Below are positions 1-64,000 of a DNA stretch of 64,000 bases, piece by piece. The first letter of the stretch is position 1. Each line of letters opens with the position of its first letter. The translations under genes were made by a program, and so were the position numbers. The stretch covers positions 186,001-250,000 of the forward strand of contig NZ_NBXD01000024.1 of NCBI RefSeq assembly GCF_003399645.1, in the 5' to 3' direction. Origin of the DNA: Subtercola boreus. Its GTDB lineage: Bacteria > Actinomycetota > Actinomycetes > Actinomycetales > Microbacteriaceae. The notes under the pieces were generated by a model, which ran no database searches, had not been told where the DNA came from, and saw only the letters and a list, made by a program, of their open reading frames with translations.

Positions 1-474
1 CCAGAGGCTCTGTTCGGCGCCGTTCCGGCCCAGCCCGGTGTCGAGCTTGAGGTGCACCCGGGCCGGTTGCTGCGCGGCCCCGCCCTCTCCGGCTTCCCGC
101 AGGCCCGCCGCCACCCGCAGCCCCGCCGCCGCCACCGCGTCGAGCTGCGCGACCGAGCTCACCCCCACATCGATCGAGTGGGCGACAGCACGGTCGAACG
201 ACGCCTGCGGCGAGTGCAGCCACGCCAGCACCGGAACCGACAGTCCGGCGTCGCGAAGCGCCACCGCCTCATCGACATCGGCCACGCCGAGCCACGTCGC
301 ACCCGCCTCCACCGCCGCGCGGGCGACCTCCACCGCTCCATGCCCATAGGCGTTGGCCTTCACCACCGCCATTACCTCGGCACCGCCGACCAGCGCCGCC
401 ACCGTTCGCACGTTGTGCCGGATTGCCCCGAGGTCGACGGAGGCCAGCCGCAGGGGCTCCTCAGACGCGCTCAT
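1..474 (-). CDS. alr: Alanine racemase, C-terminal part cut by window edge
   Basis: PLP-dependent racemase that makes D-alanine for peptidoglycan. Only about the first 158 residues are in the window, and the reading frame runs off the left edge. Translation from ATG at 474 shows the PLP-lysine motif VVKANAYGHG near residue 37, followed by the alpha/beta-barrel start typical of the fold III family. Its ATG overlaps the acpS stop codon (ATGA), so the two are probably translationally coupled. It is the distal gene of a glmS-acpS-alr operon joining UDP-GlcNAc and D-Ala supply. The identification is firm from the motif; the rest of the protein cannot be assessed. Confidence 0.93.
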   Translation of the reverse strand, partial: MSASEEPLRLASVDLGAIRHNVRTVAALVGGAEVMAVVKANAYGHGAVEVARAAVEAGATWLGVADVDEAVALRDAGLSVPVLAWLHSPQASFDRAVAHSIDVGVSSVAQLDAVAAAGLRVAAGLREAGEGGAAQQPARVHLKLDTGLGRNGAEQSLW

Positions 475-875
475 CGCCCGCCCCGATCATCCGGAGCCTG
501 CACGGGCGACACCAGAACCGCGCCCGCACCCTCGGCCACCACGAACGCGCACGCCGTATCGCCGTCGTGACTGAGCGACAGGTGCAGCGCCCCGATGCCG
601 TGCGCCTCCACCGCCTCGGCGGCTGACCCCGCCAGACGGAACGACGGTTTGCCGAGCGCATCGGTCACGACCTCCACGTCGTGCCACCGAAAACCGGTCG
701 GGTCGCCGACTGCCTTCACCAACGCCTCTTTCGCGGCAAATCGAGCGGCCAGCGACCGCAGCGACAGAGAGCGTTCGCTCTCAGCGAACAACCTCGGCGC
801 CAAGGCCGGCGTGCGCTGCAGCGAGCGCTCGAACCGGGGCACATCGACAATGTCGACGCCGACGCCGATGATCAC
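471..875 (-). CDS. acpS: Holo-[acyl-carrier-protein] synthase
   Basis: Transfers 4'-phosphopantetheine from CoA to the serine of acyl carrier protein. It has 134 residues, close to the usual size of about 120-130. The N-terminus MIIGVGVDIVDVPRFERSL carries the metal-binding Asp of the GxDxxxxxR pattern, and FAAKEALVKAVG near residue 47 is the second AcpS signature with the catalytic Glu-Ala-x-x-Lys. It lies 14 bp downstream of glmS and overlaps alr by 4 bp. The pairing of acpS with alr and glmS is a common actinobacterial arrangement. Confidence 0.95.
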   Translation of the reverse strand: MIIGVGVDIVDVPRFERSLQRTPALAPRLFAESERSLSLRSLAARFAAKEALVKAVGDPTGFRWHDVEVVTDALGKPSFRLAGSAAEAVEAHGIGALHLSLSHDGDTACAFVVAEGAGAVLVSPVQAPDDRGGR

Positions 876-889
876 GAACCGACCCCCCG

Positions 890-2737
890 CTACTCGACCG
901 TGACCGACTTGGCCAGGTTGCGCGGCTGGTCGACGTCGAGACCCTTGGCCGTGGCCAGCTCCATCGCGAAGATCTGCAGCGGAACGACGGCCAGCAGCGG
1001 CTCGAACAGCGCACCCGCCAGCGGAATCGGGATGACCTCGTCAGCGAACGGCAGCACGGCCGCATCGCCCTGCTCGGCGACGGCGAGGATGCGCGCACCC
1101 CGGGCCCGGATCTCCTGGATGTTCGAGACCACCTTAGCGTGCAGCGAGTTCGGGTCGCGCGGGCTCGGCACGATGACGAACACCGGCTGGCCCGGCTCGA
1201 TCAGGGCGATCGGGCCGTGCTTCAGCTCGCCGGCAGCGAATCCCTCGGCGTGGATGTAGGCCAGCTCCTTGAGCTTGAGGGCACCCTCGAGCGCCACGGG
1301 ATAACCGACGTGCCGGCCGAGGAAGAGCACGGCACGGGAGTCCGACATCCATTTCGCCAGCTCCTGGATGCGGGTGGAGGTCAGCAGCACCTGCTCGAGC
1401 TTCGCCGGAATGCCCGACAGCTCTTCCAGCGCCTCGGCGATGGCGGGCGCCGACAGCGTTCCACGAACCCGCGCCAGGTGCAGCCCGAAGAGGTAGAGCG
1501 CCGCGATCTGGGCGACGAAGGCCTTCGTCGACGCCACGGCGACCTCGGGGCCGGCGTGCGTGTAGATCACGGCATCCGACTCGCGCGCGATCGTCGCACC
1601 CTGCGTGTTGCAGATCGAGAGCGTCGCCGCTCCCGCCTCGATCGCGTACTTCACGGCCATCAGCGTGTCCATGGTCTCGCCCGACTGGCTGATCGACACG
1701 ACGAGGGTGCGGGGCGTCAGCACCGGCTCGCTGTACCGGAACTCGTGCGAGAGCTGCACCTCGACCGGGATGCGGGCCCACTTCTCGAGGGCGTACTTGC
1801 CGAGCATCCCGGCGTAGCTCGCCGTGCCGCAGGCGATGATGACGATGCGGTCGATGTCGGTCAACGCCTCTTCGAGCCCGGCCAGCTCGGGCAGTTCGAT
1901 GCGGTCGTGATGGATGCGCGTGCGCAGAGTGTTGGCGACCGCTTCGGGCTGCTCGCTGATCTCCTTCGCCATGAAGCTCGACCAGCCACCCTTCTCAGCG
2001 GCCGACGCATCCCACGACACCTGGAACTCGCTCGGGATCACCCTGGTGCCGAAGAAGTCGGTCACGAGAACGCTGTCGGGCGTGATGGTGACGATCTGGT
2101 CCTGTCCGATCGCCACGGCACGCTGGGTGTGCTCGACGAAGGCCGCGACATCCGATCCGAGGAAGTTCTCGCCGTCACCCAACCCGATGACGAGCGGAGA
2201 GTTGCGACGCGCCCCGACCACGACCAGGGGCTCGTCGCGGTGCAGGGCGAGAAGGGTGAACGCGCCCTCGAGGCGCACCACCACGCGACCCAGTGCTGCC
2301 GCGAGCCCGCCGCCGGCCTCGTATTCACGCCCGAGGAGCTTCGCAGCCACCTCGGTGTCGGTCTCGCTCTCGAAGGTGTAGCCGTCTGCGAGCAACTCGG
2401 CCCGCAGCTCGGCGAAGTTCTCGATGATGCCGTTGTGGATGAGCGCGAGCTTTCCGTCGCGGCTGAGATGCGGGTGCGCATTGACGTCGGTGGGCCCGCC
2501 GTGGGTCGCCCACCGGGTGTGACCGATACCCGTGGAACCGTCGGTGAGCGGTTCCGCGGCCAGGTCGTCCACCAGCACCTGCAGCTTGCCCGCGCGCTTC
2601 CGGGTGACGAGCTCACCCTCTTCGGTGATGATCGCCACCCCGGCGGAGTCGTAGCCGCGGTACTCGAGTCGCCGGAGTCCGCCGAGCAGAACCTCCAGGC
2701 TTTTTGGTCGTCCGACGTAGCCCACGATTCCACACAT
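890..2737 (-). CDS. glmS: Glutamine--fructose-6-phosphate aminotransferase (isomerizing)
   Basis: Makes glucosamine 6-phosphate from fructose 6-phosphate and glutamine, the first step to UDP-GlcNAc. The start at 2737 was chosen over an in-frame upstream codon because the mature enzyme must expose Cys immediately after Met ([10 protein letters not shown]), the N-terminal nucleophile of the glutaminase domain. The product has 615 residues, the normal length. Residues about 1-230 are the class II glutaminase domain; two SIS sugar-isomerase domains follow ([13 protein letters not shown] near residue 350), and the C-terminus ends NLAKSVTVE, typical of GlmS. It is divergent from coaA with only 44 bp between starts. 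No glmS ribozyme is visible, nor expected in Actinobacteria. Confidence 0.98.
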
Positions 2738-2781
2738 GGTTCCGATTTTACAGGGGCGGCACCTCAGTTGAGGCACAATGG

Positions 2782-3741
2782 ATGCCTATGGTTGATTCAC
2801 GGTCGGCTCCAGCCCTGAGTCACACGACCCCCTATGTCGAGATCGACCGGGCCGACTGGGCCGCTCTGGCTCCCGGCACACCGCATCCGCTGCTCGAAAC
2901 CGAGATCGTGCAATTGCGCGGCCTCGGCGAGCCGCTCGACATGACGGAGGTCAGCGAGGTCTATCTCCCGCTCAGCCGGCTGCTCAACCTGTATGCCGCC
3001 GCCCGGCAGGGGCTGCACCGCTCGACAGCCGAGTTCCTCGGCGAGAGGGCGCGCCGAACCCCGTTCGTGATCGGCGTGGCCGGCTCCGTCGCGGTGGGCA
3101 AGTCGACCATCGCCCGGCTGCTGCGCGAGCTGCTCGCCCGGTGGGACGACACGCCGCGCGTCGAACTCGTCACCACCGACGGCTTCCTACTGCCGAATCA
3201 TGAGCTCAACCGCCTCGGCATCATGGACCGTAAGGGTTTTCCCGAGAGCTACGACCGCCGCGCGCTGCTTCGTTTCGTCAGCGCGGTGAAGAGCGGGGCC
3301 GAAGAGGTGCGCGCACCCTTCTACTCACACCTCAGCTACGACATCGTGCCGAACGCGCAGATCGTGGTGCGCCAGCCCGACATCCTCATCGTCGAGGGCC
3401 TGAACGTGTTGCAGCCACCGTCGCCCAGTCACCGCCTCGCCGTCAGCGACCTCTTCGACTTCACGATCTACGTGGATGCCCGAACCTCCGACATCGCACA
3501 CTGGTACGAAGAGCGCTTCCTCGCCCTGCAGCGCGGGGCCTTCGCGAACCCGAGCTCCTACTTCCACCGCTATTCGAGCCTCACCGAAGACGAGGCGAGG
3601 CGCACCGCCCACTCGATCTGGGCATCCATCAACCAGCCGAACCTCGAGCAGAACGTGCTGCCCACCCGTTCGCGGGCGACCCTCGTGCTGCGCAAGGGCG
3701 CGAACCACGCGGTCGACCGCGTACTCGTACGCAAACTCTGA
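2782..3741 (+). CDS. coaA: Type I pantothenate kinase
   Basis: Phosphorylates pantothenate in the first step of CoA synthesis. It has 319 residues, close to the usual 310-320 of the type I (CoaA) P-loop family. The Walker A motif [12 protein letters not shown] lies near residues 95-106, and the conserved segment TTDGFLLPN follows. The ATG at 2782 is about 8 nt after a TTGAGG ribosome-binding sequence; an in-frame ATG at 2788 is an equally possible start. It is the only plus-strand gene here, divergent from glmS and convergent with glmM. It supplies CoA, the phosphopantetheine donor for the nearby AcpS. Confidence 0.97.
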
Positions 3742-3848
3742 CGCCGCCCGCCCCCGCAGCCCCGCCAGCCCCATCAGCCCCGCCCCTGCAGCCCCCGCAG
3801 CCCCGCCAGCTCCGCCCCCGCCCGCCCCGGCTCGCCCCACCCACCTGC
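3742..3848. other. C-rich low-complexity spacer after coaA
   Basis: The 107 bases after the coaA stop are a short-period C/G-rich stretch (repeats of CCCCGCAG and CCCCGCCAG type) with almost no T. No credible gene is present. It directly abuts the 62-nt palindromic repeat at 3851, as C-rich stretches also do at the two other copies. Confidence 0.6.
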
Positions 3849-3850
3849 GT

Positions 3851-3912
3851 GTGAGACACTTCCGGACTATCGAGACCGGCACGCGCGCCTCACATGTCCC
3901 GAACTGTCTCAC
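3851..3912. repeat. 62-nt palindromic repeat, copy 1 of 3
   Basis: Begins GTGAGACA, ends TGTCTCAC (8-bp perfect outer arms) and has a central inverted repeat around CGAGACCGGCAC/GCGCGCCTCA. The 12-nt segments between ends and centre are partly complementary (7 of 12 pairs). Two more copies of exactly 62 nt occur at 42893-42954 and 44024-44085. It sits between the convergent coaA and glmM genes, so it could also act as a bidirectional terminator, but there is no T-run. Confidence 0.8.
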
Positions 3913-4016
3913 GACAAGCCGCGCAGAGCGCGACGCGAGGGTGGCGAGACGAGAGGGCTCGGGTAGAGTCGCGGCTAGGGGGCGCGGCTAGAGCGCGGTG
4001 CGGCTAAAGGACGCGG

Positions 4017-5363
4017 CTAGAGGGCGAGGCGTTGCCGCACGACGTCGGCGAGGTGGCCGGCGACGCGGTCGGCGGTGCCCTGGTCGGCGGCCTCGACCAT
4101 CACGCGAACGAGCGGTTCGGTTCCGGATGCCCGGAGGAGCACCCGCCCGGTCTCCCCCAGCTCGACACCCGCTGCGGTCACGGCGGCATTGAGCACCTCG
4201 TCGGTGCTGGAGCGTTCGCGGTCGACGCCGGAGACATTGATGAGCGTCTGCGGGTACACCGTCATGACGCTCGCCAGCTCGGCGAGCGTCATGCCCGTAC
4301 CGGCCATGTGACTGGCCAGCTGCAACCCGGTGAGGATGCCGTCACCGGTGGTGGCGTAGTCGCCGAAGATGATGTGGCCGGACTGCTCGCCGCCGAGGTT
4401 GTACCCCTTGGCATTGATCGCCTCGAGCACGTACCGGTCGCCGACCTTGGTCTCGAGCATCCGGATGCCCTGCTCGGCCATGGCCTTCCGAAGACCGAGG
4501 TTGCTCATCACCGTGGCGACGAGGGTGCTCTCGACGAGCGCGCCCCGAGCATTCAGCGCGGTCGCGAGGATGGCCATGATCTGGTCGCCGTCGACGATGG
4601 TTCCGTTCGCGTCGACTGCCAGGCAACGGTCGGCGTCGCCATCGTGGGCGATGCCGAGGTCGGCACCATGGGCGACGACGGCGGCAGCAAGGCCCTCGAG
4701 GTGGGTCGACCCCACGCCGTCGTTGATGTTCTCGCCGTTGGGGTCATTGCCCATCACCGTGACGCGTGCGCCCGCGTCGGTGAAGACATCCGGAGACACG
4801 CCGGCGGCGGCGCCGTGGGCGCAGTCGAGCACCACGTGGATGCCGTCGAGCCGGTGCGGAAGCGTACCGAGCAGATGCACGACATAGCGGTCCTCGGCGT
4901 CGGCGAAGCGCCGGATGCGCCCGACGTTACCACCGAGCGGCACCAGGAACGGCTCGCCGAGGGCGGCCTCGATGGCCTCCTCGATCTCGTCGTCCAGCTT
5001 CTTGCCGCCGCGGGCGAAGAACTTGATGCCGTTGTCGGGAGCGGGGTTGTGCGAGGCCGAGATCATGCAGCCGAAATCGGCACCCAGGTCGGCCACGAGG
5101 TACGCGGCAGCGGGCGTCGGGATGACGCCCGCATCGAAGACGTCGACGCCCGAACTGGCAAAGCCGGCCGCGACCGCTGCGGCGATGAAATCACCGGAGG
5201 TACGCGGGTCTCGTGCGAGAACCGCGACGGGTCGTCGACCGGCTGCGCGAGCCTGGGCACCGAGGACCACCGCGGCGGCCTGGGCCACGCGAAGAGCCAG
5301 ATCTGCGGTCACATCTCTGTTCGCGAGCCCACGCACACCGTCGGTGCCGAAGAGGCGGGGCAT
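4017..5363 (-). CDS. glmM: Phosphoglucosamine mutase
   Basis: Interconverts glucosamine 6-phosphate and glucosamine 1-phosphate, the step after GlmS. It has 448 residues, normal for GlmM. Domain marks in order: FGTDGVRG at the N-terminus, the phosphoserine loop [15 protein letters not shown] near residues 100-114, the metal site DGDADRC near residue 242, the sugar-binding loop GGEQSGH, and the phosphate-binding [11 protein letters not shown] near the C-terminus. It lies 38 bp downstream of rpsI and is probably co-transcribed with rplM-rpsI. Confidence 0.98.
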
Positions 5364-5401
5364 CTAGAAAGCCAGCACTGAAGCCAGAACGCGCGGGGCG
5401 T

Positions 5402-5887
5402 CTAGCGCTTGGAGAACTGAGGAGCCTTACGGGCCTTCTTGAGACCGGCCTTCTTGCGCTCCTTGACGCGCGCGTCGCGGCTCAGGAAGCCGGCCTTCTT
5501 CAGGGTCGCGCGGTTGTTCTCCTCGTCGATCTCGTTCAGGGCACGAGCGATGCCGAGGCGCAGTGCGCCGGCCTGGCCCGAGGGGCCGCCGCCCGAGATC
5601 TTCGCGATGACGTCGTAGCTGCCGAGCAGGTCGAGCAGCTTGAACGGGTCGTTGATCAGCTGCTGGTGCAACTTGTTCGGAAAGAAGTTCTCGAACTCCC
5701 GGCCGTTCACGACGATGGTGCCGGCTCCCGGCGTGAGGCGCACGCGGGCGATGGCCTGCTTGCGACGGCCGACGGCCGCACCGCCGACGCTCAGCACGGG
5801 GCGAGCAGCCTTCGGGGTCTCTTCGGTCGGGGTCTCGGTCGAGTAGCTCTCGGGAGCTACGTCAATCTGGTCTGCGATCTTCGCCAC
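5402..5887 (-). CDS. rpsI: 30S ribosomal protein S9
   Basis: Small-subunit head protein whose C-terminal basic tail reaches the P-site tRNA. It has 161 residues. The S9 core starts around residue 32 ([18 protein letters not shown]) and ends in the conserved [17 protein letters not shown]. The first 30 residues are a Thr/Glu-rich extension often seen in Actinobacteria. It follows rplM with a 42-bp gap. Confidence 0.98.
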
Positions 5888-5929
5888 TTTTACTGGTCCT
5901 TTTTTATGAAGTCTGGTGACCGGCGGGCG

Positions 5930-6376
5930 CTACTGCGCGACCTGGTCGAAAATGTAGGGAACGGGCTGCTGCGCGGCGTGAGGGTGCTCAGAGCCCGTGT
6001 ACACCTTCAGCTTGGTCAGCTGGGCGCGGCCGAGGGAGTTCTTCGGCAGCATGCCGCGGATCGCCTTCTCGACGGCGCGGGTCGGGTTGGTCTCGAGCAG
6101 CTGGGTGTAGTTCATCGACGACAGGCCGCCCGGGTAGCCGGAGTGGCGGTAGGCGATCTTCTGGGCTGCCTTCGAGCCGGTCAGCACGACCTTGTCGGCG
6201 TTGATGATGACAACGAAGTCACCGCCGTCGAGGTGCGGGCTGAAGGTCGGCTTGTTCTTGCCACGAAGGATGATCGCGGCGTGGCTGGCCAGACGACCCA
6301 GCACGACGTCGGTCGCATCGATGATGACCCAGTTGCGAACGAGTTCGCTGACTTTCGGGGAATAGGTACGAGTCAC
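5930..6376 (-). CDS. rplM: 50S ribosomal protein L13
   Basis: Early-assembling large-subunit protein. The start is GTG at 6376, giving 148 residues that begin TRTYSPK, the usual L13 N-terminus and length. An open frame continues upstream but is not L13-like. Conserved blocks [27 protein letters not shown] and [12 protein letters not shown] are present. It is the first gene of rplM-rpsI-glmM and has a leader of about 140 nt. Confidence 0.97.
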
Positions 6377-6519
6377 AGTGATAGTGCTTTCTGATCGAAA
6401 TGAGGTGTTCGTGAATCCCACTCCGTGGCTGTTGCACTGCGAGAACCGCGAGGAACGCACCGGTGGAGGGCTCAACTTCGGGTGGCACAAGGGAATGCTG
6501 CACACCAAGGGTCGAGCTT

Positions 6520-6551
6520 AGCCTAGAGTCGGGCGTGACGCCAACTGTCAA
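6520..6551 (-). promoter_or_regulatory. Possible rplM promoter
   Basis: Reading the minus strand, a perfect -35 TTGACA (6551-6546) is followed by TAGGCT (6525-6520), resembling an actinobacterial -10. The spacing is 20 nt, longer than the optimum, so the -10 may be offset. It would give a leader of roughly 140 nt before the rplM GTG. Confidence 0.4.
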
Positions 6552-6579
6552 GCGCGTCTCGGTGCGGAGGAGGACGGCG

Positions 6580-7545
6580 ATGAAGCCTGCACGACCGCGC
6601 CGCACGTTCGTGCTTGTTGCCGCGCTGACCATCGCGGCCGTCTCCGCCGCGATCATCGGCGTGTTCGCCTCGTCGCAGACCGGCCAGCCGAGTGGACTCC
6701 GGCCGCCCTCCACCTCGATGCAGGCTGATCCTGTTCAGACGCATGTGCTTTCACCGAGCCCCACTACCGGTCCGCAATCGGGCTATGACGTCGTCGCCAT
6801 CCTCGGTCAGTCGAACGCGCAGGGTGCGGGCTACCCCAGCGATCCTGTTCTCGACGCCGGCAGGGAAGGCCTCGACCAATTCGCCGATAGCGGGCCCGAG
6901 GCGCAGTCAATCATCCCGGCCGTGGACTCGCTGTTCCACGTCAGCCAGTGGCTGTCGCCCACCGGCGCGGCGCGGGTCGGACCGGGCATGCAGTTCGGCA
7001 GGGACCTTCTCGGTGCAGAACCCTCTGACCGGCACGTTCTGCTCGTTCCCGCTGCGCAGGGCAGCACCTCGCTGACGGGCGATGCGGCGTACTCGTGGAA
7101 TCCGGCCGATACCACGGCCGCCGTGAACCTCTACACCAACGCCCTGTCGCAGATCGATCGCGCTCTCGCGCTGAACCCGGGGAACCGACTGGTGGCGGTC
7201 ATCTGGGCACAGGGCGAGTCCGATGCCGGCCTCACCACCGGCGCGATCTACCAATCCCGGCTGCTCAGCATCGTCGACGGTGTGCAGCAGCGATACGGTG
7301 CTGTGCCGTTCCTCATCGGCGGAATGGTTCCCGAATGGGTGCAGCGGGCCTCCGACCGCCAGTCGATCGCCGATGCTCTTGAATCGATGCCGGAGCTCCG
7401 AAGCTCTGTTCGTTACGTGCCGGGTGTCCCGGGTGAGAACCAGGATGACGCGCTCCACTACAGCGCCGCCGGTGCCCGCGCAATGGGTGACCGCTACTTT
7501 GCGGCGTTCAAGAGCTTCCCGGCGACGAATGCGCCGGCCGGCTGA
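6580..7545 (+). CDS. Secreted SGNH/SASA-type esterase (sialate O-acetylesterase-like)
   Basis: Probable exported carbohydrate esterase. The ATG at 6580 follows a GGAGGAGG ribosome-binding site and gives 321 residues. Residues 1-30 look like a signal peptide or membrane anchor (basic MKPARPRR, then a hydrophobic stretch). The SGNH-type catalytic blocks are visible: AILGQSNAQG near residue 77 (nucleophile Ser), IWAQGESDAG near residue 212, and DDALHYSAAGARAMG near residue 298 (catalytic His). This block pattern matches the SASA (PF03629-like) acetylesterases. The substrate is unknown. A second secreted protein gene follows 65 bp downstream on the same strand. Confidence 0.78.
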   Translation: MKPARPRRTFVLVAALTIAAVSAAIIGVFASSQTGQPSGLRPPSTSMQADPVQTHVLSPSPTTGPQSGYDVVAILGQSNAQGAGYPSDPVLDAGREGLDQFADSGPEAQSIIPAVDSLFHVSQWLSPTGAARVGPGMQFGRDLLGAEPSDRHVLLVPAAQGSTSLTGDAAYSWNPADTTAAVNLYTNALSQIDRALALNPGNRLVAVIWAQGESDAGLTTGAIYQSRLLSIVDGVQQRYGAVPFLIGGMVPEWVQRASDRQSIADALESMPELRSSVRYVPGVPGENQDDALHYSAAGARAMGDRYFAAFKSFPATNAPAG

Positions 7546-7548
7546 CCG

Positions 7549-7585
7549 TACAATATTTCCAGAGTGCATCTGGCTACGGATGCAC
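7549..7585 (+). promoter_or_regulatory. Possible -10 element and hairpin before the Ig-like gene
   Basis: TACAAT at 7549-7554 resembles a -10 hexamer, and GTGCATC/GATGCAC (7 bp, loop 8) forms a hairpin just downstream, before the GTG at 7611. No good -35 is seen. Confidence 0.3.
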
Positions 7586-7610
7586 CGACGGCTCCGGGGG
7601 GCGACGTATC

Positions 7611-8312
7611 GTGCAGAAGGTCAGGCAGCCGTGGTTCAGCCGCGTCGAACGACTGGTCATCCTCGCAACGACACTGTCGCTGGTCTCCGTGGCGGGCGGC
7701 ATAGTGCTCGACCGGGCCGGAGACTCCAATCCCCTCTCGTTCCTCGCTCCTCTCCAGACGTTCTCGAGCTCGACGAATCCCCTCATTCTGGGCGACCCGA
7801 TTGCCGCCTCGACCCTGACCGCGGTTCCCGGCACCTGGTCTCCCGAGCCTGAGCACTTCGACTACCGCTGGTTCTCCGAGGGTGCGCCGATCGACGGCGC
7901 CGATTCGTCCACGTATACGCTCACCGGATCCGATATCGGAAAGAAAGTCACCGTCGCGGTCACCGGCTCCAAAGACAACTACGAAGACCTCCCGCAGTCC
8001 AGCCTACCGACGGCCGATGTGCTGAGCGCGACGTTCTCAGCGACCCCGAGCCCCTCGATCATGGGGACCGCCCTGGTGGGAGCAACGCTCACCGCGGTCA
8101 CCGACGGATGGAGCCCGGAGCCCTCCTCCTTCAGCTATAAATGGTTCTCCGGCGGAGTGGCCGTGCAGGAGGGATCGCAGCCGACCTACACCGTCATTCC
8201 GACCGATGTCGGCAAGAAGATCACTCTCACCGTCACGGCCTTCTTGGACGGGTACACACCGGTGCCCAAGTCGAGCAAAGCCCTGCCGATCGTTCCCGCA
8301 CCCGACCAGTAG
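7611..8312 (+). CDS. Exported protein with two Ig-like repeats
   Basis: 233 residues from a GTG start. Residues about 14-34 form a hydrophobic segment (signal anchor). Two Ig-fold repeats of about 80 residues follow (about 52-133 and 140-222), each with the pattern G-x-x-L-T-A-V-x-x-W-S-P-E-P, Y-x-W-F-S, TYT, and D-x-G-K-K-x-T-V-x-V-T. This repeat class is widespread in secreted actinobacterial proteins. No catalytic domain is seen, so it is probably a cell-surface or adhesion-like module. Its tandem position after the SASA-type esterase suggests a joint cell-surface role (inference). Confidence 0.75.
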   Translation: MQKVRQPWFSRVERLVILATTLSLVSVAGGIVLDRAGDSNPLSFLAPLQTFSSSTNPLILGDPIAASTLTAVPGTWSPEPEHFDYRWFSEGAPIDGADSSTYTLTGSDIGKKVTVAVTGSKDNYEDLPQSSLPTADVLSATFSATPSPSIMGTALVGATLTAVTDGWSPEPSSFSYKWFSGGVAVQEGSQPTYTVIPTDVGKKITLTVTAFLDGYTPVPKSSKALPIVPAPDQ

Positions 8313-8330
8313 CAGCGGCGGGCTGCGATT

Positions 8331-8642
8331 TCAGAGTCGCCCCAGCCACACTCCTACAGAAAGGGCGTCGATGACGATGGCGATGGATGTCACGACAAGC
8401 GCGGCCCGGTATACCCAGGTCGCCGAGGCACGAGCGACGTACTCGGGCGCCAGGCGGGCTCGGGCATCCCCGACGGCGTAGATGGCCAGCAACGAGACAG
8501 CGATGGGCCCAGCGATCGCCCAGCCGATCACCGAGGCGGGAGGTCGAAAGTCGGCTGTCACCAGCGCTATGACCGAGACGACGGCGAGCAGAGCAGCCAC
8601 GATCGCCAGGCTCACCCGAGCCCTCACGGTCGAGTCGCTCAT
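8331..8642 (-). CDS. Small three-TM membrane protein, last gene of the FHA/kinase operon
   Basis: 103 residues from ATG at 8642, overlapping the stop of the FHA-ABC gene by 4 bp (ATGA), which decides the start. Three hydrophobic segments at about residues 9-29, 37-58 and 77-98. No family is recognised. The tight coupling suggests an accessory subunit of the FHA-ABC transporter (inference). Confidence 0.75.
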   Translation of the reverse strand: MSDSTVRARVSLAIVAALLAVVSVIALVTADFRPPASVIGWAIAGPIAVSLLAIYAVGDARARLAPEYVARASATWVYRAALVVTSIAIVIDALSVGVWLGRL

Positions 8643-11017
8643 CGTCCGACCTGTGCGCTTCGGCCGAGGCGAACCAGGGCGATGCTCGCAGCGACGATGG
8701 AGAATGCCATCAGCACGCAGAGCGCGAGCACCCACGTCCCGACATCGTGCTGCCAGAGTACATCGTCGTCGATACTCGGAACGAGCGCCGTCAGATCGAT
8801 TCCCGAGGCGGCCGCTGCGTACCCCCAGCGCGCGGGCATGAGCCACGACAGCTGGTCCAGCACCGCTCTGCCGGTGACCGGAACGATTCCGCCATGCAGC
8901 ACCAGTTGAGCCATGAGCAGGATGATCAGCACGGGCATGGCCTGTTCGCTCGAACGGACGAGCGACGACACCAACAAGCCGAGCACCATGGAGGTCGTCG
9001 CCGTCGCTCCCATCGCAACGAACAGTTCGATGCGCGCATCCGGGAACAGAACGCTGCTCTCCGGCGGCGTCTTGCCGAGGAACACGATCGAGACCAGCAA
9101 TGCCGACGACAGCCAGGCGAACAGCCCGAAAACAGCGATCTTCGAGGCCAGGTAGGCAGACACAGAGAGGCCGACGGCCCGTTCACGGAGATAAATAGGG
9201 CGTTCTCCGACAAGATCCCTGATTGACATGGATGCGCCCATGAAGCTTGCTCCGACGGTCAGCAGAGCGAGCAGCTGAGCCGGCTCCCCCGCGGTGTTCG
9301 AATCCGTGGGGTCGGGCATGGTGAACCCGGCATGACCCGGAACCACCAGGGCCAGGAGTCCAAGCGCAATGGGGAGGGCAGCGAGAAAACTGATGTAACC
9401 GACATCAGAGACCATCACATCCACTTGTCGCCGGGCAAGTGTCACGAACTGTGTCGACCAACGCGGGAGGGAAGCATTCCTCGTCGGAAGGCGCGATTCA
9501 GACGCGGGAGCAGCGTTCGGGGTCGGCTGGCTGGGGAAGCGTGTTCGATAACGGCGGTGCGACCCCTCGGGATCGGAGGCGACTCCACCGAAGATCGTCG
9601 CCCAGTCGTTCGTGCCGAAGAAATCCGTGAGGTCGGTCGGCGAACCGAGGAAGGCCGGCATTCCACCGGGGGCGAGCACGAGGATCTGGTCGCAGAGATC
9701 GAGATAGGCGACCGAGTGGGTGATGACAATGACGGCCCGATCGCCGTCGGCCAGCGACCGAAGCGTCTTCATGACCTGCTGGTCGAGCGCGGGATCCAGG
9801 CCTGAGGTCGGTTCGTCCAGCACTAGCAGCGAGGGTTCCGTCAAGAGCTCCAGGGCGACCGAAGCCCGCTTGCGCTGGCCGCCGGAGAGTTTGTCGATAC
9901 GTGTTGACTCGTGACCGGCCAAGCCGAGTTGGTCGATCACATGGCCGACCTGGCCCTGTCTGTCGGCGACGGTCGACTCGGAGGGCAGCCGGAGGCGAGC
10001 CGAATAGTCCAGTGCGCGTTTGACCTTCAATTGCCGGTGCATGACGTCTTCCTGCGGCACCAGCCCGATGCGCGACCGCACCAACTCATAGGAAGCGTGC
10101 ACGTCGAAATCATCGAACTCGACGGTTCCGGTGGAAGGCTGCGCAATCCCCGTCAGCACCCGGGAGAGCGTCGACTTGCCCGCGCCGGACGGGCCGATCA
10201 CCGCAGTCAAGGTTCCTCGCTTCACCGTCAGATCGATGTCGTGAAGGAGTTTCTTTCCTCCGGTGATGGAATATCCGAGCCCGGAGACCTGCAGTCCGCC
10301 ACTGTCCGGCTCGACGTCCCGAAGGAGAGCGAGGCGCCCTTCTCGGCAGAGCAGGTCGGTGTGACCGATGGTGAGCACATCGCCTTCACTCAGATACGCC
10401 GACGAGATCAACTGACCATTCAGGTAGGTTCCGTTGAGGCTGTTGGTGTCGTCGACGATGAGGCCACCGGGCGCGGTGGAGGCCCGGGCATGGTGCCGGG
10501 AGACCAGAATGTCGTCGAGTCGGATGTCGTTGTCGGCGGCCGAGCCGATAGTGACGACCGACGAGTCGGGGCCAACAGCATCGAAGCGCTTCGGGGTCGA
10601 TCGGAAGGGCTGGGGCATGGAACCCTTGAGGACTGTGAACTCCAGATCGTCGTTGTGCCGCGTCGCCGTCACTTCGGGGGCCGGAACGTGCACGGCCTCG
10701 AGCACGACCATCGGCCCCTCGGTGGCGTCACCGAGACGCACCTCCAGGCGGGTGTGAACCTTTTCGGAGTCGGTTCTCAGCCCGCCCGCGTACATGCCGT
10801 TCGTGCTCGCGTTGTCAGCGATCGTCCACACCCCGTCATACGAGACCACGGCGTGCCGCCGCGAGACGAGATCGTGCTGCACCACTACGTCGCATTCCAC
10901 TCCCCGACCGATCACGGTCCGAACGTTGCTCGGAATGACATGGGTCTCTCCCCCCGCCGTTATCCGCAGCTCGGAGAGGCCATGGGATGCTCGGCTGACG
11001 GCCGTAGATTCGCTCAT
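8639..11017 (-). CDS. FHA-FHA-ABC transporter fusion, Rv1747-like
   Basis: Half-size ABC exporter controlled by phosphothreonine binding. From ATG at 11017 (preceded by GGGGG at a suitable distance; an upstream in-frame ATG sits on top of that site) it has 792 residues. In order: FHA1 (VIGRGVECDVVV, SRRH, STNG) at about 35-80; FHA2 (TIGSAADNDIRL, VSRHH, SLNGTYLNG) at about 155-210; ABC ATPase with Walker A GPSGAGKST, signature LSGGQRKR and Walker B LLVLDEPTSGLD at about 240-460; and six hydrophobic segments from about 535 (ABC2-type). The layout matches mycobacterial Rv1747, which is phosphorylated by a Ser/Thr kinase. Its upstream neighbours are a kinase, an FHA protein and a PP2C phosphatase. 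Confidence 0.9.
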   Translation of the reverse strand: MSESTAVSRASHGLSELRITAGGETHVIPSNVRTVIGRGVECDVVVQHDLVSRRHAVVSYDGVWTIADNASTNGMYAGGLRTDSEKVHTRLEVRLGDATEGPMVVLEAVHVPAPEVTATRHNDDLEFTVLKGSMPQPFRSTPKRFDAVGPDSSVVTIGSAADNDIRLDDILVSRHHARASTAPGGLIVDDTNSLNGTYLNGQLISSAYLSEGDVLTIGHTDLLCREGRLALLRDVEPDSGGLQVSGLGYSITGGKKLLHDIDLTVKRGTLTAVIGPSGAGKSTLSRVLTGIAQPSTGTVEFDDFDVHASYELVRSRIGLVPQEDVMHRQLKVKRALDYSARLRLPSESTVADRQGQVGHVIDQLGLAGHESTRIDKLSGGQRKRASVALELLTEPSLLVLDEPTSGLDPALDQQVMKTLRSLADGDRAVIVITHSVAYLDLCDQILVLAPGGMPAFLGSPTDLTDFFGTNDWATIFGGVASDPEGSHRRYRTRFPSQPTPNAAPASESRLPTRNASLPRWSTQFVTLARRQVDVMVSDVGYISFLAALPIALGLLALVVPGHAGFTMPDPTDSNTAGEPAQLLALLTVGASFMGASMSIRDLVGERPIYLRERAVGLSVSAYLASKIAVFGLFAWLSSALLVSIVFLGKTPPESSVLFPDARIELFVAMGATATTSMVLGLLVSSLVRSSEQAMPVLIILLMAQLVLHGGIVPVTGRAVLDQLSWLMPARWGYAAAASGIDLTALVPSIDDDVLWQHDVGTWVLALCVLMAFSIVAASIALVRLGRSAQVGR

Positions 11018-11113
11018 TGCCCGCATCCCCCAGATGACCGCTGATTCACGTCAGATGACACGACTATCCAGCACCCGGCTGTCGGGCGCAAGCCCCGACT
11101 GTGGGGGGGCACG

Positions 11114-12703
11114 TCACGGAACGCACACGACGGTCCCATTCGACGCAGCACCGGCCTTTCGTGCCAGAAGCACGCCGAGACAGGTCTGGCCGTCAGGATC
11201 GGCCGGTACGGTCACCGACGAGTCGGTCGTGATCGTCAAATCGGCCTCGGCACCCGGCGTCACCACCTCCCAGAGAAAGCGATCCCCCTCCTCAGGGCTG
11301 GGGTTGGCCCAGGTGAAGACGACTCCTGTCGAGCCGCGCGTGCCCGCGAGGCCGACGACCTCGGGAACGGAGGCGCTGGAGGCGGAGCCACCCCCGGTAT
11401 CCGGCGACGACGTAACGTTGCTCGAAGCCCAAGCTGAAGAACCCCGACCGGCCACGAGAGTGGCCACCGCGCCAGCACTGACGGCGATCATCAGCACGGC
11501 CCACACTCCGAGCGAGACCCGACGGCCTCGGCGGTGGAGGTGGGGTTGGGGGCGGTCGGCTCGAGGTCGCGGTGCGGCAACGTCTGGAACGACAGTCTCC
11601 CGACTGACACTCGGCACCTCAGAATCGGCGACCTGCGCGATCGGGCGTGGCTCCTTGGCGGGGGTCCGCACCGGCTCTTGCACGCGCAGCACGGTTCGCT
11701 CGACATCCATCAGCGCTTCGTCGACGGGAGCCGGGATGGCCGCACGTCGCTGGGTCAGATCAACACCGGCCAACTCGGTCACCCGCAGGTGGTCGCCGAG
11801 GTCCTCACCACCCGCCGATTCGCGCTCGCGGCTGTCCTCGAGCACCTCTGCCATGGTCACGACACTGTTCAGTTCCTCCTGCACATCTTGCAGAGCGCGG
11901 GCGAAAGCGATGGCCGAAGCGAAGCGCAGAGAGGGGTTCTTGACCATGCAGCGAGCCAAGGCCGCCTCGAGCGACGCGGGCACATCGGGTCGCCCGGTCG
12001 CCGTTGCCGCCTGCGACTGGATGCGGGACATGATGTCTTCCCTAGTGTTCGGGCCGCCCGGGACCTCGAACGGGGACCGCCCGGCCAGCAGGCTGTAGAC
12101 CGTCGCGCCGAGGGCGTAGACATCGATCGCCGTGCTGGCCGGCACCACCGCCCCGAAGACCTCCGGCGGCGACCAGGGGATCGACATTCCCTGCGACTCG
12201 TCGATGTCGTCGCCGAAAAGGGTTCCGGCGATTCCGAAGTCGGTGAGGGCAGGATTGTTGTAGTCGGTGACGAGAATGTTGGCCGGCTTGATGTCGCGGT
12301 GCAGGATGCCCGCCCGATGCGCGGTCTCCACGGCCCCCGCGACACGGATGCCGATCCTTAGGGCCTCATCGACGCTGATCCGCTCCTGCCGCAACCGCGC
12401 GTCGAGACTGGGGCGTCCACAGTATTCCATGGCGATGTAGGGCCGACCATCGGCCGCGATATCGGCCTCATAGATCGTCACGATCGACGGATGGGTCGAC
12501 AGGAGCGCCATCAGGTTGGCCTCCGCCTCGAATGCGCGTCGCTCTCGGTCGGACTCGAGCCCCTCGAGCAGCACCTTGACCGCGACCCGGCGTCGGGGCA
12601 TGGCCTGCTCATAGAGGAACACATCGGCGAAGCCGCCCGCCCCCAGGGTCTTGACATACGTGTAGCCGCCGATAATCGGCGGAACGGACTCCCGGCGCGC
12701 CAT
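11114..12703 (-). CDS. Transmembrane Ser/Thr protein kinase
   Basis: 529 residues. The kinase domain spans about 14-270: glycine loop LGAGGFADV, VAVKVL with the ATP-anchoring Lys, catalytic loop HRDIKPANIL, DFGIAG, and SPPEVFG in the activation/P+1 region. It is Hanks-type and closest in organisation to PknB-like enzymes. A Pro/Arg-rich juxtamembrane region follows, then one TM helix at about 400-420, and an extracellular tail of about 85 residues that is not PASTA but resembles a fibronectin-III-like beta domain (VVFTWANPSPEEGDRFLWEV). Its ATG overlaps the FHA gene stop by 1 nt (TGATG). The downstream FHA-ABC protein is the likely substrate (inference). Confidence 0.92.
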   Translation of the reverse strand: MARRESVPPIIGGYTYVKTLGAGGFADVFLYEQAMPRRRVAVKVLLEGLESDRERRAFEAEANLMALLSTHPSIVTIYEADIAADGRPYIAMEYCGRPSLDARLRQERISVDEALRIGIRVAGAVETAHRAGILHRDIKPANILVTDYNNPALTDFGIAGTLFGDDIDESQGMSIPWSPPEVFGAVVPASTAIDVYALGATVYSLLAGRSPFEVPGGPNTREDIMSRIQSQAATATGRPDVPASLEAALARCMVKNPSLRFASAIAFARALQDVQEELNSVVTMAEVLEDSRERESAGGEDLGDHLRVTELAGVDLTQRRAAIPAPVDEALMDVERTVLRVQEPVRTPAKEPRPIAQVADSEVPSVSRETVVPDVAAPRPRADRPQPHLHRRGRRVSLGVWAVLMIAVSAGAVATLVAGRGSSAWASSNVTSSPDTGGGSASSASVPEVVGLAGTRGSTGVVFTWANPSPEEGDRFLWEVVTPGAEADLTITTDSSVTVPADPDGQTCLGVLLARKAGAASNGTVVCVP

Positions 12704-13668
12704 CAGGGCAGGTCGACGAACGTCACGGAGACGCCGTCCCCGATGTCGATCACGTCGTTCGACAGCACGCGTGTCGAACCTCCCGATTCGAGCTGCGACG
12801 GTGCGCTCCCTTGGCGGCGAAGGACGCTGCCGTTCACCGTGTCGAGGTCACGGACGACCACTTCCTCGCCCTCCACACGGATCTCGAGGTGGCTTCGGGA
12901 GATGTCCTGTTCCGGGCTCGGCACGCTCACCAACTTCGGAATCTCATCGGGGGCAACGCGGAGGGCCTGAGGACGACGGCCGATGATGATTGGCCCGTCG
13001 AGCCGGAAGGATTCGCCCGTCGAGACATCGATCCGAGCGGTACTCGCGGGCGGAAGGGCGTCAGCGCGGGAATCAGCTACAGGTTGCTGCATCGCTCGCA
13101 GCTGGGCCGCGGTCATGGTAGCGCCGTCGTAGTCGTCTTCGGTTCGGTCGTGCTCGGGCTCGTCGGTGCGCTCTTCGTCGTCCCAGTCGTTGTGCCCGTC
13201 GTCGAGGGCCCCGTAGAAGGTCGCGGTCATCCACGAGGCGAGAACCACTCCCTGTGAGATCGGAAGAGTCGGGCTGAGCGGGCCCGGCTCCGGTTCGATT
13301 CGCACGCTCACCGAGACGGGCGACCGCACCGCCTTCTCGGTCCAGGTCGTGACAGCTTCGCCGGAGAGCTCGGAGGCGACATCCTGTCCGTCGATCCGCT
13401 CAACGATGTCGACGAACACCTCTCCTCTGACTGCGATGCGCAGATCCCGATCGTCGAAGATGGCGATCGCGAACGACGGAACGGAGCTGAGACGAAGGCC
13501 GAATGCCGTCGTCAGCGCGTCGAGAATGCCCGCGAGGCCACTGCCCTCCTCCAGGGTGGTCCAGACAGCGAGCAGTTGATCCTCGCTCAGCTGGTCGGGC
13601 AGCAAAACCAGGCCACTGTTCGAGACGAGTCCGAACCACCCGCCCGGTTGGTAGCGCACTTCGGTCAT
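12703..13668 (-). CDS. FHA-domain protein
   Basis: 321 residues. The C-terminal about 105 residues are an FHA phosphothreonine-binding domain: IIIGRRPQALRV, ISRSHLEIR, and DLDTVNGSVLRR. The N-terminal about 140 residues are soluble and not recognised, followed by an acidic linker (DDEERTDEPEHDRTEDDYDG). It lies between the PP2C gene (1-nt gap) and the kinase (1-nt overlap), so all three are probably translated together. Likely an adaptor bound by the phosphorylated kinase or its substrates. Confidence 0.85.
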   Translation of the reverse strand: MTEVRYQPGGWFGLVSNSGLVLLPDQLSEDQLLAVWTTLEEGSGLAGILDALTTAFGLRLSSVPSFAIAIFDDRDLRIAVRGEVFVDIVERIDGQDVASELSGEAVTTWTEKAVRSPVSVSVRIEPEPGPLSPTLPISQGVVLASWMTATFYGALDDGHNDWDDEERTDEPEHDRTEDDYDGATMTAAQLRAMQQPVADSRADALPPASTARIDVSTGESFRLDGPIIIGRRPQALRVAPDEIPKLVSVPSPEQDISRSHLEIRVEGEEVVVRDLDTVNGSVLRRQGSAPSQLESGGSTRVLSNDVIDIGDGVSVTFVDLP

Positions 13669-13669
13669 G

Positions 13670-14533
13670 TCAGTGTTCCTGTTCGGTGCGAGAGCGGGGG
13701 GTTCGGGGAATGGTGTCGTCTGCGTCCATCCGCGCGAAGGTCACCGGCACCGTGTCGAATCCCCGTGCGAAGTCGGAGTCGTCACCGCTGACGGAAACCG
13801 CGTCGATGACGAGAACGGTGAGGTTATCACGGCCTCCGTGCAGGAGAGATTCCCGCAGAAGGCGCACTGCAGCGGCGTTCGGATCTGGTTCGTCGGTGAG
13901 TATCGATCGGATGCGATCGTCGCCGAGTTCATTCGTCAGGCCGTCAGAGCAGACCAGAATGCGATCGCCCAATTCGGCGGGCAGCAACCAGAAATCCGGG
14001 TCGGCCGGGTCGCCGGCTCCAAGCGCACGAGTGATCACATTGCGTTGCGGGTGCTGCGATGCCAGGCGAGCATCCAATTCCCCCGCCTCGAGCAATTCCT
14101 GAATGACCGAATGGTCGACACTGATCTGCGTCAGAGCGCCATGGGCCAGGCGATAGGTACGGGAATCACCGACGTTGACGACCAGCCAGTACCCTCGCGA
14201 CTCTATCTCTGTGACCATCACGCCGGTGAGAGTGGTGCCGGCGCTGCGTTCGGTGGTAGCCACGAGTTGGCTGATCTCACGCTGCGCCTCCGCGAGTGCG
14301 ACCCTCACCTGCGCAGGGTCGACGCTCCGAAGGCCGACGAATGCCTCGAACCAGCTGACCGCGATGGCGCTCGCGACCTCGCCCGCTTCATGACCGCCCA
14401 TGCCGTCTGCCACGACGAAGACGGGAGCATCGGCGAGGAACGCGTCTTCATTGATCGCGCGCGTCCTGCCCGTGTCGGTGGCCGCGCCCCATCGCACCTC
14501 GATGGGCGCCGTCTGGTGCAGTGCACTTGCCAT
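13670..14533 (-). CDS. PP2C-family Ser/Thr protein phosphatase
   Basis: 287 residues, a soluble PP2C (PPM) domain with no TM segment, unlike mycobacterial PstP. Metal-binding motifs are visible: INEDAF, VVADGMGGHEAG near residue 40, LVCSDGLTNEL near residue 190, and GGRDNLTVLV near residue 245. It probably dephosphorylates the kinase and FHA-ABC protein encoded downstream. First gene of the operon; the 79 bp between it and truA should hold its promoter, but no clear -10/-35 pair is evident. Confidence 0.92.
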   Translation of the reverse strand: MASALHQTAPIEVRWGAATDTGRTRAINEDAFLADAPVFVVADGMGGHEAGEVASAIAVSWFEAFVGLRSVDPAQVRVALAEAQREISQLVATTERSAGTTLTGVMVTEIESRGYWLVVNVGDSRTYRLAHGALTQISVDHSVIQELLEAGELDARLASQHPQRNVITRALGAGDPADPDFWLLPAELGDRILVCSDGLTNELGDDRIRSILTDEPDPNAAAVRLLRESLLHGGRDNLTVLVIDAVSVSGDDSDFARGFDTVPVTFARMDADDTIPRTPRSRTEQEH

Positions 14534-14612
14534 CTAGGCCCCTCATCGCCCCCGTGCAGCTGCCGCTGCATCCCCGTGGGACAAGTATGGTGCTCCGTGC
14601 GTTCGCGCACCA

Positions 14613-15515
14613 TCACCGACCGGTGCGTGCGGAGTCGAACAGGGCCCCGAGCGCCAAGCGCTGCTCGGCGAGGGTCTCGCGGGAGCGGCGGGCTCGGGTC
14701 TCCTCGGCGCGGGCGGCCAGCCCCGCTGCATCCGGATACCCCACCTCCATCAGCGTGAGACCGCGGGCGGGCATCACCTTGAACGCGCTGGTGCGCTCGA
14801 GCGCCTCACGGAGCCCGATGACGTCGTCGAGGCTGAGGCGCCCTTCACCGACGGCGACCGAGGCGCCGACCACAGCGCGCACCATGCTGTGGCAGAACGC
14901 GTCGGCGCGGAGGGTCGCCTTCACGACTCCCTCGTCGTCGCGCGACCAGCGGAAGTCCTGCAGCGTGCGGATGGTCGTCGCGAAGGGGCGGGGCCGGCAG
15001 AAGGAGGCCCAGTCGTGCAGGCCGAGAAGTTCGTTCGCGACCTCCTGCATGGCGTCGAGGTCGAGCACCTTCGTGGTCCACGCGGTCGTGCGCTTGGTGA
15101 GCGGGCTGCGCACCGGCAGCGAGTCGGCGATGCGGTACTCGTACCGCCGCCACGTCGCCGAGAAGCGGGCATCGAACCCCGCGTCGGCCACGGCGGTCTG
15201 ACGTACCACGATGTCGTGCGGCCGGCCGAGCACACCGTTCACGCTCAGCGCGATACGGCTGATCTCGATGCGGGAGGCCTGCTCGGGCGTGAGGTCGAGG
15301 TGCAGCACCTGGCCGAGGGCGTGCACGCCGGCATCCGTTCGCCCGGCGACCACCAGCGAGGGCAGCACGCCGAAGCCCGAGTACAGCCTGACCAGCGCGG
15401 CCTCGAGCTCGCCCTGCACGGTGCGGAGGTTCGGTTGCTTCGCCCAGCCCGCGAAATCCGTGCCCTCGTAGGCGAGGTCGAAACGCACCCGCACCCTGTC
15501 ACCCTCGCCGGCCAC
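14613..15515 (-). CDS. truA: tRNA pseudouridine(38-40) synthase
   Basis: Modifies uridines 38-40 in the tRNA anticodon stem. 300 residues, slightly longer than E. coli TruA (270). The catalytic Asp lies in GRTDAGVHALGQV near residue 60, and the conserved RYEYRI and FCHSMVRAVVG blocks are present. GTG at 15515 is used as the start; in-frame GTG codons 21 and 27 nt later are alternatives. It usually follows rplQ in Actinobacteria, but here an Lrp-type regulator gene lies between them. Confidence 0.95.
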   Translation of the reverse strand: MAGEGDRVRVRFDLAYEGTDFAGWAKQPNLRTVQGELEAALVRLYSGFGVLPSLVVAGRTDAGVHALGQVLHLDLTPEQASRIEISRIALSVNGVLGRPHDIVVRQTAVADAGFDARFSATWRRYEYRIADSLPVRSPLTKRTTAWTTKVLDLDAMQEVANELLGLHDWASFCRPRPFATTIRTLQDFRWSRDDEGVVKATLRADAFCHSMVRAVVGASVAVGEGRLSLDDVIGLREALERTSAFKVMPARGLTLMEVGYPDAAGLAARAEETRARRSRETLAEQRLALGALFDSARTGR

Positions 15516-15530
15516 GCCCGCCCCTGTCTC

Positions 15531-16091
15531 TCAGATCGCGGGCACTGCCCCCAGCTCGGCACCCTCGGGGTACGTCTCGAACATTCTCGACGCAAAGTCG
15601 TCGGTGTCGACAGTACCAAGACCGAGCAGCGTCTCTGTGCGCAGGATGCCCGGCAGGGCCGGCACGCGGTCGAGAATCAGGTCGCGGAGGTGCGGCTGGT
15701 CGCTGATGCGAAAGCGAGCCGTGAGGTCGTACCGGCCCGTCACCACGGTGAGCTGTTCGAGCTCGGGCAGCTGCCTCAGACAGTGGATGATCGCTCCGCG
15801 GTCCTGGTCGGGTTTCAGGGTGATGTTCACGACGGCGACGACACCGAGGCCGAGGCGCGACCAGTCGATCGCCACGGAGTACTGTTTGACCACTCCCGTG
15901 CGCTCGAACCGCGCCAGACGCTCGGCGACGGCGGGTGGCGACATGCCGACCTTTCGACTGAGAGCGCGCTGCGACTGCCGCGAATCACGTGCCAGCTCTC
16001 TCAGCAGGGCGACATCTTTGTGATCGAGATTGACCTCGGGTTCGCCGAACCCCGAGGCGATTCTCGCCGAGAACAGACTGCGTTTCTTCAT
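15531..16091 (-). CDS. Lrp/AsnC-family transcriptional regulator
   Basis: 186 residues from ATG at 16091, 3 nt after GGAGAG; an in-frame upstream start exists but lacks such a site. An N-terminal winged HTH (KDVALLRELARDSRQSQRALSRKVGMSP) at about 24-75 is followed by an Lrp/AsnC ligand-binding RAM domain (VAVVNITLKP, VVTGRYDLTARFRI) at about 90-170. The effector is probably an amino acid or related small molecule, but cannot be named. It is separated from rplQ by a terminator and has its own likely promoter with an inverted repeat. Its placement between rplQ and truA is unusual. Confidence 0.88.
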   Translation of the reverse strand: MKKRSLFSARIASGFGEPEVNLDHKDVALLRELARDSRQSQRALSRKVGMSPPAVAERLARFERTGVVKQYSVAIDWSRLGLGVVAVVNITLKPDQDRGAIIHCLRQLPELEQLTVVTGRYDLTARFRISDQPHLRDLILDRVPALPGILRTETLLGLGTVDTDDFASRMFETYPEGAELGAVPAI

Positions 16092-16127
16092 TTTCTCTCC
16101 AGATCTTCGTGAACCCACCCCACTGAC

Positions 16128-16152
16128 AACCAAACATGAGTATAACTTGGTT
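16128..16152 (-). promoter_or_regulatory. Likely promoter and operator of the Lrp-type gene
   Basis: An inverted repeat AACCAA (16128-16133) / TTGGTT (16147-16152) encloses TATACT on the minus strand (16144-16139), a good -10 hexamer about 48 nt before the start codon. A dyad straddling the -10 fits negative autoregulation, common for Lrp/AsnC proteins. Confidence 0.5.
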
Positions 16153-16160
16153 TTTGCACG

Positions 16161-16200
16161 AAAAAAGAACCCCGGCCGCCGAAAGTCGGTGCCGGGGTTC
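16161..16200 (-). terminator. Rho-independent terminator after rplQ
   Basis: Perfect 10-bp stem GAACCCCGGC/GCCGGGGTTC (16167-16176 with 16191-16200), loop 14. On the minus strand it is followed by six T residues (16166-16161). It lies 15 bp after the rplQ stop and ends the alpha-operon transcript. Confidence 0.85.
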
Positions 16201-16214
16201 TTCGTGAAGCTGTC

Positions 16215-16811
16215 TTACTTGGTGTCGCTCTTCTCGGCCGCGACCTCTTCGACCTCGGCAGCAGCCTCGGAGGGCTCCTCGTCGGCAACGGGCTCGCTGG
16301 TCTCGACCGCGTCGGTCTCCTCGGCGGGCACATCGGTCTCGTCAGCAGGAGCGACGGTCTCGTCAGCAGGAGCGACGGTCTCGTCGTCCGCGACGACCGC
16401 TGAAGCAGGCGCTGAAGCCGCGCTGCTCCGCGACGAGCGCACCCTCGGCGTCACGGGCTCGAGAACGAGCTCGATCTGGACCATCGAAGCGTTGTCGCCC
16501 TTGCGGAAGCCGAGCTTCGTGATGCGGGTGTAGCCACCCTCACGCTCGGCGACGAGGGGGGCGATCTCGGTGAAGAGCTCGTGCACGACGGTCTTGTCGC
16601 CGATCGTCGCGAGAACGCGGCGGCGGGCGTGCAGGTCACCCTTCTTGGCGAAGGTGATGAGGCGCTCGGCGACCGGGCGGAGGCGCTTGGCCTTCGTCTC
16701 GGTGGTCTTGATGCTCTTGTGCGTGAACAGCTGGGCAGCCAGGTTCGCGAGCATCAGGCGCTCGTGCGCCGGCCCTCCGCCGAGGCGGGGCCCTTTAGTG
16801 GGGGTAGGCAT
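16215..16811 (-). CDS. rplQ: 50S ribosomal protein L17, with long acidic tail
   Basis: Residues 1-120 are canonical L17 ([41 protein letters not shown]-type end replaced by VLEPVTPR). The remaining about 75 residues are an Ala/Glu/Asp/Val-rich low-complexity tail that contains a perfect tandem 21-bp duplication (16344-16364, 16365-16385). Usual bacterial L17 is 115-130 residues, so at 198 it is long; acidic tails of this sort are known in Actinobacteria. It lies downstream of rpoA. Confidence 0.97.
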
Positions 16812-16836
16812 TTCGTAGTCTCCAGGAAGTTAGGGG

Positions 16837-17826
16837 TTAGATGTTCTCGTCGTCGTAGCCGCCATAGAAGTGGGCGCCGTCGAAGCCGGGCACCGTGTCC
16901 TTCAGCGACAGACCGAGCTCGACGAGCTTGTCTTTGACTTCATCCACTGACTTCTGGCCGAAGTTGCGAATGTTCATGAGCTGGGTCTCCGACAGCGCGA
17001 CGAGCTCGCTGACGGTGTTGATTCCCTCACGCTTGAGGCAGTTGTACGAACGAACCGACAGATCGAGGTCTTCGATCGGAACGGCGAGCTCCGAGCTCAG
17101 AACGGCGTCGACGGGAGCCGGGCCGATCTCGATACCCTCGGCCGCAGTGTTCAGTTCGCGAGCCAGGCCGAAGAGCTCGGTCAGCGTACGACCGGCCGAC
17201 GCGATCGCGTCACGCGGGGTGATCGCGGGCTTGGTCTCGACATCGACGACGAGGCGGTCGAAGTCGGTGCGCTCACCGGCACGGGTCGCCTCGACACGGT
17301 AGGTGACCTTCAGAACGGGCGAGTAGATCGAGTCGATCGGAATCTGGCCCGCTTCGCTGAACTCACTGCGGTTCTGGGTGGACGACACGTAGCCACGGCC
17401 ACGCTCGATGATGAGCTCGAGCTCGAACTTCGCCTTGTCGTTCAGGGTGGCGATGACGAGCTCGGGGTTGTGGATCTCGACACCGGCCGGAGCCGAGATG
17501 TCGGCGGCCGTGACCTGGCCCGACGCGTGCTTCCGCAGGTAGGCGGTGATGGGCTCGTCGTGCTCGCTCGAGACGACCAGGCCTTTGATGTTCAGGATGA
17601 TCTCGGTGACGTCTTCTTTCACACCGGGAATCGTGCTGAACTCGTGCAGCACGCCGTCGAGGCGGATGCTCGTGACGGCGGCCCCGGGGATCGAGGAGAG
17701 CAGGGTACGGCGGAGGGAGTTACCGAGGGTGTATCCGAAACCGGGCTCCAGGGGTTCGATGACGAACCGCGAGCGGAACTCCGAGATGTTCTCTTCGGTG
17801 AGCGTTGGACGCTGTGCAATAAGCAC
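16837..17826 (-). CDS. rpoA: RNA polymerase subunit alpha
   Basis: 329 residues, normal length. Start is GTG at 17826, 8 nt after AAAGGA. The N-terminal dimerisation domain carries [20 protein letters not shown], and the alpha-CTD ([34 protein letters not shown]) begins near residue 255. It sits between rpsK and rplQ. rpsD, which in many bacteria lies between rpsK and rpoA, is absent, leaving a 148-bp spacer with two hairpins. Confidence 0.99.
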
Positions 17827-17844
17827 TGTTGATTCCTTTCGGCT

Positions 17845-17867
17845 AAGTGTCCGCTATATGACACTTG
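17845..17867 (-). promoter_or_regulatory. Hairpin in the rpoA leader
   Basis: On the minus strand AAGTGTC and GACACTT pair (7 bp) around an 8-nt A/T-rich loop, ending about 18 nt before the rpoA GTG. Position suggests control of rpoA translation or processing. Confidence 0.4.
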
Positions 17868-17924
17868 CGTTTGCATACCGGGTGGCGAGCCCGACGTTAT
17901 TGAATTGTCAAGATGAACGGCCTG

Positions 17925-17955
17925 AGCGGCGTGATCCGCGAAGGATCACGCCGCT
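17925..17955 (-). promoter_or_regulatory. Strong 13-bp hairpin between rpsK and rpoA
   Basis: AGCGGCGTGATCC (17925-17937) pairs perfectly with GGATCACGCCGCT (17943-17955), loop GCGAA. It begins 20 nt after the rpsK stop. There is no T-run after it, so it is more likely an RNA-processing or attenuation element than a full terminator. Confidence 0.6.
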
Positions 17956-17974
17956 GTCGGCTGGAAAGGAATGG

Positions 17975-18373
17975 TTATACGCGGCGACGCTTGGGCGGAC
18001 GGCATCCGTTGTGCGCCTGCGGGGTGACATCGTTGATCGTTCCGACCTCGAGGCCGGCGGCCTGGAGCGAACGGATCGCCGTCTCGCGACCCGAACCCGG
18101 TCCCTTGACGAAGACGTCGACCTTCTTGACACCCTGCTCCTGCGCCTGGCGGGCAGCCGACTCGGCTGACAGCTGTGCGGCGAAGGGGGTCGACTTGCGC
18201 GAGCCCTTGAAGCCGACGGTGCCCGACGAGGCCCAGCTCAGCACGGCGCCCGAGGGGTCGGTGATGGTCACGATGGTGTTGTTGAACGTGGACTTGATGT
18301 GGGCCTGGCCCACCGGCACGTTCTTCTTCTCTTTACGACGCGGCTTACGAGCGGCCGATTTTGGTGCTGCCAT
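17975..18373 (-). CDS. rpsK: 30S ribosomal protein S11
   Basis: Platform protein of the small subunit. 132 residues, normal length, with the basic N-terminus [33 protein letters not shown] and the C-terminal [11 protein letters not shown] typical of S11. It lies 53 bp downstream of rpsM in the alpha cluster. Confidence 0.98.
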
Positions 18374-18426
18374 TGTTTTCTCCTAAAAACGTCTATGGCG
18401 ATGCGAGATCCCGAAGGATGTTCTCG

Positions 18427-18801
18427 CTATCGGGCCTTCTTCTTGCCGGCAACGGTGCGCTTCGGGCCCTTGCGGGTACGAGCGTTGGTCTTGGTGCGCT
18501 GGCCGTGAACAGGAAGGCCACGACGGTGACGGATGCCCTGGTAGCTGCCGATCTCGACCTTGCGGCGGATGTCGGCGGCGACCTCGCGGCGGAGGTCACC
18601 CTCTACCTTGTACGCGCCTTCGATGTGGTCGCGCAGGGCGACCAGCTGCTCGTCGGTGAGATCCTTGACGCGAACGTCACCTGAGATCTCCGTGTCGGCG
18701 AGGGTCGCGAGGGCCCTCGTGCGGCCGACGCCGTAGATGTAAGTCAGTGCGACCTCCACGCGCTTGTCGCGCGGAATGTCTACTCCTGCAATACGTGCCA
18801 T
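18427..18801 (-). CDS. rpsM: 30S ribosomal protein S13
   Basis: Small-subunit head protein contacting the P-site tRNA and L5. 124 residues. [23 protein letters not shown] at the N-terminus and [24 protein letters not shown] near the C-terminus are diagnostic. Start ATG at 18801 is preceded by AGGAG. It is separated from rpmJ by 121 bp able to fold into a branched RNA. Confidence 0.98.
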
Positions 18802-18833
18802 GGTGGCATGCTCCTGTTGTGAGTGGAGGTCTG

Positions 18834-18900
18834 TAGCAGAACCGGTGCCGCGGCCTCCAACCGCGGGTGTCCCCCGATGAATCGGGTTCTGGCTCTGCTA
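18834..18900 (-). promoter_or_regulatory. Structured leader upstream of rpsM (candidate ribosomal-protein leader)
   Basis: Read on the minus strand, TAGCAG (18900-18895) pairs with CTGCTA (18839-18834), extended by AACC/GGTT after a bulge. Inside are two hairpins: CCCGA-TTCA-TCGGG (18886-18873) and CCGCGG-7 nt-CCGCGG (18866-18848). Together they form a three-way junction that ends about 32 nt before the rpsM start. Alpha-operon autoregulation at rpsM is known in Enterobacteria through S4; this fold is different, so the ligand is unknown. Confidence 0.45.
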
Positions 18901-18922
18901 TAAAACGGGTGGATCGCTTCGG

Positions 18923-19039
18923 CTAGCCCTGGCGCTGCTTGTGGCGCGGGTTCGACTTGCAGATGACCATGACGTTTCCGTTGCGGCGAATGACTCGGCA
19001 GTGCTCGCAGATCGGCTTGACGCTGGGGTTGACCTTCAT
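18923..19039 (-). CDS. rpmJ: 50S ribosomal protein L36
   Basis: 38 residues, [20 protein letters not shown] then [18 protein letters not shown], with the four zinc-ligand positions C-x2-C, C and H of the zinc-binding (C+) type. It has the usual place between infA and rpsM. A 6-bp hairpin (CCCATC/GATGGG, 19067-19084) lies in the 65-bp gap to infA. Confidence 0.97.
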
Positions 19040-19104
19040 TGTTCTTTTCCTATCGCTGTCTTCGTACCCATCGAAGAAGATGGGCCGTTACTTTCCAGCG
19101 CTCT

Positions 19105-19326
19105 TTACTTGTACCGGTAAACGATACGACCACGGGTGAGGTCGTACGGGCTGAGTTCCACGATCACGCGGTCCTCGGGGAGGATACGGATGTAGTGCTG
19201 TCGCATCTTGCCCGAAATGTGGGCAAGAACTCTGTGTCCGTTGGTCAACTCGACGCGAAACATCGCGTTGGGAAGAGCCTCGACCACTGCGCCCTCGATC
19301 TCGATGACACCGTCTTTTTTGGCCAT
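19105..19326 (-). CDS. infA: Translation initiation factor IF-1
   Basis: 73 residues, one OB-fold: [56 protein letters not shown]. It opens the alpha cluster and should have its own promoter in the 118 bp after mtlD, because the mannitol operon separates it from map. That spacer is relatively A/T-rich, with TAATAT readable on the minus strand near 19430. Confidence 0.98.
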
Positions 19327-19444
19327 AACTCACTGTCTGTAGAAGTATTGATTGCTGGTCGTGCGTGATTGTTTGCATGCCGACGCGCGCGCCAGACACC
19401 AAAGATCGAGCCTACCATAAGGACGGGTGTATATTACCCGGCCC

Positions 19445-20605
19445 CTAGCGTGCGGACTGCGCCTCTGACTGCACCGACCCGAAGACCTGCACGAGGTCGT
19501 CGAACAGGGGATGCCCGGGCTCGATGCCCGTGACCTCGACCACAGCTTCGTCGGCAGAGCGAGTGCCGAGTATCTCCTGCAGCTGCACGGACTCCGGGTC
19601 GGCGGGCACGTCGAAGACGAGTGCGGCGCGGATGGCGACGAGCAGCGCCGTGGGCCTGGTGCCCCGCTCAGCGAGTTCTGCCGCCGGCCCGACGAACCGC
19701 TCATGGCGGCTGAGCTTGCGCATCGGCGCACGGCCCACCCGGTCGACGGTGTCGGGAAGGTACGGGTTGGCGAAACGCTGCAGGTTCTTCTCGAGATAGG
19801 CCTCCTGCACGGCCGGCTCGAACTCATGCTTGGCGACCAGCAGCGTTTTGGTCTCTTCGAGTACGGCCTTGACCTTCGCGAAGATCTCGGGCACCGCGAT
19901 GGCCTCGGCGACCGGGGCGATGCCCTCGGCAGCACCGAAATAGGCCGTCGCCGCGTGCCCGGTGTTCACCGTGAAGAGCTTGCGCTCGATATAGGGCGCC
20001 AGTTCCGGCACGAAGTGGGCCTCGGGGATGCTCGGCAGCGCTTCGCCGAACGGACCGCTCTCGATCGCCCATTCGAAGAAGTCCTCGACGGTGACGTTCA
20101 GCCCGGCATCCGGAGCCTGGCCGGGAACGATGCGGTCGACCGCGGTGTTCGCGAACACCGCCCGGTGGGAGGCGGCCGTGAAGTCGTCACCCAGCGCGGT
20201 TTCGATGTGGCCCCGCAGAGCATCCGTCGCGTTGATGGCGTTCTCGCACGCCATCACCTGCAGCGGAGCCAGGCCTGCTGGTCGGGCGAGCAGCGCCCGC
20301 CCGATCAACGGGGCGACGAAGCGCAGGATGTTCGGACCGACGGCCGTGGTGACGATGTCGGCCGAAGCGATCTCCGCCACGACGCCCTCTTCGTCGGAGG
20401 CACTGTTGAGGGCCCGGAAGTTGTCGACCGTCCACGTGCGGGGCGAGAGCCCCACCTCGTGCACGTCGTAGGAGGAAGCTGCGGCGAGAGCATCGATCAG
20501 CTCGGCGTTGACGTCGGCGAACACGACCTCGTAGCCGGCATTGTGCAGGATGAGTCCGACGAAACCGCGACCGATGTTCCCGGCTCCGAAGTGAACGGCC
20601 TTCAT
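19445..20605 (-). CDS. mtlD: Mannitol-1-phosphate 5-dehydrogenase
   Basis: Oxidises mannitol 1-phosphate to fructose 6-phosphate with NAD. 386 residues, family-typical. The N-terminal Rossmann motif [15 protein letters not shown] is diagnostic for MtlD, and the C-terminal helical domain contains [14 protein letters not shown] with the active-site Lys-x5-N-x2-H pattern. Its ATG overlaps the mtlF stop by 1 nt (TGATG). Last gene of the PTS operon. Confidence 0.97.
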
Positions 20606-21042
20606 CAGTCTTCGTTCACTTCGGACAGGAGCGCGTAGACGGCCTCGTCGCTCGGCGCCTTGAGCAGCTTCTGCACCTCGTCGTCATCGCTGAAGATGAG
20701 CGCGATCTTCGAGAGGATGTCGAGGTGCCCGCCCTCCTTGCCGGCGATGCCGACGACGAAGCGAACCTCCTGGCCGTCCCAGTCGATAGGCTTGGAGTAC
20801 CGCACGAACGAGAGCGCAGAGGCGAGAATCGCGTCTTTGCCCTCGTTCGTGCCGTGCGGAATCGCCAGGTAGTTGCCCATGTAGGTGGAGACCGAGGTCT
20901 CCCGCTCGAGCATCGACGCCAGATAGTCGTTCGTCACCGCTCCGGCCGCGAGCAGCAGTTCGTTCGCCTCAGCGATCGCCTCCTCCTTGGTGCTGGCCGA
21001 TCCGTTGATCTTGATCGAATTCTGTGTCAGTACGTCGCCCAT
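20605..21042 (-). CDS. mtlF: Mannitol-specific PTS EIIA component
   Basis: Accepts phosphate from HPr and passes it to EIIB of MtlA. 145 residues, a stand-alone EIIA of the fructose-mannitol class. The phosphorylated His is in [13 protein letters not shown] near residue 65. It lies between mtlA (43-bp gap) and mtlD (1-nt overlap). In E. coli EIIA is fused to MtlA; the separate form here matches the Gram-positive arrangement. Confidence 0.95.
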
Positions 21043-21085
21043 GGGACACCTGGCTCTTTCTGCGGTTCGCGGCGAACCTTCTCGG

Positions 21086-22702
21086 TTACGCCTTTTCGGA
21101 TGCGTGCTGGCGCTCGAGCAGTCCGACGATCTCGTCGTATTTCGGGCTCGACATGAAATTGTCGACCGAGACGTGCTCGGCGCTCGGTGACTGCTGCCTG
21201 GCCCGCGCCGTCAGATCCTGGTGTGTGATGACCAGGTCGATGTCGTCGGTCAGGTTCGAGATCGCCTTGTTGACCACAGTAACGTCAGTGATGCCCGCCT
21301 TCTTGATCTTGTTGCGAAGAACAGAGGCACCCATGGCGCTCGATCCCATTCCGGCGTCGCAGGCGAACACGATGTTGTGCACAGCGGCGAGGCCCTGCGC
21401 CTCCTGGGCGCGTGAGACCTCTTCGGCAGAGGCACCGTCCCGTGTCTGGAGGTCGGCGAGGCCACCTGCCTCGTTGGCGAGACCGTCGGCCTGCAGGTGT
21501 CCGAGAACCGAGCTCTGCTTGCCCTTGTTGGCCTGGGTCTGCGCGATGGCGGCGCTCAGGTCACCGGCGTTCTCCGCAGCCAGGTCGCGCTTGCGGGTGG
21601 CCCGCAGGATGACGGCGGTCACCAGGAACGAGACCGCGGCCGAGGCGATCACCGAGAGGATGACACCCACGTAGGAGTCGGGCGCCGTCTGGATCAGGAT
21701 GGCGATGATGGAGCCGGGCGAGGCCGGAGCACGGAGCCCGGTCTGGAACAGCACGTTCACGAACACACCGGTCATACCACCGAGGATCGCGGCGATGATG
21801 GTCATCGGCTTCATCAGCACGTACGGGAAGTAGATCTCGTGGATCCCACCGAAGAACTGGATGATGATGGCGCCGGGAGCGCTGGCCTTGGCCAGACCCA
21901 CACCGAAGATCGCGAACGCGATCAGGATTCCCACGCCGGGGCCGGGGTTCGCCTCGATCAGGAACAGGATGCTCTTGCCGCTCTCCGACACCTGCTGCAC
22001 ACCCAGCGGCGTGAACACACCGTGGTTGATCGCGTTGTTGAGGAACAGCACCTTGCCCGGCTCGACCAGGATCGACGCCAGCGGCAGCAGCCCGAGCGAG
22101 ACGAGCCAGTTCACGGCCGACTCGAGAGCCGCGCTCAGGGCGGTGATGACCGGGGCGATGAGGAAGAAACCGGCGATCGCGAGCAGCGCGCCCAGGATGC
22201 CTGCCGAGAAGTTGTCGACGAGCATCTCGAATCCGGGCTTGATCTTGTTCGCCCAGATCTTGTCGACCTGCTTCATGATGTAGGCCGCGAGCGGGCCCAT
22301 GATCATGGCGCCGATGAACATCGGAACCGGGCTGCCGACGATGACACCCATGGTCGCGATGACGGCGACGACACCGCCACGGGTGTTGTAGATCATCCGT
22401 CCACCGGTGTTCGCGATGAGCAGCGGCAGCAGGTAGGTGATCATCGGCGAGACGAGGCCGACGTTAGCCGTTCCGTCGGCGCTCGGGAAGCCACCGATGA
22501 TCGGCACCAGGATGCCGAACTGGGCGAGCCATCCGGTCTGGATGAACAGGGCCGTGATGAGGCCCCATGCGATGAAGGCGGCGATGTTGGGCATCACCAT
22601 TCCGGAGAGGAACGTACCGAATCGCTGGACGGCGACGCGGGCTCCCCCCTTCGTCTGGGTGCCGGCGGGTGAGCCGGTCTGGGTGGGTGACGTCGTCGTC
22701 AT
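21086..22702 (-). CDS. mtlA: Mannitol-specific PTS EIICB component
   Basis: Imports and phosphorylates mannitol. The ATG at 22702 follows AAGGAGACAGGCC and gives 538 residues; the longer open frame upstream is out of context. EIIC (about residues 25-345) is strongly hydrophobic and carries GGIHEIYFPYVLM, the conserved GIHE-type substrate site. EIIB lies near the C-terminus (about 425-520) with phospho-Cys in VFACDAGMGSSAMGAS. The last residues fit an EIICB without EIIA, which is encoded by the next gene. Confidence 0.97.
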   Translation of the reverse strand: MTTTSPTQTGSPAGTQTKGGARVAVQRFGTFLSGMVMPNIAAFIAWGLITALFIQTGWLAQFGILVPIIGGFPSADGTANVGLVSPMITYLLPLLIANTGGRMIYNTRGGVVAVIATMGVIVGSPVPMFIGAMIMGPLAAYIMKQVDKIWANKIKPGFEMLVDNFSAGILGALLAIAGFFLIAPVITALSAALESAVNWLVSLGLLPLASILVEPGKVLFLNNAINHGVFTPLGVQQVSESGKSILFLIEANPGPGVGILIAFAIFGVGLAKASAPGAIIIQFFGGIHEIYFPYVLMKPMTIIAAILGGMTGVFVNVLFQTGLRAPASPGSIIAILIQTAPDSYVGVILSVIASAAVSFLVTAVILRATRKRDLAAENAGDLSAAIAQTQANKGKQSSVLGHLQADGLANEAGGLADLQTRDGASAEEVSRAQEAQGLAAVHNIVFACDAGMGSSAMGASVLRNKIKKAGITDVTVVNKAISNLTDDIDLVITHQDLTARARQQSPSAEHVSVDNFMSSPKYDEIVGLLERQHASEKA

Positions 22703-22754
22703 GGCCTGTCTCCTTTGTGTGCGGGGGTATTTCGGGGTGGGGTGCTGGGCGTGT

Positions 22755-24479
22755 TCATGGTGCGGATGGTGCAGTGGTGGCCTCGAGAACCGCAGCGCGG
22801 GCCTCGAAGGCCGAGTTGGCCGCCAGCGCGAGGCCAGCGAACGTCTGGGCCTGTTCGAGCGTGTAGAGCGCGAGCTCAGCTCGAACATCGGCGAGTGCTG
22901 CCGGCGACATCGAGAGGGATGTCACACCGAGCCCGGTGAGAACGACGGCGAGCAGGGGGTCGGCTGCCGCCTCTCCGCAGACTCCGACCGGCTTGCCGAG
23001 GGCGACGCCGGCACGGCCGACCTCCCCGACGAGCCGCAGAACGGCCGGATGCCACGGATCCTGGAACGCGGCGACCGAACCGAGAAGTCGGTCGGCTGCC
23101 AGCGTGTACTGGGTCAGGTCGTTGGTTCCGATGCTGGCGAAGTCGGCGTCGGCGAGGATGCGGTCGGCGAGAAGCGCGGCCGAAGGCACCTCCACCATCA
23201 CACCGAGGGTGTTGAGCCCGAGCTCGCGGCCGAGAGAGGTGAAGTACCGCGTCTCTTCGACCGTCGACACCATCGGCGCCATCACCCAGAGGTCGGCCTC
23301 GGTGACGGCCGCGGCGTTCGCGAGCGCCGTGAGCTGGTCGCGCAGCACCTGCTCGTTCGCCCGGAGTGCCCGCAGGCCACGGAGCCCGAGGGCGGGGTTC
23401 TCTTCATCGGAGTCGTTGAGGAAGCTGAGCGGCTTGTCGGCACCGGCGTCGAGCGCCCGGACGACGACCTTCTTGCCGCCGAAGGCCGCCAGGAGCTTCG
23501 TGTACTGCTCCTGCTGCGCCTCGACGGTCGGTGCCGAGGTTGCGTCGAGGAAGAGGAACTCGGTGCGGAACAGCCCGACGCCCTCGGCGCCCTTCGCCAC
23601 AGCGTCGGCCGCGGCATCCGCGGAGCCGAGGTTCGCGAGCAGCGGGATGAGGGTGCCGTCAGCAAGGCGGCCGGCGCCCGTGGGCGCCACCGGGCGGGCC
23701 TTCCGTTCGGCGAGGGTGGCCTCGGCGGCGGAGACCTCGTCTTCGCTCGGCGACGCCGTGACCGTGCCGGTCGAGGCATCGACGATCACGGTCTCACCGT
23801 CGCTCAGCTGGAGGGACCCGGCCGCGCCGACCACGGCGACGATCGCTTTGTCACGGGCGAGGATCGCCGTGTGCGAGGTCGGCCCACCCTCGCTCGTCAC
23901 CAGGGCGAGCACCTTGTCGAGGTCGAGCAGGGCGGTGTCAGCGGGAGCGAGGTCGCTCGCGACCAGAACGAAGGCGAAGTCGGGGTCGGGGATGCCCGGG
24001 GCAGCAACGCCCTGCAGGTGTGCCACCACGCGCTGCGAGACATCGTTGAGGTCGGTTGCCCGCTCAGCCATGTATCCGCCCATGCTCACCAACAGGTCGC
24101 GGAACCCGGCGAACGCCTCGAAGACGGCGCGCTCAGCGGTGAGACCGCCGCCGACGCGCACCTCGACGTCGTCGGCGAGCGTCGGGTCTTCGGCCATGAA
24201 GGCCTGCGCCTCGAGAACGTCGTGGGCCGCTCCGCCCGCGCGCTCACCGCGGGCGCGGATGTCTGCCGCGGTCGCTCCGAGAGCTGCGGAGGCCCGTTCG
24301 AGCTCGGCCGCCGGCGTCAGGCGCGACGGGGTGCTCTCGGGCTCGGGCAAGGGCTCGGGCATCCGCAGCACCGGGCCGACGGCGAGTCCGCGGCCGATGC
24401 CCGCGCCAGTCAGCACGGTGACCCGCTCGCTTGTCGTGGCGGCTGTCTGCACGCTTGTCTGCACCGCGTCACTCCGCAT
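22755..24479 (-). CDS. ptsI: Phosphoenolpyruvate--protein phosphotransferase (enzyme I)
   Basis: Takes phosphate from PEP to HPr. 574 residues from ATG at 24479, overlapping ptsH by 11 bp. The phosphorylated His is in SEGGPTSHTAILAR, and the PEP-binding barrel contains GVGLFRTEFLF, ALDAGADKPL, FASIGTNDLTQY and the catalytic Cys region GVCGEAAADP. All key residues are present, so it should be active. A general EI usually lies with ptsH away from sugar-specific genes; here it is within the mannitol operon. Confidence 0.96.
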   Translation of the reverse strand: MRSDAVQTSVQTAATTSERVTVLTGAGIGRGLAVGPVLRMPEPLPEPESTPSRLTPAAELERASAALGATAADIRARGERAGGAAHDVLEAQAFMAEDPTLADDVEVRVGGGLTAERAVFEAFAGFRDLLVSMGGYMAERATDLNDVSQRVVAHLQGVAAPGIPDPDFAFVLVASDLAPADTALLDLDKVLALVTSEGGPTSHTAILARDKAIVAVVGAAGSLQLSDGETVIVDASTGTVTASPSEDEVSAAEATLAERKARPVAPTGAGRLADGTLIPLLANLGSADAAADAVAKGAEGVGLFRTEFLFLDATSAPTVEAQQEQYTKLLAAFGGKKVVVRALDAGADKPLSFLNDSDEENPALGLRGLRALRANEQVLRDQLTALANAAAVTEADLWVMAPMVSTVEETRYFTSLGRELGLNTLGVMVEVPSAALLADRILADADFASIGTNDLTQYTLAADRLLGSVAAFQDPWHPAVLRLVGEVGRAGVALGKPVGVCGEAAADPLLAVVLTGLGVTSLSMSPAALADVRAELALYTLEQAQTFAGLALAANSAFEARAAVLEATTAPSAP

Positions 24480-24738
24480 CGAGGTCACGCTCCAGCATTG
24501 CCGCGAGCTCGTCGAGCACGGTCTCGGCGTTGTCGCCCTCGGCAGAGAGGGTGACGGTGTCGCCCGACTGGATCCCGAGCGAGATGATGCCCAGGATGCT
24601 CGCGGCATTCACCGGCTTGCCCTCTGCCTTTGTGAGGTTCACCTTGACACCCGACTTGGCGACCGCCTGGGTGAAGAGGGAGGCCGGGCGGGCGTGCAGC
24701 CCGTGCGAGGAGGCGATGGTCGCGGTGCGTTCGGTCAT
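24469..24738 (-). CDS. ptsH: PTS phosphocarrier protein HPr
   Basis: 89 residues, normal for HPr. The phosphorylated His lies in SSHGLHARPASLF (His about 17). Position 46, where Firmicute HPr has the regulatory serine, falls in NAASILGIISLG, so a Ser is present, but the HPr kinase needed for its use is generally absent from Actinobacteria. ATG at 24738 overlaps the stop of the EIIB-like gene by 4 bp (ATGA). Confidence 0.97.
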   Translation of the reverse strand: MTERTATIASSHGLHARPASLFTQAVAKSGVKVNLTKAEGKPVNAASILGIISLGIQSGDTVTLSAEGDNAETVLDELAAMLERDLDAE

Positions 24739-25091
24739 GAGAACTCTTTCGTGGTGCGGTGGGCGGGAAATTGGGCGAGGTCGGTGTCGGGCATGGTGCC
24801 GATGGCGAGGTCGAGCGCGTCGTCCTCGCCGCCCTGCCCGAAGACGGTGTCGGGCAGCAGCGCGACGGGCACGTCGTACCGTGCGGCGGCCTCTCGAAGC
24901 GTGCCCAGCGCAGCCGCGAGATGCGGGCCGACGAGCAGAACGTCGATGCCGGGCATCCGGGAGTCCAGGGCGGGTTGGCTGACGGCCTTGACCGTCGCCT
25001 CGAAGCCACGTGCCCGGGCAGCGGTACGCATGCGATGGGCCAGGAACGTGCTCGATGCACCGGCGCCGCAGACGACGAGAATGTTCTTCAC
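24735..25091 (-). CDS. Stand-alone PTS EIIB-like protein (lactose/cellobiose class)
   Basis: 118 residues. The N-terminus MKNILVVCGAGASSTFLAHRM has the phospho-Cys P-loop of the lactose/chitobiose EIIB class, followed by IDVLLVGPHLAAAL in the right place for that fold. No partner EIIC of the same class is in the window; MtlA already contains its own EIIB. It starts the operon EIIB-HPr-EI-MtlA-MtlF-MtlD. It may serve a transporter encoded elsewhere or act as a regulatory phosphate acceptor, for example for MtlR (inference). The start is GTG or ATG at 25091, just after GGAGG. Confidence 0.85.
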   Translation of the reverse strand: MKNILVVCGAGASSTFLAHRMRTAARARGFEATVKAVSQPALDSRMPGIDVLLVGPHLAAALGTLREAAARYDVPVALLPDTVFGQGGEDDALDLAIGTMPDTDLAQFPAHRTTKEFS

Positions 25092-25243
25092 GGTTCTCGC
25101 CTCCTTGCGCGATCGTGCCGACCCATGAAGGGCCGCATTACAGGTACCAGCCCAGTCTGCTGAAAATCTGCCGAGCGTTCCACCAGAAAAGTTTCCGCCC
25201 CTGTGGAAAGGTGTCTGCGGTTTCGCGGGTAGAGTTTCAGGCC
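25092..25243. promoter_or_regulatory. Divergent control region of the mannitol operon and mtlR
   Basis: 152 bp between divergent genes. It holds an inverted repeat TTTCC-8 nt-GGAAA (25192-25196, 25205-25209), a possible MtlR operator. For the minus-strand operon, TGTAAT preceded about 18 nt by TTTTCA is a plausible promoter. On the plus strand, TAGAGT at 25230-25235 lies 8 nt before the mtlR ATG, so mtlR may be nearly leaderless. Confidence 0.45.
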
Positions 25244-27145
25244 ATGAGCGACAGACGCCAGCGGCTGCTCGACTATCTGGCCGAGAACGACGGCTGGACG
25301 ACGTCGGGCCAGCTCGCTGACCGTCTCGGCGTCACAACCCGGAGCGTTCGCAGCTATGTGACGGCGGCGAAATCGGCGGCCGAACCACTCGACATCATCG
25401 TGTCGTCCGCCGAGGGGTACCGCCTGAACCGCGACGCCTACGCCGCCTGGGTCGGCCAGCGCAGCGGCGACTCCGGCGGCGACCGGCTCTACCGCGTCGT
25501 GCGCCAGTTGAACGAGACCCCCGACGGGCTCGATGTGCATGAGCTCGCATCGGCCCTCTTCGTGAGTGAGTCCACCGTCGAGGCCGACCTCCGAAAGGCC
25601 CGGCCCATCCTCGACGAATGCGGCCTGACCCTTCGGCGCCAGGGCAGTCGGGTCAGCGTGCAGGGCACCGAGGAGAACCGCCGAAGGCTCGTCAGCAGGC
25701 TGTTCCGGGCCGAGAGTGCGCGAGGCTTCGTCGAGGTCGAACGCATCCAGAACGAATTCGGTTCGGTGAACCTCACGGCCTTCAAGACCGACCTGCTCGA
25801 CCTGCTCGGGGCCGGCGGTTACTTCGTCAACGAGTACGGCCTCGACAGCGTGCTGCTGCACGTGGCCATCGCCGTCGACCGCACCCTGAAAGACCTGGTG
25901 CCGACGGATGCCGCGGCCACCGTTCCACCTCAGGGCGAGCTGGCCCCGGGCATCCTCGATCTGCTCGACCGGCACTTCGCGGTGACCCTCTCGGGCGCCG
26001 ACCTGGAACACCTCGTCATGCTGCTGACGACACGGGTCATCACACCGGGTCACGATCTGCAGGCGCACGAACAGACCGAACAGCTCGGCCTGACCGATGA
26101 CGTCGCCTTCGTGCGCGAGGTCGCCAGGCGGGCGAGCGAGCGATATCTCATCGATCTCGACAACGACGAATTCGCCGTGCGGCTCGCACTGCACGTCCGC
26201 AACCTCGTGGCGCGAGCACGGGTCAGCTCGTATTCCAGAAACCCGATGACGCGGTCGATCAAGACGTCGTACCCGATGACCTACGAGCTGGCCGTGTTCA
26301 TCGCGAGCGAGATCCAGCGCAAAGAGTCGATCTCGATCAACGACGACGAGATCGCCTATATCGCCCTGCACGTGGGCTCCCACCTCGAGCGGCAGTCGAG
26401 GCGCGAGGAGATGGTGACCTGCACCCTGGTCTTTCCGAACTACTACGACATCCACCTCATGATGCTCCGACGGCTCGAGGCCGCGCTCGGCGACGAGGTG
26501 CGCGTCGACAAGATCATCACCCGCACCGACATCGACCGCGCCGAGATCGACACCGACCTCATCATCACGACCGTTCCCGCGCTCGCGCTCGGCGACAGCA
26601 CGGTGCTGGTCCAGACCTTCCTCACCGATGACGACATCGACACGATCCGTCGCGCTGTGCGCCGGGTCAGGCGCCAGCAGCGGCGGCGGCAGCTCAAAGA
26701 CGAGCTGCTGCTGTACTTCAGCGAAGAGCTCTACGTTCGCAATCTCAGCGCCCGCGACGAGGTCGACATGATCACCCAGCTGGGCGAACGGATGCTCGCT
26801 CAGGGCATCATCGACGAACCCTATATCGCCGGGGCGATCGAGCGCGAGCGGATGTCGTCGACGGCGTTCACCGACACCGTCGCCGTACCGCACTCCATGC
26901 TGATGTCGGCGAACCGCACAGCCATCGCCATCGCGGTCAACGACCATCCGATGGACTGGGGTGAGAACCGGGTCAACGTCATCGCCCTGATCGCCTTCTC
27001 CTCCAGTGGCCGCAACTCGTTCCAGACGATCTTCGACCAGTTCGTCGAGGTCTTCTCCGAGCGCGACGAGGTTCAGCAGCTCATCCGCGGATCGGTGAGC
27101 TTCAGCGCGTTCATCGAGGAGCTCGTGCACCTGATGGACAGCTGA
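25244..27145 (+). CDS. mtlR: PRD-containing mannitol operon activator
   Basis: 633 residues from ATG at 25244. N-terminal HTH (RQRLLDYLAENDGWTTSGQLADRLGV, about 4-50) and a second HTH (about 85-135) are followed by two PTS regulation domains (about 185-290 and 300-405, with conserved His in HVAIAV and ALHVGSH), an EIIB-like domain (about 410-500) and a C-terminal EIIA-like domain with AVPHSM near residue 550. This is the layout of MtlR-type activators, whose PRD and EII domains are phosphorylated by HPr and EII proteins to sense mannitol. It is divergent from the operon it most likely controls. The lineage-specific target sequence is not known. Confidence 0.9.
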   Translation: MSDRRQRLLDYLAENDGWTTSGQLADRLGVTTRSVRSYVTAAKSAAEPLDIIVSSAEGYRLNRDAYAAWVGQRSGDSGGDRLYRVVRQLNETPDGLDVHELASALFVSESTVEADLRKARPILDECGLTLRRQGSRVSVQGTEENRRRLVSRLFRAESARGFVEVERIQNEFGSVNLTAFKTDLLDLLGAGGYFVNEYGLDSVLLHVAIAVDRTLKDLVPTDAAATVPPQGELAPGILDLLDRHFAVTLSGADLEHLVMLLTTRVITPGHDLQAHEQTEQLGLTDDVAFVREVARRASERYLIDLDNDEFAVRLALHVRNLVARARVSSYSRNPMTRSIKTSYPMTYELAVFIASEIQRKESISINDDEIAYIALHVGSHLERQSRREEMVTCTLVFPNYYDIHLMMLRRLEAALGDEVRVDKIITRTDIDRAEIDTDLIITTVPALALGDSTVLVQTFLTDDDIDTIRRAVRRVRRQQRRRQLKDELLLYFSEELYVRNLSARDEVDMITQLGERMLAQGIIDEPYIAGAIERERMSSTAFTDTVAVPHSMLMSANRTAIAIAVNDHPMDWGENRVNVIALIAFSSSGRNSFQTIFDQFVEVFSERDEVQQLIRGSVSFSAFIEELVHLMDS

Positions 27146-27195
27146 GACCGGTCAGTCGGTCGGTCGGTCAGGCGATCGGTCGGTCAGTCGATCGG
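27146..27195. repeat. Short GGTC/GATC tandem repeat between mtlR and map
   Basis: The 38-bp space between the convergent mtlR and map genes is made of imperfect 4-bp units (GGTC, AGTC, GATC) that continue into the last codons of map. No terminator hairpin with a T-run is visible. Confidence 0.55.
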
Positions 27196-28014
27196 CACCG
27201 GGGTGATGCCGAGGGGCGCCAGCTGGGCCGCTCCCCCGTCGGCGGCCGTCAGCACCCAGATTCCACCGGTGTGCACGGCGACCGAGTGCTCCCAATGCGA
27301 TGTCATGCTCCCGTCGCGCGTCGCGACCGTCCAGTCGTCGTCGCGGGTGAAGGTGTCGATACCGCCTGCAGTGACCATCGGCTCGATCGCCACCACGAGG
27401 CCGGGCTTCACCTCTGGCCCCCGCGCACGAACCCGGTAGTTGAAGACCGGCGGCTCCTCGTGCATGCTCCGACCGATGCCGTGCCCGATGTAGTCCGTGA
27501 GGATGCCGTACTCCCCCTGCGATTCGATGTAGTCCTCGATGGCCTCGCCGACCTCGTTGAGGTGTCGCGCCTCGGCGAGCCGGGCGATTCCGTGCCAGAG
27601 GGAGGCCTCGGTCACGTCGGAAAGCCGCTGACGGTCGTCGACGAGCTGCGGCCGTTCCGGGTCGGCGAGCACGACCGTGATCGCCGAGTCTCCGCTCCAA
27701 CCACCCACATCTGCGCCGGAGTCGATGGAGACGATGTCGCCCGGTTGCAGCATCCGCTCGCCCGGAATGCCGTGCACCACATCGTCGTTGACCGAGGTGC
27801 AGACCGTGTGCCGGTAACCGGGCACCATCTGGAAGTTCGACGTACCGCCGAGCTGCCTGATCGCGTGATCGGCTGCGTCGTTGAGCTCCAGGGTCGTGAT
27901 GCCGGGCCGGATGATCGCCCGCACCGCTTCGAGAGACGCGAGCGTCGCCAACCCCGGCGCCACCATCAGCCGGAGCTCGGCGGGGGTCTTGTAGAACGAC
28001 TTGCGAAACGCCAT
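27184..28014 (-). CDS. map: Methionine aminopeptidase, type I
   Basis: Removes the initiator Met from new proteins. 276 residues. Metal ligands are in place: DSGADVGGWSGDS (two Asp), GHGIGRSMHEEP (His), VVAIEPMV (Glu) and HWEHSVAVH (Glu). The N-terminal about 15 residues are a short basic extension. It lies 10 bp downstream of adk at the end of the spc cluster. The usual next gene, infA, is displaced by the mannitol operon. Confidence 0.97.
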   Translation of the reverse strand: MAFRKSFYKTPAELRLMVAPGLATLASLEAVRAIIRPGITTLELNDAADHAIRQLGGTSNFQMVPGYRHTVCTSVNDDVVHGIPGERMLQPGDIVSIDSGADVGGWSGDSAITVVLADPERPQLVDDRQRLSDVTEASLWHGIARLAEARHLNEVGEAIEDYIESQGEYGILTDYIGHGIGRSMHEEPPVFNYRVRARGPEVKPGLVVAIEPMVTAGGIDTFTRDDDWTVATRDGSMTSHWEHSVAVHTGGIWVLTAADGGAAQLAPLGITPVPID

Positions 28015-28024
28015 GGCGCGGAGC

Positions 28025-28621
28025 CTAGGCGTGCGAGAGCACGATGCCGCGAGCCTCGAGGGCTTGGGTGATGCGTTCCGTCACGTCGTCGACGCTGCCG
28101 AGGCCATCGACGGTCACGACGAGTTCACGCGCGGTGTAGACGTCGATGAGCGGCGCCGTCTGCTCTTCGTACACGTCGAGACGGTGCCGGATGACATTCT
28201 CGGTGTCGTCGCTGCGACCCTGTTCAGCGGCTCGCTTGGTGAGCCGGGCCACGATCTCGTCGCTGTCTGCCACCAGCAGCACCACGGCGTCGAGACCGTC
28301 GCCGTGACCGCCCGCTGCCAGGATGTCGTCGAGTTCGTCGACCTGGGCCGTGGTGCGCGGGTACCCGTCGAGAAGAAAACCGCCCTCGACGTCGGCCTCG
28401 AGCAGACGACTGCGAACGAGATCGTTCGTCAGGCTGTCGGGAACGTACTTGCCCGCATCCATGAACTCCTTGGCCTTCAGACCGAGCTCGGTCTCCTCGG
28501 CCACGTTCGCACGGAAGATGTCGCCGGTCGAGATCGCGGGAATGCCGCACGCTGCCGAGAGACGAACGGCCTGCGTTCCCTTGCCTGCGCCGGGAGGCCC
28601 GATCAGCAGGAGCCTGGTCAT
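28025..28621 (-). CDS. adk: Adenylate kinase
   Basis: 198 residues: the short form without a zinc/LID insertion. P-loop [34 protein letters not shown] and RLTKRA mark the NMP-binding and LID regions. ATG overlaps the secY stop by 4 bp, the normal secY-adk coupling. Confidence 0.97.
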
Positions 28622-29940
28622 CGCAGCAGTCCTTCGTAGTGCCGCTGCTGCAGCTGGGAGTCGATCTGCTTGACCGTCTCGAGGCCGACGCCCACGATGA
28701 TCAGGATCGAGGCCCCACCGAACGGGAAGTTCTGGTTCGCACCGATCAGCGAGAACGCCGCCAGCGGTATCAGAGCGATCAGGCCCAGATAGATCGAGCC
28801 CGGCAGCGTGATGCGCGTCAGGACGTAGTCGAGATATTCGGCCGTGGGGCGACCTGCACGGATGCCGGGAATGAACCCGCCGTACTTCTTCATGTTGTCG
28901 GCGACCTCTTCGGGGTTGAAGGTGATCGCGACGTAGAAGTAGGTGAAGCCGACGATGAGCAGGAAGTACAGGAGCATGTAGAGCGGGTGGTCACCCTTCG
29001 TCAGGTAGTTCGTGACCCAGGTCACCCACGCCGCGGGCTCTTGGCCCGCCTGGGGCTGATTGAACTGCGCGATGAGTGCGGGCAGGTACAGCAGCGACGA
29101 CGCGAAGATGACGGGGACGACGCCGGCCATGTTGACCTTGATGGGGATGTAGGTGTTGTTGCCGCCGTAGGTGCGCCTGCCGACCATGCGTTTGGCGTAC
29201 TGCACCGGTATTCGGCGCTGCGACTGTTCGACGAACACCACGCCTGCCATGGTCAGGATGCCGATGACCAGCACGACGGCCAGCACCTCGACTCCCTGCT
29301 GCTGCCAGATCGACTGCAGCGAACCCGGGAAACGGGCGGCGATCGAGGTGAAGATGAGCAGCGACATGCCGTTGCCGATGCCGCGCTCGGTGACGAGCTC
29401 GCCCATCCACATGATGAGGCCGGTGCCGGCGGTCATCGTGATGACCATCAGCATGATGGCGTACCAGGAGTCGTTGGAGATGAGCTGGGTGCACTCGGTC
29501 GTCGTGCTCGTACCGAAGAGGGCGCCACTTCGCGCCACGGTGATGAGCGTCGTCGACTGCAGCACGCCCAGGGCGATGGTGAGGTAACGCGTGTACTGCG
29601 TCAGCTTGCTCTGGCCGGCCTGACCCTCTTTGTAGAGGGTCTCGAAGTGCGGGATGACCACGCGGAGCAGCTGCACGATGATCGACGCGGTGATGTACGG
29701 CATGATGCCGAGTGCGAAGATCGACAGCTGCAACAGGGCTCCGCCGCTGAACAGGTTGACGAGCTCGTACAGGCCCGACGTGTTCTGGTTGGCGGCAAGA
29801 CAAGCCTGCACGTTACCGAAGTCGACAAAGGGAGCCGGGATGAACGACCCCAGCCTGAACAGCGCGATGATGCCGAGCGTGAACAGAATTTTTCGGCGGA
29901 GATCCGGTGTGCGGAAGATCCTGCCGACGGCTCTAAACAA
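28618..29940 (-). CDS. secY: Preprotein translocase subunit SecY
   Basis: 440 residues with ten hydrophobic segments. It begins [21 protein letters not shown], has the plug region around residues 60-75 and the C5 loop [20 protein letters not shown]. The start codon is TTG at 29940, 7 nt after a strong AGGAGG. It is preceded by a 152-bp spacer with two hairpins, so its expression may be set apart from the ribosomal genes upstream. Confidence 0.97.
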
Positions 29941-30031
29941 AAAAAGGCCTCCTGCTTGGTGAAAACGAGACTTCTACGAGCGAAGCCCCCACAGGAAAGA
30001 ATTCCCACGAAGACTCTACTCGATCCTCCCC

Positions 30032-30074
30032 GGCCGAGAGGCCAAAGGGGCGGCAACCCGAAGGAAGCCGCCCC
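30032..30074 (-). terminator. Possible attenuator hairpins between rplO and secY
   Basis: GGGGCGGC (30047-30054) pairs with GCCGCCCC (30067-30074) around a 12-nt loop, and GGCC-GAGA-GGCC (30032-30043) follows in the transcript. Only three T residues come after the first stem, so termination is probably partial. Confidence 0.45.
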
Positions 30075-30092
30075 CGCGACGAGCGTGCAGAG

Positions 30093-30605
30093 CTACTTGA
30101 TCGAACCGCCGGCAGCAACGATCTTCTGCTCAGCGAAGGTCGAGACCTTGTCGACCGAGACGGTCAGAGCCACGGCGATCTCGCCGTTGCCCAGGATCTT
30201 GACCTTCTCGTTGTCGCGAACCGCACCCTTGGCGACGAGGCCGGCGATGGTGACATCGCCACCCGTCGGGTACAGCTCGGCGAGACGGTCGAGGTTGACG
30301 ACCTGGTAGTACACCTTGAACGGGTTCTTGAACCCGCGCAGCTTCGGTGTGCGCATGTGCTGCGGCATCTGGCCGCCCTCGAACCCGAGGCGCACGTTGT
30401 AGCGCGCCTTCGTGCCCTTGGTGCCACGGCCCGCGGTCTTACCCTTGGAGCCTTCACCGCGACCGACACGCTGGCGCGACTTCTTGGCACCGGCGGCGGG
30501 GCGGAGGTGGTGGACCTTCAATACCTGGTCGCGGGCGACGGGAGCGTCAGCCGTTGCGGCCTTCGTCTCGACGACCGCAGCGGGGTCTGTGTCTTTCTTA
30601 GCCAT
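30093..30605 (-). CDS. rplO: 50S ribosomal protein L15
   Basis: 170 residues. The L15 core starts near residue 27 ([36 protein letters not shown] is split over conserved Gly/Arg/Lys positions 27-62). The first about 25 residues are an extra Ala/Thr-rich extension; most L15 proteins are 145-155 residues. ATG overlaps the rpmD stop by 1 nt (TAATG). Confidence 0.97.
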
Positions 30606-30790
30606 TAGTCAATCTCCTCGACTTTCACCAGGTGAGCGACGTGGCGAACGTAGCCGCGGTTCTGCGAGTTGTCGTCACGCACAACGGACTGGCCGATGCG
30701 GTGGAGGCCGAGGCTACGCAGAGTGTCGCGCTGGTCTTGCTTTTCGCTGATCTTGGATTTGATCTGCGTGATCTTCAGGCTGGTGGCCAT
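30605..30790 (-). CDS. rpmD: 50S ribosomal protein L30
   Basis: 61 residues: [20 protein letters not shown] and [14 protein letters not shown] are the L30 core. Both ends overlap neighbours by 1 nt (rpsE stop, rplO start), indicating translational coupling. Confidence 0.96.
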
Positions 30791-31509
30791 CAGGCACCTG
30801 CCTTTGCGAGAGACGCAGCCGCATCGGCGTCAGCCTGGGCGCGGAGCAGACGTGCGGGCACGACCTGCTCGAGCGTCAGGCCACGGCGTGCTGCCACGGC
30901 GCGGGGCTCTTCGAGCTGCTTGAGTGCCGTGACGGTCGCGTGCACGATGTTGATCGTGTTCGACGAACCGAGCGACTTGCTCAGGACATCGTGGATGCCT
31001 GCACATTCGAGAACGGCGCGCACCGGGCCACCGGCGATGACGCCGGTACCGGCCGCAGCCGGACGAAGGAGCACGACGCCAGCAGCAGCCTCACCCTGGA
31101 CGGGGTGGGGAATGGTGTTGGCGACGCGGGGAACGCGGAAGAAGTTCTTCTTGGCCTCTTCGACGCCCTTCGAGATCGCGGTCGGCACCTCACGGGCCTT
31201 GCCGTAGCCGACACCCACCAGACCGTTGCCGTCACCGACGACGACGAGAGCCGTGAAGCTGAAGCGACGACCACCCTTCACCACCTTCGAGACGCGGTTG
31301 ATGGTGACGACGCGCTCGAGGAACTGGCTCTTGTCAGAGTCACGCGCTCCGCGATCCTTGTTCGGGTTGCGCTCGCGACCACCACGACGGGCCTCGCGAG
31401 GCTCGTTCTGCGCAGCAGCCGTGGTCTCGGTTGTGGGCGCCTCAGTCGCTGAGGCTTCAGTGCTCGTAGCGTCTGCCACGGTAGCTTCCTTTGCTTTTTC
31501 GTCGGTCAC
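30790..31509 (-). CDS. rpsE: 30S ribosomal protein S5
   Basis: 239 residues with a GTG start overlapping the rplR stop by 4 bp. Residues 1-55 are a Thr/Ala/Glu-rich extension plus an Arg/Gly segment; the double-stranded RNA-binding fold begins at [22 protein letters not shown], followed by [14 protein letters not shown] and the C-terminal domain [16 protein letters not shown]. Most S5 proteins are 165-220 residues. Confidence 0.97.
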
Positions 31510-31877
31510 AGGTCCAGACCGCCTTCCCGGGCGCCGTCGGCGACAGCCGCGACACGGCCGGCGTAGCGGTTACCGCCTCGGTCGAATACGACTGCTTCGA
31601 TGCCAGCAGCCTTGGCGCGCTCGGCGACGAGTTCGCCGACTTTGTGAGCCTTGGCCGACTTGTCACCATCGAAGGTGCGCAGGTCGGCTTCGAGGGTCGA
31701 AGCCGACGCCAGGGTGAACCCCTTGCTGTCGTCGACGACCTGCACGAAGACGTGGCGGGCCGAACGGGTGACGACCAGGCGAGGACGAACCTCGGTGCCC
31801 TCGATCTTCTTGCGAAGACGGTCGTGGCGACGACCGCGTGCTGCGGCCTTGCTCTTGCCTCTAGTTCCAGTAGCCAT
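31506..31877 (-). CDS. rplR: 50S ribosomal protein L18
   Basis: 123 residues. [23 protein letters not shown] and [22 protein letters not shown] are typical; the latter is the conserved 5S rRNA-binding C-terminus. It lies 2 bp after rplF. Confidence 0.97.
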
Positions 31878-31879
31878 GA

Positions 31880-32416
31880 TTACTTACCGCTCTTTCCGGC
31901 CTTGCGACGAACAACCTCGCCGGCGTAGCGCACACCCTTGCCCTTGTAGGGCTCCGGCTTCCGCAACTTACGAATGTTGGCAGCTACTTCGCCCACAGCC
32001 TGCTTGTCGATGCCGCTGACAGTGAGCTTGTTGACACCCTCCACCGTGAAGCTGATGCCCGCGGGCGGCTCGACGGTGATGGAGTGGGAGTAACCGAGAG
32101 CGAACTCGACGTTCGCACCCTTGGCGGCAACGCGGTAACCGGTACCGACGACCTCGAGGCCCTTGGAGTACCCCTCGGTGACGCCGATGATCTGGTTGGC
32201 GATGAGCGTGCGGGTCAGGCCGTGCAGCGAACGCGATTCGCGCTCGTCGTCAGGACGGGTGACCAGGATCTGGTTGTCTTCGACCTTGGCCTCGATGGGA
32301 GCCTTGACGGTGAGAACGAGCTCACCCTTGGGGCCCTTCACCTGGACGAGCTGGCCGTCGATCGTGATGTCGACCCCTGCAGGGATCGGAATGGGGAGTC
32401 TGCCGATACGTGACAT
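31880..32416 (-). CDS. rplF: 50S ribosomal protein L6
   Basis: 178 residues, normal. Starts [17 protein letters not shown]; the second repeat carries [15 protein letters not shown], and the C-terminus has [20 protein letters not shown], the L6 signature. Confidence 0.98.
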
Positions 32417-32422
32417 CTGCGA

Positions 32423-32821
32423 TCACCACACGTAGGCGAGGACTTCCCCACCCACGCCCTTCTTGGAAGCCTGTCGGTCGGTCAGCAGACCGGACGACGT
32501 CGAGAGGATGGCGACACCGAGCCCGCCGAGAACCGTGGGGATCTCGGTCGACTTCGCGTACACGCGGAGGCCGGGCTTCGAAACGCGCTTGATGCCCGCA
32601 ATGGAGCGCTCGCGGTTCGGCCCGAACTTGAGGGCGAGGGTCAGCGTCTGGCCGACCTCTGCGTCTTTGACGTCCCACGAGGCAATGTAGCCCTCGCTCT
32701 TGAGGATGTCGGCGATGTGCGACTTGAGCTTCGAGTGCGGCATCGACACGGTGTCGTGGAACGCCGAGTTGGCGTTCCGCAGTCTGGTCAGCATGTCTGC
32801 GACCGGATCTGTCATTGTCAT
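32423..32821 (-). CDS. rpsH: 30S ribosomal protein S8
   Basis: 132 residues from ATG at 32821 ([18 protein letters not shown]), the standard S8 length; the frame is open further upstream but not S8-like. The C-terminus [19 protein letters not shown] contains the conserved S8 motif. S8 is a known translational repressor of the spc operon in E. coli. It follows a 102-bp spacer with a strong hairpin where rpsN often lies. Confidence 0.97.
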
Positions 32822-32885
32822 GGGGGTGGAGCCTTTCTGGCCTGGTTTCGACACCCTGTGCAAGGATGCCGACCTGTGGTCTTGG

Positions 32886-32911
32886 CCGGCTCAGCCGAGT
32901 TGCTGAGCCGG
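32886..32911 (-). promoter_or_regulatory. 10-bp hairpin between rplE and rpsH
   Basis: CCGGCTCAGC (32886-32895) pairs perfectly with GCTGAGCCGG (32902-32911), loop 6, starting 12 nt after the rplE stop. No T-run follows. It lies where rpsN is found in many spc operons and could be an S8-linked or processing element. Confidence 0.5.
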
Positions 32912-32923
32912 GGTGAAGCTGGT

Positions 32924-33514
32924 TTAGGAGTTGTCTGCGGTCTTGAACGGGAAGCCGAGCGCCTTCAGCAGCGCACGACCCTCGTCGTCGGTCTTCGCGG
33001 TGGTGACGACGGTGATGTCGAACCCACGCACGCGGTCGATCTTGTCCTGGTCGATCTCGTGGAACATCGACTGCTCGGTCAGACCGAAGGTGTAGTTGCC
33101 CGAGCCGTCGAACTGGCGGTCGGAGAGACCACGGAAGTCACGGATGCGGGGAAGAGCGAGCGACAGAAGCCGGTCGAGGAACTCCCAGGCACGGTCACCA
33201 CGGAGGGTGACGTGGGCGCCGATCGGCTGGCCCTCACGCAGCTTGAACTGCGCGATGGACTTGCGGGCCTTGGTGACCTGCGGCTTCTGGCCGGTGATCG
33301 CCGTGAGGTCCTTGACGGCCCCGTCGATGATCTTGCCGTCACGGGCTGCCTCACCGACACCGGTGTTCACGACGACCTTGATGAGGCCCGGAACCTGGTG
33401 GATGTTCGTGAAGCCGAAGTCCTTCTTGAGCTGGGCGGTGATCTCGTTCTGGTACTTCTGCTTCAGGCGCGGCTGGATTTTGCCAGCCGGCGCTGCAGTT
33501 GCGGTGTCAGTCAT
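32924..33514 (-). CDS. rplE: 50S ribosomal protein L5
   Basis: 196 residues. [47 protein letters not shown] and [23 protein letters not shown] are the L5 signature blocks. Its ATG overlaps the rplX stop by 1 nt. Confidence 0.98.
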
Positions 33515-33873
33515 TACAGGTCCTTACCTGATTTCTTGGCGTACCGAATGCGGACATTCTTGGTAACGCCGTCTGTGGTGACCTGCTCGACGCGGAAACC
33601 GACGCGGGTCGGCTTCTTGGTGTCGGGGTCGATGAGCGCGACGTTCGACACGTGGATCGAGGCCTCGACGGTCTCGATGCCACCGGTCTTCGTACCGCGC
33701 TGGGTCTGGCCGACGCGCACGTGCTTCTTCACGAAGTTGATGCCCTCGACGATGACGCGGTTCTTCTCGACCTGTACTTCGATGACGCGACCCTGCTTGC
33801 CACGGTCTCCGCCGCGAGCCTGGCTCTTGCCGGTGATGACCTGAACGACATCACCCTTCTTGATATTCGCCAT
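33514..33873 (-). CDS. rplX: 50S ribosomal protein L24
   Basis: 119 residues with the KOW motif at the start ([27 protein letters not shown]). It lies 2 bp after rplN and overlaps rplE by 1 nt. Confidence 0.97.
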
Positions 33874-33875
33874 GA

Positions 33876-34247
33876 TTAAATGACCTCCGGTGCCAGCGAG
33901 ATGATCTTCATGAAGCTCTTGTCGCGAAGCTCGCGGCCGACCGGGCCGAAGACACGGGAGCCGCGAGGCTCCTTGTCGTTGGCGCGCAGGATGACCGCAG
34001 CGTTCTCGTCGAACTTGATGTAAGAACCGTCGACGCGACGGGTCTCTTTCTTGGTGCGCACGATGACCGCCTTGACGACGTCTCCGCGCTTGACGGTGCC
34101 GCCGGGAATGGCGTCTTTGACGGTGGCGACGATGACGTCACCCAGGCCGGCGTAACGGCGTCCTGATCCACCGAGTACACGGATGGTCAGCAGCTCTTTG
34201 GCGCCGGTGTTGTCGGCAACCTTGAGCCGGGATTCCTGCTGAATCAC
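33876..34247 (-). CDS. rplN: 50S ribosomal protein L14
   Basis: 123 residues. [20 protein letters not shown], the [17 protein letters not shown] signature and the C-terminal [12 protein letters not shown] are typical. First gene of the spc part, 32 bp after rpsQ. Confidence 0.98.
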
Positions 34248-34279
34248 TTCTACTCCTTACAGAAGTAAGCGCGGGGCGC

Positions 34280-34591
34280 TTACTTGGCCTTTTCGAGAAC
34301 CTCGACCAGGCGCCAGCGCTTGGTGGCGCTGAGCGGACGGGTCTCGGAGATGAGCACCAGGTCGCCGATGCCGGCGGTGTTGGCTTCGTCGTGCACCTTC
34401 ACCTTGGAGGTACGGCGGATGACCTTGCCGTACAGGGGGTGCTTCACGCGGTCTTCGACCTCGACGACGATGGTCTTCTGCATCTTGTCGCTGGTGACGT
34501 AGCCACGGCGTGACTTGCGATAACCGCGCTCCTTCTCGGGCGCGGCGACAGTCTCGACGGGGGCAGCGGACGCTGCTTCAGCCTTGGCCAT
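34280..34591 (-). CDS. rpsQ: 30S ribosomal protein S17
   Basis: 103 residues. The S17 core is at about residues 20-103 ([39 protein letters not shown]); the first about 18 residues form an Ala/Glu-rich extension. ATG overlaps the rpmC stop by 1 nt. Confidence 0.97.
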
Positions 34592-34929
34592 TACTTGGCC
34601 TCCTCGGTTGTCTCGGCGACGGCGGCCTCTTCAGCAGGGGCGGCCTTGGCCTTCTTGGTCTTCTTGGGCGCCGCCTCGGCTGCGGGTGCAACCTCGACCG
34701 GAGCGGGCGTGGCACGGATGCCGAGCTCACGCTCACGGACGATCGTGTAGATGCGGGCGATGTCGCGCTTCACGGCACGCAGGCGACCGTGGCTCTCGAG
34801 CTGGCCGGTGGCCGACTGGAAGCGCAGGTTGAACAGCTCTTCCTTGGCCTTCCGCAGCTCTTCGGCAAGACGTGAGTCTTCGAATGTGTCGAGCTCGACG
34901 GGGGTGAGCTCCTTGGAACCGATTGCCAT
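34591..34929 (-). CDS. rpmC: 50S ribosomal protein L29, with C-terminal extension
   Basis: L29 core in residues 8-70 ([43 protein letters not shown]). The last about 40 residues are an Ala/Pro/Lys/Glu-rich tail, making 112 residues against the usual 60-75. It overlaps both rplP and rpsQ by 1 nt. Confidence 0.96.
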
Positions 34930-35348
34930 TATGCGTCACCTTCTTCGCGCTTGATGATGCGTGCCTTGAGAGGCAGCTTGTGGATTGCACGGGTGAGTGC
35001 CTCACGAGCGACGACGTCGGAGACGCCGGAGAGCTCGAACAGCACGCGACCGGGCTTGACGTTCGCGATCCACCACTCGGGTGAACCCTTACCGGAACCC
35101 ATGCGGGTCTCAGCCGGCTTCTTCGTGAGCGGGCGGTCGGGGTAGATGTTGATCCACACCTTCCCACCACGCTTGATGTGACGGGTCATCGCGATACGAG
35201 CGGACTCGATCTGGCGGTTCGTCACGTAGGCGGGCGTGAGGGCCTGGATGCCCCACTCGCCGAACGACACCTCGGTGCCACCGGTCGCCTGGCCGCTACG
35301 ACCGGGGTGGTGCTGCTTGCGGTGCTTGACTCTGCGTGGAATCAACAT
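34929..35348 (-). CDS. rplP: 50S ribosomal protein L16
   Basis: 139 residues: [40 protein letters not shown] and [14 protein letters not shown], the L16 signature. It lies 2 bp after rpsC. Confidence 0.98.
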
Positions 35349-35350
35349 GG

Positions 35351-36142
35351 TTATGCCTCAACTCCTGCTGCGGCCACGGGCGCGGCGTCTGCCTTCGGGG
35401 CGGCCGAACGCGGCGGGCGACGGTCGTCGCCACCACGGCGGTCGTCACGACGCTCGGGGCGCGATGACTTCTGGTTGGCCTGCTCGCGGGCAAGCTCCTT
35501 GTTGGTGATGTCGCCCTTGTAGATCCAGACCTTCACGCCGATGCGGCCGAACGTCGTCTTCGCCTCGTAGAAGCCGTAGTCGATGTTGGCGCGCAGGGTG
35601 TGCAGAGGTACACGACCTTCGCGGTAGAACTCCGAACGACTCATCTCAGCGCCACCGAGGCGGCCGGAGACCTGGATGCGCACACCCTTGACGCTCGGAA
35701 GGCGCTGGGCACCCTGCAGGCCCTTCCGCATGGCGCGACGGAAAGCCACACGTGCGGAGAGCTGCTCGGCGATGCCCTGTGCGACCAGCTGAGCCTCGGC
35801 CTCGGGGTTCTTCACCTCGAGGATGTTCAGCTGGATCTGCTTCTTGGTGAGCTTCTCGAGGTCGGAGCGGATTCGCTCGGCCTCGGCGCCACGACGACCG
35901 ATCACGATGCCCGGGCGGGCGGTGTGGATGTCGACACGGACGCGGTCACGGGTGCGCTCGATCTCGATGCGGGCGACGCCCGCACGGTCGAGGCTCTTCG
36001 TGAGCAGGTTGCGGATCTTGACGTCTTCGGCGACGAAGTCGCTGTAGCGCTGTCCTACCTTGGTGCTGTCAGAGAACCAGCGCGACACGTGGTCGGTCGT
36101 GATGCCCAGACGGAAACCGTAGGGGTTTACTTTCTGGCCCAT
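35351..36142 (-). CDS. rpsC: 30S ribosomal protein S3
   Basis: 263 residues. [22 protein letters not shown], a KH domain with [16 protein letters not shown] near residue 75, and [11 protein letters not shown] near residue 205. The last about 40 residues are an Arg/Asp/Ala-rich tail. The ATG overlaps the rplV stop by 1 nt. Confidence 0.98.
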
Positions 36143-36540
36143 TACTTCTTTCCTGCCTTCTTGGAACCCTGAGCGGATGCTTCGACCTCATCGGGCGTCG
36201 AGAGGACGACCGTGATGTGGCTGGAGCGCTTCAGGATCTGGAACGCGCGACCCTGGGCACGGGGCTGGAAACGCTTGAGGGTCGTACCCTCGTCGACGAA
36301 TGCAGCCGAAACGAACAGATCCTGCTCGTCGAGGTAGCTGTTGCTGGCATCGGCCTTGACCTTCGCGTTGGCGATCGCAGAGGCGACGAGCTTGTAGACA
36401 GGCTCGCTTGCGCCCTGCGGGGCGAACTTCAGGATTGCCAGGGCCTCCATGGCCTGCTTGCCGCGGATCAGGTTGACGACGCGACGAGCTTTCATGGGGG
36501 TGACGCGGATGTGACGCACGCGTGCGATCGACTCCACCAT
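36142..36540 (-). CDS. rplV: 50S ribosomal protein L22
   Basis: 132 residues. [21 protein letters not shown] at the start and [21 protein letters not shown] near the C-terminus, the L22 loop region lining the exit tunnel. Confidence 0.98.
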
Positions 36541-36564
36541 TTCTCTCCTCCTTCCGTCACCGCG

Positions 36565-36846
36565 TTAGCGGCGACGACCCTTCTTGTCGTCTTTCACGTG
36601 GCCGCGGAAGGTACGCGTCGGCGAGAACTCGCCGAGCTTGTGACCGACCATGGTCTCCGTGATGAACACGGGGATGTGCTTACGACCGTCGTGCACGGCG
36701 ATCGTGTGGCCCAGCATTGCCGGGATGATCATCGACCGGCGTGACCAGGTCTTGATGACGTTCTTCGAACCAGCTTCGTTCTGTACGACAACCTTGCGAA
36801 GCAGGTGGTCGTCGACGAAGGGGCCCTTCTTGAGACTACGTGGCAT
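36565..36846 (-). CDS. rpsS: 30S ribosomal protein S19
   Basis: 93 residues. [40 protein letters not shown] and [14 protein letters not shown] are standard S19 blocks. It lies 12 bp after rplB. Confidence 0.98.
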
Positions 36847-36858
36847 CTTCTAACGCTC

Positions 36859-37698
36859 CTACTTACGCTTCTTGCCGACGTTGCGGCGGCGAACGATGAG
36901 CTTGTCGCTCTCTTTGTTGATGTGGCGGGTGCGGCCCTCTTTCTGGCCCCACGGGCTGACCGGGTGGCGACCACCGGAGGTCTTGCCCTCACCACCACCG
37001 TGCGGGTGGTCGACCGGGTTCATGGCGACGCCACGCACGGTCGGGCGAACGCCCAACCAGCGCTTGCGGCCGGCCTTGCCCCAGTTGATGTTCGACTGCT
37101 CGGCATTGCCGACCTCGCCGATCGTCGCGCGGCAGCGGGCATCCACGTTGCGGATCTCGCCGCTCGGCAGACGAAGCTGGGCGTAGGGGCCGTCTTTAGC
37201 CACGAGGCGAACGGATGCACCGGCGGAACGGGCCATCTTGGCGCCCCCACCCGGCTTCAGCTCGATCGCGTGGATGACGGTACCGACGGGGATGTTCTTC
37301 AGCGGCAGGTTGTTGCCGGGCTTGATGTCAGCGCCGGCTCCCGACTCGATGATGTCGCCCTGGTTGAGCTTGTTCGGGGCGATGATGTACCGCTTGGAGC
37401 CGTCGACGAAGTGCAGGAGCGCGATGCGAGCCGTGCGGTTCGGGTCGTACTCGATCTCGGCGACACGGGCGTTCACGCCGTCTTTGTCATTGCGCTTGAA
37501 GTCGATGACACGGTACTGGCGCTTGTGGCCACCACCGATGTGACGGGTCGTGATGCGGCCGGCGTTGTTACGACCGCCGGTCTTGGGAAGCGGGCGAAGC
37601 AGCGACTTCTCGGGCGTCGTGCGCGTGATCTCCGCGAAATCGGAGACCGACGAGCCACGACGACCGGGAGTGGTCGGCTTGTACTTGCGAATAGCCAT
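36859..37698 (-). CDS. rplB: 50S ribosomal protein L2
   Basis: 279 residues, normal. [20 protein letters not shown] near the start, and the peptidyl-transferase-proximal [21 protein letters not shown] near residue 220 contains the conserved His. Confidence 0.99.
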
Positions 37699-37721
37699 GT
37701 TTTTATCCTCTGGATTCCGAC

Positions 37722-38021
37722 TTAGCCAACAGCCGTGAAGATGTCGATGGTGCCGGACTTGAGGGTGACAATGGCACGCTTGGTGTCTTTGCGCTTTCCC
37801 AGGCCGAACTTGGTGCGACGGGTCTTGCCGATCTTGTTCATCGTGTTGACCGAAGCGACCTGAACGTCGAAGATCTTCTCGATGGCGAGCTTGATCTCGG
37901 TCTTGTTCGAGGTGGGCGCCACGATGAACGTGTACTTGCCCTCATCGATCAGGCTGTAGCTCTTCTCGGAGACGACCGGCGAGATGATGATGTCGCGGGG
38001 GTCTTTGTTGTTGCCGCTCAT
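37722..38021 (-). CDS. rplW: 50S ribosomal protein L23
   Basis: 99 residues. [37 protein letters not shown] and [21 protein letters not shown] are typical. It is a docking site for SRP and trigger factor at the exit tunnel. Overlaps rplD by 4 bp. Confidence 0.98.
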
Positions 38022-38695
38022 GCTGCAACCTCAGCTTTCTCGGTGTTCACCGAACGCTGCTTCGAGGCGATGAAGCCCTCGATGGCGCCCTTGGTGAAGA
38101 CGATGTCATCGCTCACCAGCACGTCGTAGGCGTTCAGCTGGTCGTAGGTCAGAACGTGGACTTCGGGAACGTTGCGAACACTGTTCACGGCGATGTCGTC
38201 GCCGCGCTCGACGACCACGAGAACGTGCTTGCTCGTCGCGATCTGGCCGAGGAGGGCCATCGCCGTCTTGGTGGACGGAACGGGGCCGAGCGTCAGCGAG
38301 TCGACGACGTGCACGCGGCTGCCGCGGGCACGGTCGGAGAGCGACCCCAGCAGTGCTGCCGCGATCATCTTCTTGGGTGTGCGCTGGTCGTAGCTGCGGG
38401 GAGTCGGGCCGTGCACGATTCCACCACCGGTCATCTGGGGAGCACGGATCGAGCCCTGGCGGGCGCGACCGGTTCCCTTCTGCTTGAACGGCTTGCGGCC
38501 GGCACCCGAGACCTCGCCGCGGCGCTTGACCTTGGAGGTACCCTGGCGTGCGGCCGCGAGCTGTGCGACGACGACCTGGTGGATGAGCGGCACGTTGGTG
38601 GCAACGTCGAAGAGCTCGGCCGGGAGCTCGACGGTGCCGGCCTTCTGGCCCTGGGCGTCGATGATGTCGACAGTGGTGATGTTTGCGTCAGTCAT
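38018..38695 (-). CDS. rplD: 50S ribosomal protein L4
   Basis: 225 residues. [22 protein letters not shown] is the conserved exit-tunnel loop (residues about 72-93, split here by position). In E. coli L4 represses the S10 operon. Lies 5 bp after rplC. Confidence 0.98.
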
Positions 38696-38700
38696 GAGAA

Positions 38701-39360
38701 CTACGCCCCCTTCACTGCGGTGCGAACGAATACGAGACGGCCACGGCCACCGGGAACGGCGCCCTTGACGAGGATGAGGTTCTTCTCGGCGTCGACCGAG
38801 TGAACGACGAGGTTCAGCACGGTGACGCGCTCGCCACCCATGCGACCGGCCATGCGCATGCCCTTGAAGACACGGCTGGGGGTCGAGGAGGCGCCGATGG
38901 AACCGGGCTTGCGGTGGTTGCGGTGAGAACCGTGCGACGAGGAGACACCCTTGAAGTTGTGTCGCTTCATGACACCGGCGAAACCCTTGCCCTTGCTGGT
39001 GCCGACGACGTCGACCTTCTTGCCGGCCTCGAACACGCCATCGACGGTCAGTTCCTGGCCGATGGTGTACTCAGCGGCGTCAGCGGTGCGGATCTCGGTG
39101 ACGTGACGGCGGGGCGTGACGCCTGCCTTGTCGAAGTGACCGGTCTCGGGCTTGTTCACCTTGCGTGGGTCGATCTGGCCGGCCGCGATCTGAACGGCCT
39201 GGTAGCCGTCGACCTCGGGGGTACGGATCTGGGTCACGACGTTCGGAGTGACCTGGACGACGGTGACGGGGATGAGACGGTTGTTCTCGTCCCACACCTG
39301 GGTCATGCCGAGCTTGATGCCCAGCAGTCCCTTGGAAGTCTTGGTTGAAGTAGTAGCCAT
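38701..39360 (-). CDS. rplC: 50S ribosomal protein L3
   Basis: 219 residues from ATG at 39360; the in-frame upstream codons do not resemble L3. [16 protein letters not shown] and [17 protein letters not shown] mark both ends, with [20 protein letters not shown] in the middle. Confidence 0.98.
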
Positions 39361-39370
39361 TGCCCGCTCC

Positions 39371-39679
39371 CTACAGCTTGATCTCGATGTTGACATCGGC
39401 CGGGAGGTCGAGGCGCATCAGCGAGTCGACAGCCTTGGGCGTCGGGTCGATGATGTCGATGAGGCGCTTGTGGGTGCGCTTCTCGAAGTGCTCGAAGCTG
39501 TCTTTGTACTTGTGGGGCGAACGGATGACCGCGATGACGTTCTTCTCGGTCGGCAGCGGCACGGGGCCCACCACGGTTGCACCTGCACGAGTGACTGTGT
39601 CGACGATCTTGCGCGCCGAGCTGTCGATGACCTCGTGGTCATACGACTTAAGTCGAATGCGGATCTTTTGTCCCGCCAT
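39371..39679 (-). CDS. rpsJ: 30S ribosomal protein S10
   Basis: 102 residues from ATG at 39679 ([19 protein letters not shown]), the standard length; codons upstream in frame are not S10. The C-terminus has [20 protein letters not shown]. First gene of the S10 cluster. Confidence 0.98.
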
Positions 39680-40004
39680 GTTTGACTCATCTCTCTTGTC
39701 TTGCGTCGTACATCCCGAAGGCGTTGTTCGCCTTGGCTGCATTGGACGCGCCATCACTCTTGTTGTTCTTTCAAAGCCACCCGGGCGCGCAGCGAAGCTG
39801 CTTTCTCGAGAGGGTTTCTCACGCTTGTTCTGCTACCCGCGGCCTAGCCCTACAAGATCGAGGATCTATAGCTATGCACTGCCTGGTAGTGATCAGGGCT
39901 GCTGGTGTGCAAACACACTTCCACCCGGAATACCGAACTAGAAGAGTCTGCCACACGGAATGGGCTCGTGCAACCCGGGCGTGTCGCGGCGGCGTGTCGC
40001 GCCG
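39680..40004. promoter_or_regulatory. 325-bp rpsJ upstream region
   Basis: No gene is visible. Composition is more balanced than in the flanking genes. The A/T-rich stretch around 39861-39880 (TATAGA and CATAGC readable on the minus strand) is the most likely promoter area, which would leave a leader of about 170 nt. I could not fix a -35/-10 pair, and no known L4-type S10 leader fold is recognisable. Confidence 0.35.
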
Positions 40005-41222
40005 TTACTGGGCGACGAGTGCCTTCGGGCGCATCCGGAGCCGCCAGTCGAGTGTCGCGAGAACGGCGAGTGCGACGGCGAGCACGGCGACGAGCGGCGC
40101 CACGGTGTCCACGGAGGCGGCAAGGCCCAGTGCGGTCGCAAGGATGCCCGCTCCGACCGCCGTGACTGCCTGCACCAGGTATGAGAAGAGGTACAGAGCC
40201 GACAGCGTGGCGCCGCGGTGCTGCGGTTCGCTCGCGCGGGCGATGAGGGCGAGCCCACCCATGAAGACGAGGGAGTAGCCGACGCCGCCCACGACGCACC
40301 AGAGCAGGAAGAGCAGAAGCGAACCGGATGCCGCACACAGCTCGAGCAGGCCCAGGCCGCCGATCGAGACCACGGCCCCCACGATCACGGCGATGTGGGA
40401 ATGGATGCGCTGCAGCACGATGGCCGTCGCACCGATCATGACGGAGGAGATGGCGAGCAGACCACCCACCACGAGGAGGTTCGTCGTACCGGTCAGCTCG
40501 CGGGCGATCGAGGCGCCGAGCGACAGGAACACCGCTCCGACGGCGTAGGCCAGCGAGACGGCCAGGGTCGAGACGACGAAGACCCCGAGCGCCGGCCTCG
40601 GTACGCGCAGGGGCTGGGGCCGCCAGGGGATGCCCCGGGCATCCGGAACCTGCCGCGGCATTAGCCAGACCGCAAGCGCGACCACTCCGCTCAGAACGAC
40701 GAGCACCCAGAAGCTCAGGCGCTCGGGCAGGGGGGCGTACTGGGCGAGCGTGCCCGAGACGAGCAGGGCGAGGGTGAGACCGAGGGCGGTCGACGCGGCG
40801 GTGAGCGAACTCGCCAGGCGCGGGTTCGACGAGGGATTGTTCTCGACGAGCGAGGCACTGGCCGCTCCGATGGCGAGCCCGGCGCCCGCACCCTGCAGCG
40901 CGCGGCCGACGTAGAGCCACGACACCTCCGGGGCCGCCACGAAGACCAGGCCGGAGACGAGGATGAGGCCCACTCCCATCAGCATCGCCAGGCGTCGCCC
41001 GATCGTATCGGAGATGCTGCCGAAGACGAGGAGCACGATCAGGAGCACCAGAGGGTAGGTCGCGAAGATCGTGGTGATGACGGTCGACGAGAGCTGCCAT
41101 TCGGCCGCGTACGTCGGGTACAGCACCGACGGCGCACCGCTCGCCCACAGGCAGAGAGCGAGAACGGCGGCCGAGGCCCAGAAGGAGCCGCGCCGGGAGA
41201 AGCGGGTGAGTCGAATCGTCAT
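40005..41222 (-). CDS. MFS transporter
   Basis: 405 residues, about 12 hydrophobic segments. Starts MTIRLTRFSRRG with the first TM at about 15-35; loop 2-3 has the MFS signature FGSISDTIGRRLAML near residue 70. Drug/metabolite efflux type. An in-frame TTG 36 nt upstream is an alternative start. The divergent HxlR-type regulator 61 bp away suggests regulation by the pump's own substrate (inference). Substrate unknown. Confidence 0.9.
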   Translation of the reverse strand: MTIRLTRFSRRGSFWASAAVLALCLWASGAPSVLYPTYAAEWQLSSTVITTIFATYPLVLLIVLLVFGSISDTIGRRLAMLMGVGLILVSGLVFVAAPEVSWLYVGRALQGAGAGLAIGAASASLVENNPSSNPRLASSLTAASTALGLTLALLVSGTLAQYAPLPERLSFWVLVVLSGVVALAVWLMPRQVPDARGIPWRPQPLRVPRPALGVFVVSTLAVSLAYAVGAVFLSLGASIARELTGTTNLLVVGGLLAISSVMIGATAIVLQRIHSHIAVIVGAVVSIGGLGLLELCAASGSLLLFLLWCVVGGVGYSLVFMGGLALIARASEPQHRGATLSALYLFSYLVQAVTAVGAGILATALGLAASVDTVAPLVAVLAVALAVLATLDWRLRMRPKALVAQ

Positions 41223-41245
41223 GGGGTCGAGCCTAGCCTCCTCGG

Positions 41246-41258
41246 TTGGAATTGCCAA
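41246..41258. promoter_or_regulatory. Possible HxlR operator
   Basis: TTGG-AATTG-CCAA, a 4-bp dyad in the centre of the 61-bp divergent spacer between the MFS and HxlR genes. Short; supported mainly by position. Confidence 0.35.
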
Positions 41259-41283
41259 TCTAGGCAGCCCGTTCTATTCTGGA

Positions 41284-41757
41284 ATGGTGGCAACCACCGT
41301 GAAAGAACACCTGTGCTCGATCCACCGCAGCCTCGACCTGCTCGGCGAGAAATGGTCGCTGCTGATCGTGCGCAATGCCCTCCGGGGGCAGACGAAGTTC
41401 TCGGAGTTCCGGGATGCGCTGGGCGTGCCCAGCGACATCCTCACCTCACGCCTGGCGACGCTCACGGCCGCTGGGGTGTTCGAGCGGCGGGCCTACCGCG
41501 AACCCGGAGCCCGCGAGCGATCCAGCTACCACCTCACCGAGCGGGGCCGGTCGCTGAAGACCGTGCTCGTGGCGCTGCAGGAGTGGGGTGACGAGAACAC
41601 GCCCTACCCCGGCGGCCGGGTGTCGCTCGCCCAGAAGGCAGGCTCGACCGATGCTGTGCTGCTCGCATTCGTCGACGAGACGGGAGCGCGCGTCTCCCCC
41701 GACCAGGTACGCCTGGTGCCGGGCCCCGCGGCCACGATCACCTGGGACGCGGTCTAA
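41284..41757 (+). CDS. HxlR-family transcriptional regulator
   Basis: 157 residues from ATG at 41284. Winged HTH: CSIHRSLDLLGEKWSLLIVRNAL, SEFRDALGVPSDILTSRLATL, and ERRAYREPGARERSSYHLTERG match the HxlR (helix-loop-wing) pattern, with Cys near residue 11 as in redox/electrophile-responsive members. The C-terminal about 45 residues (DAVLLAFVDETGARVSPDQVRLVPGP) form a small extra domain. Divergent from the MFS gene, its likely target. Confidence 0.9.
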   Translation: MVATTVKEHLCSIHRSLDLLGEKWSLLIVRNALRGQTKFSEFRDALGVPSDILTSRLATLTAAGVFERRAYREPGARERSSYHLTERGRSLKTVLVALQEWGDENTPYPGGRVSLAQKAGSTDAVLLAFVDETGARVSPDQVRLVPGPAATITWDAV

Positions 41758-41836
41758 CCGGCCGCCCTGCGACGGCACCGCTGCCTGCGTCAGCCTGCAC
41801 CTGACTACGCCCGGGCTGCTGCGTCTGCGCCGGTCG

Positions 41837-42808
41837 TCACTCGTAGAGCAGGGCCCGGAGTTCACTCTCGGCCGAGGCCAGACGGGCGGGGTCGATGGTG
41901 AGGCCCTCGTTGAACTTGTCGACGAGGCGCGGGTCGACGTAACTGCTCTTCGCGATCGCGGGGGTGTTGCTCAGAACAGCCGCCGCGTCGCGCATGCTCT
42001 GCGCGAGCGCCTTCCTGCGCCTGTACTCCGAGGGCTGCGGCCCCGCCTTCGCGAGGCTCACCGCCGCGGCCAGAGTGCCGTGCAGGGTGCGGAAGTCCTT
42101 GGCGGTGAACTCTCCCCCGGTCTGCTCCCGCACGTACGAGTTGATGTCGAAAGCGCCCAGCGGATGCCAGTGGCCCCGCCCGTCGCGAAAGGCCAGCAGG
42201 TGGGCGTTCGGCCCACGCCGCTTCAGTCCGGCGACCACCCGGGCGAGCTCTTCGTCGCGGATGTCGGACTCCCACGACTGCCCGCTCTTCGCCGGGAACG
42301 CGAGATGAACGGTGTCGCCGCTCACCCGCACGTGCGCGCAGAGGAGGGTCGAGAGTCCGTAACTGCCGTGCTGCTCGGCGTACCGCTCGCTACCCACCCG
42401 GAGCGAACCCTGGTCGAGCATCCGGAATGCGGCGGCCGATGCACGATCGCGGTCGGGCTGCTCGCGCCGGAGGTCGAGTGTGACCTTCCGCCGGGCGACG
42501 GGCAGCGACTCGGCGAGGCTGAGCGCCCGGTCGAACTTGATGCGGTCCTTCTGCTCGCGCCAGGTGGGGTGGTAGATGTACTGGCGGCGGCCTGCGGCGT
42601 CGATACCGGTGGCCTGGATGTGGCCGTTCACGTACGGTGCGATCCACACCTCGCGCCAGGCCGGCGGAATGCCGAGGTGCTCGATGCGGGCGCGGAGCTC
42701 CGGGTCGGTGAGCGTGGTCCCGTCGACGTCGCGGTACGTGAACCCGCGCCCCGCCTTGAGCCGCCGGAGCCCCCTCCCGCTCGAATCGCTCCGTCGCAAC
42801 CTCACCAT
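41837..42808 (-). CDS. DNA topoisomerase IB (poxvirus/bacterial type)
   Basis: 323 residues. The N-terminal region holds GRGFTYRDVDGTTLTDPEL and IPPAWREVWIAPYVNGHIQATG, as in bacterial TopIB. Catalytic residues are visible: RVGSERYAEQHGSYGLSTL (Arg), AKDFRTLHGTLAA (Arg and His region) and the nucleophile Tyr in IAKSSYVDPRLV near residue 290. It relaxes supercoils without ATP. Convergent with the HxlR gene; upstream lies the DUF559 gene and a palindromic repeat. Confidence 0.94.
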   Translation of the reverse strand: MVRLRRSDSSGRGLRRLKAGRGFTYRDVDGTTLTDPELRARIEHLGIPPAWREVWIAPYVNGHIQATGIDAAGRRQYIYHPTWREQKDRIKFDRALSLAESLPVARRKVTLDLRREQPDRDRASAAAFRMLDQGSLRVGSERYAEQHGSYGLSTLLCAHVRVSGDTVHLAFPAKSGQSWESDIRDEELARVVAGLKRRGPNAHLLAFRDGRGHWHPLGAFDINSYVREQTGGEFTAKDFRTLHGTLAAAVSLAKAGPQPSEYRRRKALAQSMRDAAAVLSNTPAIAKSSYVDPRLVDKFNEGLTIDPARLASAESELRALLYE

Positions 42809-42892
42809 CCCCCGACCCTACCCGGCCCCGTCCCGGCCCACCGGCGGCCCGCCGCCCCGCGCACCGCAACACCTCGGCAAGCCCGCCCCCAA

Positions 42893-42954
42893 GTGAGACA
42901 CCTGCGGCCTGGCGAGACGCGCACGCGCGTCTCACCAGCGCACACGTGTCTCAC
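42893..42954. repeat. 62-nt palindromic repeat, copy 2 of 3
   Basis: Starts GTGAGACA, ends TGTCTCAC, with a central inverted repeat GAGACGCGC-AC-GCGCGTCTC (9 perfect pairs). The intervening 12-nt arms pair at 8 of 12 positions. Its last bases contain the stop codon of the DUF559 gene (TGA, 42953-42951). The 80 bases to its left are C-rich, as at copy 1. Confidence 0.88.
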
Positions 42955-43907
42955 TTTCGGATGACGGGCACGCCGGCCGTGGTGAGGAGGCTGCGGAGAC
43001 GCGTGGGGGTGCGCAGGTCATCGAACATCCAACGCGCAACGTTGTTGCCCTCGGCGCGCAAGTGATCCTCACGGATCTTCTCTGCCACGACTGCTTCACC
43101 CGGCGACATCGAGCCGAGGTACTCGGGTTTCAGATACTTACCCCTGCCATCGAACTCTCCGATGATCTTGAGCTCAGGCCATTCGAAATCCGTGTAGTAG
43201 AAGCCACCGCGGGGGTTGGCGTGCCTCGTCTGGAGCGCCGGCTTGGGCATCCCGAAGTCGGACATCAGCAGCCGACTCCAACTCTCACCCGGACTCGTGG
43301 CACCGACCCGAGCTGCCCCGATCGCGAGGCGGACCTTCGCCTGCCCTCGGCCGCGGACCCGCTCCCTCGCAAGGTGCTCGAGCTCGGGCAGGTCGGCTTG
43401 CAGCTCCGGCGCGCAGACGTCGCGGTTCAGGGCATGGTCGATCATCACCACCGCGGCGAGCGTGCTGCACGAACGGGCGACATCAACAAGAGTGCGAAGC
43501 GGCGTGGTCACCCGCAGGCCGTCGACCCGCGTGACGTCTTCCGCGGGCAGTTGCACGCGATGCTCGCGCACTGCCGCTCGGCTGTGCGCGCCAGAGCCCG
43601 GCGCTGAGACCAGATGCACCTCACGTGGCCACGCACCGAGACGCGGGTAGCCCCAGAGGATGGCGGCGGATTCGTATCCGATGACCGCACGCTGACGCGT
43701 CCCCGCCACAGCCCTGATCCGGGCGATCTGCCGTCCGCGTTCCGCTGTAGCACGCCATTCGTCACTCGACACGTAGACACTTCGGCGAAGCCTGACCCGC
43801 TCTCCGCTCTGTAGCGATCGACGGAGAGCACGATCGTCCACCGCGGTGGCGAGGCTCCCACTGCGAACGAATTCAAGTTGAAGGGCACGGATGTTGTCGA
43901 AGCTCAT
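42951..43907 (-). CDS. AbiEi-like/DUF559 protein (Vsr-type nuclease fold), bracketed by palindromic repeats
   Basis: 318 residues from ATG at 43907. The N-terminal part resembles AbiEi-type antitoxin domains (LRRSVYVSSDEW, IGYESAAILWGYPR, VDGLRVTTPLRTLVDVARSC). The C-terminal about 110 residues look like DUF559, a PD-(D/E)XK/Vsr-like fold: SRLLMSDFGMP, TDFEWPELKIIGEFDGRGKY (Asp/Glu), and EKIREDHLRAEGNNVARW (Glu-x-Lys). No cognate AbiEii toxin is adjacent. Such proteins are common and multicopy in Actinobacteria, with no established function. It is flanked by 62-nt palindromes at 42893-42954 and 44024-44085, and one supplies its stop codon. No strong ribosome-binding site is seen. Confidence 0.8.
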   Translation of the reverse strand: MSFDNIRALQLEFVRSGSLATAVDDRALRRSLQSGERVRLRRSVYVSSDEWRATAERGRQIARIRAVAGTRQRAVIGYESAAILWGYPRLGAWPREVHLVSAPGSGAHSRAAVREHRVQLPAEDVTRVDGLRVTTPLRTLVDVARSCSTLAAVVMIDHALNRDVCAPELQADLPELEHLARERVRGRGQAKVRLAIGAARVGATSPGESWSRLLMSDFGMPKPALQTRHANPRGGFYYTDFEWPELKIIGEFDGRGKYLKPEYLGSMSPGEAVVAEKIREDHLRAEGNNVARWMFDDLRTPTRLRSLLTTAGVPVIRK

Positions 43908-44023
43908 GACCCGAGAATGGCGCCCGACCCCCTCCCCCCATCTGCCCCATCCGCAATCTGTGCACAACCCACCCCGGACTCCCCCTGTGGAGCACCCACC
44001 CGTCCGCCCCAGCGACTGCAGAT

Positions 44024-44085
44024 GTGAGACAGGTGCGTGCAGTTGAGGCGCGCATGCGCGTCTCAACTGCACGTAGGTGTCTCAC
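44024..44085. repeat. 62-nt palindromic repeat, copy 3 of 3
   Basis: Starts GTGAGACA, ends TGTCTCAC. The centre is TTGAGGCGCGC-AT-GCGCGTCTCAA (10 of 11 pairs), and the variable arms pair at 9 of 12 positions, so nearly the whole element forms one hairpin. It is upstream of the DUF559 gene and downstream of the tuf terminator. Confidence 0.88.
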
Positions 44086-44095
44086 GTATCGGATC

Positions 44096-44142
44096 GGGGG
44101 CGGGGGGGGCGGGGGGCGGGGGGTGGGGGTGCGTGGGCGGGT
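44096..44142 (+). other. G-run cluster, G-quadruplex-prone
   Basis: Six runs of 5-8 G separated by single C or T, then shorter G runs, in 47 bases. The plus strand fits a G-quadruplex consensus; in transcripts from the minus strand it is C-rich. It lies between repeat copy 3 and the tuf terminator and holds no gene. Confidence 0.7.
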
Positions 44143-44183
44143 TAACGAAAGAAGGGCCGCACCCTTGCGGGGCGGCCCTTCTT
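44143..44183 (-). terminator. Rho-independent terminator of the str operon
   Basis: Perfect 12-bp stem AAGAAGGGCCGC/GCGGCCCTTCTT (44149-44160, 44172-44183), loop 11, followed on the minus strand by TTTCGTT. It begins 17 bp after the tuf stop. Confidence 0.85.
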
Positions 44184-44199
44184 CAGTTCAGCTGCGGTG

Positions 44200-45393
44200 C
44201 TACTTGGTGACCTTGGTCACCGTTCCGGCGCCGACGGTGCGGCCACCCTCACGGATGGCGAAGCCGAGGCCCTCCTCCATCGCGATGGGCTGGATGAGCT
44301 CAACGCTGATGTCGGTGGTGTCGCCGGGCATGACCATCTCGGTGCCCTCGGGCAGCGTGATGACGCCGGTGACGTCGGTGGTGCGGAAGTAGAACTGCGG
44401 ACGGTAGTTCGTGTAGAACGGGTTGTGACGCCCACCCTCATCCTTCGAGAGGATGTACGCGGTGCCGTCGAAGCCGGTGTGCGGGGTGACCGAACCGGGC
44501 TTGACGACGACCTGGCCGCGCTCGACGTCTTCGCGCTTGGTGCCACGGAGAAGAAGACCACAGTTCTCGCCGGCCCACGCCTCGTCGAGCTGCTTGTGGA
44601 ACATCTCGATACCGGTGACCGTGGTCTTGACGGTGGGACGGATGCCCACGATCTCGACCTCGGAGTTGATGGCGAGGGTTCCGCGCTCTGCGCGGCCGGT
44701 GACGACGGTGCCACGACCGGTGATCGTGAAGACGTCTTCGATCGGCATGAGGAACGGCTTGTCACGGTCGCGCACCGGGTCGGGCACGGACTCGTCGACA
44801 GCTGCCATGAGCTCGACGATGCTGTCGACCCACTTCTCGTCACCCTCGAGGGCCTTGAGAGCGGAGACACGAACGACGGGCGCGTCGTCGCCGGGGAAGC
44901 CCTGGCTCGACAGCAGCTCGCGGACCTCGAGCTCGACGAGCTCGAGGATCTCTTCGTCGTCGACCGCGTCGGTCTTGTTCAGCGCGACCAGCAGGTACGG
45001 CACGCCGACCTGGCGGGCGAGCAGAACGTGCTCGCGGGTCTGGGCCATCGGGCCGTCGGTGGCGGCGACGACGAGGATCGCGCCGTCCATCTGGGCTGCA
45101 CCGGTGATCATGTTCTTGATGTAGTCAGCGTGACCGGGGGCGTCGACGTGCGCGTAGTGGCGCTTCGCGGTCTCGTACTCGACGTGCGAGATGTTGATCG
45201 TGATGCCGCGCTGGCGCTCCTCGGGAGCGGAGTCGATCGACGCGAAATCGCGCTGAACGTTGGTCGCAGACGGGAACTTGTCAGCCAGCACCTTGGAAAT
45301 GGCCGCGGTGAGCGTGGTCTTTCCGTGGTCGACGTGACCGATTGTTCCGATGTTTACGTGCGGCTTTGTCCGCTCGAACTTGGCCTTGGCCAC
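44200..45393 (-). CDS. tuf: Elongation factor Tu
   Basis: 397 residues, GTG start 4 nt after GGAGGACC. GTP-binding motifs: GHVDHGKTT (G1), DAPGHADY (G3) and NKTD (G4); domain II/III blocks [14 protein letters not shown] and [14 protein letters not shown] are standard. The distal gene of the str operon, with a strong leader hairpin and its own terminator. Confidence 0.99.
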
Positions 45394-45416
45394 TGGGTCC
45401 TCCTCAGGACTTTCAT

Positions 45417-45455
45417 GCTGAGCGGCCGATCGAGAGTGTCGACCGGCTGCTCAGC
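45417..45455 (-). promoter_or_regulatory. Long hairpin in the tuf leader
   Basis: On the minus strand GCTGAGC pairs with GCTCAGC, continued after a single-base mismatch by GCCGGTCGA with TCGATCGGC (8 Watson-Crick plus one G-T), loop 5. It ends about 24 nt before the tuf GTG, within the 115-bp fusA-tuf spacer. No T-run follows. Confidence 0.55.
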
Positions 45456-45508
45456 GGGGTGTTGTTTAGATATGTTACTAGGCCCGGGAGGGCCGGGAGA
45501 CGACGAGC

Positions 45509-47626
45509 TTACTCGCCCTTGTTCTTCTGGATGATCTCGTCGGCTACTGCCTTCGGAACCTCTGCGTAGCTGTCGAAGGTCATCGAGTACACGGCGCGGC
45601 CGGAGGTCTTCGACCTCAGGTCGCCCACGTAGCCGAACATTTCGCTCAGCGGGACGTTTGCACGGATGACCTTGACGCCGGTGGCGTCCTCCATCGACTG
45701 GATCTGGCCACGACGCGAGTTCAGGTCGCCGATGACGTCGCCCATGTACTCCTCGGGCGTGCGCACCTCGACGGCCATCAGCGGCTCGAGGAGAACGGGC
45801 TGCGCCTTGCGGGCAGCCTCCTTGAACGCCATGGTTCCGGCGATCTTGAACGCCATCTCCGAGGAGTCGACGTCGTGCGCTGCACCGTCGAGCAGGATGC
45901 CCTTGACACCGACCATCGGGTAACCGGCGAGAACACCGACGGCCATGGCCGCCTGCATCCCCTGGTCGACCGAGGGGATGTACTCGCGGGGCACACGACC
46001 ACCGGAGACCTTGTTCTCGAATTCGTAGACCTTCTCCGCCGTCACTTCGAGCGGCTCGATCGAGATCTGGATCTTCGCGAACTGGCCCGATCCACCCGTC
46101 TGCTTCTTGTGGGTGTAGTCGTGCTTGTCGACCGTGCGACGGATCGTCTCACGGTAGGCGACCTGGGGCTTGCCCACGTTCGCCTCGACGTTGAATTCGC
46201 GGCGCATCCGGTCGACCAGGATGTCGAGGTGGAGCTCGCCCATGCCCTTGATGACGGTCTGGCCGGTGTCCTGGTTCTGCTCGGTGCGGAAGGTCGGGTC
46301 TTCTTCGGCCAGCTTCTGGATGGCCAGGCCCAACTTCTCCTGGTCGGCCTTGGTCTTCGGCTCGATGGCGACCTCGATGACGGGCTCGGGGAACGTCATC
46401 GACTCCAGCACGACGGGGTGCGCCGGGTCGGCCAGGGTGTCACCGGTGGTGGTGTCCTTCAGGCCGATAACCGCGTAGATGTGACCGGCCGTCACGGAGG
46501 GGACCGGGTTCTCCTTGTTCGCGTGCATCTGGAAGATCTTGCCGATGCGCTCCTTCTTGCCCTTGGTCGCGTTGATGATCTGCGCGCCCGAGTCGACGTG
46601 ACCCGAGTAGACGCGGATGTAGGTCAGACGACCGAAGAAGGGGTGGACCGCGACCTTGAACGCCAGCGCGGCGAACGGGTCGGTCGAGTTCGCGCCGCGC
46701 GAGATGACGATCTCCTCGTCGCGCACGTCGTGTCCTTCGACACTCGGCACGTCGAGCGGGCTCGGCAGGTAGTCGACGACAGCATCGAGCATCGGCTGCA
46801 CGCCACGGTTCTTGAATGCGGAACCGCAGAGAACCGGGTAGATCTCGCTGTTGACGGTGAGCTTGCGGATGGCCGCCTTGATCTCGGCGACCGAGAAGTC
46901 GATGTCACCGGAGAGGTAACGCTCGAGCAGCTCGTCGCTGGTCTCGGCGACGACCTCGATGAGCTTCTCGCGGTACTCGTCGGCCTGGTCCTTCAGGTCG
47001 GCCGGGATCTCTTCGATCTCGTACTTGGCGCCGAGCTCGACGTCACCCTTTGAGTCTCCGCGCCAGGTCAGCGCACGCATCTCGACGAGGTCGACGACGC
47101 CTTCGAAGCTGGACTCAGCCCCGATGGGGAGCTGGATGACCAGCGGGCGGGCGCCGAGGCGCTTCACGATGGTGTCGACCGTGAAGTAGAAGTCGGCTCC
47201 CAGCTTGTCCATCTTGTTGACGAAGCAGATGCGGGGCACGTCGTACTTGTCGGCCTGGCGCCAGACGGTCTCCGACTGGGGCTCGACGCCCTCCTTGCCG
47301 TCGAAGACGGCGACGGCACCGTCGAGCACGCGGAGCGAACGCTCCACCTCGACGGTGAAGTCGACGTGGCCCGGGGTGTCGATGATGTTGATCTGGTTGT
47401 TGTTCCAGAAGCACGTGGTGGCAGCCGAGGTGATCGTGATGCCGCGCTCCTGCTCCTGCGCCATCCAGTCCATCGTCGCTGCACCGTCGTGCACTTCACC
47501 GATTTTGTGGGTGATACCCGTGTAGAACAGGATGCGCTCGGTAGTGGTGGTCTTGCCGGCATCGATGTGGGCCATGATGCCGATGTTGCGGACCTTGTTC
47601 AGGTCGGTAAGCACGTCCTGTGCCAC
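45509..47626 (-). CDS. fusA: Elongation factor G
   Basis: 705 residues, GTG start after GGAGG. Motifs: [15 protein letters not shown] (G1), DTPGHVDFT (G3), NKMDKLG (G4); domain IV/V blocks [19 protein letters not shown] and [14 protein letters not shown] are conserved. Lies 89 bp after rpsG. Ribosomal translocase. Confidence 0.99.
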
Positions 47627-47715
47627 GGATTTCCTCCGATTGGATTGCTACGGGTGTGAGGTGCGGTGGATGCTCGGAACGAACATCCACCGCATCATGC
47701 GGGTGAGCCTGCGGC

Positions 47716-48186
47716 TTACCAGCGGTAGTGCGCGAAGGCCTTGTTCGACTCGGCCATCTTGTGGGTGTCTTCGCGACGCTTGACTGCAGCGCCAAGACCG
47801 TTCGACGCGTCAAGGATCTCGTTGGTGAGACGCTCGGTCATCGTCTTCTCGCGGCGACCCTTCGCGTAGGTGGTGAGCCAACGCAGTGCCAGCGTGTTCG
47901 CGCGGTGAGGCTTGACCTCGACGGGAACCTGGTAGGTCGAGCCACCGACGCGGCGGCTCTTGACCTCGATGGTCGGGCGCACGTTGTCGAGCGCCTTCTT
48001 CAGGGTGACGACGGCGTCGGCACCGTTCTTGGTCGACACGCCCTCGAGTGCGTCGTAGACGATGCGCTCGGCGAGACCCTTCTTGCCGTCGAGCAGGATC
48101 TTGTTGACGAGCTGGCTGACGATGGGTGCACCGTAGACGGGGTCAGCAACAACGGGACGCTTGGGAGCTGGTCCTTTGCGAGGCAT
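47716..48186 (-). CDS. rpsG: 30S ribosomal protein S7
   Basis: 156 residues: [19 protein letters not shown] at the start, [13 protein letters not shown] in the middle, and the C-terminal [19 protein letters not shown]. Overlaps the rpsL stop by 1 nt (TAATG). S7 represses the str operon in E. coli. Confidence 0.98.
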
Positions 48187-48560
48187 TACTTCTTCTCCAT
48201 CTTCGCGCCGTAACGGCTGCGAGCCTGCTTGCGGTTCTTGACAGCCTGGGTGTCGAGAGCGCCGCGCACGATCTTGTAACGAACGCCGGGGAGGTCTTTC
48301 ACACGACCGCCGCGCACGAGCACCATCGAGTGCTCCTGGAGGTTGTGACCCTCACCGGGAATGTAGGCGGTGACCTCGGTGCCGTTCGACAGCTTGACGC
48401 GGGCGACCTTGCGGAGGGCCGAGTTCGGCTTCTTGGGCGTGGTGGTGTACACACGGGTGCACACGCCGCGCTGCTGCGGGTTGGACTTGAGAGCAGGCGC
48501 TTTGGTCTTCGTGACCTTGCGCGTTCGGCCCTTGCGGACCAACTGCTGAATGGTAGGCAC
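48186..48560 (-). CDS. rpsL: 30S ribosomal protein S12
   Basis: 124 residues from GTG at 48560 ([11 protein letters not shown]), the standard length; the longer in-frame region upstream is not S12. [19 protein letters not shown] and [13 protein letters not shown] have the wild-type lysines at the two sites where streptomycin-resistance changes occur. First gene of the str operon. Confidence 0.98.
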
Positions 48561-48933
48561 TACGTAACTCCTTGTGTTTACTGCACGGTGACAGCTGCTA
48601 CTGATGATTAGCATTCGAACGCGTCAGGGCCAGAAGACCCTGTCAGTCGAGTTCATTTGGACCTACCTGCAAACGCGCCTGACCTGGGTCACGGGCGTCT
48701 GTCGGGGGTAGGTATGCCGTGGGGGCCGAAGATGACGAACGGCGTAACACCGCCCGAACGATCGAGCCCTGCTTTGTATGATGCAAGTGTGGCCCGTGGC
48801 AGTGGAACGCTGGCGGAACACCAGCGGGCACAGCACAAGCGCACGACAAAGCGCACACCTTTGAATGCTAGCTGCCGAGGGGGTTGCGGTCAAATGGTAC
48901 GGCCGTTTCAGCCCGGCTGACGGGGCCTGTTCG
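48561..48933. promoter_or_regulatory. 373-bp rpsL upstream region
   Basis: Noticeably lower GC and codon bias than the neighbouring genes. On the minus strand TGCTAATCA near 48604-48612 resembles an extended -10 about 45 nt before rpsL. On the plus strand TATGAT at 48777-48782 lies 7 nt before a GTG that opens a 43-codon frame (to 48920), a possible leaderless micro-gene with poor codon bias. No other gene is supported. Confidence 0.35.
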
Positions 48934-49539
48934 CTACCCGCGATAACCCGTGTTCTCGACGGTGAACGTCGTGCTGCGACTGCCGCCTCGGCCCACCAGG
49001 GTGATCGTGTAGGTATGGCTCGCTGCGGGGCAGGCGAAGGGGACCGAGACCGAACCCGACGCGGCGACCTCGGAGTACGGTTGCGCCTCGGCATCGGCCG
49101 TGTCGACGCCGACGAAAGCCGTCTCGGCGCCACTGCTCGACCAGGTCAGGTCGACCCCCGGCGACACGTCGACCCCGCCCACGGGGCCCTCCCCCGGCAC
49201 GGGGCAGGACACCGACGCCGGCGCCGAACTGCCCCGGAACACGGGGCCGCCGGTGCCGTCACCCACGGGCGATGGTCTCGGAGCCGTCGGGGTGGGGGTG
49301 AGGGCCCCCGGAGCGAGCGGGGTCGGGGTCGCGGGCTGCGCGGTCGCGTTCTGCGGGGGTGCCGAGGCCCCGACGGTCGCGGGCTGCGCGGTCGCGTTCT
49401 GCGGGGGTGCCGAGGCCCCGACGGTCGCGTCGACAGTGCGCGCGAGTCGGCCGGGCGCCCCGCTTGCGATGAAAACGAGTGCGGTCACGAGGCCGGCGGC
49501 CACGGCTGCAGCCAGCACGACGAGGAGGATCTTCTTCAC
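48934..49539 (-). CDS. Exported protein with low-complexity linker and tandem repeat
   Basis: 201 residues from GTG at 49539. Residues 4-27 are a signal peptide or anchor. Residues 35-95 are Ala/Pro/Thr/Gln-rich and contain two identical 16-residue units (ATVGASAPPQNATAQP) encoded by a perfect 48-bp tandem duplication. The C-terminal about 95 residues (VSCPVPGEGPVGGVDVSPGVDLTWSS, FACPAASHTYTITLVG split by position) look like a small beta-sandwich with two Cys. Family not recognised. It lies downstream of the MMPL/YhgE block, in the same direction. Confidence 0.75.
   Translation of the reverse strand: MKKILLVVLAAAVAAGLVTALVFIASGAPGRLARTVDATVGASAPPQNATAQPATVGASAPPQNATAQPATPTPLAPGALTPTPTAPRPSPVGDGTGGPVFRGSSAPASVSCPVPGEGPVGGVDVSPGVDLTWSSSGAETAFVGVDTADAEAQPYSEVAASGSVSVPFACPAASHTYTITLVGRGGSRSTTFTVENTGYRG
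49331..49426. repeat. Perfect 48-bp tandem duplication
   Basis: Positions 49331-49378 and 49379-49426 are identical and in frame, adding 16 residues to the exported protein's linker. Identity suggests a recent duplication. Confidence 0.9.
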
Positions 49540-49571
49540 CCCCTGAGCTTAGCTCATTAACTGAGGTAAGA

Positions 49572-49868
49572 TCAGTTGTGCGAGCGAGCAACCAGCACGC
49601 CGAAATAGCTGAGTGCGACGGCGAGGGTGATGGGCAGCAGGGCGAGTGCGAACGGGTCGACGGCGTGGGCCGCTGCGAAGATCAGCACGCTGATGAGCGA
49701 GCCCGCTCCGAGTCCGTAGAGCAAACCGCCGGAGAAGACGAAGGCCAGGTAGACCGAGACAGCGATGACGAGCGAGCGGAGCACGGGCATCCGGAGCACG
49801 ATGCCACCCCTGCTGCGCGCTGACGCGAAGAGCAGGACGGCGAGCAGCACGGTCGCCGCCAGCACCAT
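49572..49868 (-). CDS. Small multi-TM membrane protein; true N-terminus lies upstream without a usable start codon
   Basis: From the first in-frame ATG (49868) the product has 98 residues and about three TM segments. However, protein-like sequence with strong codon bias continues in the same frame upstream to at least 50034, encoding LPTPTHPLRYAAGLLVFAAV and another clear TM helix, up to the TGA that ends the preceding gene. No ATG, GTG or TTG lies in frame between. An ATG at 50065 is in another frame, one base shift away. So the annotated ORF is probably truncated: a frameshift, sequencing error or non-standard start is likely. Family not recognised with certainty. Confidence 0.55.
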   Translation of the reverse strand: MVLAATVLLAVLLFASARSRGGIVLRMPVLRSLVIAVSVYLAFVFSGGLLYGLGAGSLISVLIFAAAHAVDPFALALLPITLAVALSYFGVLVARSHN

Positions 49869-50084
49869 GAGCGGGCCGAGCGCGGTGCCGGCGTCGGGTT
49901 CCTGAATGACCTCGGTGTCGGTGAAGAGGGTGATGAAGCCGAACGCGCCGACGATGAGGGCGACGAACGCGACGGCGGCGAAGACCAGGAGGCCTGCGGC
50001 GTAACGGAGGGGGTGGGTCGGGGTCGGCAGGATGCTCCCGCGGTCAGTGCTGGACCGGGCGGCATCGAGCCGGGCGGGGGCGGC

Positions 50085-51659
50085 TCACCGGTTCACGGCG
50101 AAGGAACTCTCGCCGGTGGGGTAGGACGACGCGGACGCCTCGGCGACCTTCTGTTCGTGCTCTTCACGCGCGGCGATGTTCTTCGCCTTGAGCTTGCGGC
50201 CGTGGGAAGCGATCCAGGCACCGGCCCAGATCGGTACCTCGCGTGCGACGAGAGCGGCCGCCAGAGTGAGCGGGTCCATCACGAGCGAGCGGACGAAGGT
50301 TCCGATGTCGGCGCTCGAGAGGGTCCACGCCTGAACGGCGATGAGTGCCCCGAGGATGGCGGCCGCGTAGACGACGATCGCGATGAGGAAGCCGCCCAGA
50401 ACGTAGGCCCACCATCCGGCCCTGTTGACGATGACCACGGTCAGGATCAGGGCGAGCGCGAAGAAGATCACCGGCACGTAGAACGCGGGGCTGGCCGCGA
50501 ACTGGCCGACCACGGAGAGCAGGCGAGCCCCCGGCACCGAGAACGCGAGGATGGCCGCACCCACGCCCGCATAGACGACAGCGAAGACGAGTGCTGCCAG
50601 AAGCGACACGAGGATGCCGAACCGCCGGTTGCTGCGCTTCTTCGGCGCGACGTGGATGGGTGAGGAGATCGTGACGGGTGGCGCGGTGTTCGCGGCAGGG
50701 TAGGCGCCGGGCGCGGCGGATGCACCGGTCGCTGCAGGGTAGGCGGCCGTCGCGGCAGCTGCACCGGTCGCCGCAGCGGCGGCGTAGGCGGCGATCGGTG
50801 CGCGCTCGGAGGGTGCCGCACCGCCAGCCCGCGTCTCCTCGGAGGGAGCACCGCTCTGGGCAGCCGCGGGCTGCTCGAAACGGGCGGGCGGCGGGATGAA
50901 CGCCGCGGCAGGGTATGCGACGGCTCCCGTGTCGACCGGTTGCGCAGGTGCAGCGCTGGTCGATCCAGTGGCGACAGGTGCATCGTCCGCGACTCGGGCG
51001 TCAGGCGAGGTGGCGGGGGACGACACAGCGTCGGGCGAGGCGGCGGGGGCGGATGTCGCAGCGGCGGCGTAGCCGGCGGGCGCCTCCCAGCGGGGCGCAA
51101 CCTCCGGTGCGGCCGGGATCTCGGACGCGGGCGGTGCCGGGTGCGTTCCGTCGGTCGTCGTGACGTCGGACGCCGGCGTGGAGTCCGAGGCCGGCGTGGC
51201 GTCGGAGAACGGCGTGGGGTCGGAGGCCCTGTCGGAGGCCCTGTCGGCGTGAGCATGGTCGCCGGGTGCCTCATGACCTGGTGCGGGCACTTCACCGGGG
51301 GCACCGGGAGCCTCGATGTCGGACGCGTACCCACTGTCGGCGGCAGGTTCACCCGCGAAGCTCGGCTCCGGCTCGCTTGCAGGGACAGCCGTCGGCTCGA
51401 CGGCGTCAGCAGGCGCAGGCTCGCCCTCGTAGACCGGCGCGGGCTCGCCCTCGTAGACCGGCGCAGGCTCGCCCGTGTAGACCGGCGCAGGCTCGCCCTC
51501 GTAGACCGGCGCAGGCTCGCCCGTGTAGACCGGCTCAGGCTCGACCGCGGAGGCCGCAGCCGGTTCGCCCTCGTAGGCGGGCTCGGGTTCGGCAGCGTGC
51601 ACGGCACCCGGTTCGGGGGCGGCCTGGGCGTCGTCGGCGGTGTGGTCGTCAGTGCTCAT
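50085..51659 (-). CDS. Membrane protein with long repetitive acidic N-terminus
   Basis: 524 residues from ATG at 51659, overlapping the YhgE gene stop by 4 bp (ATGA), which decides the start over a GTG 6 nt earlier. Residues about 1-310 are low-complexity (Glu/Pro/Ala/Thr/Ser), with five 8-residue units of EPAPVY(E/T)G type near residues 40-80. About residues 335-480 hold four TM helices (RFGILVSLLAALVFAVVYAG, FYVPVIFFALALILTVVIV, WWAYVLGGFLIAIVVYAAAI and one more), then a charged cytoplasmic tail. No family recognised. Coupled to the YhgE/MMPL genes, so likely part of the same export assembly (inference). Confidence 0.78.
   Translation of the reverse strand: MSTDDHTADDAQAAPEPGAVHAAEPEPAYEGEPAAASAVEPEPVYTGEPAPVYEGEPAPVYTGEPAPVYEGEPAPVYEGEPAPADAVEPTAVPASEPEPSFAGEPAADSGYASDIEAPGAPGEVPAPGHEAPGDHAHADRASDRASDPTPFSDATPASDSTPASDVTTTDGTHPAPPASEIPAAPEVAPRWEAPAGYAAAATSAPAASPDAVSSPATSPDARVADDAPVATGSTSAAPAQPVDTGAVAYPAAAFIPPPARFEQPAAAQSGAPSEETRAGGAAPSERAPIAAYAAAAATGAAAATAAYPAATGASAAPGAYPAANTAPPVTISSPIHVAPKKRSNRRFGILVSLLAALVFAVVYAGVGAAILAFSVPGARLLSVVGQFAASPAFYVPVIFFALALILTVVIVNRAGWWAYVLGGFLIAIVVYAAAILGALIAVQAWTLSSADIGTFVRSLVMDPLTLAAALVAREVPIWAGAWIASHGRKLKAKNIAAREEHEQKVAEASASSYPTGESSFAVNR
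51419..51538. repeat. Five tandem 24-bp units inside the membrane-protein gene
   Basis: Near-identical 24-bp units (GGCTCGCCCTCGTAGACCGG plus GCGC/A, alternating CTC and GTG variants) encode the EPAPVY(E/T)G repeats. Such arrays change length by slippage, so this region may vary between strains. Confidence 0.85.
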
Positions 51660-53623
51660 GGCCACACTCTAGCGAGGGGAGGGCCCGACGACAGGGAGGT
51701 CACGCTGCGTCGTCTCGAAATCGCCACCACGGTGAACGTCACTCCGATCAGAGCAATGACGACGAGCACAGCGATCACTCCTCCGATCGCGGCGCCGCCG
51801 TCGGCGCCGGCGCCGGTGAGCAGTCCCTGCATGCCTCGAACCGCGGCCGAGAGCGGCAGGAACGACGAAACCGTCTGGAACCATGAGGGACTCAGCGCCG
51901 CGGGCACCAGAACCCCCGCCACCGCGACCTGCAGCACGAGGAAGGCGAGGGAGATCATCCGGCCCACCCGTCCGAGCAGCGCGATGAGGCCCTGGTGCAC
52001 GGCGACGAAGGTCACCGAGACACCCACGATGAACAGCGCGCTGCCCAGGGGGTTCGCCGAGGCGACGCCGAGCACCTGCAGCCCGACGATGACGGCCAGC
52101 GCCTGCAGCACCCCCAGCCCGAGTGCCGGCAGCAGCGACTGCCTCAGGATGCGCGCCGCCGAGGCCTGCGAGGTGAGAGCCTGCGCGGTGAACGGCGTGA
52201 GCAGGAGGTAGAGCGCGAAGGCGCCGAGCCAGAGGGCCACCGGAACCATCACTGACGCCGTCGCGACCTGCGCCGACGGCAGGGGCCGGCTGTCGGTGAT
52301 GGTGGTGACGACCGGTGTGGTGACAACCGTCGAGAGCGCGGCCTGCTGCTCATCGGTGTAGCTGGGCACGGCCGCAGCGGCCTGGCCGAGCCCGGTTTGG
52401 AGCTGGCCGACGCCAGTGGCGACACCGGCTGTTCCGAGCGCGAGCTGGCTGGTCGCGGTGTCGAGCTTTGCGGTGCCGTCGGCGAGCTGCCCGGTGACGC
52501 TCTGGAGCTGGTCGATACCCGTGCTCAACAGCGGCATGGAATCGGCCAGCGCCGTGTTTCCGGTGGAGACGAGCGCCGTTCCATCTTTCAGCGCCGACCC
52601 GGCGACCGCACCGAGGTGGAGGTCGAGCCCGATGCCGACGCTCGAGAGGGCGACGTCGTCGGAGGCCTTCTTGATCTCGGCGACCCGCGCGGCGATCTCG
52701 GCGGGTGCGAGGGAGGGGAGGTCGGTGGAGAGGGATGCGATGCGGAGGTTCAGTGCGAGCTGGTCGGCCTCGATCGCATCCTGCTTCCTGGCCGTCTCGG
52801 TGAGCCCCGACGAGAGCAGTGCGCTGCCGTCCCGGGCGAGCGTGGCGAGCCCGGCAAGGTCTGTGGTGGCCTTGGGCAACTGGTCGGTCTTCGCGGCGAG
52901 CTCGCCGACCCCGCCGTTCAGCCTGGCCATGGCGTCGTTGAGACCGGTCACCCCGGTCGACAGCTTTCCCGCGCCGTCGTTGACCTGGCCCGCCACCGTG
53001 CCGAGGGTGCCGGTCTGGGTGGCGGCGGTATCGAGCTGGGAGTGCAGCGAGGTGAAGCCCGAGAGCATTCCCTTCACATAGCTCTGAGTGAGGCTCGTGG
53101 CGAGGGCCTCGTGCACGTTGGTCGCCAGCGCGGTCGCCAGCAGGTCGGCCACATAGCTCTGGGCGCCGTTTGTCGTGACGGCGAGGGGGGCGGCGGTCGG
53201 CGTGCTGCCCTGGCTCGAGATGTAGAGGGTCGAGAAGTTGCTCGGGATGGTGACGACGGCCGAGTAGGTTCCCGCGTCGAGGCCGGACTGGGCGTCAGCG
53301 GCGTTCGTGATGGTCCAGGCGAAGCCCGAGCCGGCGTCGCCGGTCATGAGCTGGCTGGTGAGGAGCTTTCCGGCGGCGACCGGCACCTCCTTGCCCCCGA
53401 TGGTGGTCTGGATGGGCGTGTCGAGGTTCACGACAGCGGCGGGCAGCCGAACGGCGTCGGGGGTGGAGGAGGCTCCGGCTGCATCGGCGCCCGCGAAGGT
53501 CGAGACGGCGACTCCGGCCACGAGCAGCGGTGTCGCAACGGCGAGCACGAGCGCGATCAGGCGGGCCGCGGATGACCGTGGGGCACGATCGACGGATTTC
53601 AGCAGTGTCGACAGTGTACTCAT
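51656..53623 (-). CDS. YhgE/Pip-family membrane protein
   Basis: 655 residues from ATG at 53623, overlapping the MMPL gene stop by 4 bp. One TM helix near residues 20-45, a large extracellular region of about 400 residues with heptad-like segments (VNDGAGKLSTGVTGLNDAMARLNGGVGEL, typical of YhgE/Pip), then five or six C-terminal TM helices from about residue 435 (SVMVPVALWLGAFALYLLL). This is the layout of YhgE/phage-infection-protein relatives, ABC2-like permeases often encoded with an ATPase or an MMPL protein. Likely partner of the degenerate ATPase domain fused to the MMPL protein (inference). Confidence 0.88.
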   Translation of the reverse strand: MSTLSTLLKSVDRAPRSSAARLIALVLAVATPLLVAGVAVSTFAGADAAGASSTPDAVRLPAAVVNLDTPIQTTIGGKEVPVAAGKLLTSQLMTGDAGSGFAWTITNAADAQSGLDAGTYSAVVTIPSNFSTLYISSQGSTPTAAPLAVTTNGAQSYVADLLATALATNVHEALATSLTQSYVKGMLSGFTSLHSQLDTAATQTGTLGTVAGQVNDGAGKLSTGVTGLNDAMARLNGGVGELAAKTDQLPKATTDLAGLATLARDGSALLSSGLTETARKQDAIEADQLALNLRIASLSTDLPSLAPAEIAARVAEIKKASDDVALSSVGIGLDLHLGAVAGSALKDGTALVSTGNTALADSMPLLSTGIDQLQSVTGQLADGTAKLDTATSQLALGTAGVATGVGQLQTGLGQAAAAVPSYTDEQQAALSTVVTTPVVTTITDSRPLPSAQVATASVMVPVALWLGAFALYLLLTPFTAQALTSQASAARILRQSLLPALGLGVLQALAVIVGLQVLGVASANPLGSALFIVGVSVTFVAVHQGLIALLGRVGRMISLAFLVLQVAVAGVLVPAALSPSWFQTVSSFLPLSAAVRGMQGLLTGAGADGGAAIGGVIAVLVVIALIGVTFTVVAISRRRSVTSLSSGPPLARVWP

Positions 53624-56600
53624 ACGAGTGCTCCCTGGTCGGTCAGCTCGGGTGCGAGGTGGATGACGGTGGTGGGCCGCGCCCCGGCAGCGTGCGAACC
53701 GGTGTGCGACCCGGGCGGCACCGCGCCAGCGGGCATCGCGCCAGCGGGCATCGCGACGATGAGGGTGGTCGACGGGCGCGCCTCGGCGGTGATCGCTGCA
53801 ACGAGCACCGCCGCAAGCGCGGGGTCGAGCTGCCGGGCGTCGACGGCGATGACCTCGGCCGACGAGGCCAGCGCCAGCGCCACGTCGAGACACCACCGGG
53901 CGGGGAGACCGAGCTCGGTGAGGGGCGTAGGCGGTTCCGCCTGGGTCGGTACGGCGTCGGTCACGACACCCTCCAGCACACGGAGGTGACGTGCGACCGC
54001 GGCGAGTTGCCGGGCGCGGTGGCCCCGCCTTGCATCCAGCCTCACCTCGCCGAGCAGGTACTCGCCCACCGTCAGGGGTTCGTCGATCGTCTCGACCGCC
54101 GACACGAGTCGCGACCGGCGGCGAACAGCGGCGGCTTCGAAGGGCTGCGGATGCCCGAGAACACTGAGGTGGCCACCCTCGGGCGTGAGGCGACCCGTGA
54201 CGACGGCGAGGAGCGCGGCGGCGGCGACATCGGGAGCGAGCGAGGATGCGGCGCCGACCGACTCGACGACGAGGGCCAGCCCGCCCGCCGCCACCTCGAG
54301 GTCGAGCGGCTGCCGGCCGGCGAGCGCGAGGCCTCCGGCGGCGATTGCCGCGGAGATCGGTGCGGGCGGGGGCGGGGGCATGCGCATCGAGCGGCGCGCA
54401 TCCCGATCGGCGGCCTTCGAGGCGGCGCGGGCGGCGCGCTTCCCGGCGGCGACCGCCTCCCGCGTCACGGGCACGGGAGCGGTCGAGACGGCGGCTGTGC
54501 CGTTGGGGGTGGCAGGCGCGGCGGTGGCCGGCTCGGAGGTGGCCGGCTCGGCGGTGGCCGACGCGAGGCTGGTGGGGCCGAAACCGGCGTCTGCACCGCC
54601 CGCCACGGCCTTGCCCTCCGCACCGGCCGAGCCCTCCGCGCCCACCGCGCCCTCCGCACCGCCCGCCACTGCCGCGCCCTCCGCACCCGCGGGCCGCCAG
54701 TCGCGCGCCGCGATCAGCTCGTGCACCTTCTCACCCTCGATGTCGACGTTGGGGAGGTGGCGGCCGAGCCAGGCCGGCAGGTACCACGCCTTCGTTCCGA
54801 GCATTGCCATGATCGCTGGAATGAGCGTCATCCGTACCAGGAATGCATCGATCAGCACTCCGATCGCCAGGGCGCCGGCAAGCGGCTGCAGCACCGCTCC
54901 CCCGCCGGGCACGAACGACGCGAACACGCTGAACATGATGAGCGCGGCAGCCGTGACCACGCGCGCCGCGGCGCTGAACCCGTCGAGCACGGAATCGCGG
55001 GCGTGGCCGGTGCGCGAGAACTCCTCGCGCATCCGTGAGACGAGGAAGACCTGGTAGTCCATGGCGAGCCCGAACAGCACCGCCATCACCAGGATCGGCA
55101 TGAAGCTGATCACCGGCCCGACCTTCTGCACGCTCAGCGGCTCGGCGAGCCAGCCCCAGTTGAAGATCGCGGTCACGACACCGAGCGAGGCACCGACCGA
55201 GAGCAGAAAGCCGAGGGTCGCGGTGATCGGGACGGCAAGGGACCGGAAGACCATCGTGAGCAGCACGAGGCAGAGCCCCACGACCACGAGCGCGAACGGC
55301 AGCAGCGCGCCGCCCAAGCGATCGGAGATGTCGATCGACACCGCTGTCTGCCCGGTGACCATGTAACTGAACCCATTGGCCCTCGAGAAGGCGGGCGCAT
55401 CGTTTCGAAGCGTCTGTACGAGCGCTTTCGTCGCGTCCGAGTCCGGGGCGCTCGCGGGCGTCAGCGACACGATCGCCATGTCGAGGGCCTGGTTCGGGAT
55501 GGCCGGGCTCACCGCCGTGACGTCGTCGAGGCCCGTGAACTGTTTCGACAGTGCGTCCAGAGCCCCCTGGATGTCGGTGGTGTGGCTGATATCGGCGGTC
55601 ACGAGCAGGGGGCCGTTGAAACCGGGCCCGTATCCGGTCGTGAGGAGGTCGTAGGCGATGCGGCCCTGGGAGCCGGGAGCGTCGTAGCCCGCATCGGGGA
55701 TGGTGAGCTTCAGGCCCAGGGCGGGTAGCGCGACGACCAGCAGCGCCAGCGGTACCACGATGACCGTGATGAGCGGCCGGCGTGTCACGAGGTTCACCCA
55801 GCGCCGCCCCATCGTGGGCCTGCCCGCGTGATCGGGGCCCAGGAGCTCGCGTTCGCGCTTCGCGGCGCGCGAGGACGGCTTCGGAATGAGCGTGGTGTTC
55901 AGCAGACCGAGGAGGGCCGGCAGCAGCGTCACCGAGACGACGATCGCGAGCAGCACGCCGAACGCCGCGCCGAGCCCCATCACCGAGAGGAACGGGATCT
56001 GCACCACCGAGAGCCCGATCAGCGCGATGATCACGGTGATTCCTGCGAAGACGACCGCACTGCCGGCCGTCGAGGTCGCGATGGCGATCGATTCGCGGGG
56101 CGGGATGCCCGCGACGAGTTGTGATCGGTGCCGCGAGACGATGAAGAGGGCGTAGTCGATGCCGACCGCGAGTCCGAGCATCGACGCCAGGATGGGAGCG
56201 GTCGACGAGATGGTGACGAAGTCGGCGAAGATCGTGATGGAGGCCGTCGAAATGGCGACACCGACCGCGGCGGTGATGAGCGGCATCCCGGCCGCGAGCA
56301 GCGAACCGATCGTGATGGCGAGGATGATCAGGGCGATGAGCAGCCCCACCGCCTCCTGGCTGTTGTCTGCGGCCTCCGTCGCCTTCACTCCGGCATACGC
56401 GACGGTGAGACCCGAGGTGGCGGAGGCATCGCCGTCGGCCTTTATCGCCTCGGCATCGGCGTCGGTCAGCTCCGAGGCGGGAACGCTGTAGTTCACCGAG
56501 ATGTACGCCATCGAGTTGTCGGCCGCGATCTCGGCGGCCGCGGCGGCGACGGCCTCGGTACTGCCGGTCGCCTGGAACGGGTTCGTCACCCCGGCGACGT

Positions 56601-56904
56601 TCTCGAGTGTCGCGAGTCTGGTGGCAGCATCCGTCACCTGTGTTTCGAAGCTCCGGATGCTCTGCCCCTCGGGCGCGACATAGATGACCTTCGAGCCGGC
56701 ACCGTTCGCGGCGGGAAAGCGGCTGCCGAGCATGTCGATGGCGGTCTGCGACTGCGTTCCGGGGATCTCGACGGACTGCGACATCTGCCCGTCGAAGACC
56801 TTGGCGCCGATCAGCGCTGCTGCCACGATGAGCAGCCAGACGGCCATGACGACGAAGTGCCTTCGGGCCGCGAAGGCGCCGATCCGGTACAGCAGAACAG
56901 CCAT
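53620..56904 (-). CDS. MMPL/RND-family exporter fused to a degenerate ABC-ATPase-like domain
   Basis: 1094 residues from ATG at 56904, 5 nt after GGGGG. Residues about 1-735 are an MMPL transporter: TM1 at about 15-35, extracellular domain, TMs at about 185-340 (LGLAVGIDYALFIVSRHRSQL), a second extracellular domain and TMs at about 545-710 (LFGLAMDYQVFLVSRMREEF). An Ala/Gly-rich linker (about 735-850) leads to about 245 residues resembling an ABC ATPase: LLAVVTGRLTPEGGHLSVLG, EPLTVGEYLL, LDVALALASSAEVIAVDARQLD. Walker A is replaced by SSLAPDVAAA, so it probably does not bind ATP in the usual way. Coupled to the YhgE gene. Confidence 0.9.
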   Translation of the reverse strand: MAVLLYRIGAFAARRHFVVMAVWLLIVAAALIGAKVFDGQMSQSVEIPGTQSQTAIDMLGSRFPAANGAGSKVIYVAPEGQSIRSFETQVTDAATRLATLENVAGVTNPFQATGSTEAVAAAAAEIAADNSMAYISVNYSVPASELTDADAEAIKADGDASATSGLTVAYAGVKATEAADNSQEAVGLLIALIILAITIGSLLAAGMPLITAAVGVAISTASITIFADFVTISSTAPILASMLGLAVGIDYALFIVSRHRSQLVAGIPPRESIAIATSTAGSAVVFAGITVIIALIGLSVVQIPFLSVMGLGAAFGVLLAIVVSVTLLPALLGLLNTTLIPKPSSRAAKRERELLGPDHAGRPTMGRRWVNLVTRRPLITVIVVPLALLVVALPALGLKLTIPDAGYDAPGSQGRIAYDLLTTGYGPGFNGPLLVTADISHTTDIQGALDALSKQFTGLDDVTAVSPAIPNQALDMAIVSLTPASAPDSDATKALVQTLRNDAPAFSRANGFSYMVTGQTAVSIDISDRLGGALLPFALVVVGLCLVLLTMVFRSLAVPITATLGFLLSVGASLGVVTAIFNWGWLAEPLSVQKVGPVISFMPILVMAVLFGLAMDYQVFLVSRMREEFSRTGHARDSVLDGFSAAARVVTAAALIMFSVFASFVPGGGAVLQPLAGALAIGVLIDAFLVRMTLIPAIMAMLGTKAWYLPAWLGRHLPNVDIEGEKVHELIAARDWRPAGAEGAAVAGGAEGAVGAEGSAGAEGKAVAGGADAGFGPTSLASATAEPATSEPATAAPATPNGTAAVSTAPVPVTREAVAAGKRAARAASKAADRDARRSMRMPPPPPAPISAAIAAGGLALAGRQPLDLEVAAGGLALVVESVGAASSLAPDVAAAALLAVVTGRLTPEGGHLSVLGHPQPFEAAAVRRRSRLVSAVETIDEPLTVGEYLLGEVRLDARRGHRARQLAAVARHLRVLEGVVTDAVPTQAEPPTPLTELGLPARWCLDVALALASSAEVIAVDARQLDPALAAVLVAAITAEARPSTTLIVAMPAGAMPAGAVPPGSHTGSHAAGARPTTVIHLAPELTDQGALV

Positions 56905-57050
56905 CAGTGCCCCCGTTAACAGGCACACCGTCATGTCGCCCACGCGTCGACACTGTCTGGGCCGGGGTGCTCCAGGCTCAAGATAGTGCAGTCGCGAGCA
57001 GGGCGCCTAAACCCCCTTCAGGGTGCCCCCCGCGGGCTAGGCTTCGAGGG

Positions 57051-57860
57051 ATGAATGAGCCGGTTTCGCGCATCCTGGGCCGCAGCGGGCTGACGGCTGA
57101 GCTCGTCGCAGACCTGATCGGCGGGGCCGGCTACACGCTGTACATCGGCGGGGAGCAGCAGTCGCACGTCTACACGAACGACCCGGTCTCCCTCCGCTTC
57201 GACTACGTGCAGCGCATCGCGAACCTCGCAGACCTGCTCGATCCGCCCGGACCGCCGGGCACCCCGCTGCGCGTGCTGCATCTCGGTGCGGGAGCACTCA
57301 CCCTCCCCCGCTACCTCGCGCAAACGCGCCCGGGGTCGACGCAGTGGGTGATCGAGTACGAGAGCGATGTGGTGCCCTTCGTCACCGAGGTACTGCCGCT
57401 TCCGGCCGGGGCCTCGGTCACGGTACTGGTCGACGATGCCCGCGCGGGGCTGGCCCGGGTGGCAGCCGGTGCGCCCTTCGACCTCATCGTGAGCGATGTC
57501 TACCTCGGCTCGAACACTCCCCCGCACCTGACGACGGTGGAGTTCTTCGCCTCGCTCAGCTCTCTGCTCGCGCCGGAGGGAGTACTCGCGGTCAACGTGG
57601 CCGACGACCCCGGGTTGCCCTTGGTACGTGCCGGGGCGGCGACCCTCGCGGAGGTGTTCGAAGACGTGCTCGTGGCGGGCGCCCGAGGACTGACGAACGA
57701 TCTCGACGAGGGCAATGCGGTGCTCTTCGCGTCTCGCGGCCGCTCCCTGGCTGCGCTGCAGGGTGCGCTGCAGGCGCGCGGGCCGCATCCGAGCGGGATG
57801 ATCGGGGCCGACACACTCGCGGCGTTCATCGGCGACGCGGAGGCGGTACACGATGGGTGA
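57051..57860 (+). CDS. Spermidine-synthase-like methyltransferase-fold protein
   Basis: 269 residues from ATG at 57051, directly after GAGGG. Rossmann-like class I methyltransferase/polyamine synthase fold: RVLHLGAGALTLPRYLA (SAM-type loop) near residue 85, WVIEYESDVVPFV, VLVDDARAGLARV and DLIVSDVYLGSNTPPHL. The residues that define true spermidine synthase specificity are not clearly present, so the substrate is uncertain. Overlaps the oxidoreductase gene by 8 bp; divergent from MMPL. Confidence 0.8.
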   Translation: MNEPVSRILGRSGLTAELVADLIGGAGYTLYIGGEQQSHVYTNDPVSLRFDYVQRIANLADLLDPPGPPGTPLRVLHLGAGALTLPRYLAQTRPGSTQWVIEYESDVVPFVTEVLPLPAGASVTVLVDDARAGLARVAAGAPFDLIVSDVYLGSNTPPHLTTVEFFASLSSLLAPEGVLAVNVADDPGLPLVRAGAATLAEVFEDVLVAGARGLTNDLDEGNAVLFASRGRSLAALQGALQARGPHPSGMIGADTLAAFIGDAEAVHDG

Positions 57861-59088
57861 CAGGATGCCCGGCAGCGCATCGCCCGGGCCCGTGGGCGTC
57901 GCCCGCGACATCCCCGCGCACGCCCGCGTGGTCATCGTCGGTGCGGGGCAGGCGGGGCTCTCGGTCGCCTACCATCTGGCGCGCCGGGGTCTACGGCCCG
58001 GGGCGGATCTGGTCGTGCTCGACCGGGCGCCCGCAACCGGCGGGGCCTGGCAGTTCCGCTGGGAGTCCCTGCGGCTCGGCACGGCGCACCGGGTGAACGA
58101 CCTTCCCGGTATGACCGAACTCGGGCTGAGCTTCGACACGGCCGACCAGGACCGCGCGGCCCGCGACGTGGTGGCCGAGTACTACGCGGCCTATGAGCAG
58201 CACTTCGGGTTGGCGGTCTTCCGCCCGGTGGCGGTCACCGCGGTGGCAGCGGCGACGGGAGCCCGCGGAGCGGACAGGGTGGCGGGGGCGGACGGGGTGG
58301 CGGAAGCGCTGCGGGTCTCCTACCTGCGCGACGGCGCGGTGCGCGGCAGCATCACGGCCGACGTGCTCGTGAACGCGACCGGAACCTGGGGCGCCCCCGT
58401 GCGTCCGTACGTTCCGGGCATCGAGACGTTCCGCGGCCGGCAGCTCGCGACCCCCGAATACCGCTCGGCCGCCGAGTTCGTCGGGCAGCGGGTCATCGTG
58501 GTCGGCGGGGGCACCTCGGCCGTGGGTTTCGTGCTCGAGCTCGAGGGCGTGGCGGCCTCCACCACCTGGGTCACGCGCCGACCGCCGTCGTTCGTGGGCG
58601 ACGAGCCGGACACCCCTCCAGGCAGCACCGTCACCAGCACCATCGAGAGCCGGCTCGCCGCGGTCGCCCAGCAGAACGAGGCAGCAGCAGCCGGTCGCGT
58701 CCTCCCCAGCATCGTGGCCGGCACGGGCCTGCCCGCCACACGTCGGAACCGCGCGGCCATCGCCCGCGGCGCGCTCGAGGCGCATCCCCTCTTCACGAGC
58801 ATCGAACCGGGGGGCGTGCGCTTCGCAGACGGGACGTTCCAGCCGGCCGACGTCATCCTCTGGGCGACGGGGTTCCGTTCGGAGCTCGGTCACCTCGAGC
58901 CCCTGGGGCTCCGCGAGGTGGGCGGAGGTGTGGCGGCTGTCGAGGGGCGGGCTGTCCGCGATCCACGGGTGTTCCTCGCGGGCTACGGACCCCAGGCGAG
59001 CACCATCGGCGCCAATCGCGCGGGACGGTTGGTCGCGCGGCAGGTTCTGCGGGCGCTCCGGGACCCCGAGCATCCGCAACCCGCCTGA
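57853..59088 (+). CDS. FAD/NAD(P)-dependent oxidoreductase, flavin-monooxygenase-like
   Basis: 411 residues. First Rossmann motif VVIVGAGQAGLSVAYHL near residue 25 binds FAD; ATGGAWQFRWESLRLG matches the FMO/BVMO-like GGxW segment; second motif VIVVGGGTSAVGFVLEL near residue 215 binds NAD(P); and ILWATGFRSEL near residue 335 is the ATG motif of the family. The substrate cannot be told. Overlaps the spermidine-synthase-like gene by 8 bp, so the two are co-translated. Confidence 0.88.
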   Translation: MGDRMPGSASPGPVGVARDIPAHARVVIVGAGQAGLSVAYHLARRGLRPGADLVVLDRAPATGGAWQFRWESLRLGTAHRVNDLPGMTELGLSFDTADQDRAARDVVAEYYAAYEQHFGLAVFRPVAVTAVAAATGARGADRVAGADGVAEALRVSYLRDGAVRGSITADVLVNATGTWGAPVRPYVPGIETFRGRQLATPEYRSAAEFVGQRVIVVGGGTSAVGFVLELEGVAASTTWVTRRPPSFVGDEPDTPPGSTVTSTIESRLAAVAQQNEAAAAGRVLPSIVAGTGLPATRRNRAAIARGALEAHPLFTSIEPGGVRFADGTFQPADVILWATGFRSELGHLEPLGLREVGGGVAAVEGRAVRDPRVFLAGYGPQASTIGANRAGRLVARQVLRALRDPEHPQPA

Positions 59089-59100
59089 GAAGACGGCTTC

Positions 59101-60183
59101 TCAGCCCACTGCCACCGTTTCGCTCGGCGCATTGCGACCCGCCCGCCGGTTGCTCACGACACTCGAGAGAAACCCGGCGCCGATGAACACGATGCCGACG
59201 AGGCCGGTCACGAGGTCGGGGATCTCGACGCGGATCGAGATGAGCAGGATGACCGCCAGCGCGCCCACGGCCCAGAGCGCCCCGTGTTCGAGGTAGACGA
59301 ACTGGCTCAGCGTGCCCTGGCGCACGAGGAAGATGGTCAGCGACCGGATGAACATGGCCCCGACGCCGAGGCCGATCGCGATCACGATGGGGTCGGAGGT
59401 GATTGCGAACGCACCGATGACACCGTCGAACGAGAAGCTGGCGTCGAGCACCTCGAGGTAGAGGAAGAGGAAGAACGCGGCCTTGCCGACGACGATCTTG
59501 ACCTGCCGGCCGGGCTTCACCGGGTCGGCGTCTTCGAGGGCACCCTCTTCGGCGCTGTCTTCGAACACCCTGCCGAGCGCGGTGACGAGCAGGAAGGCAC
59601 CGATGCCGACGACGCCGCTCAGCAGCACGGTGCCCGGGTCTTCGGCGACGAACTGCGAGACCAGCACAAGCACGATGATCGAGACGATCGTGCTGGCGCC
59701 GGGGACTCGCCCGACGACCTGCAGGACCTTCTCGACCGGCTTGATCCAGAGGATCTCGCGCTCGTCGAACATGAAGTCGAGAAAGAGCATCAGCAGGAAC
59801 ATGCCACCGAAGCCGGCGATCGACGGATGCGCGGCATTGAGGATGAAGCCGTAGGTGCCCGGCACCCCGGGGTCGCCCTGCTGGAAGGCGAGCTGGATGG
59901 CCTGAACCGGCCCGAGCCCCGCCGTGACCGCCACGACGAGGAACGGGAACACCAGCCGCATGCCGAACACGGCGATCACCACGCCGACGGTGAGGAAGAT
60001 GCGCTGCCACGCCCGGTTCATGCGCTCGAGGATCGTGGCGTTCACCACCGCGTTGTCGAAGGACAGCGAGATCTCGAGAACAGAGAGCACCAGCACCAGC
60101 ACGAGCGCCTCGGGCCCGCCGTAGAGCCAGCCCAGAACGAGGCCGACGGCCAGGACGACGAAGGACCAGCCGAAGTTCTTCAC
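59101..60183 (-). CDS. DUF475/TerC-like integral membrane protein
   Basis: 360 residues, nine or so hydrophobic segments. SLSFDNAVVNATIL near residue 40 and EVLDASFSFDGVIGAFAIT near residue 240 are the paired S-F-D-N/S-F-D-G motifs shared with TerC relatives, where the Asp residues are thought to bind metal. Members are linked to metal export or tellurite resistance, but function here is not established. It lies just after the rpoC terminator, with a 12-bp gap to the convergent oxidoreductase gene. Confidence 0.88.
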   Translation of the reverse strand: MKNFGWSFVVLAVGLVLGWLYGGPEALVLVLVLSVLEISLSFDNAVVNATILERMNRAWQRIFLTVGVVIAVFGMRLVFPFLVVAVTAGLGPVQAIQLAFQQGDPGVPGTYGFILNAAHPSIAGFGGMFLLMLFLDFMFDEREILWIKPVEKVLQVVGRVPGASTIVSIIVLVLVSQFVAEDPGTVLLSGVVGIGAFLLVTALGRVFEDSAEEGALEDADPVKPGRQVKIVVGKAAFFLFLYLEVLDASFSFDGVIGAFAITSDPIVIAIGLGVGAMFIRSLTIFLVRQGTLSQFVYLEHGALWAVGALAVILLISIRVEIPDLVTGLVGIVFIGAGFLSSVVSNRRAGRNAPSETVAVG

Positions 60184-60230
60184 AGGGCGTTCACCGAATC
60201 GGTCATCGGACCATTCTACCGAGCACGCAG

Positions 60231-60262
60231 AAAGGGCCCCCGCACCGAAGTGAAGGGGCCCT
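60231..60262 (-). terminator. Terminator after rpoC
   Basis: AGGGCCCC (60233-60240) pairs with GGGGCCCT (60255-60262), loop 14 partly able to pair further (GCACC/…GAAGTG). On the minus strand TTTCT follows. It starts 22 bp after the rpoC stop. Confidence 0.75.
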
Positions 60263-60283
60263 CCCGGTTGTGACTAGTGCCGG

Positions 60284-64000
<3,717 letters not shown>

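Follow-up and report, generated by a model that had tools for sequence, protein, structure and literature searches.

A family of 62-nt intergenic palindromes in Subtercola and a candidate cognate protein combining an AbiEi-like half with a predicted Vsr-like nuclease domain

We describe a family of 62-nt palindromic elements in a 64,000-nt stretch of the Subtercola boreus genome (the window). We propose, with a probability of roughly 60%, that these palindromes are intergenic and non-autonomous, and that one cognate protein, encoded between two of them (P0001, Table 1), governs how they spread and what sequence they have. Computation supports the existence of the family and its constant length, the bracketing of the gene, the gene-specific sequence of the palindromes, their 19-nt geometry, the co-divergence of palindrome and protein, and the conservation of the catalytic residues. 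The mechanism that we infer comprises motif binding, DNA cutting, and copying caused by the cutting. The AbiEi-like N-terminal half would read a 7–8-nt motif present four times per element: each arm has two copies in direct orientation, spaced 19 nt apart, and the two arms are inverted relative to each other about the centre. The Vsr/EDxHD-like C-terminal domain would cut or nick the palindromic, perhaps extruded, DNA there, and repair or a hairpin intermediate would either copy the palindrome into gene-end sites or convert older palindromes at such sites to the current type.

Table 1. Palindromic elements and the gene bracketed by two of them in the window.
Feature	Position	Strand	Description
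Palindromic element copy 1, 62 nt	3851..3912	.	Between convergent genes
Palindromic element copy 2, 62 nt	42893..42954	.	3′ end of nuclease-like gene; holds its TGA stop
Palindromic element copy 3, 62 nt	44024..44085	.	5′ of nuclease-like gene; 27/31 positions pair
P0001, 318 aa	42951..43907	-	AbiEi-like DNA-binding half (~7-200) and predicted Vsr/I-Bth0305I-type PD-(D/E)XK nuclease domain (~203-315)

The three window copies had been reported in a sequence-only reading of the window, each exactly 62 nt long, beginning with GTGAGACA and ending with TGTCTCAC. We confirmed their coordinates, length, and ends, and zero such elements were expected (100 shuffles). RNA folding z-scores were -4.2, -6.3, and -10.0, each better than all 200 shuffles. 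A search of the own genome (3.67 Mb, 86 contigs) for the two ends separated by a free gap of 30–60 nt yielded nine copies, with a gap of 46 nt in 9/9, while a reversed control pattern yielded zero matches. A covariance model built from these copies (R1) detected 13 copies in the same genome (E ≤ 2.2e-9), all 62 nt long and mostly intergenic; this total includes the nine building copies, which match by construction. The genome-wide search that had been suggested thus extended the family beyond the initial three copies. One 64-nt match (L014, E = 0.2), located between the ends of two called ORFs, was discarded as chance. For the family itself, a chance origin was ruled out by the zero expectation in shuffles, the zero matches to the reversed pattern, and arm pairing in excess of that in shuffles.

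In a gapless alignment of the nine copies, the 8-nt ends and positions C13, G14, and C17 were invariant. The end motif was found again 19 nt inside each end (TGAGAC, columns 21–26, mostly conserved), so each element holds four motif copies. The arms were variable yet paired in 83.9% of cells. Double-changed cells numbered 20, compared with a mean of 11.3 in shuffles, of which 0/500 scored as high; slid registers gave just 2–6, below the true register. The earlier claim that these palindromic repeats form a family of fixed length whose arms compensate was thereby borne out. The absence of a T-run also held for the enlarged set, as none of the 13 copies was followed by a run of four T, whichever strand was read. 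Simple intrinsic termination, for which a hairpin would be followed by a T-run in the flank, is inadequate for the family, as had been argued from the window alone. No Rfam family reached its gathering score within the 64-kb window. The sequence-only reading was silent on the inner motif and on the AbiEi-like/Vsr-like gene between copies 2 and 3.

Matches to R1 were present in 10 of the 12 Subtercola genomes (own included). Nearly all spans among the genus matches listed were 62 nt, with a few of 59, 63, 64, or 70 nt. End motifs differed by genome (e.g., GTGAGAC, GTGAGCC, GTGAGGC, and CCGCGAC), and the inner motif, as judged by eye, tended to track the outer one. Genome G007 had its own version, mostly of 70 nt (L023, L201, L220, L223, L234, and L236); at L023 the 19-nt motif spacing was retained and the centre was longer. 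A further palindrome type (CGGTGAG...) was observed in G003 (L218 and L221). In the wider family, a strictly filtered search that scored 18 candidates in each genome detected R1 matches in 17 of 299 genomes, six of the 17 being Subtercola. Many examples from other genera keep the 62 nt and a CGGAC-like core with different ends; some matched spans were 42, 58, 60, or 64 nt. Given so few positive genomes, the 62-nt type has a narrow distribution, and it is on loci chosen by protein that the broader claim made below rests.

Copies 2 and 3 bracket a single gene, next to which tuf and a gene at 41837-42808 lie in the window. An all-against-all comparison of genes near 49 loci showed that, in two other genera, homologues of this gene (44% and 33% identity) directly adjoin elements. 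P0001 matched Pfam AbiEi_1 (1.9e-5) and the PADLOC AbiEi models (best 4.9e-15); NCBIfam gave no model for it, nor for the DUF559-type protein considered below. An AlphaFold2 model was obtained from 14 sequences (pLDDT 88.6, pTM 0.86). Residues 7–200 of the model resembled the AbiEi antitoxin 6y8q with a Z score of 10.7, but at 6.1 Å (Foldseek/VIA). Residues ~203–315 resembled the homing endonuclease I-Bth0305I (3r3p; Z 11.3, 94 residues, 2.5 Å), NGO0050 (3hrl; Z 10.3), and Vsr (1cw0; Z 9.7). Judged by this model, the C-terminal domain would adopt the Vsr/I-Bth0305I-like PD-(D/E)XK nuclease fold, and nuclease activity is predicted. Residues E208, D240, E251, D253, K257, and E262 were invariant among these 14 sequences, and an upstream E followed by D-x12-D-x3-[HK] was present in 76/80 homologues. 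Two of the four homologues without the full pattern keep its D-D-K part, and one has in-frame stop codons. The spacing equals that given for D102, D115, and H119 of Caulobacter VsrA, i.e., D-x12-D-x3-H, in PMC12907096. A phage origin of P0001 was rejected, as no phage record matched. Plasmid matches came from 10 records, all below 60% identity and nine below 80% coverage, and the matched proteins were named hypothetical, DUF559, or AbiEi family.

Among nine genus loci (own included), the nuclease-like gene was present beside tuf in six and absent in three. Thirteen Cryobacterium loci have one or both flanks in common, at a different site from tuf. The gene thus occupies fixed loci within genera and so is not an active transposon, which weighs against our explanation.

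We assessed the bracketing of homologues in the genus by means of R1. Elements lay on both sides of the homologue at the window locus (L050) and L052 (E ≤ 2e-4) and, weakly, at L053 (E 0.03–0.04). One-sided matches were found at L051 and L064 (E ≤ 5.4e-6) and, again weakly, at L055, L062, and L072 (0.11–0.18). No matched pair of this kind was detected by R1 at the remaining 22/30 genus loci. Several of the flanking element matches seen in the genus have weak support (E 0.03–0.3), and this counts against our explanation. Also against it, genomes G007, G008, G009, and G011 contain elements, with a best homologue only 29–36% identical; G003 contains a 48% homologue but no R1 match. At L057 (G001:C1:3741652-3745377), a clade B homologue was found as two separate fragments, which suggests that its frame is broken; G001 has no R1 matches.

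A model-free palindrome scan revealed several more distant DUF559-type homologues bracketed by other palindromes. To avoid circularity, 80 loci were chosen by similarity to P0001 alone, palindromes being disregarded; these are the loci listed of 258 relatives found. They span Subtercola, Cryobacterium, Agreia, Arthrobacter, Pseudonocardia, Gordonia, and others, and two are labelled as non-actinobacterial (Sporosarcina and an Acidobacteria MAG). A palindrome was counted if its score reached 13 and it lay no more than 260 nt from the start or between -12 and +160 of the stop, thresholds that were fixed after the data had been seen. On this basis, palindromes occurred at either end of 68/80 genes, at the 5′ end of 50/80, at the 3′ end of 49/80, and at both ends of 31/80. 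The corresponding values for either and both ends were 3/24 and 0/24 for control genes at the same loci, 4/53 and 0/53 for control genes in the window, and 7/77 and 0/77 for the pooled controls; palindromes were found in four of about 400 random 172-nt stretches. Two of the 68 (L080 and L155) count solely via the terminator hairpin of the neighbouring tuf; their genes nonetheless have R1 elements alongside (as L051 and L052). Palindrome lengths at the 80 loci ranged from 34 to 90 nt. Where both ends scored at least 12 (38 loci), the two ends matched each other best in 25 cases; in 10 (own score at least 26), the only better matches came from other similar loci, and three failed (L111, L133, and L137); the same palindrome family was thus present on both sides in 35/38. 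The two palindromes of one gene are usually alike, and those of distant genes unlike.

We then considered 30 DUF559-type loci from the family. Palindromes were present at either end of 23/30 and at both ends of 9/30, and belonged to the same family in 9/10 loci with both ends scoring at least 12; the control genes (0/4 and 0/1) were too few for use. A strict catalytic pattern, written around Subtercola examples, was present in just 10/30, and we base no claim on it. In the own genome, the palindromes flanking P0001 differ from those flanking the DUF559-type gene at L078. The palindrome family delimited by GCGCAAAAGCACC and GGTGCTTTTGCGC numbers 31 own-genome copies (e.g., at L260, G000:C7:80567-84712), all with a 42-nt core though 36–64 nt were allowed. 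Two copies bracket a DUF559-type gene, and no exact copy occurs within the window. Five copies were found in G006, including one close to a 46% homologue, and zero in the four other genomes searched. A third family, TCGAGTGGGC, was detected in four of six genomes searched: G001 (36 copies), G003 (30), G002 (three), and G007 (four), with zero in G000 and G006. All copies were 58–59 nt long though 48–76 nt were allowed, and the four carriers have the bracketed gene (L068, G001) or a 71–74% homologue.

The internal geometry of the gene-flanking palindromes was assessed in 86 palindromes from the 80 loci, those scoring below 13 or shorter than 50 nt being left out. The left arm repeated itself at a shift of 19 nt, with at least 6/7 matching, in 45% of cases, compared with at most 7% at other shifts and 1% in shuffles. 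Since 18 DUF559-type palindromes showed no such repeat, it is claimed for the A/B set only.

We estimated co-divergence from Mantel correlations, which include shared ancestry, between palindrome and protein distances. Of the 81 rows (80 loci and P0001), 61 were left once loci had been dropped that lacked a palindrome of this kind or had one whose arm ran off; removing two proteins shorter than 250 aa then left 59. Over the 59 loci, r was 0.73 for residues 22–160 and 0.70 for the nuclease part, with partial correlations of 0.38 for the N-terminal part and 0.21 for the nuclease part (both p = 0.001); the correlation left to the nuclease part weighs against our explanation. Within clade A (20 loci), the respective r values were 0.92 and 0.85; the partial correlation was 0.68 for the N-terminal part given the nuclease part (p = 0.001) and 0.04 for the nuclease part given the N-terminal part (p = 0.4). 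The same pattern was obtained for 15 Cryobacterium loci. Given this asymmetry in clade A, the AbiEi-like N-terminal half is the putative reader of the palindrome.

The genomic placement of the 44 own copies (13 + 31; L001-L013 and L254-L281) bears on a role at the RNA level, with the elements acting as bidirectional terminators or 3′-end stabilisers at gene ends. Twenty-five copies lay in convergent, 15 in tandem, and zero in divergent gaps, the rest being inside a called ORF (three) or at a contig edge (one); the 52 other gaps of at least 60 nt comprised seven convergent, 34 tandem, and 11 divergent. With the simple ORF caller used, the excess in convergent gaps (p = 1.7e-6) and the dearth in divergent gaps (p = 0.002) fit such a role. 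So does flank composition: a C-rich left flank (38/44) and a G-rich right flank (37/44) mean that RNA read toward the hairpin is C-rich from both sides, as Rho sites are. However, four motif copies at 19-nt spacing, the fixed length, like copies 5′ of nuclease-like genes, and gene-specific sequence would all be left unexplained, and neither a T-run nor an Rfam match within the window was found. We therefore consider this account quite improbable, although an RNA-level function could be a secondary role of the elements. It appears very unlikely that the elements belong to a transposase gene located elsewhere, whether as MITEs of a DDE transposon or as Y1/RAYT-dependent REPs. They are short, inverted-repeat, dispersed, and intergenic, as that origin would have it, but target-site duplications of 4–9 nt were found at 0/13 and 0/31 own copies (offsets -2 to +2), 2-nt matches reaching 7/31 DUF559-type copies at two offsets versus 6% at random. 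Moreover, the Y1/HUH transposase (PF01797, Y1_Tnp) was detected in 0/12 genus genomes and in 5/14 control genomes, and palindromes bracket nuclease-like homologues in loci chosen regardless of palindromes.

Two further accounts depend on the history of individual sites. We compared 11 own element sites with those of four relatives, using a palindrome score of at least 13. Palindromes were present at 10/11 sites in G002 (nine of the same type), 6/10 in G007 (mostly its own 70-nt type), 3/11 in G003, and 2/11 in G001; some of these are probably ordinary hairpins, and we do not use the counts as a statistic. The high occupancy in G002 tells against our main explanation. If the AbiEi-like nuclease were a regulator or chromosome-maintenance factor and the palindromes were operators kept by host use, with no mobilisation, one could understand the fixed loci of the gene, the shared occupancy of sites in G000 and G002, and the resemblance of the N-terminal half to the AbiEi antitoxin, a repressor that binds inverted repeats. 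Such domestication is nevertheless rather unlikely: few neighbour families recur beside elements, orthologous sites aside; the same sites in G001, G003, and G007 have other palindromes or none; and the catalytic residues are conserved. Same-site copies of G000 and G002 were also barely more alike than different-site copies (0.758 versus 0.741, p = 0.05), indicating independent insertion or concerted replacement. Somewhat unlikely is conversion only, in which the nuclease would cut older or foreign palindromes, repair would install its own type, and new sites would be rare; as a narrower form of our main reading, it has odds that overlap with those given above. It would accommodate the site of L009, where five species show four palindrome types beside a gene that we take to be clpC-like, the 70-nt type of G007 at the compared sites, and a nuclease fold closest to that of the homing endonuclease I-Bth0305I; the relatives without any palindrome at a site speak against it. 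At the site of own L003, G003 (L197) shows a possible deletion scar, with TGAGAC kept at the stop and the rest gone relative to G002 (L200).

The nearest known system is REP/RAYT. By the definition in PMC3733652, a REP is a palindrome of 20–40 bp that has a GTAG (or CGTC) tag on one of its ends. A RAYT is described as one gene with a palindrome on either side, both from a genome-dispersed, intergenic REP/REPIN family whose arms show complementary changes, palindromes and RAYT being thought to co-evolve (PMC2817692, PMC3116915, and PMC8049555). RAYTs are also described there as kept by descent and stably inherited (PMC8049555, PMC3116915). The nuclease-like gene is likewise stably inherited within genera and flanked by two family palindromes (own pair; both sides in 31/80); intergenic palindromes, arm compensation, and co-divergence with the protein are further likenesses. 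In contrast, the elements described here are 62-nt palindromes with four motif copies 19 nt apart and without a GTAG/CGTC tag, and the protein is AbiEi-like plus Vsr-like PD-(D/E)XK, whereas RAYT is HUH/Y1. Since the enzyme is unrelated and Y1_Tnp was not found in the 12 genus genomes, the system is not a member of REP/RAYT but may work alike, and our best reading, by analogy, is that it would work like REP/RAYT with an unrelated enzyme. The initial suggestion of REP-like elements or MITEs therefore stands in part: REP-like is the best functional analogy, while REP membership fails on length, tag, and Y1, and a MITE origin on the missing target-site duplications of at least 4 nt.

The protein also has relatives among known families. 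It shares the predicted fold with Vsr, DUF559 (PF04480), MTES_1575 (PF18741), and I-Bth0305I, and the catalytic spacing with VsrA (D-x12-D-x3-H; here H or K), but differs in that the nuclease domain is joined to an AbiEi-like half and has palindromes on its two sides. The N-terminal half alone matches AbiEi of the AbiE type IV toxin-antitoxin systems, by HMM and by structure, but here a nuclease-like domain is fused to it and like palindromes are dispersed in the genome. In the open-access full-text literature, covered by titles and abstract openings and with few subscription papers or preprints, we found no AbiEi-, DUF559-, or Vsr-like genes with cognate palindromes.

If the proposal is true, many solitary AbiEi-like/DUF559 genes of Actinobacteria would gain a role, the REP/RAYT way of life would have arisen a second time with an unrelated nuclease, and the origin and upkeep of dispersed palindromes would become testable by exchanging DNA-binding halves and cognate motifs. 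More tentatively, and with less than even confidence, we suggest that the AbiEi–Vsr/DUF559 genes of Actinobacteria may form a large unrecognised selfish or domesticated class. Each gene would drive its own palindromes, and cleavage would overwrite rivals at gene-end sites, with concerted evolution and a contest between nuclease–palindrome pairs. A DUF559-type homologue (E ≤ 1e-15) was detected in 38 of 60 Microbacteriaceae genomes.
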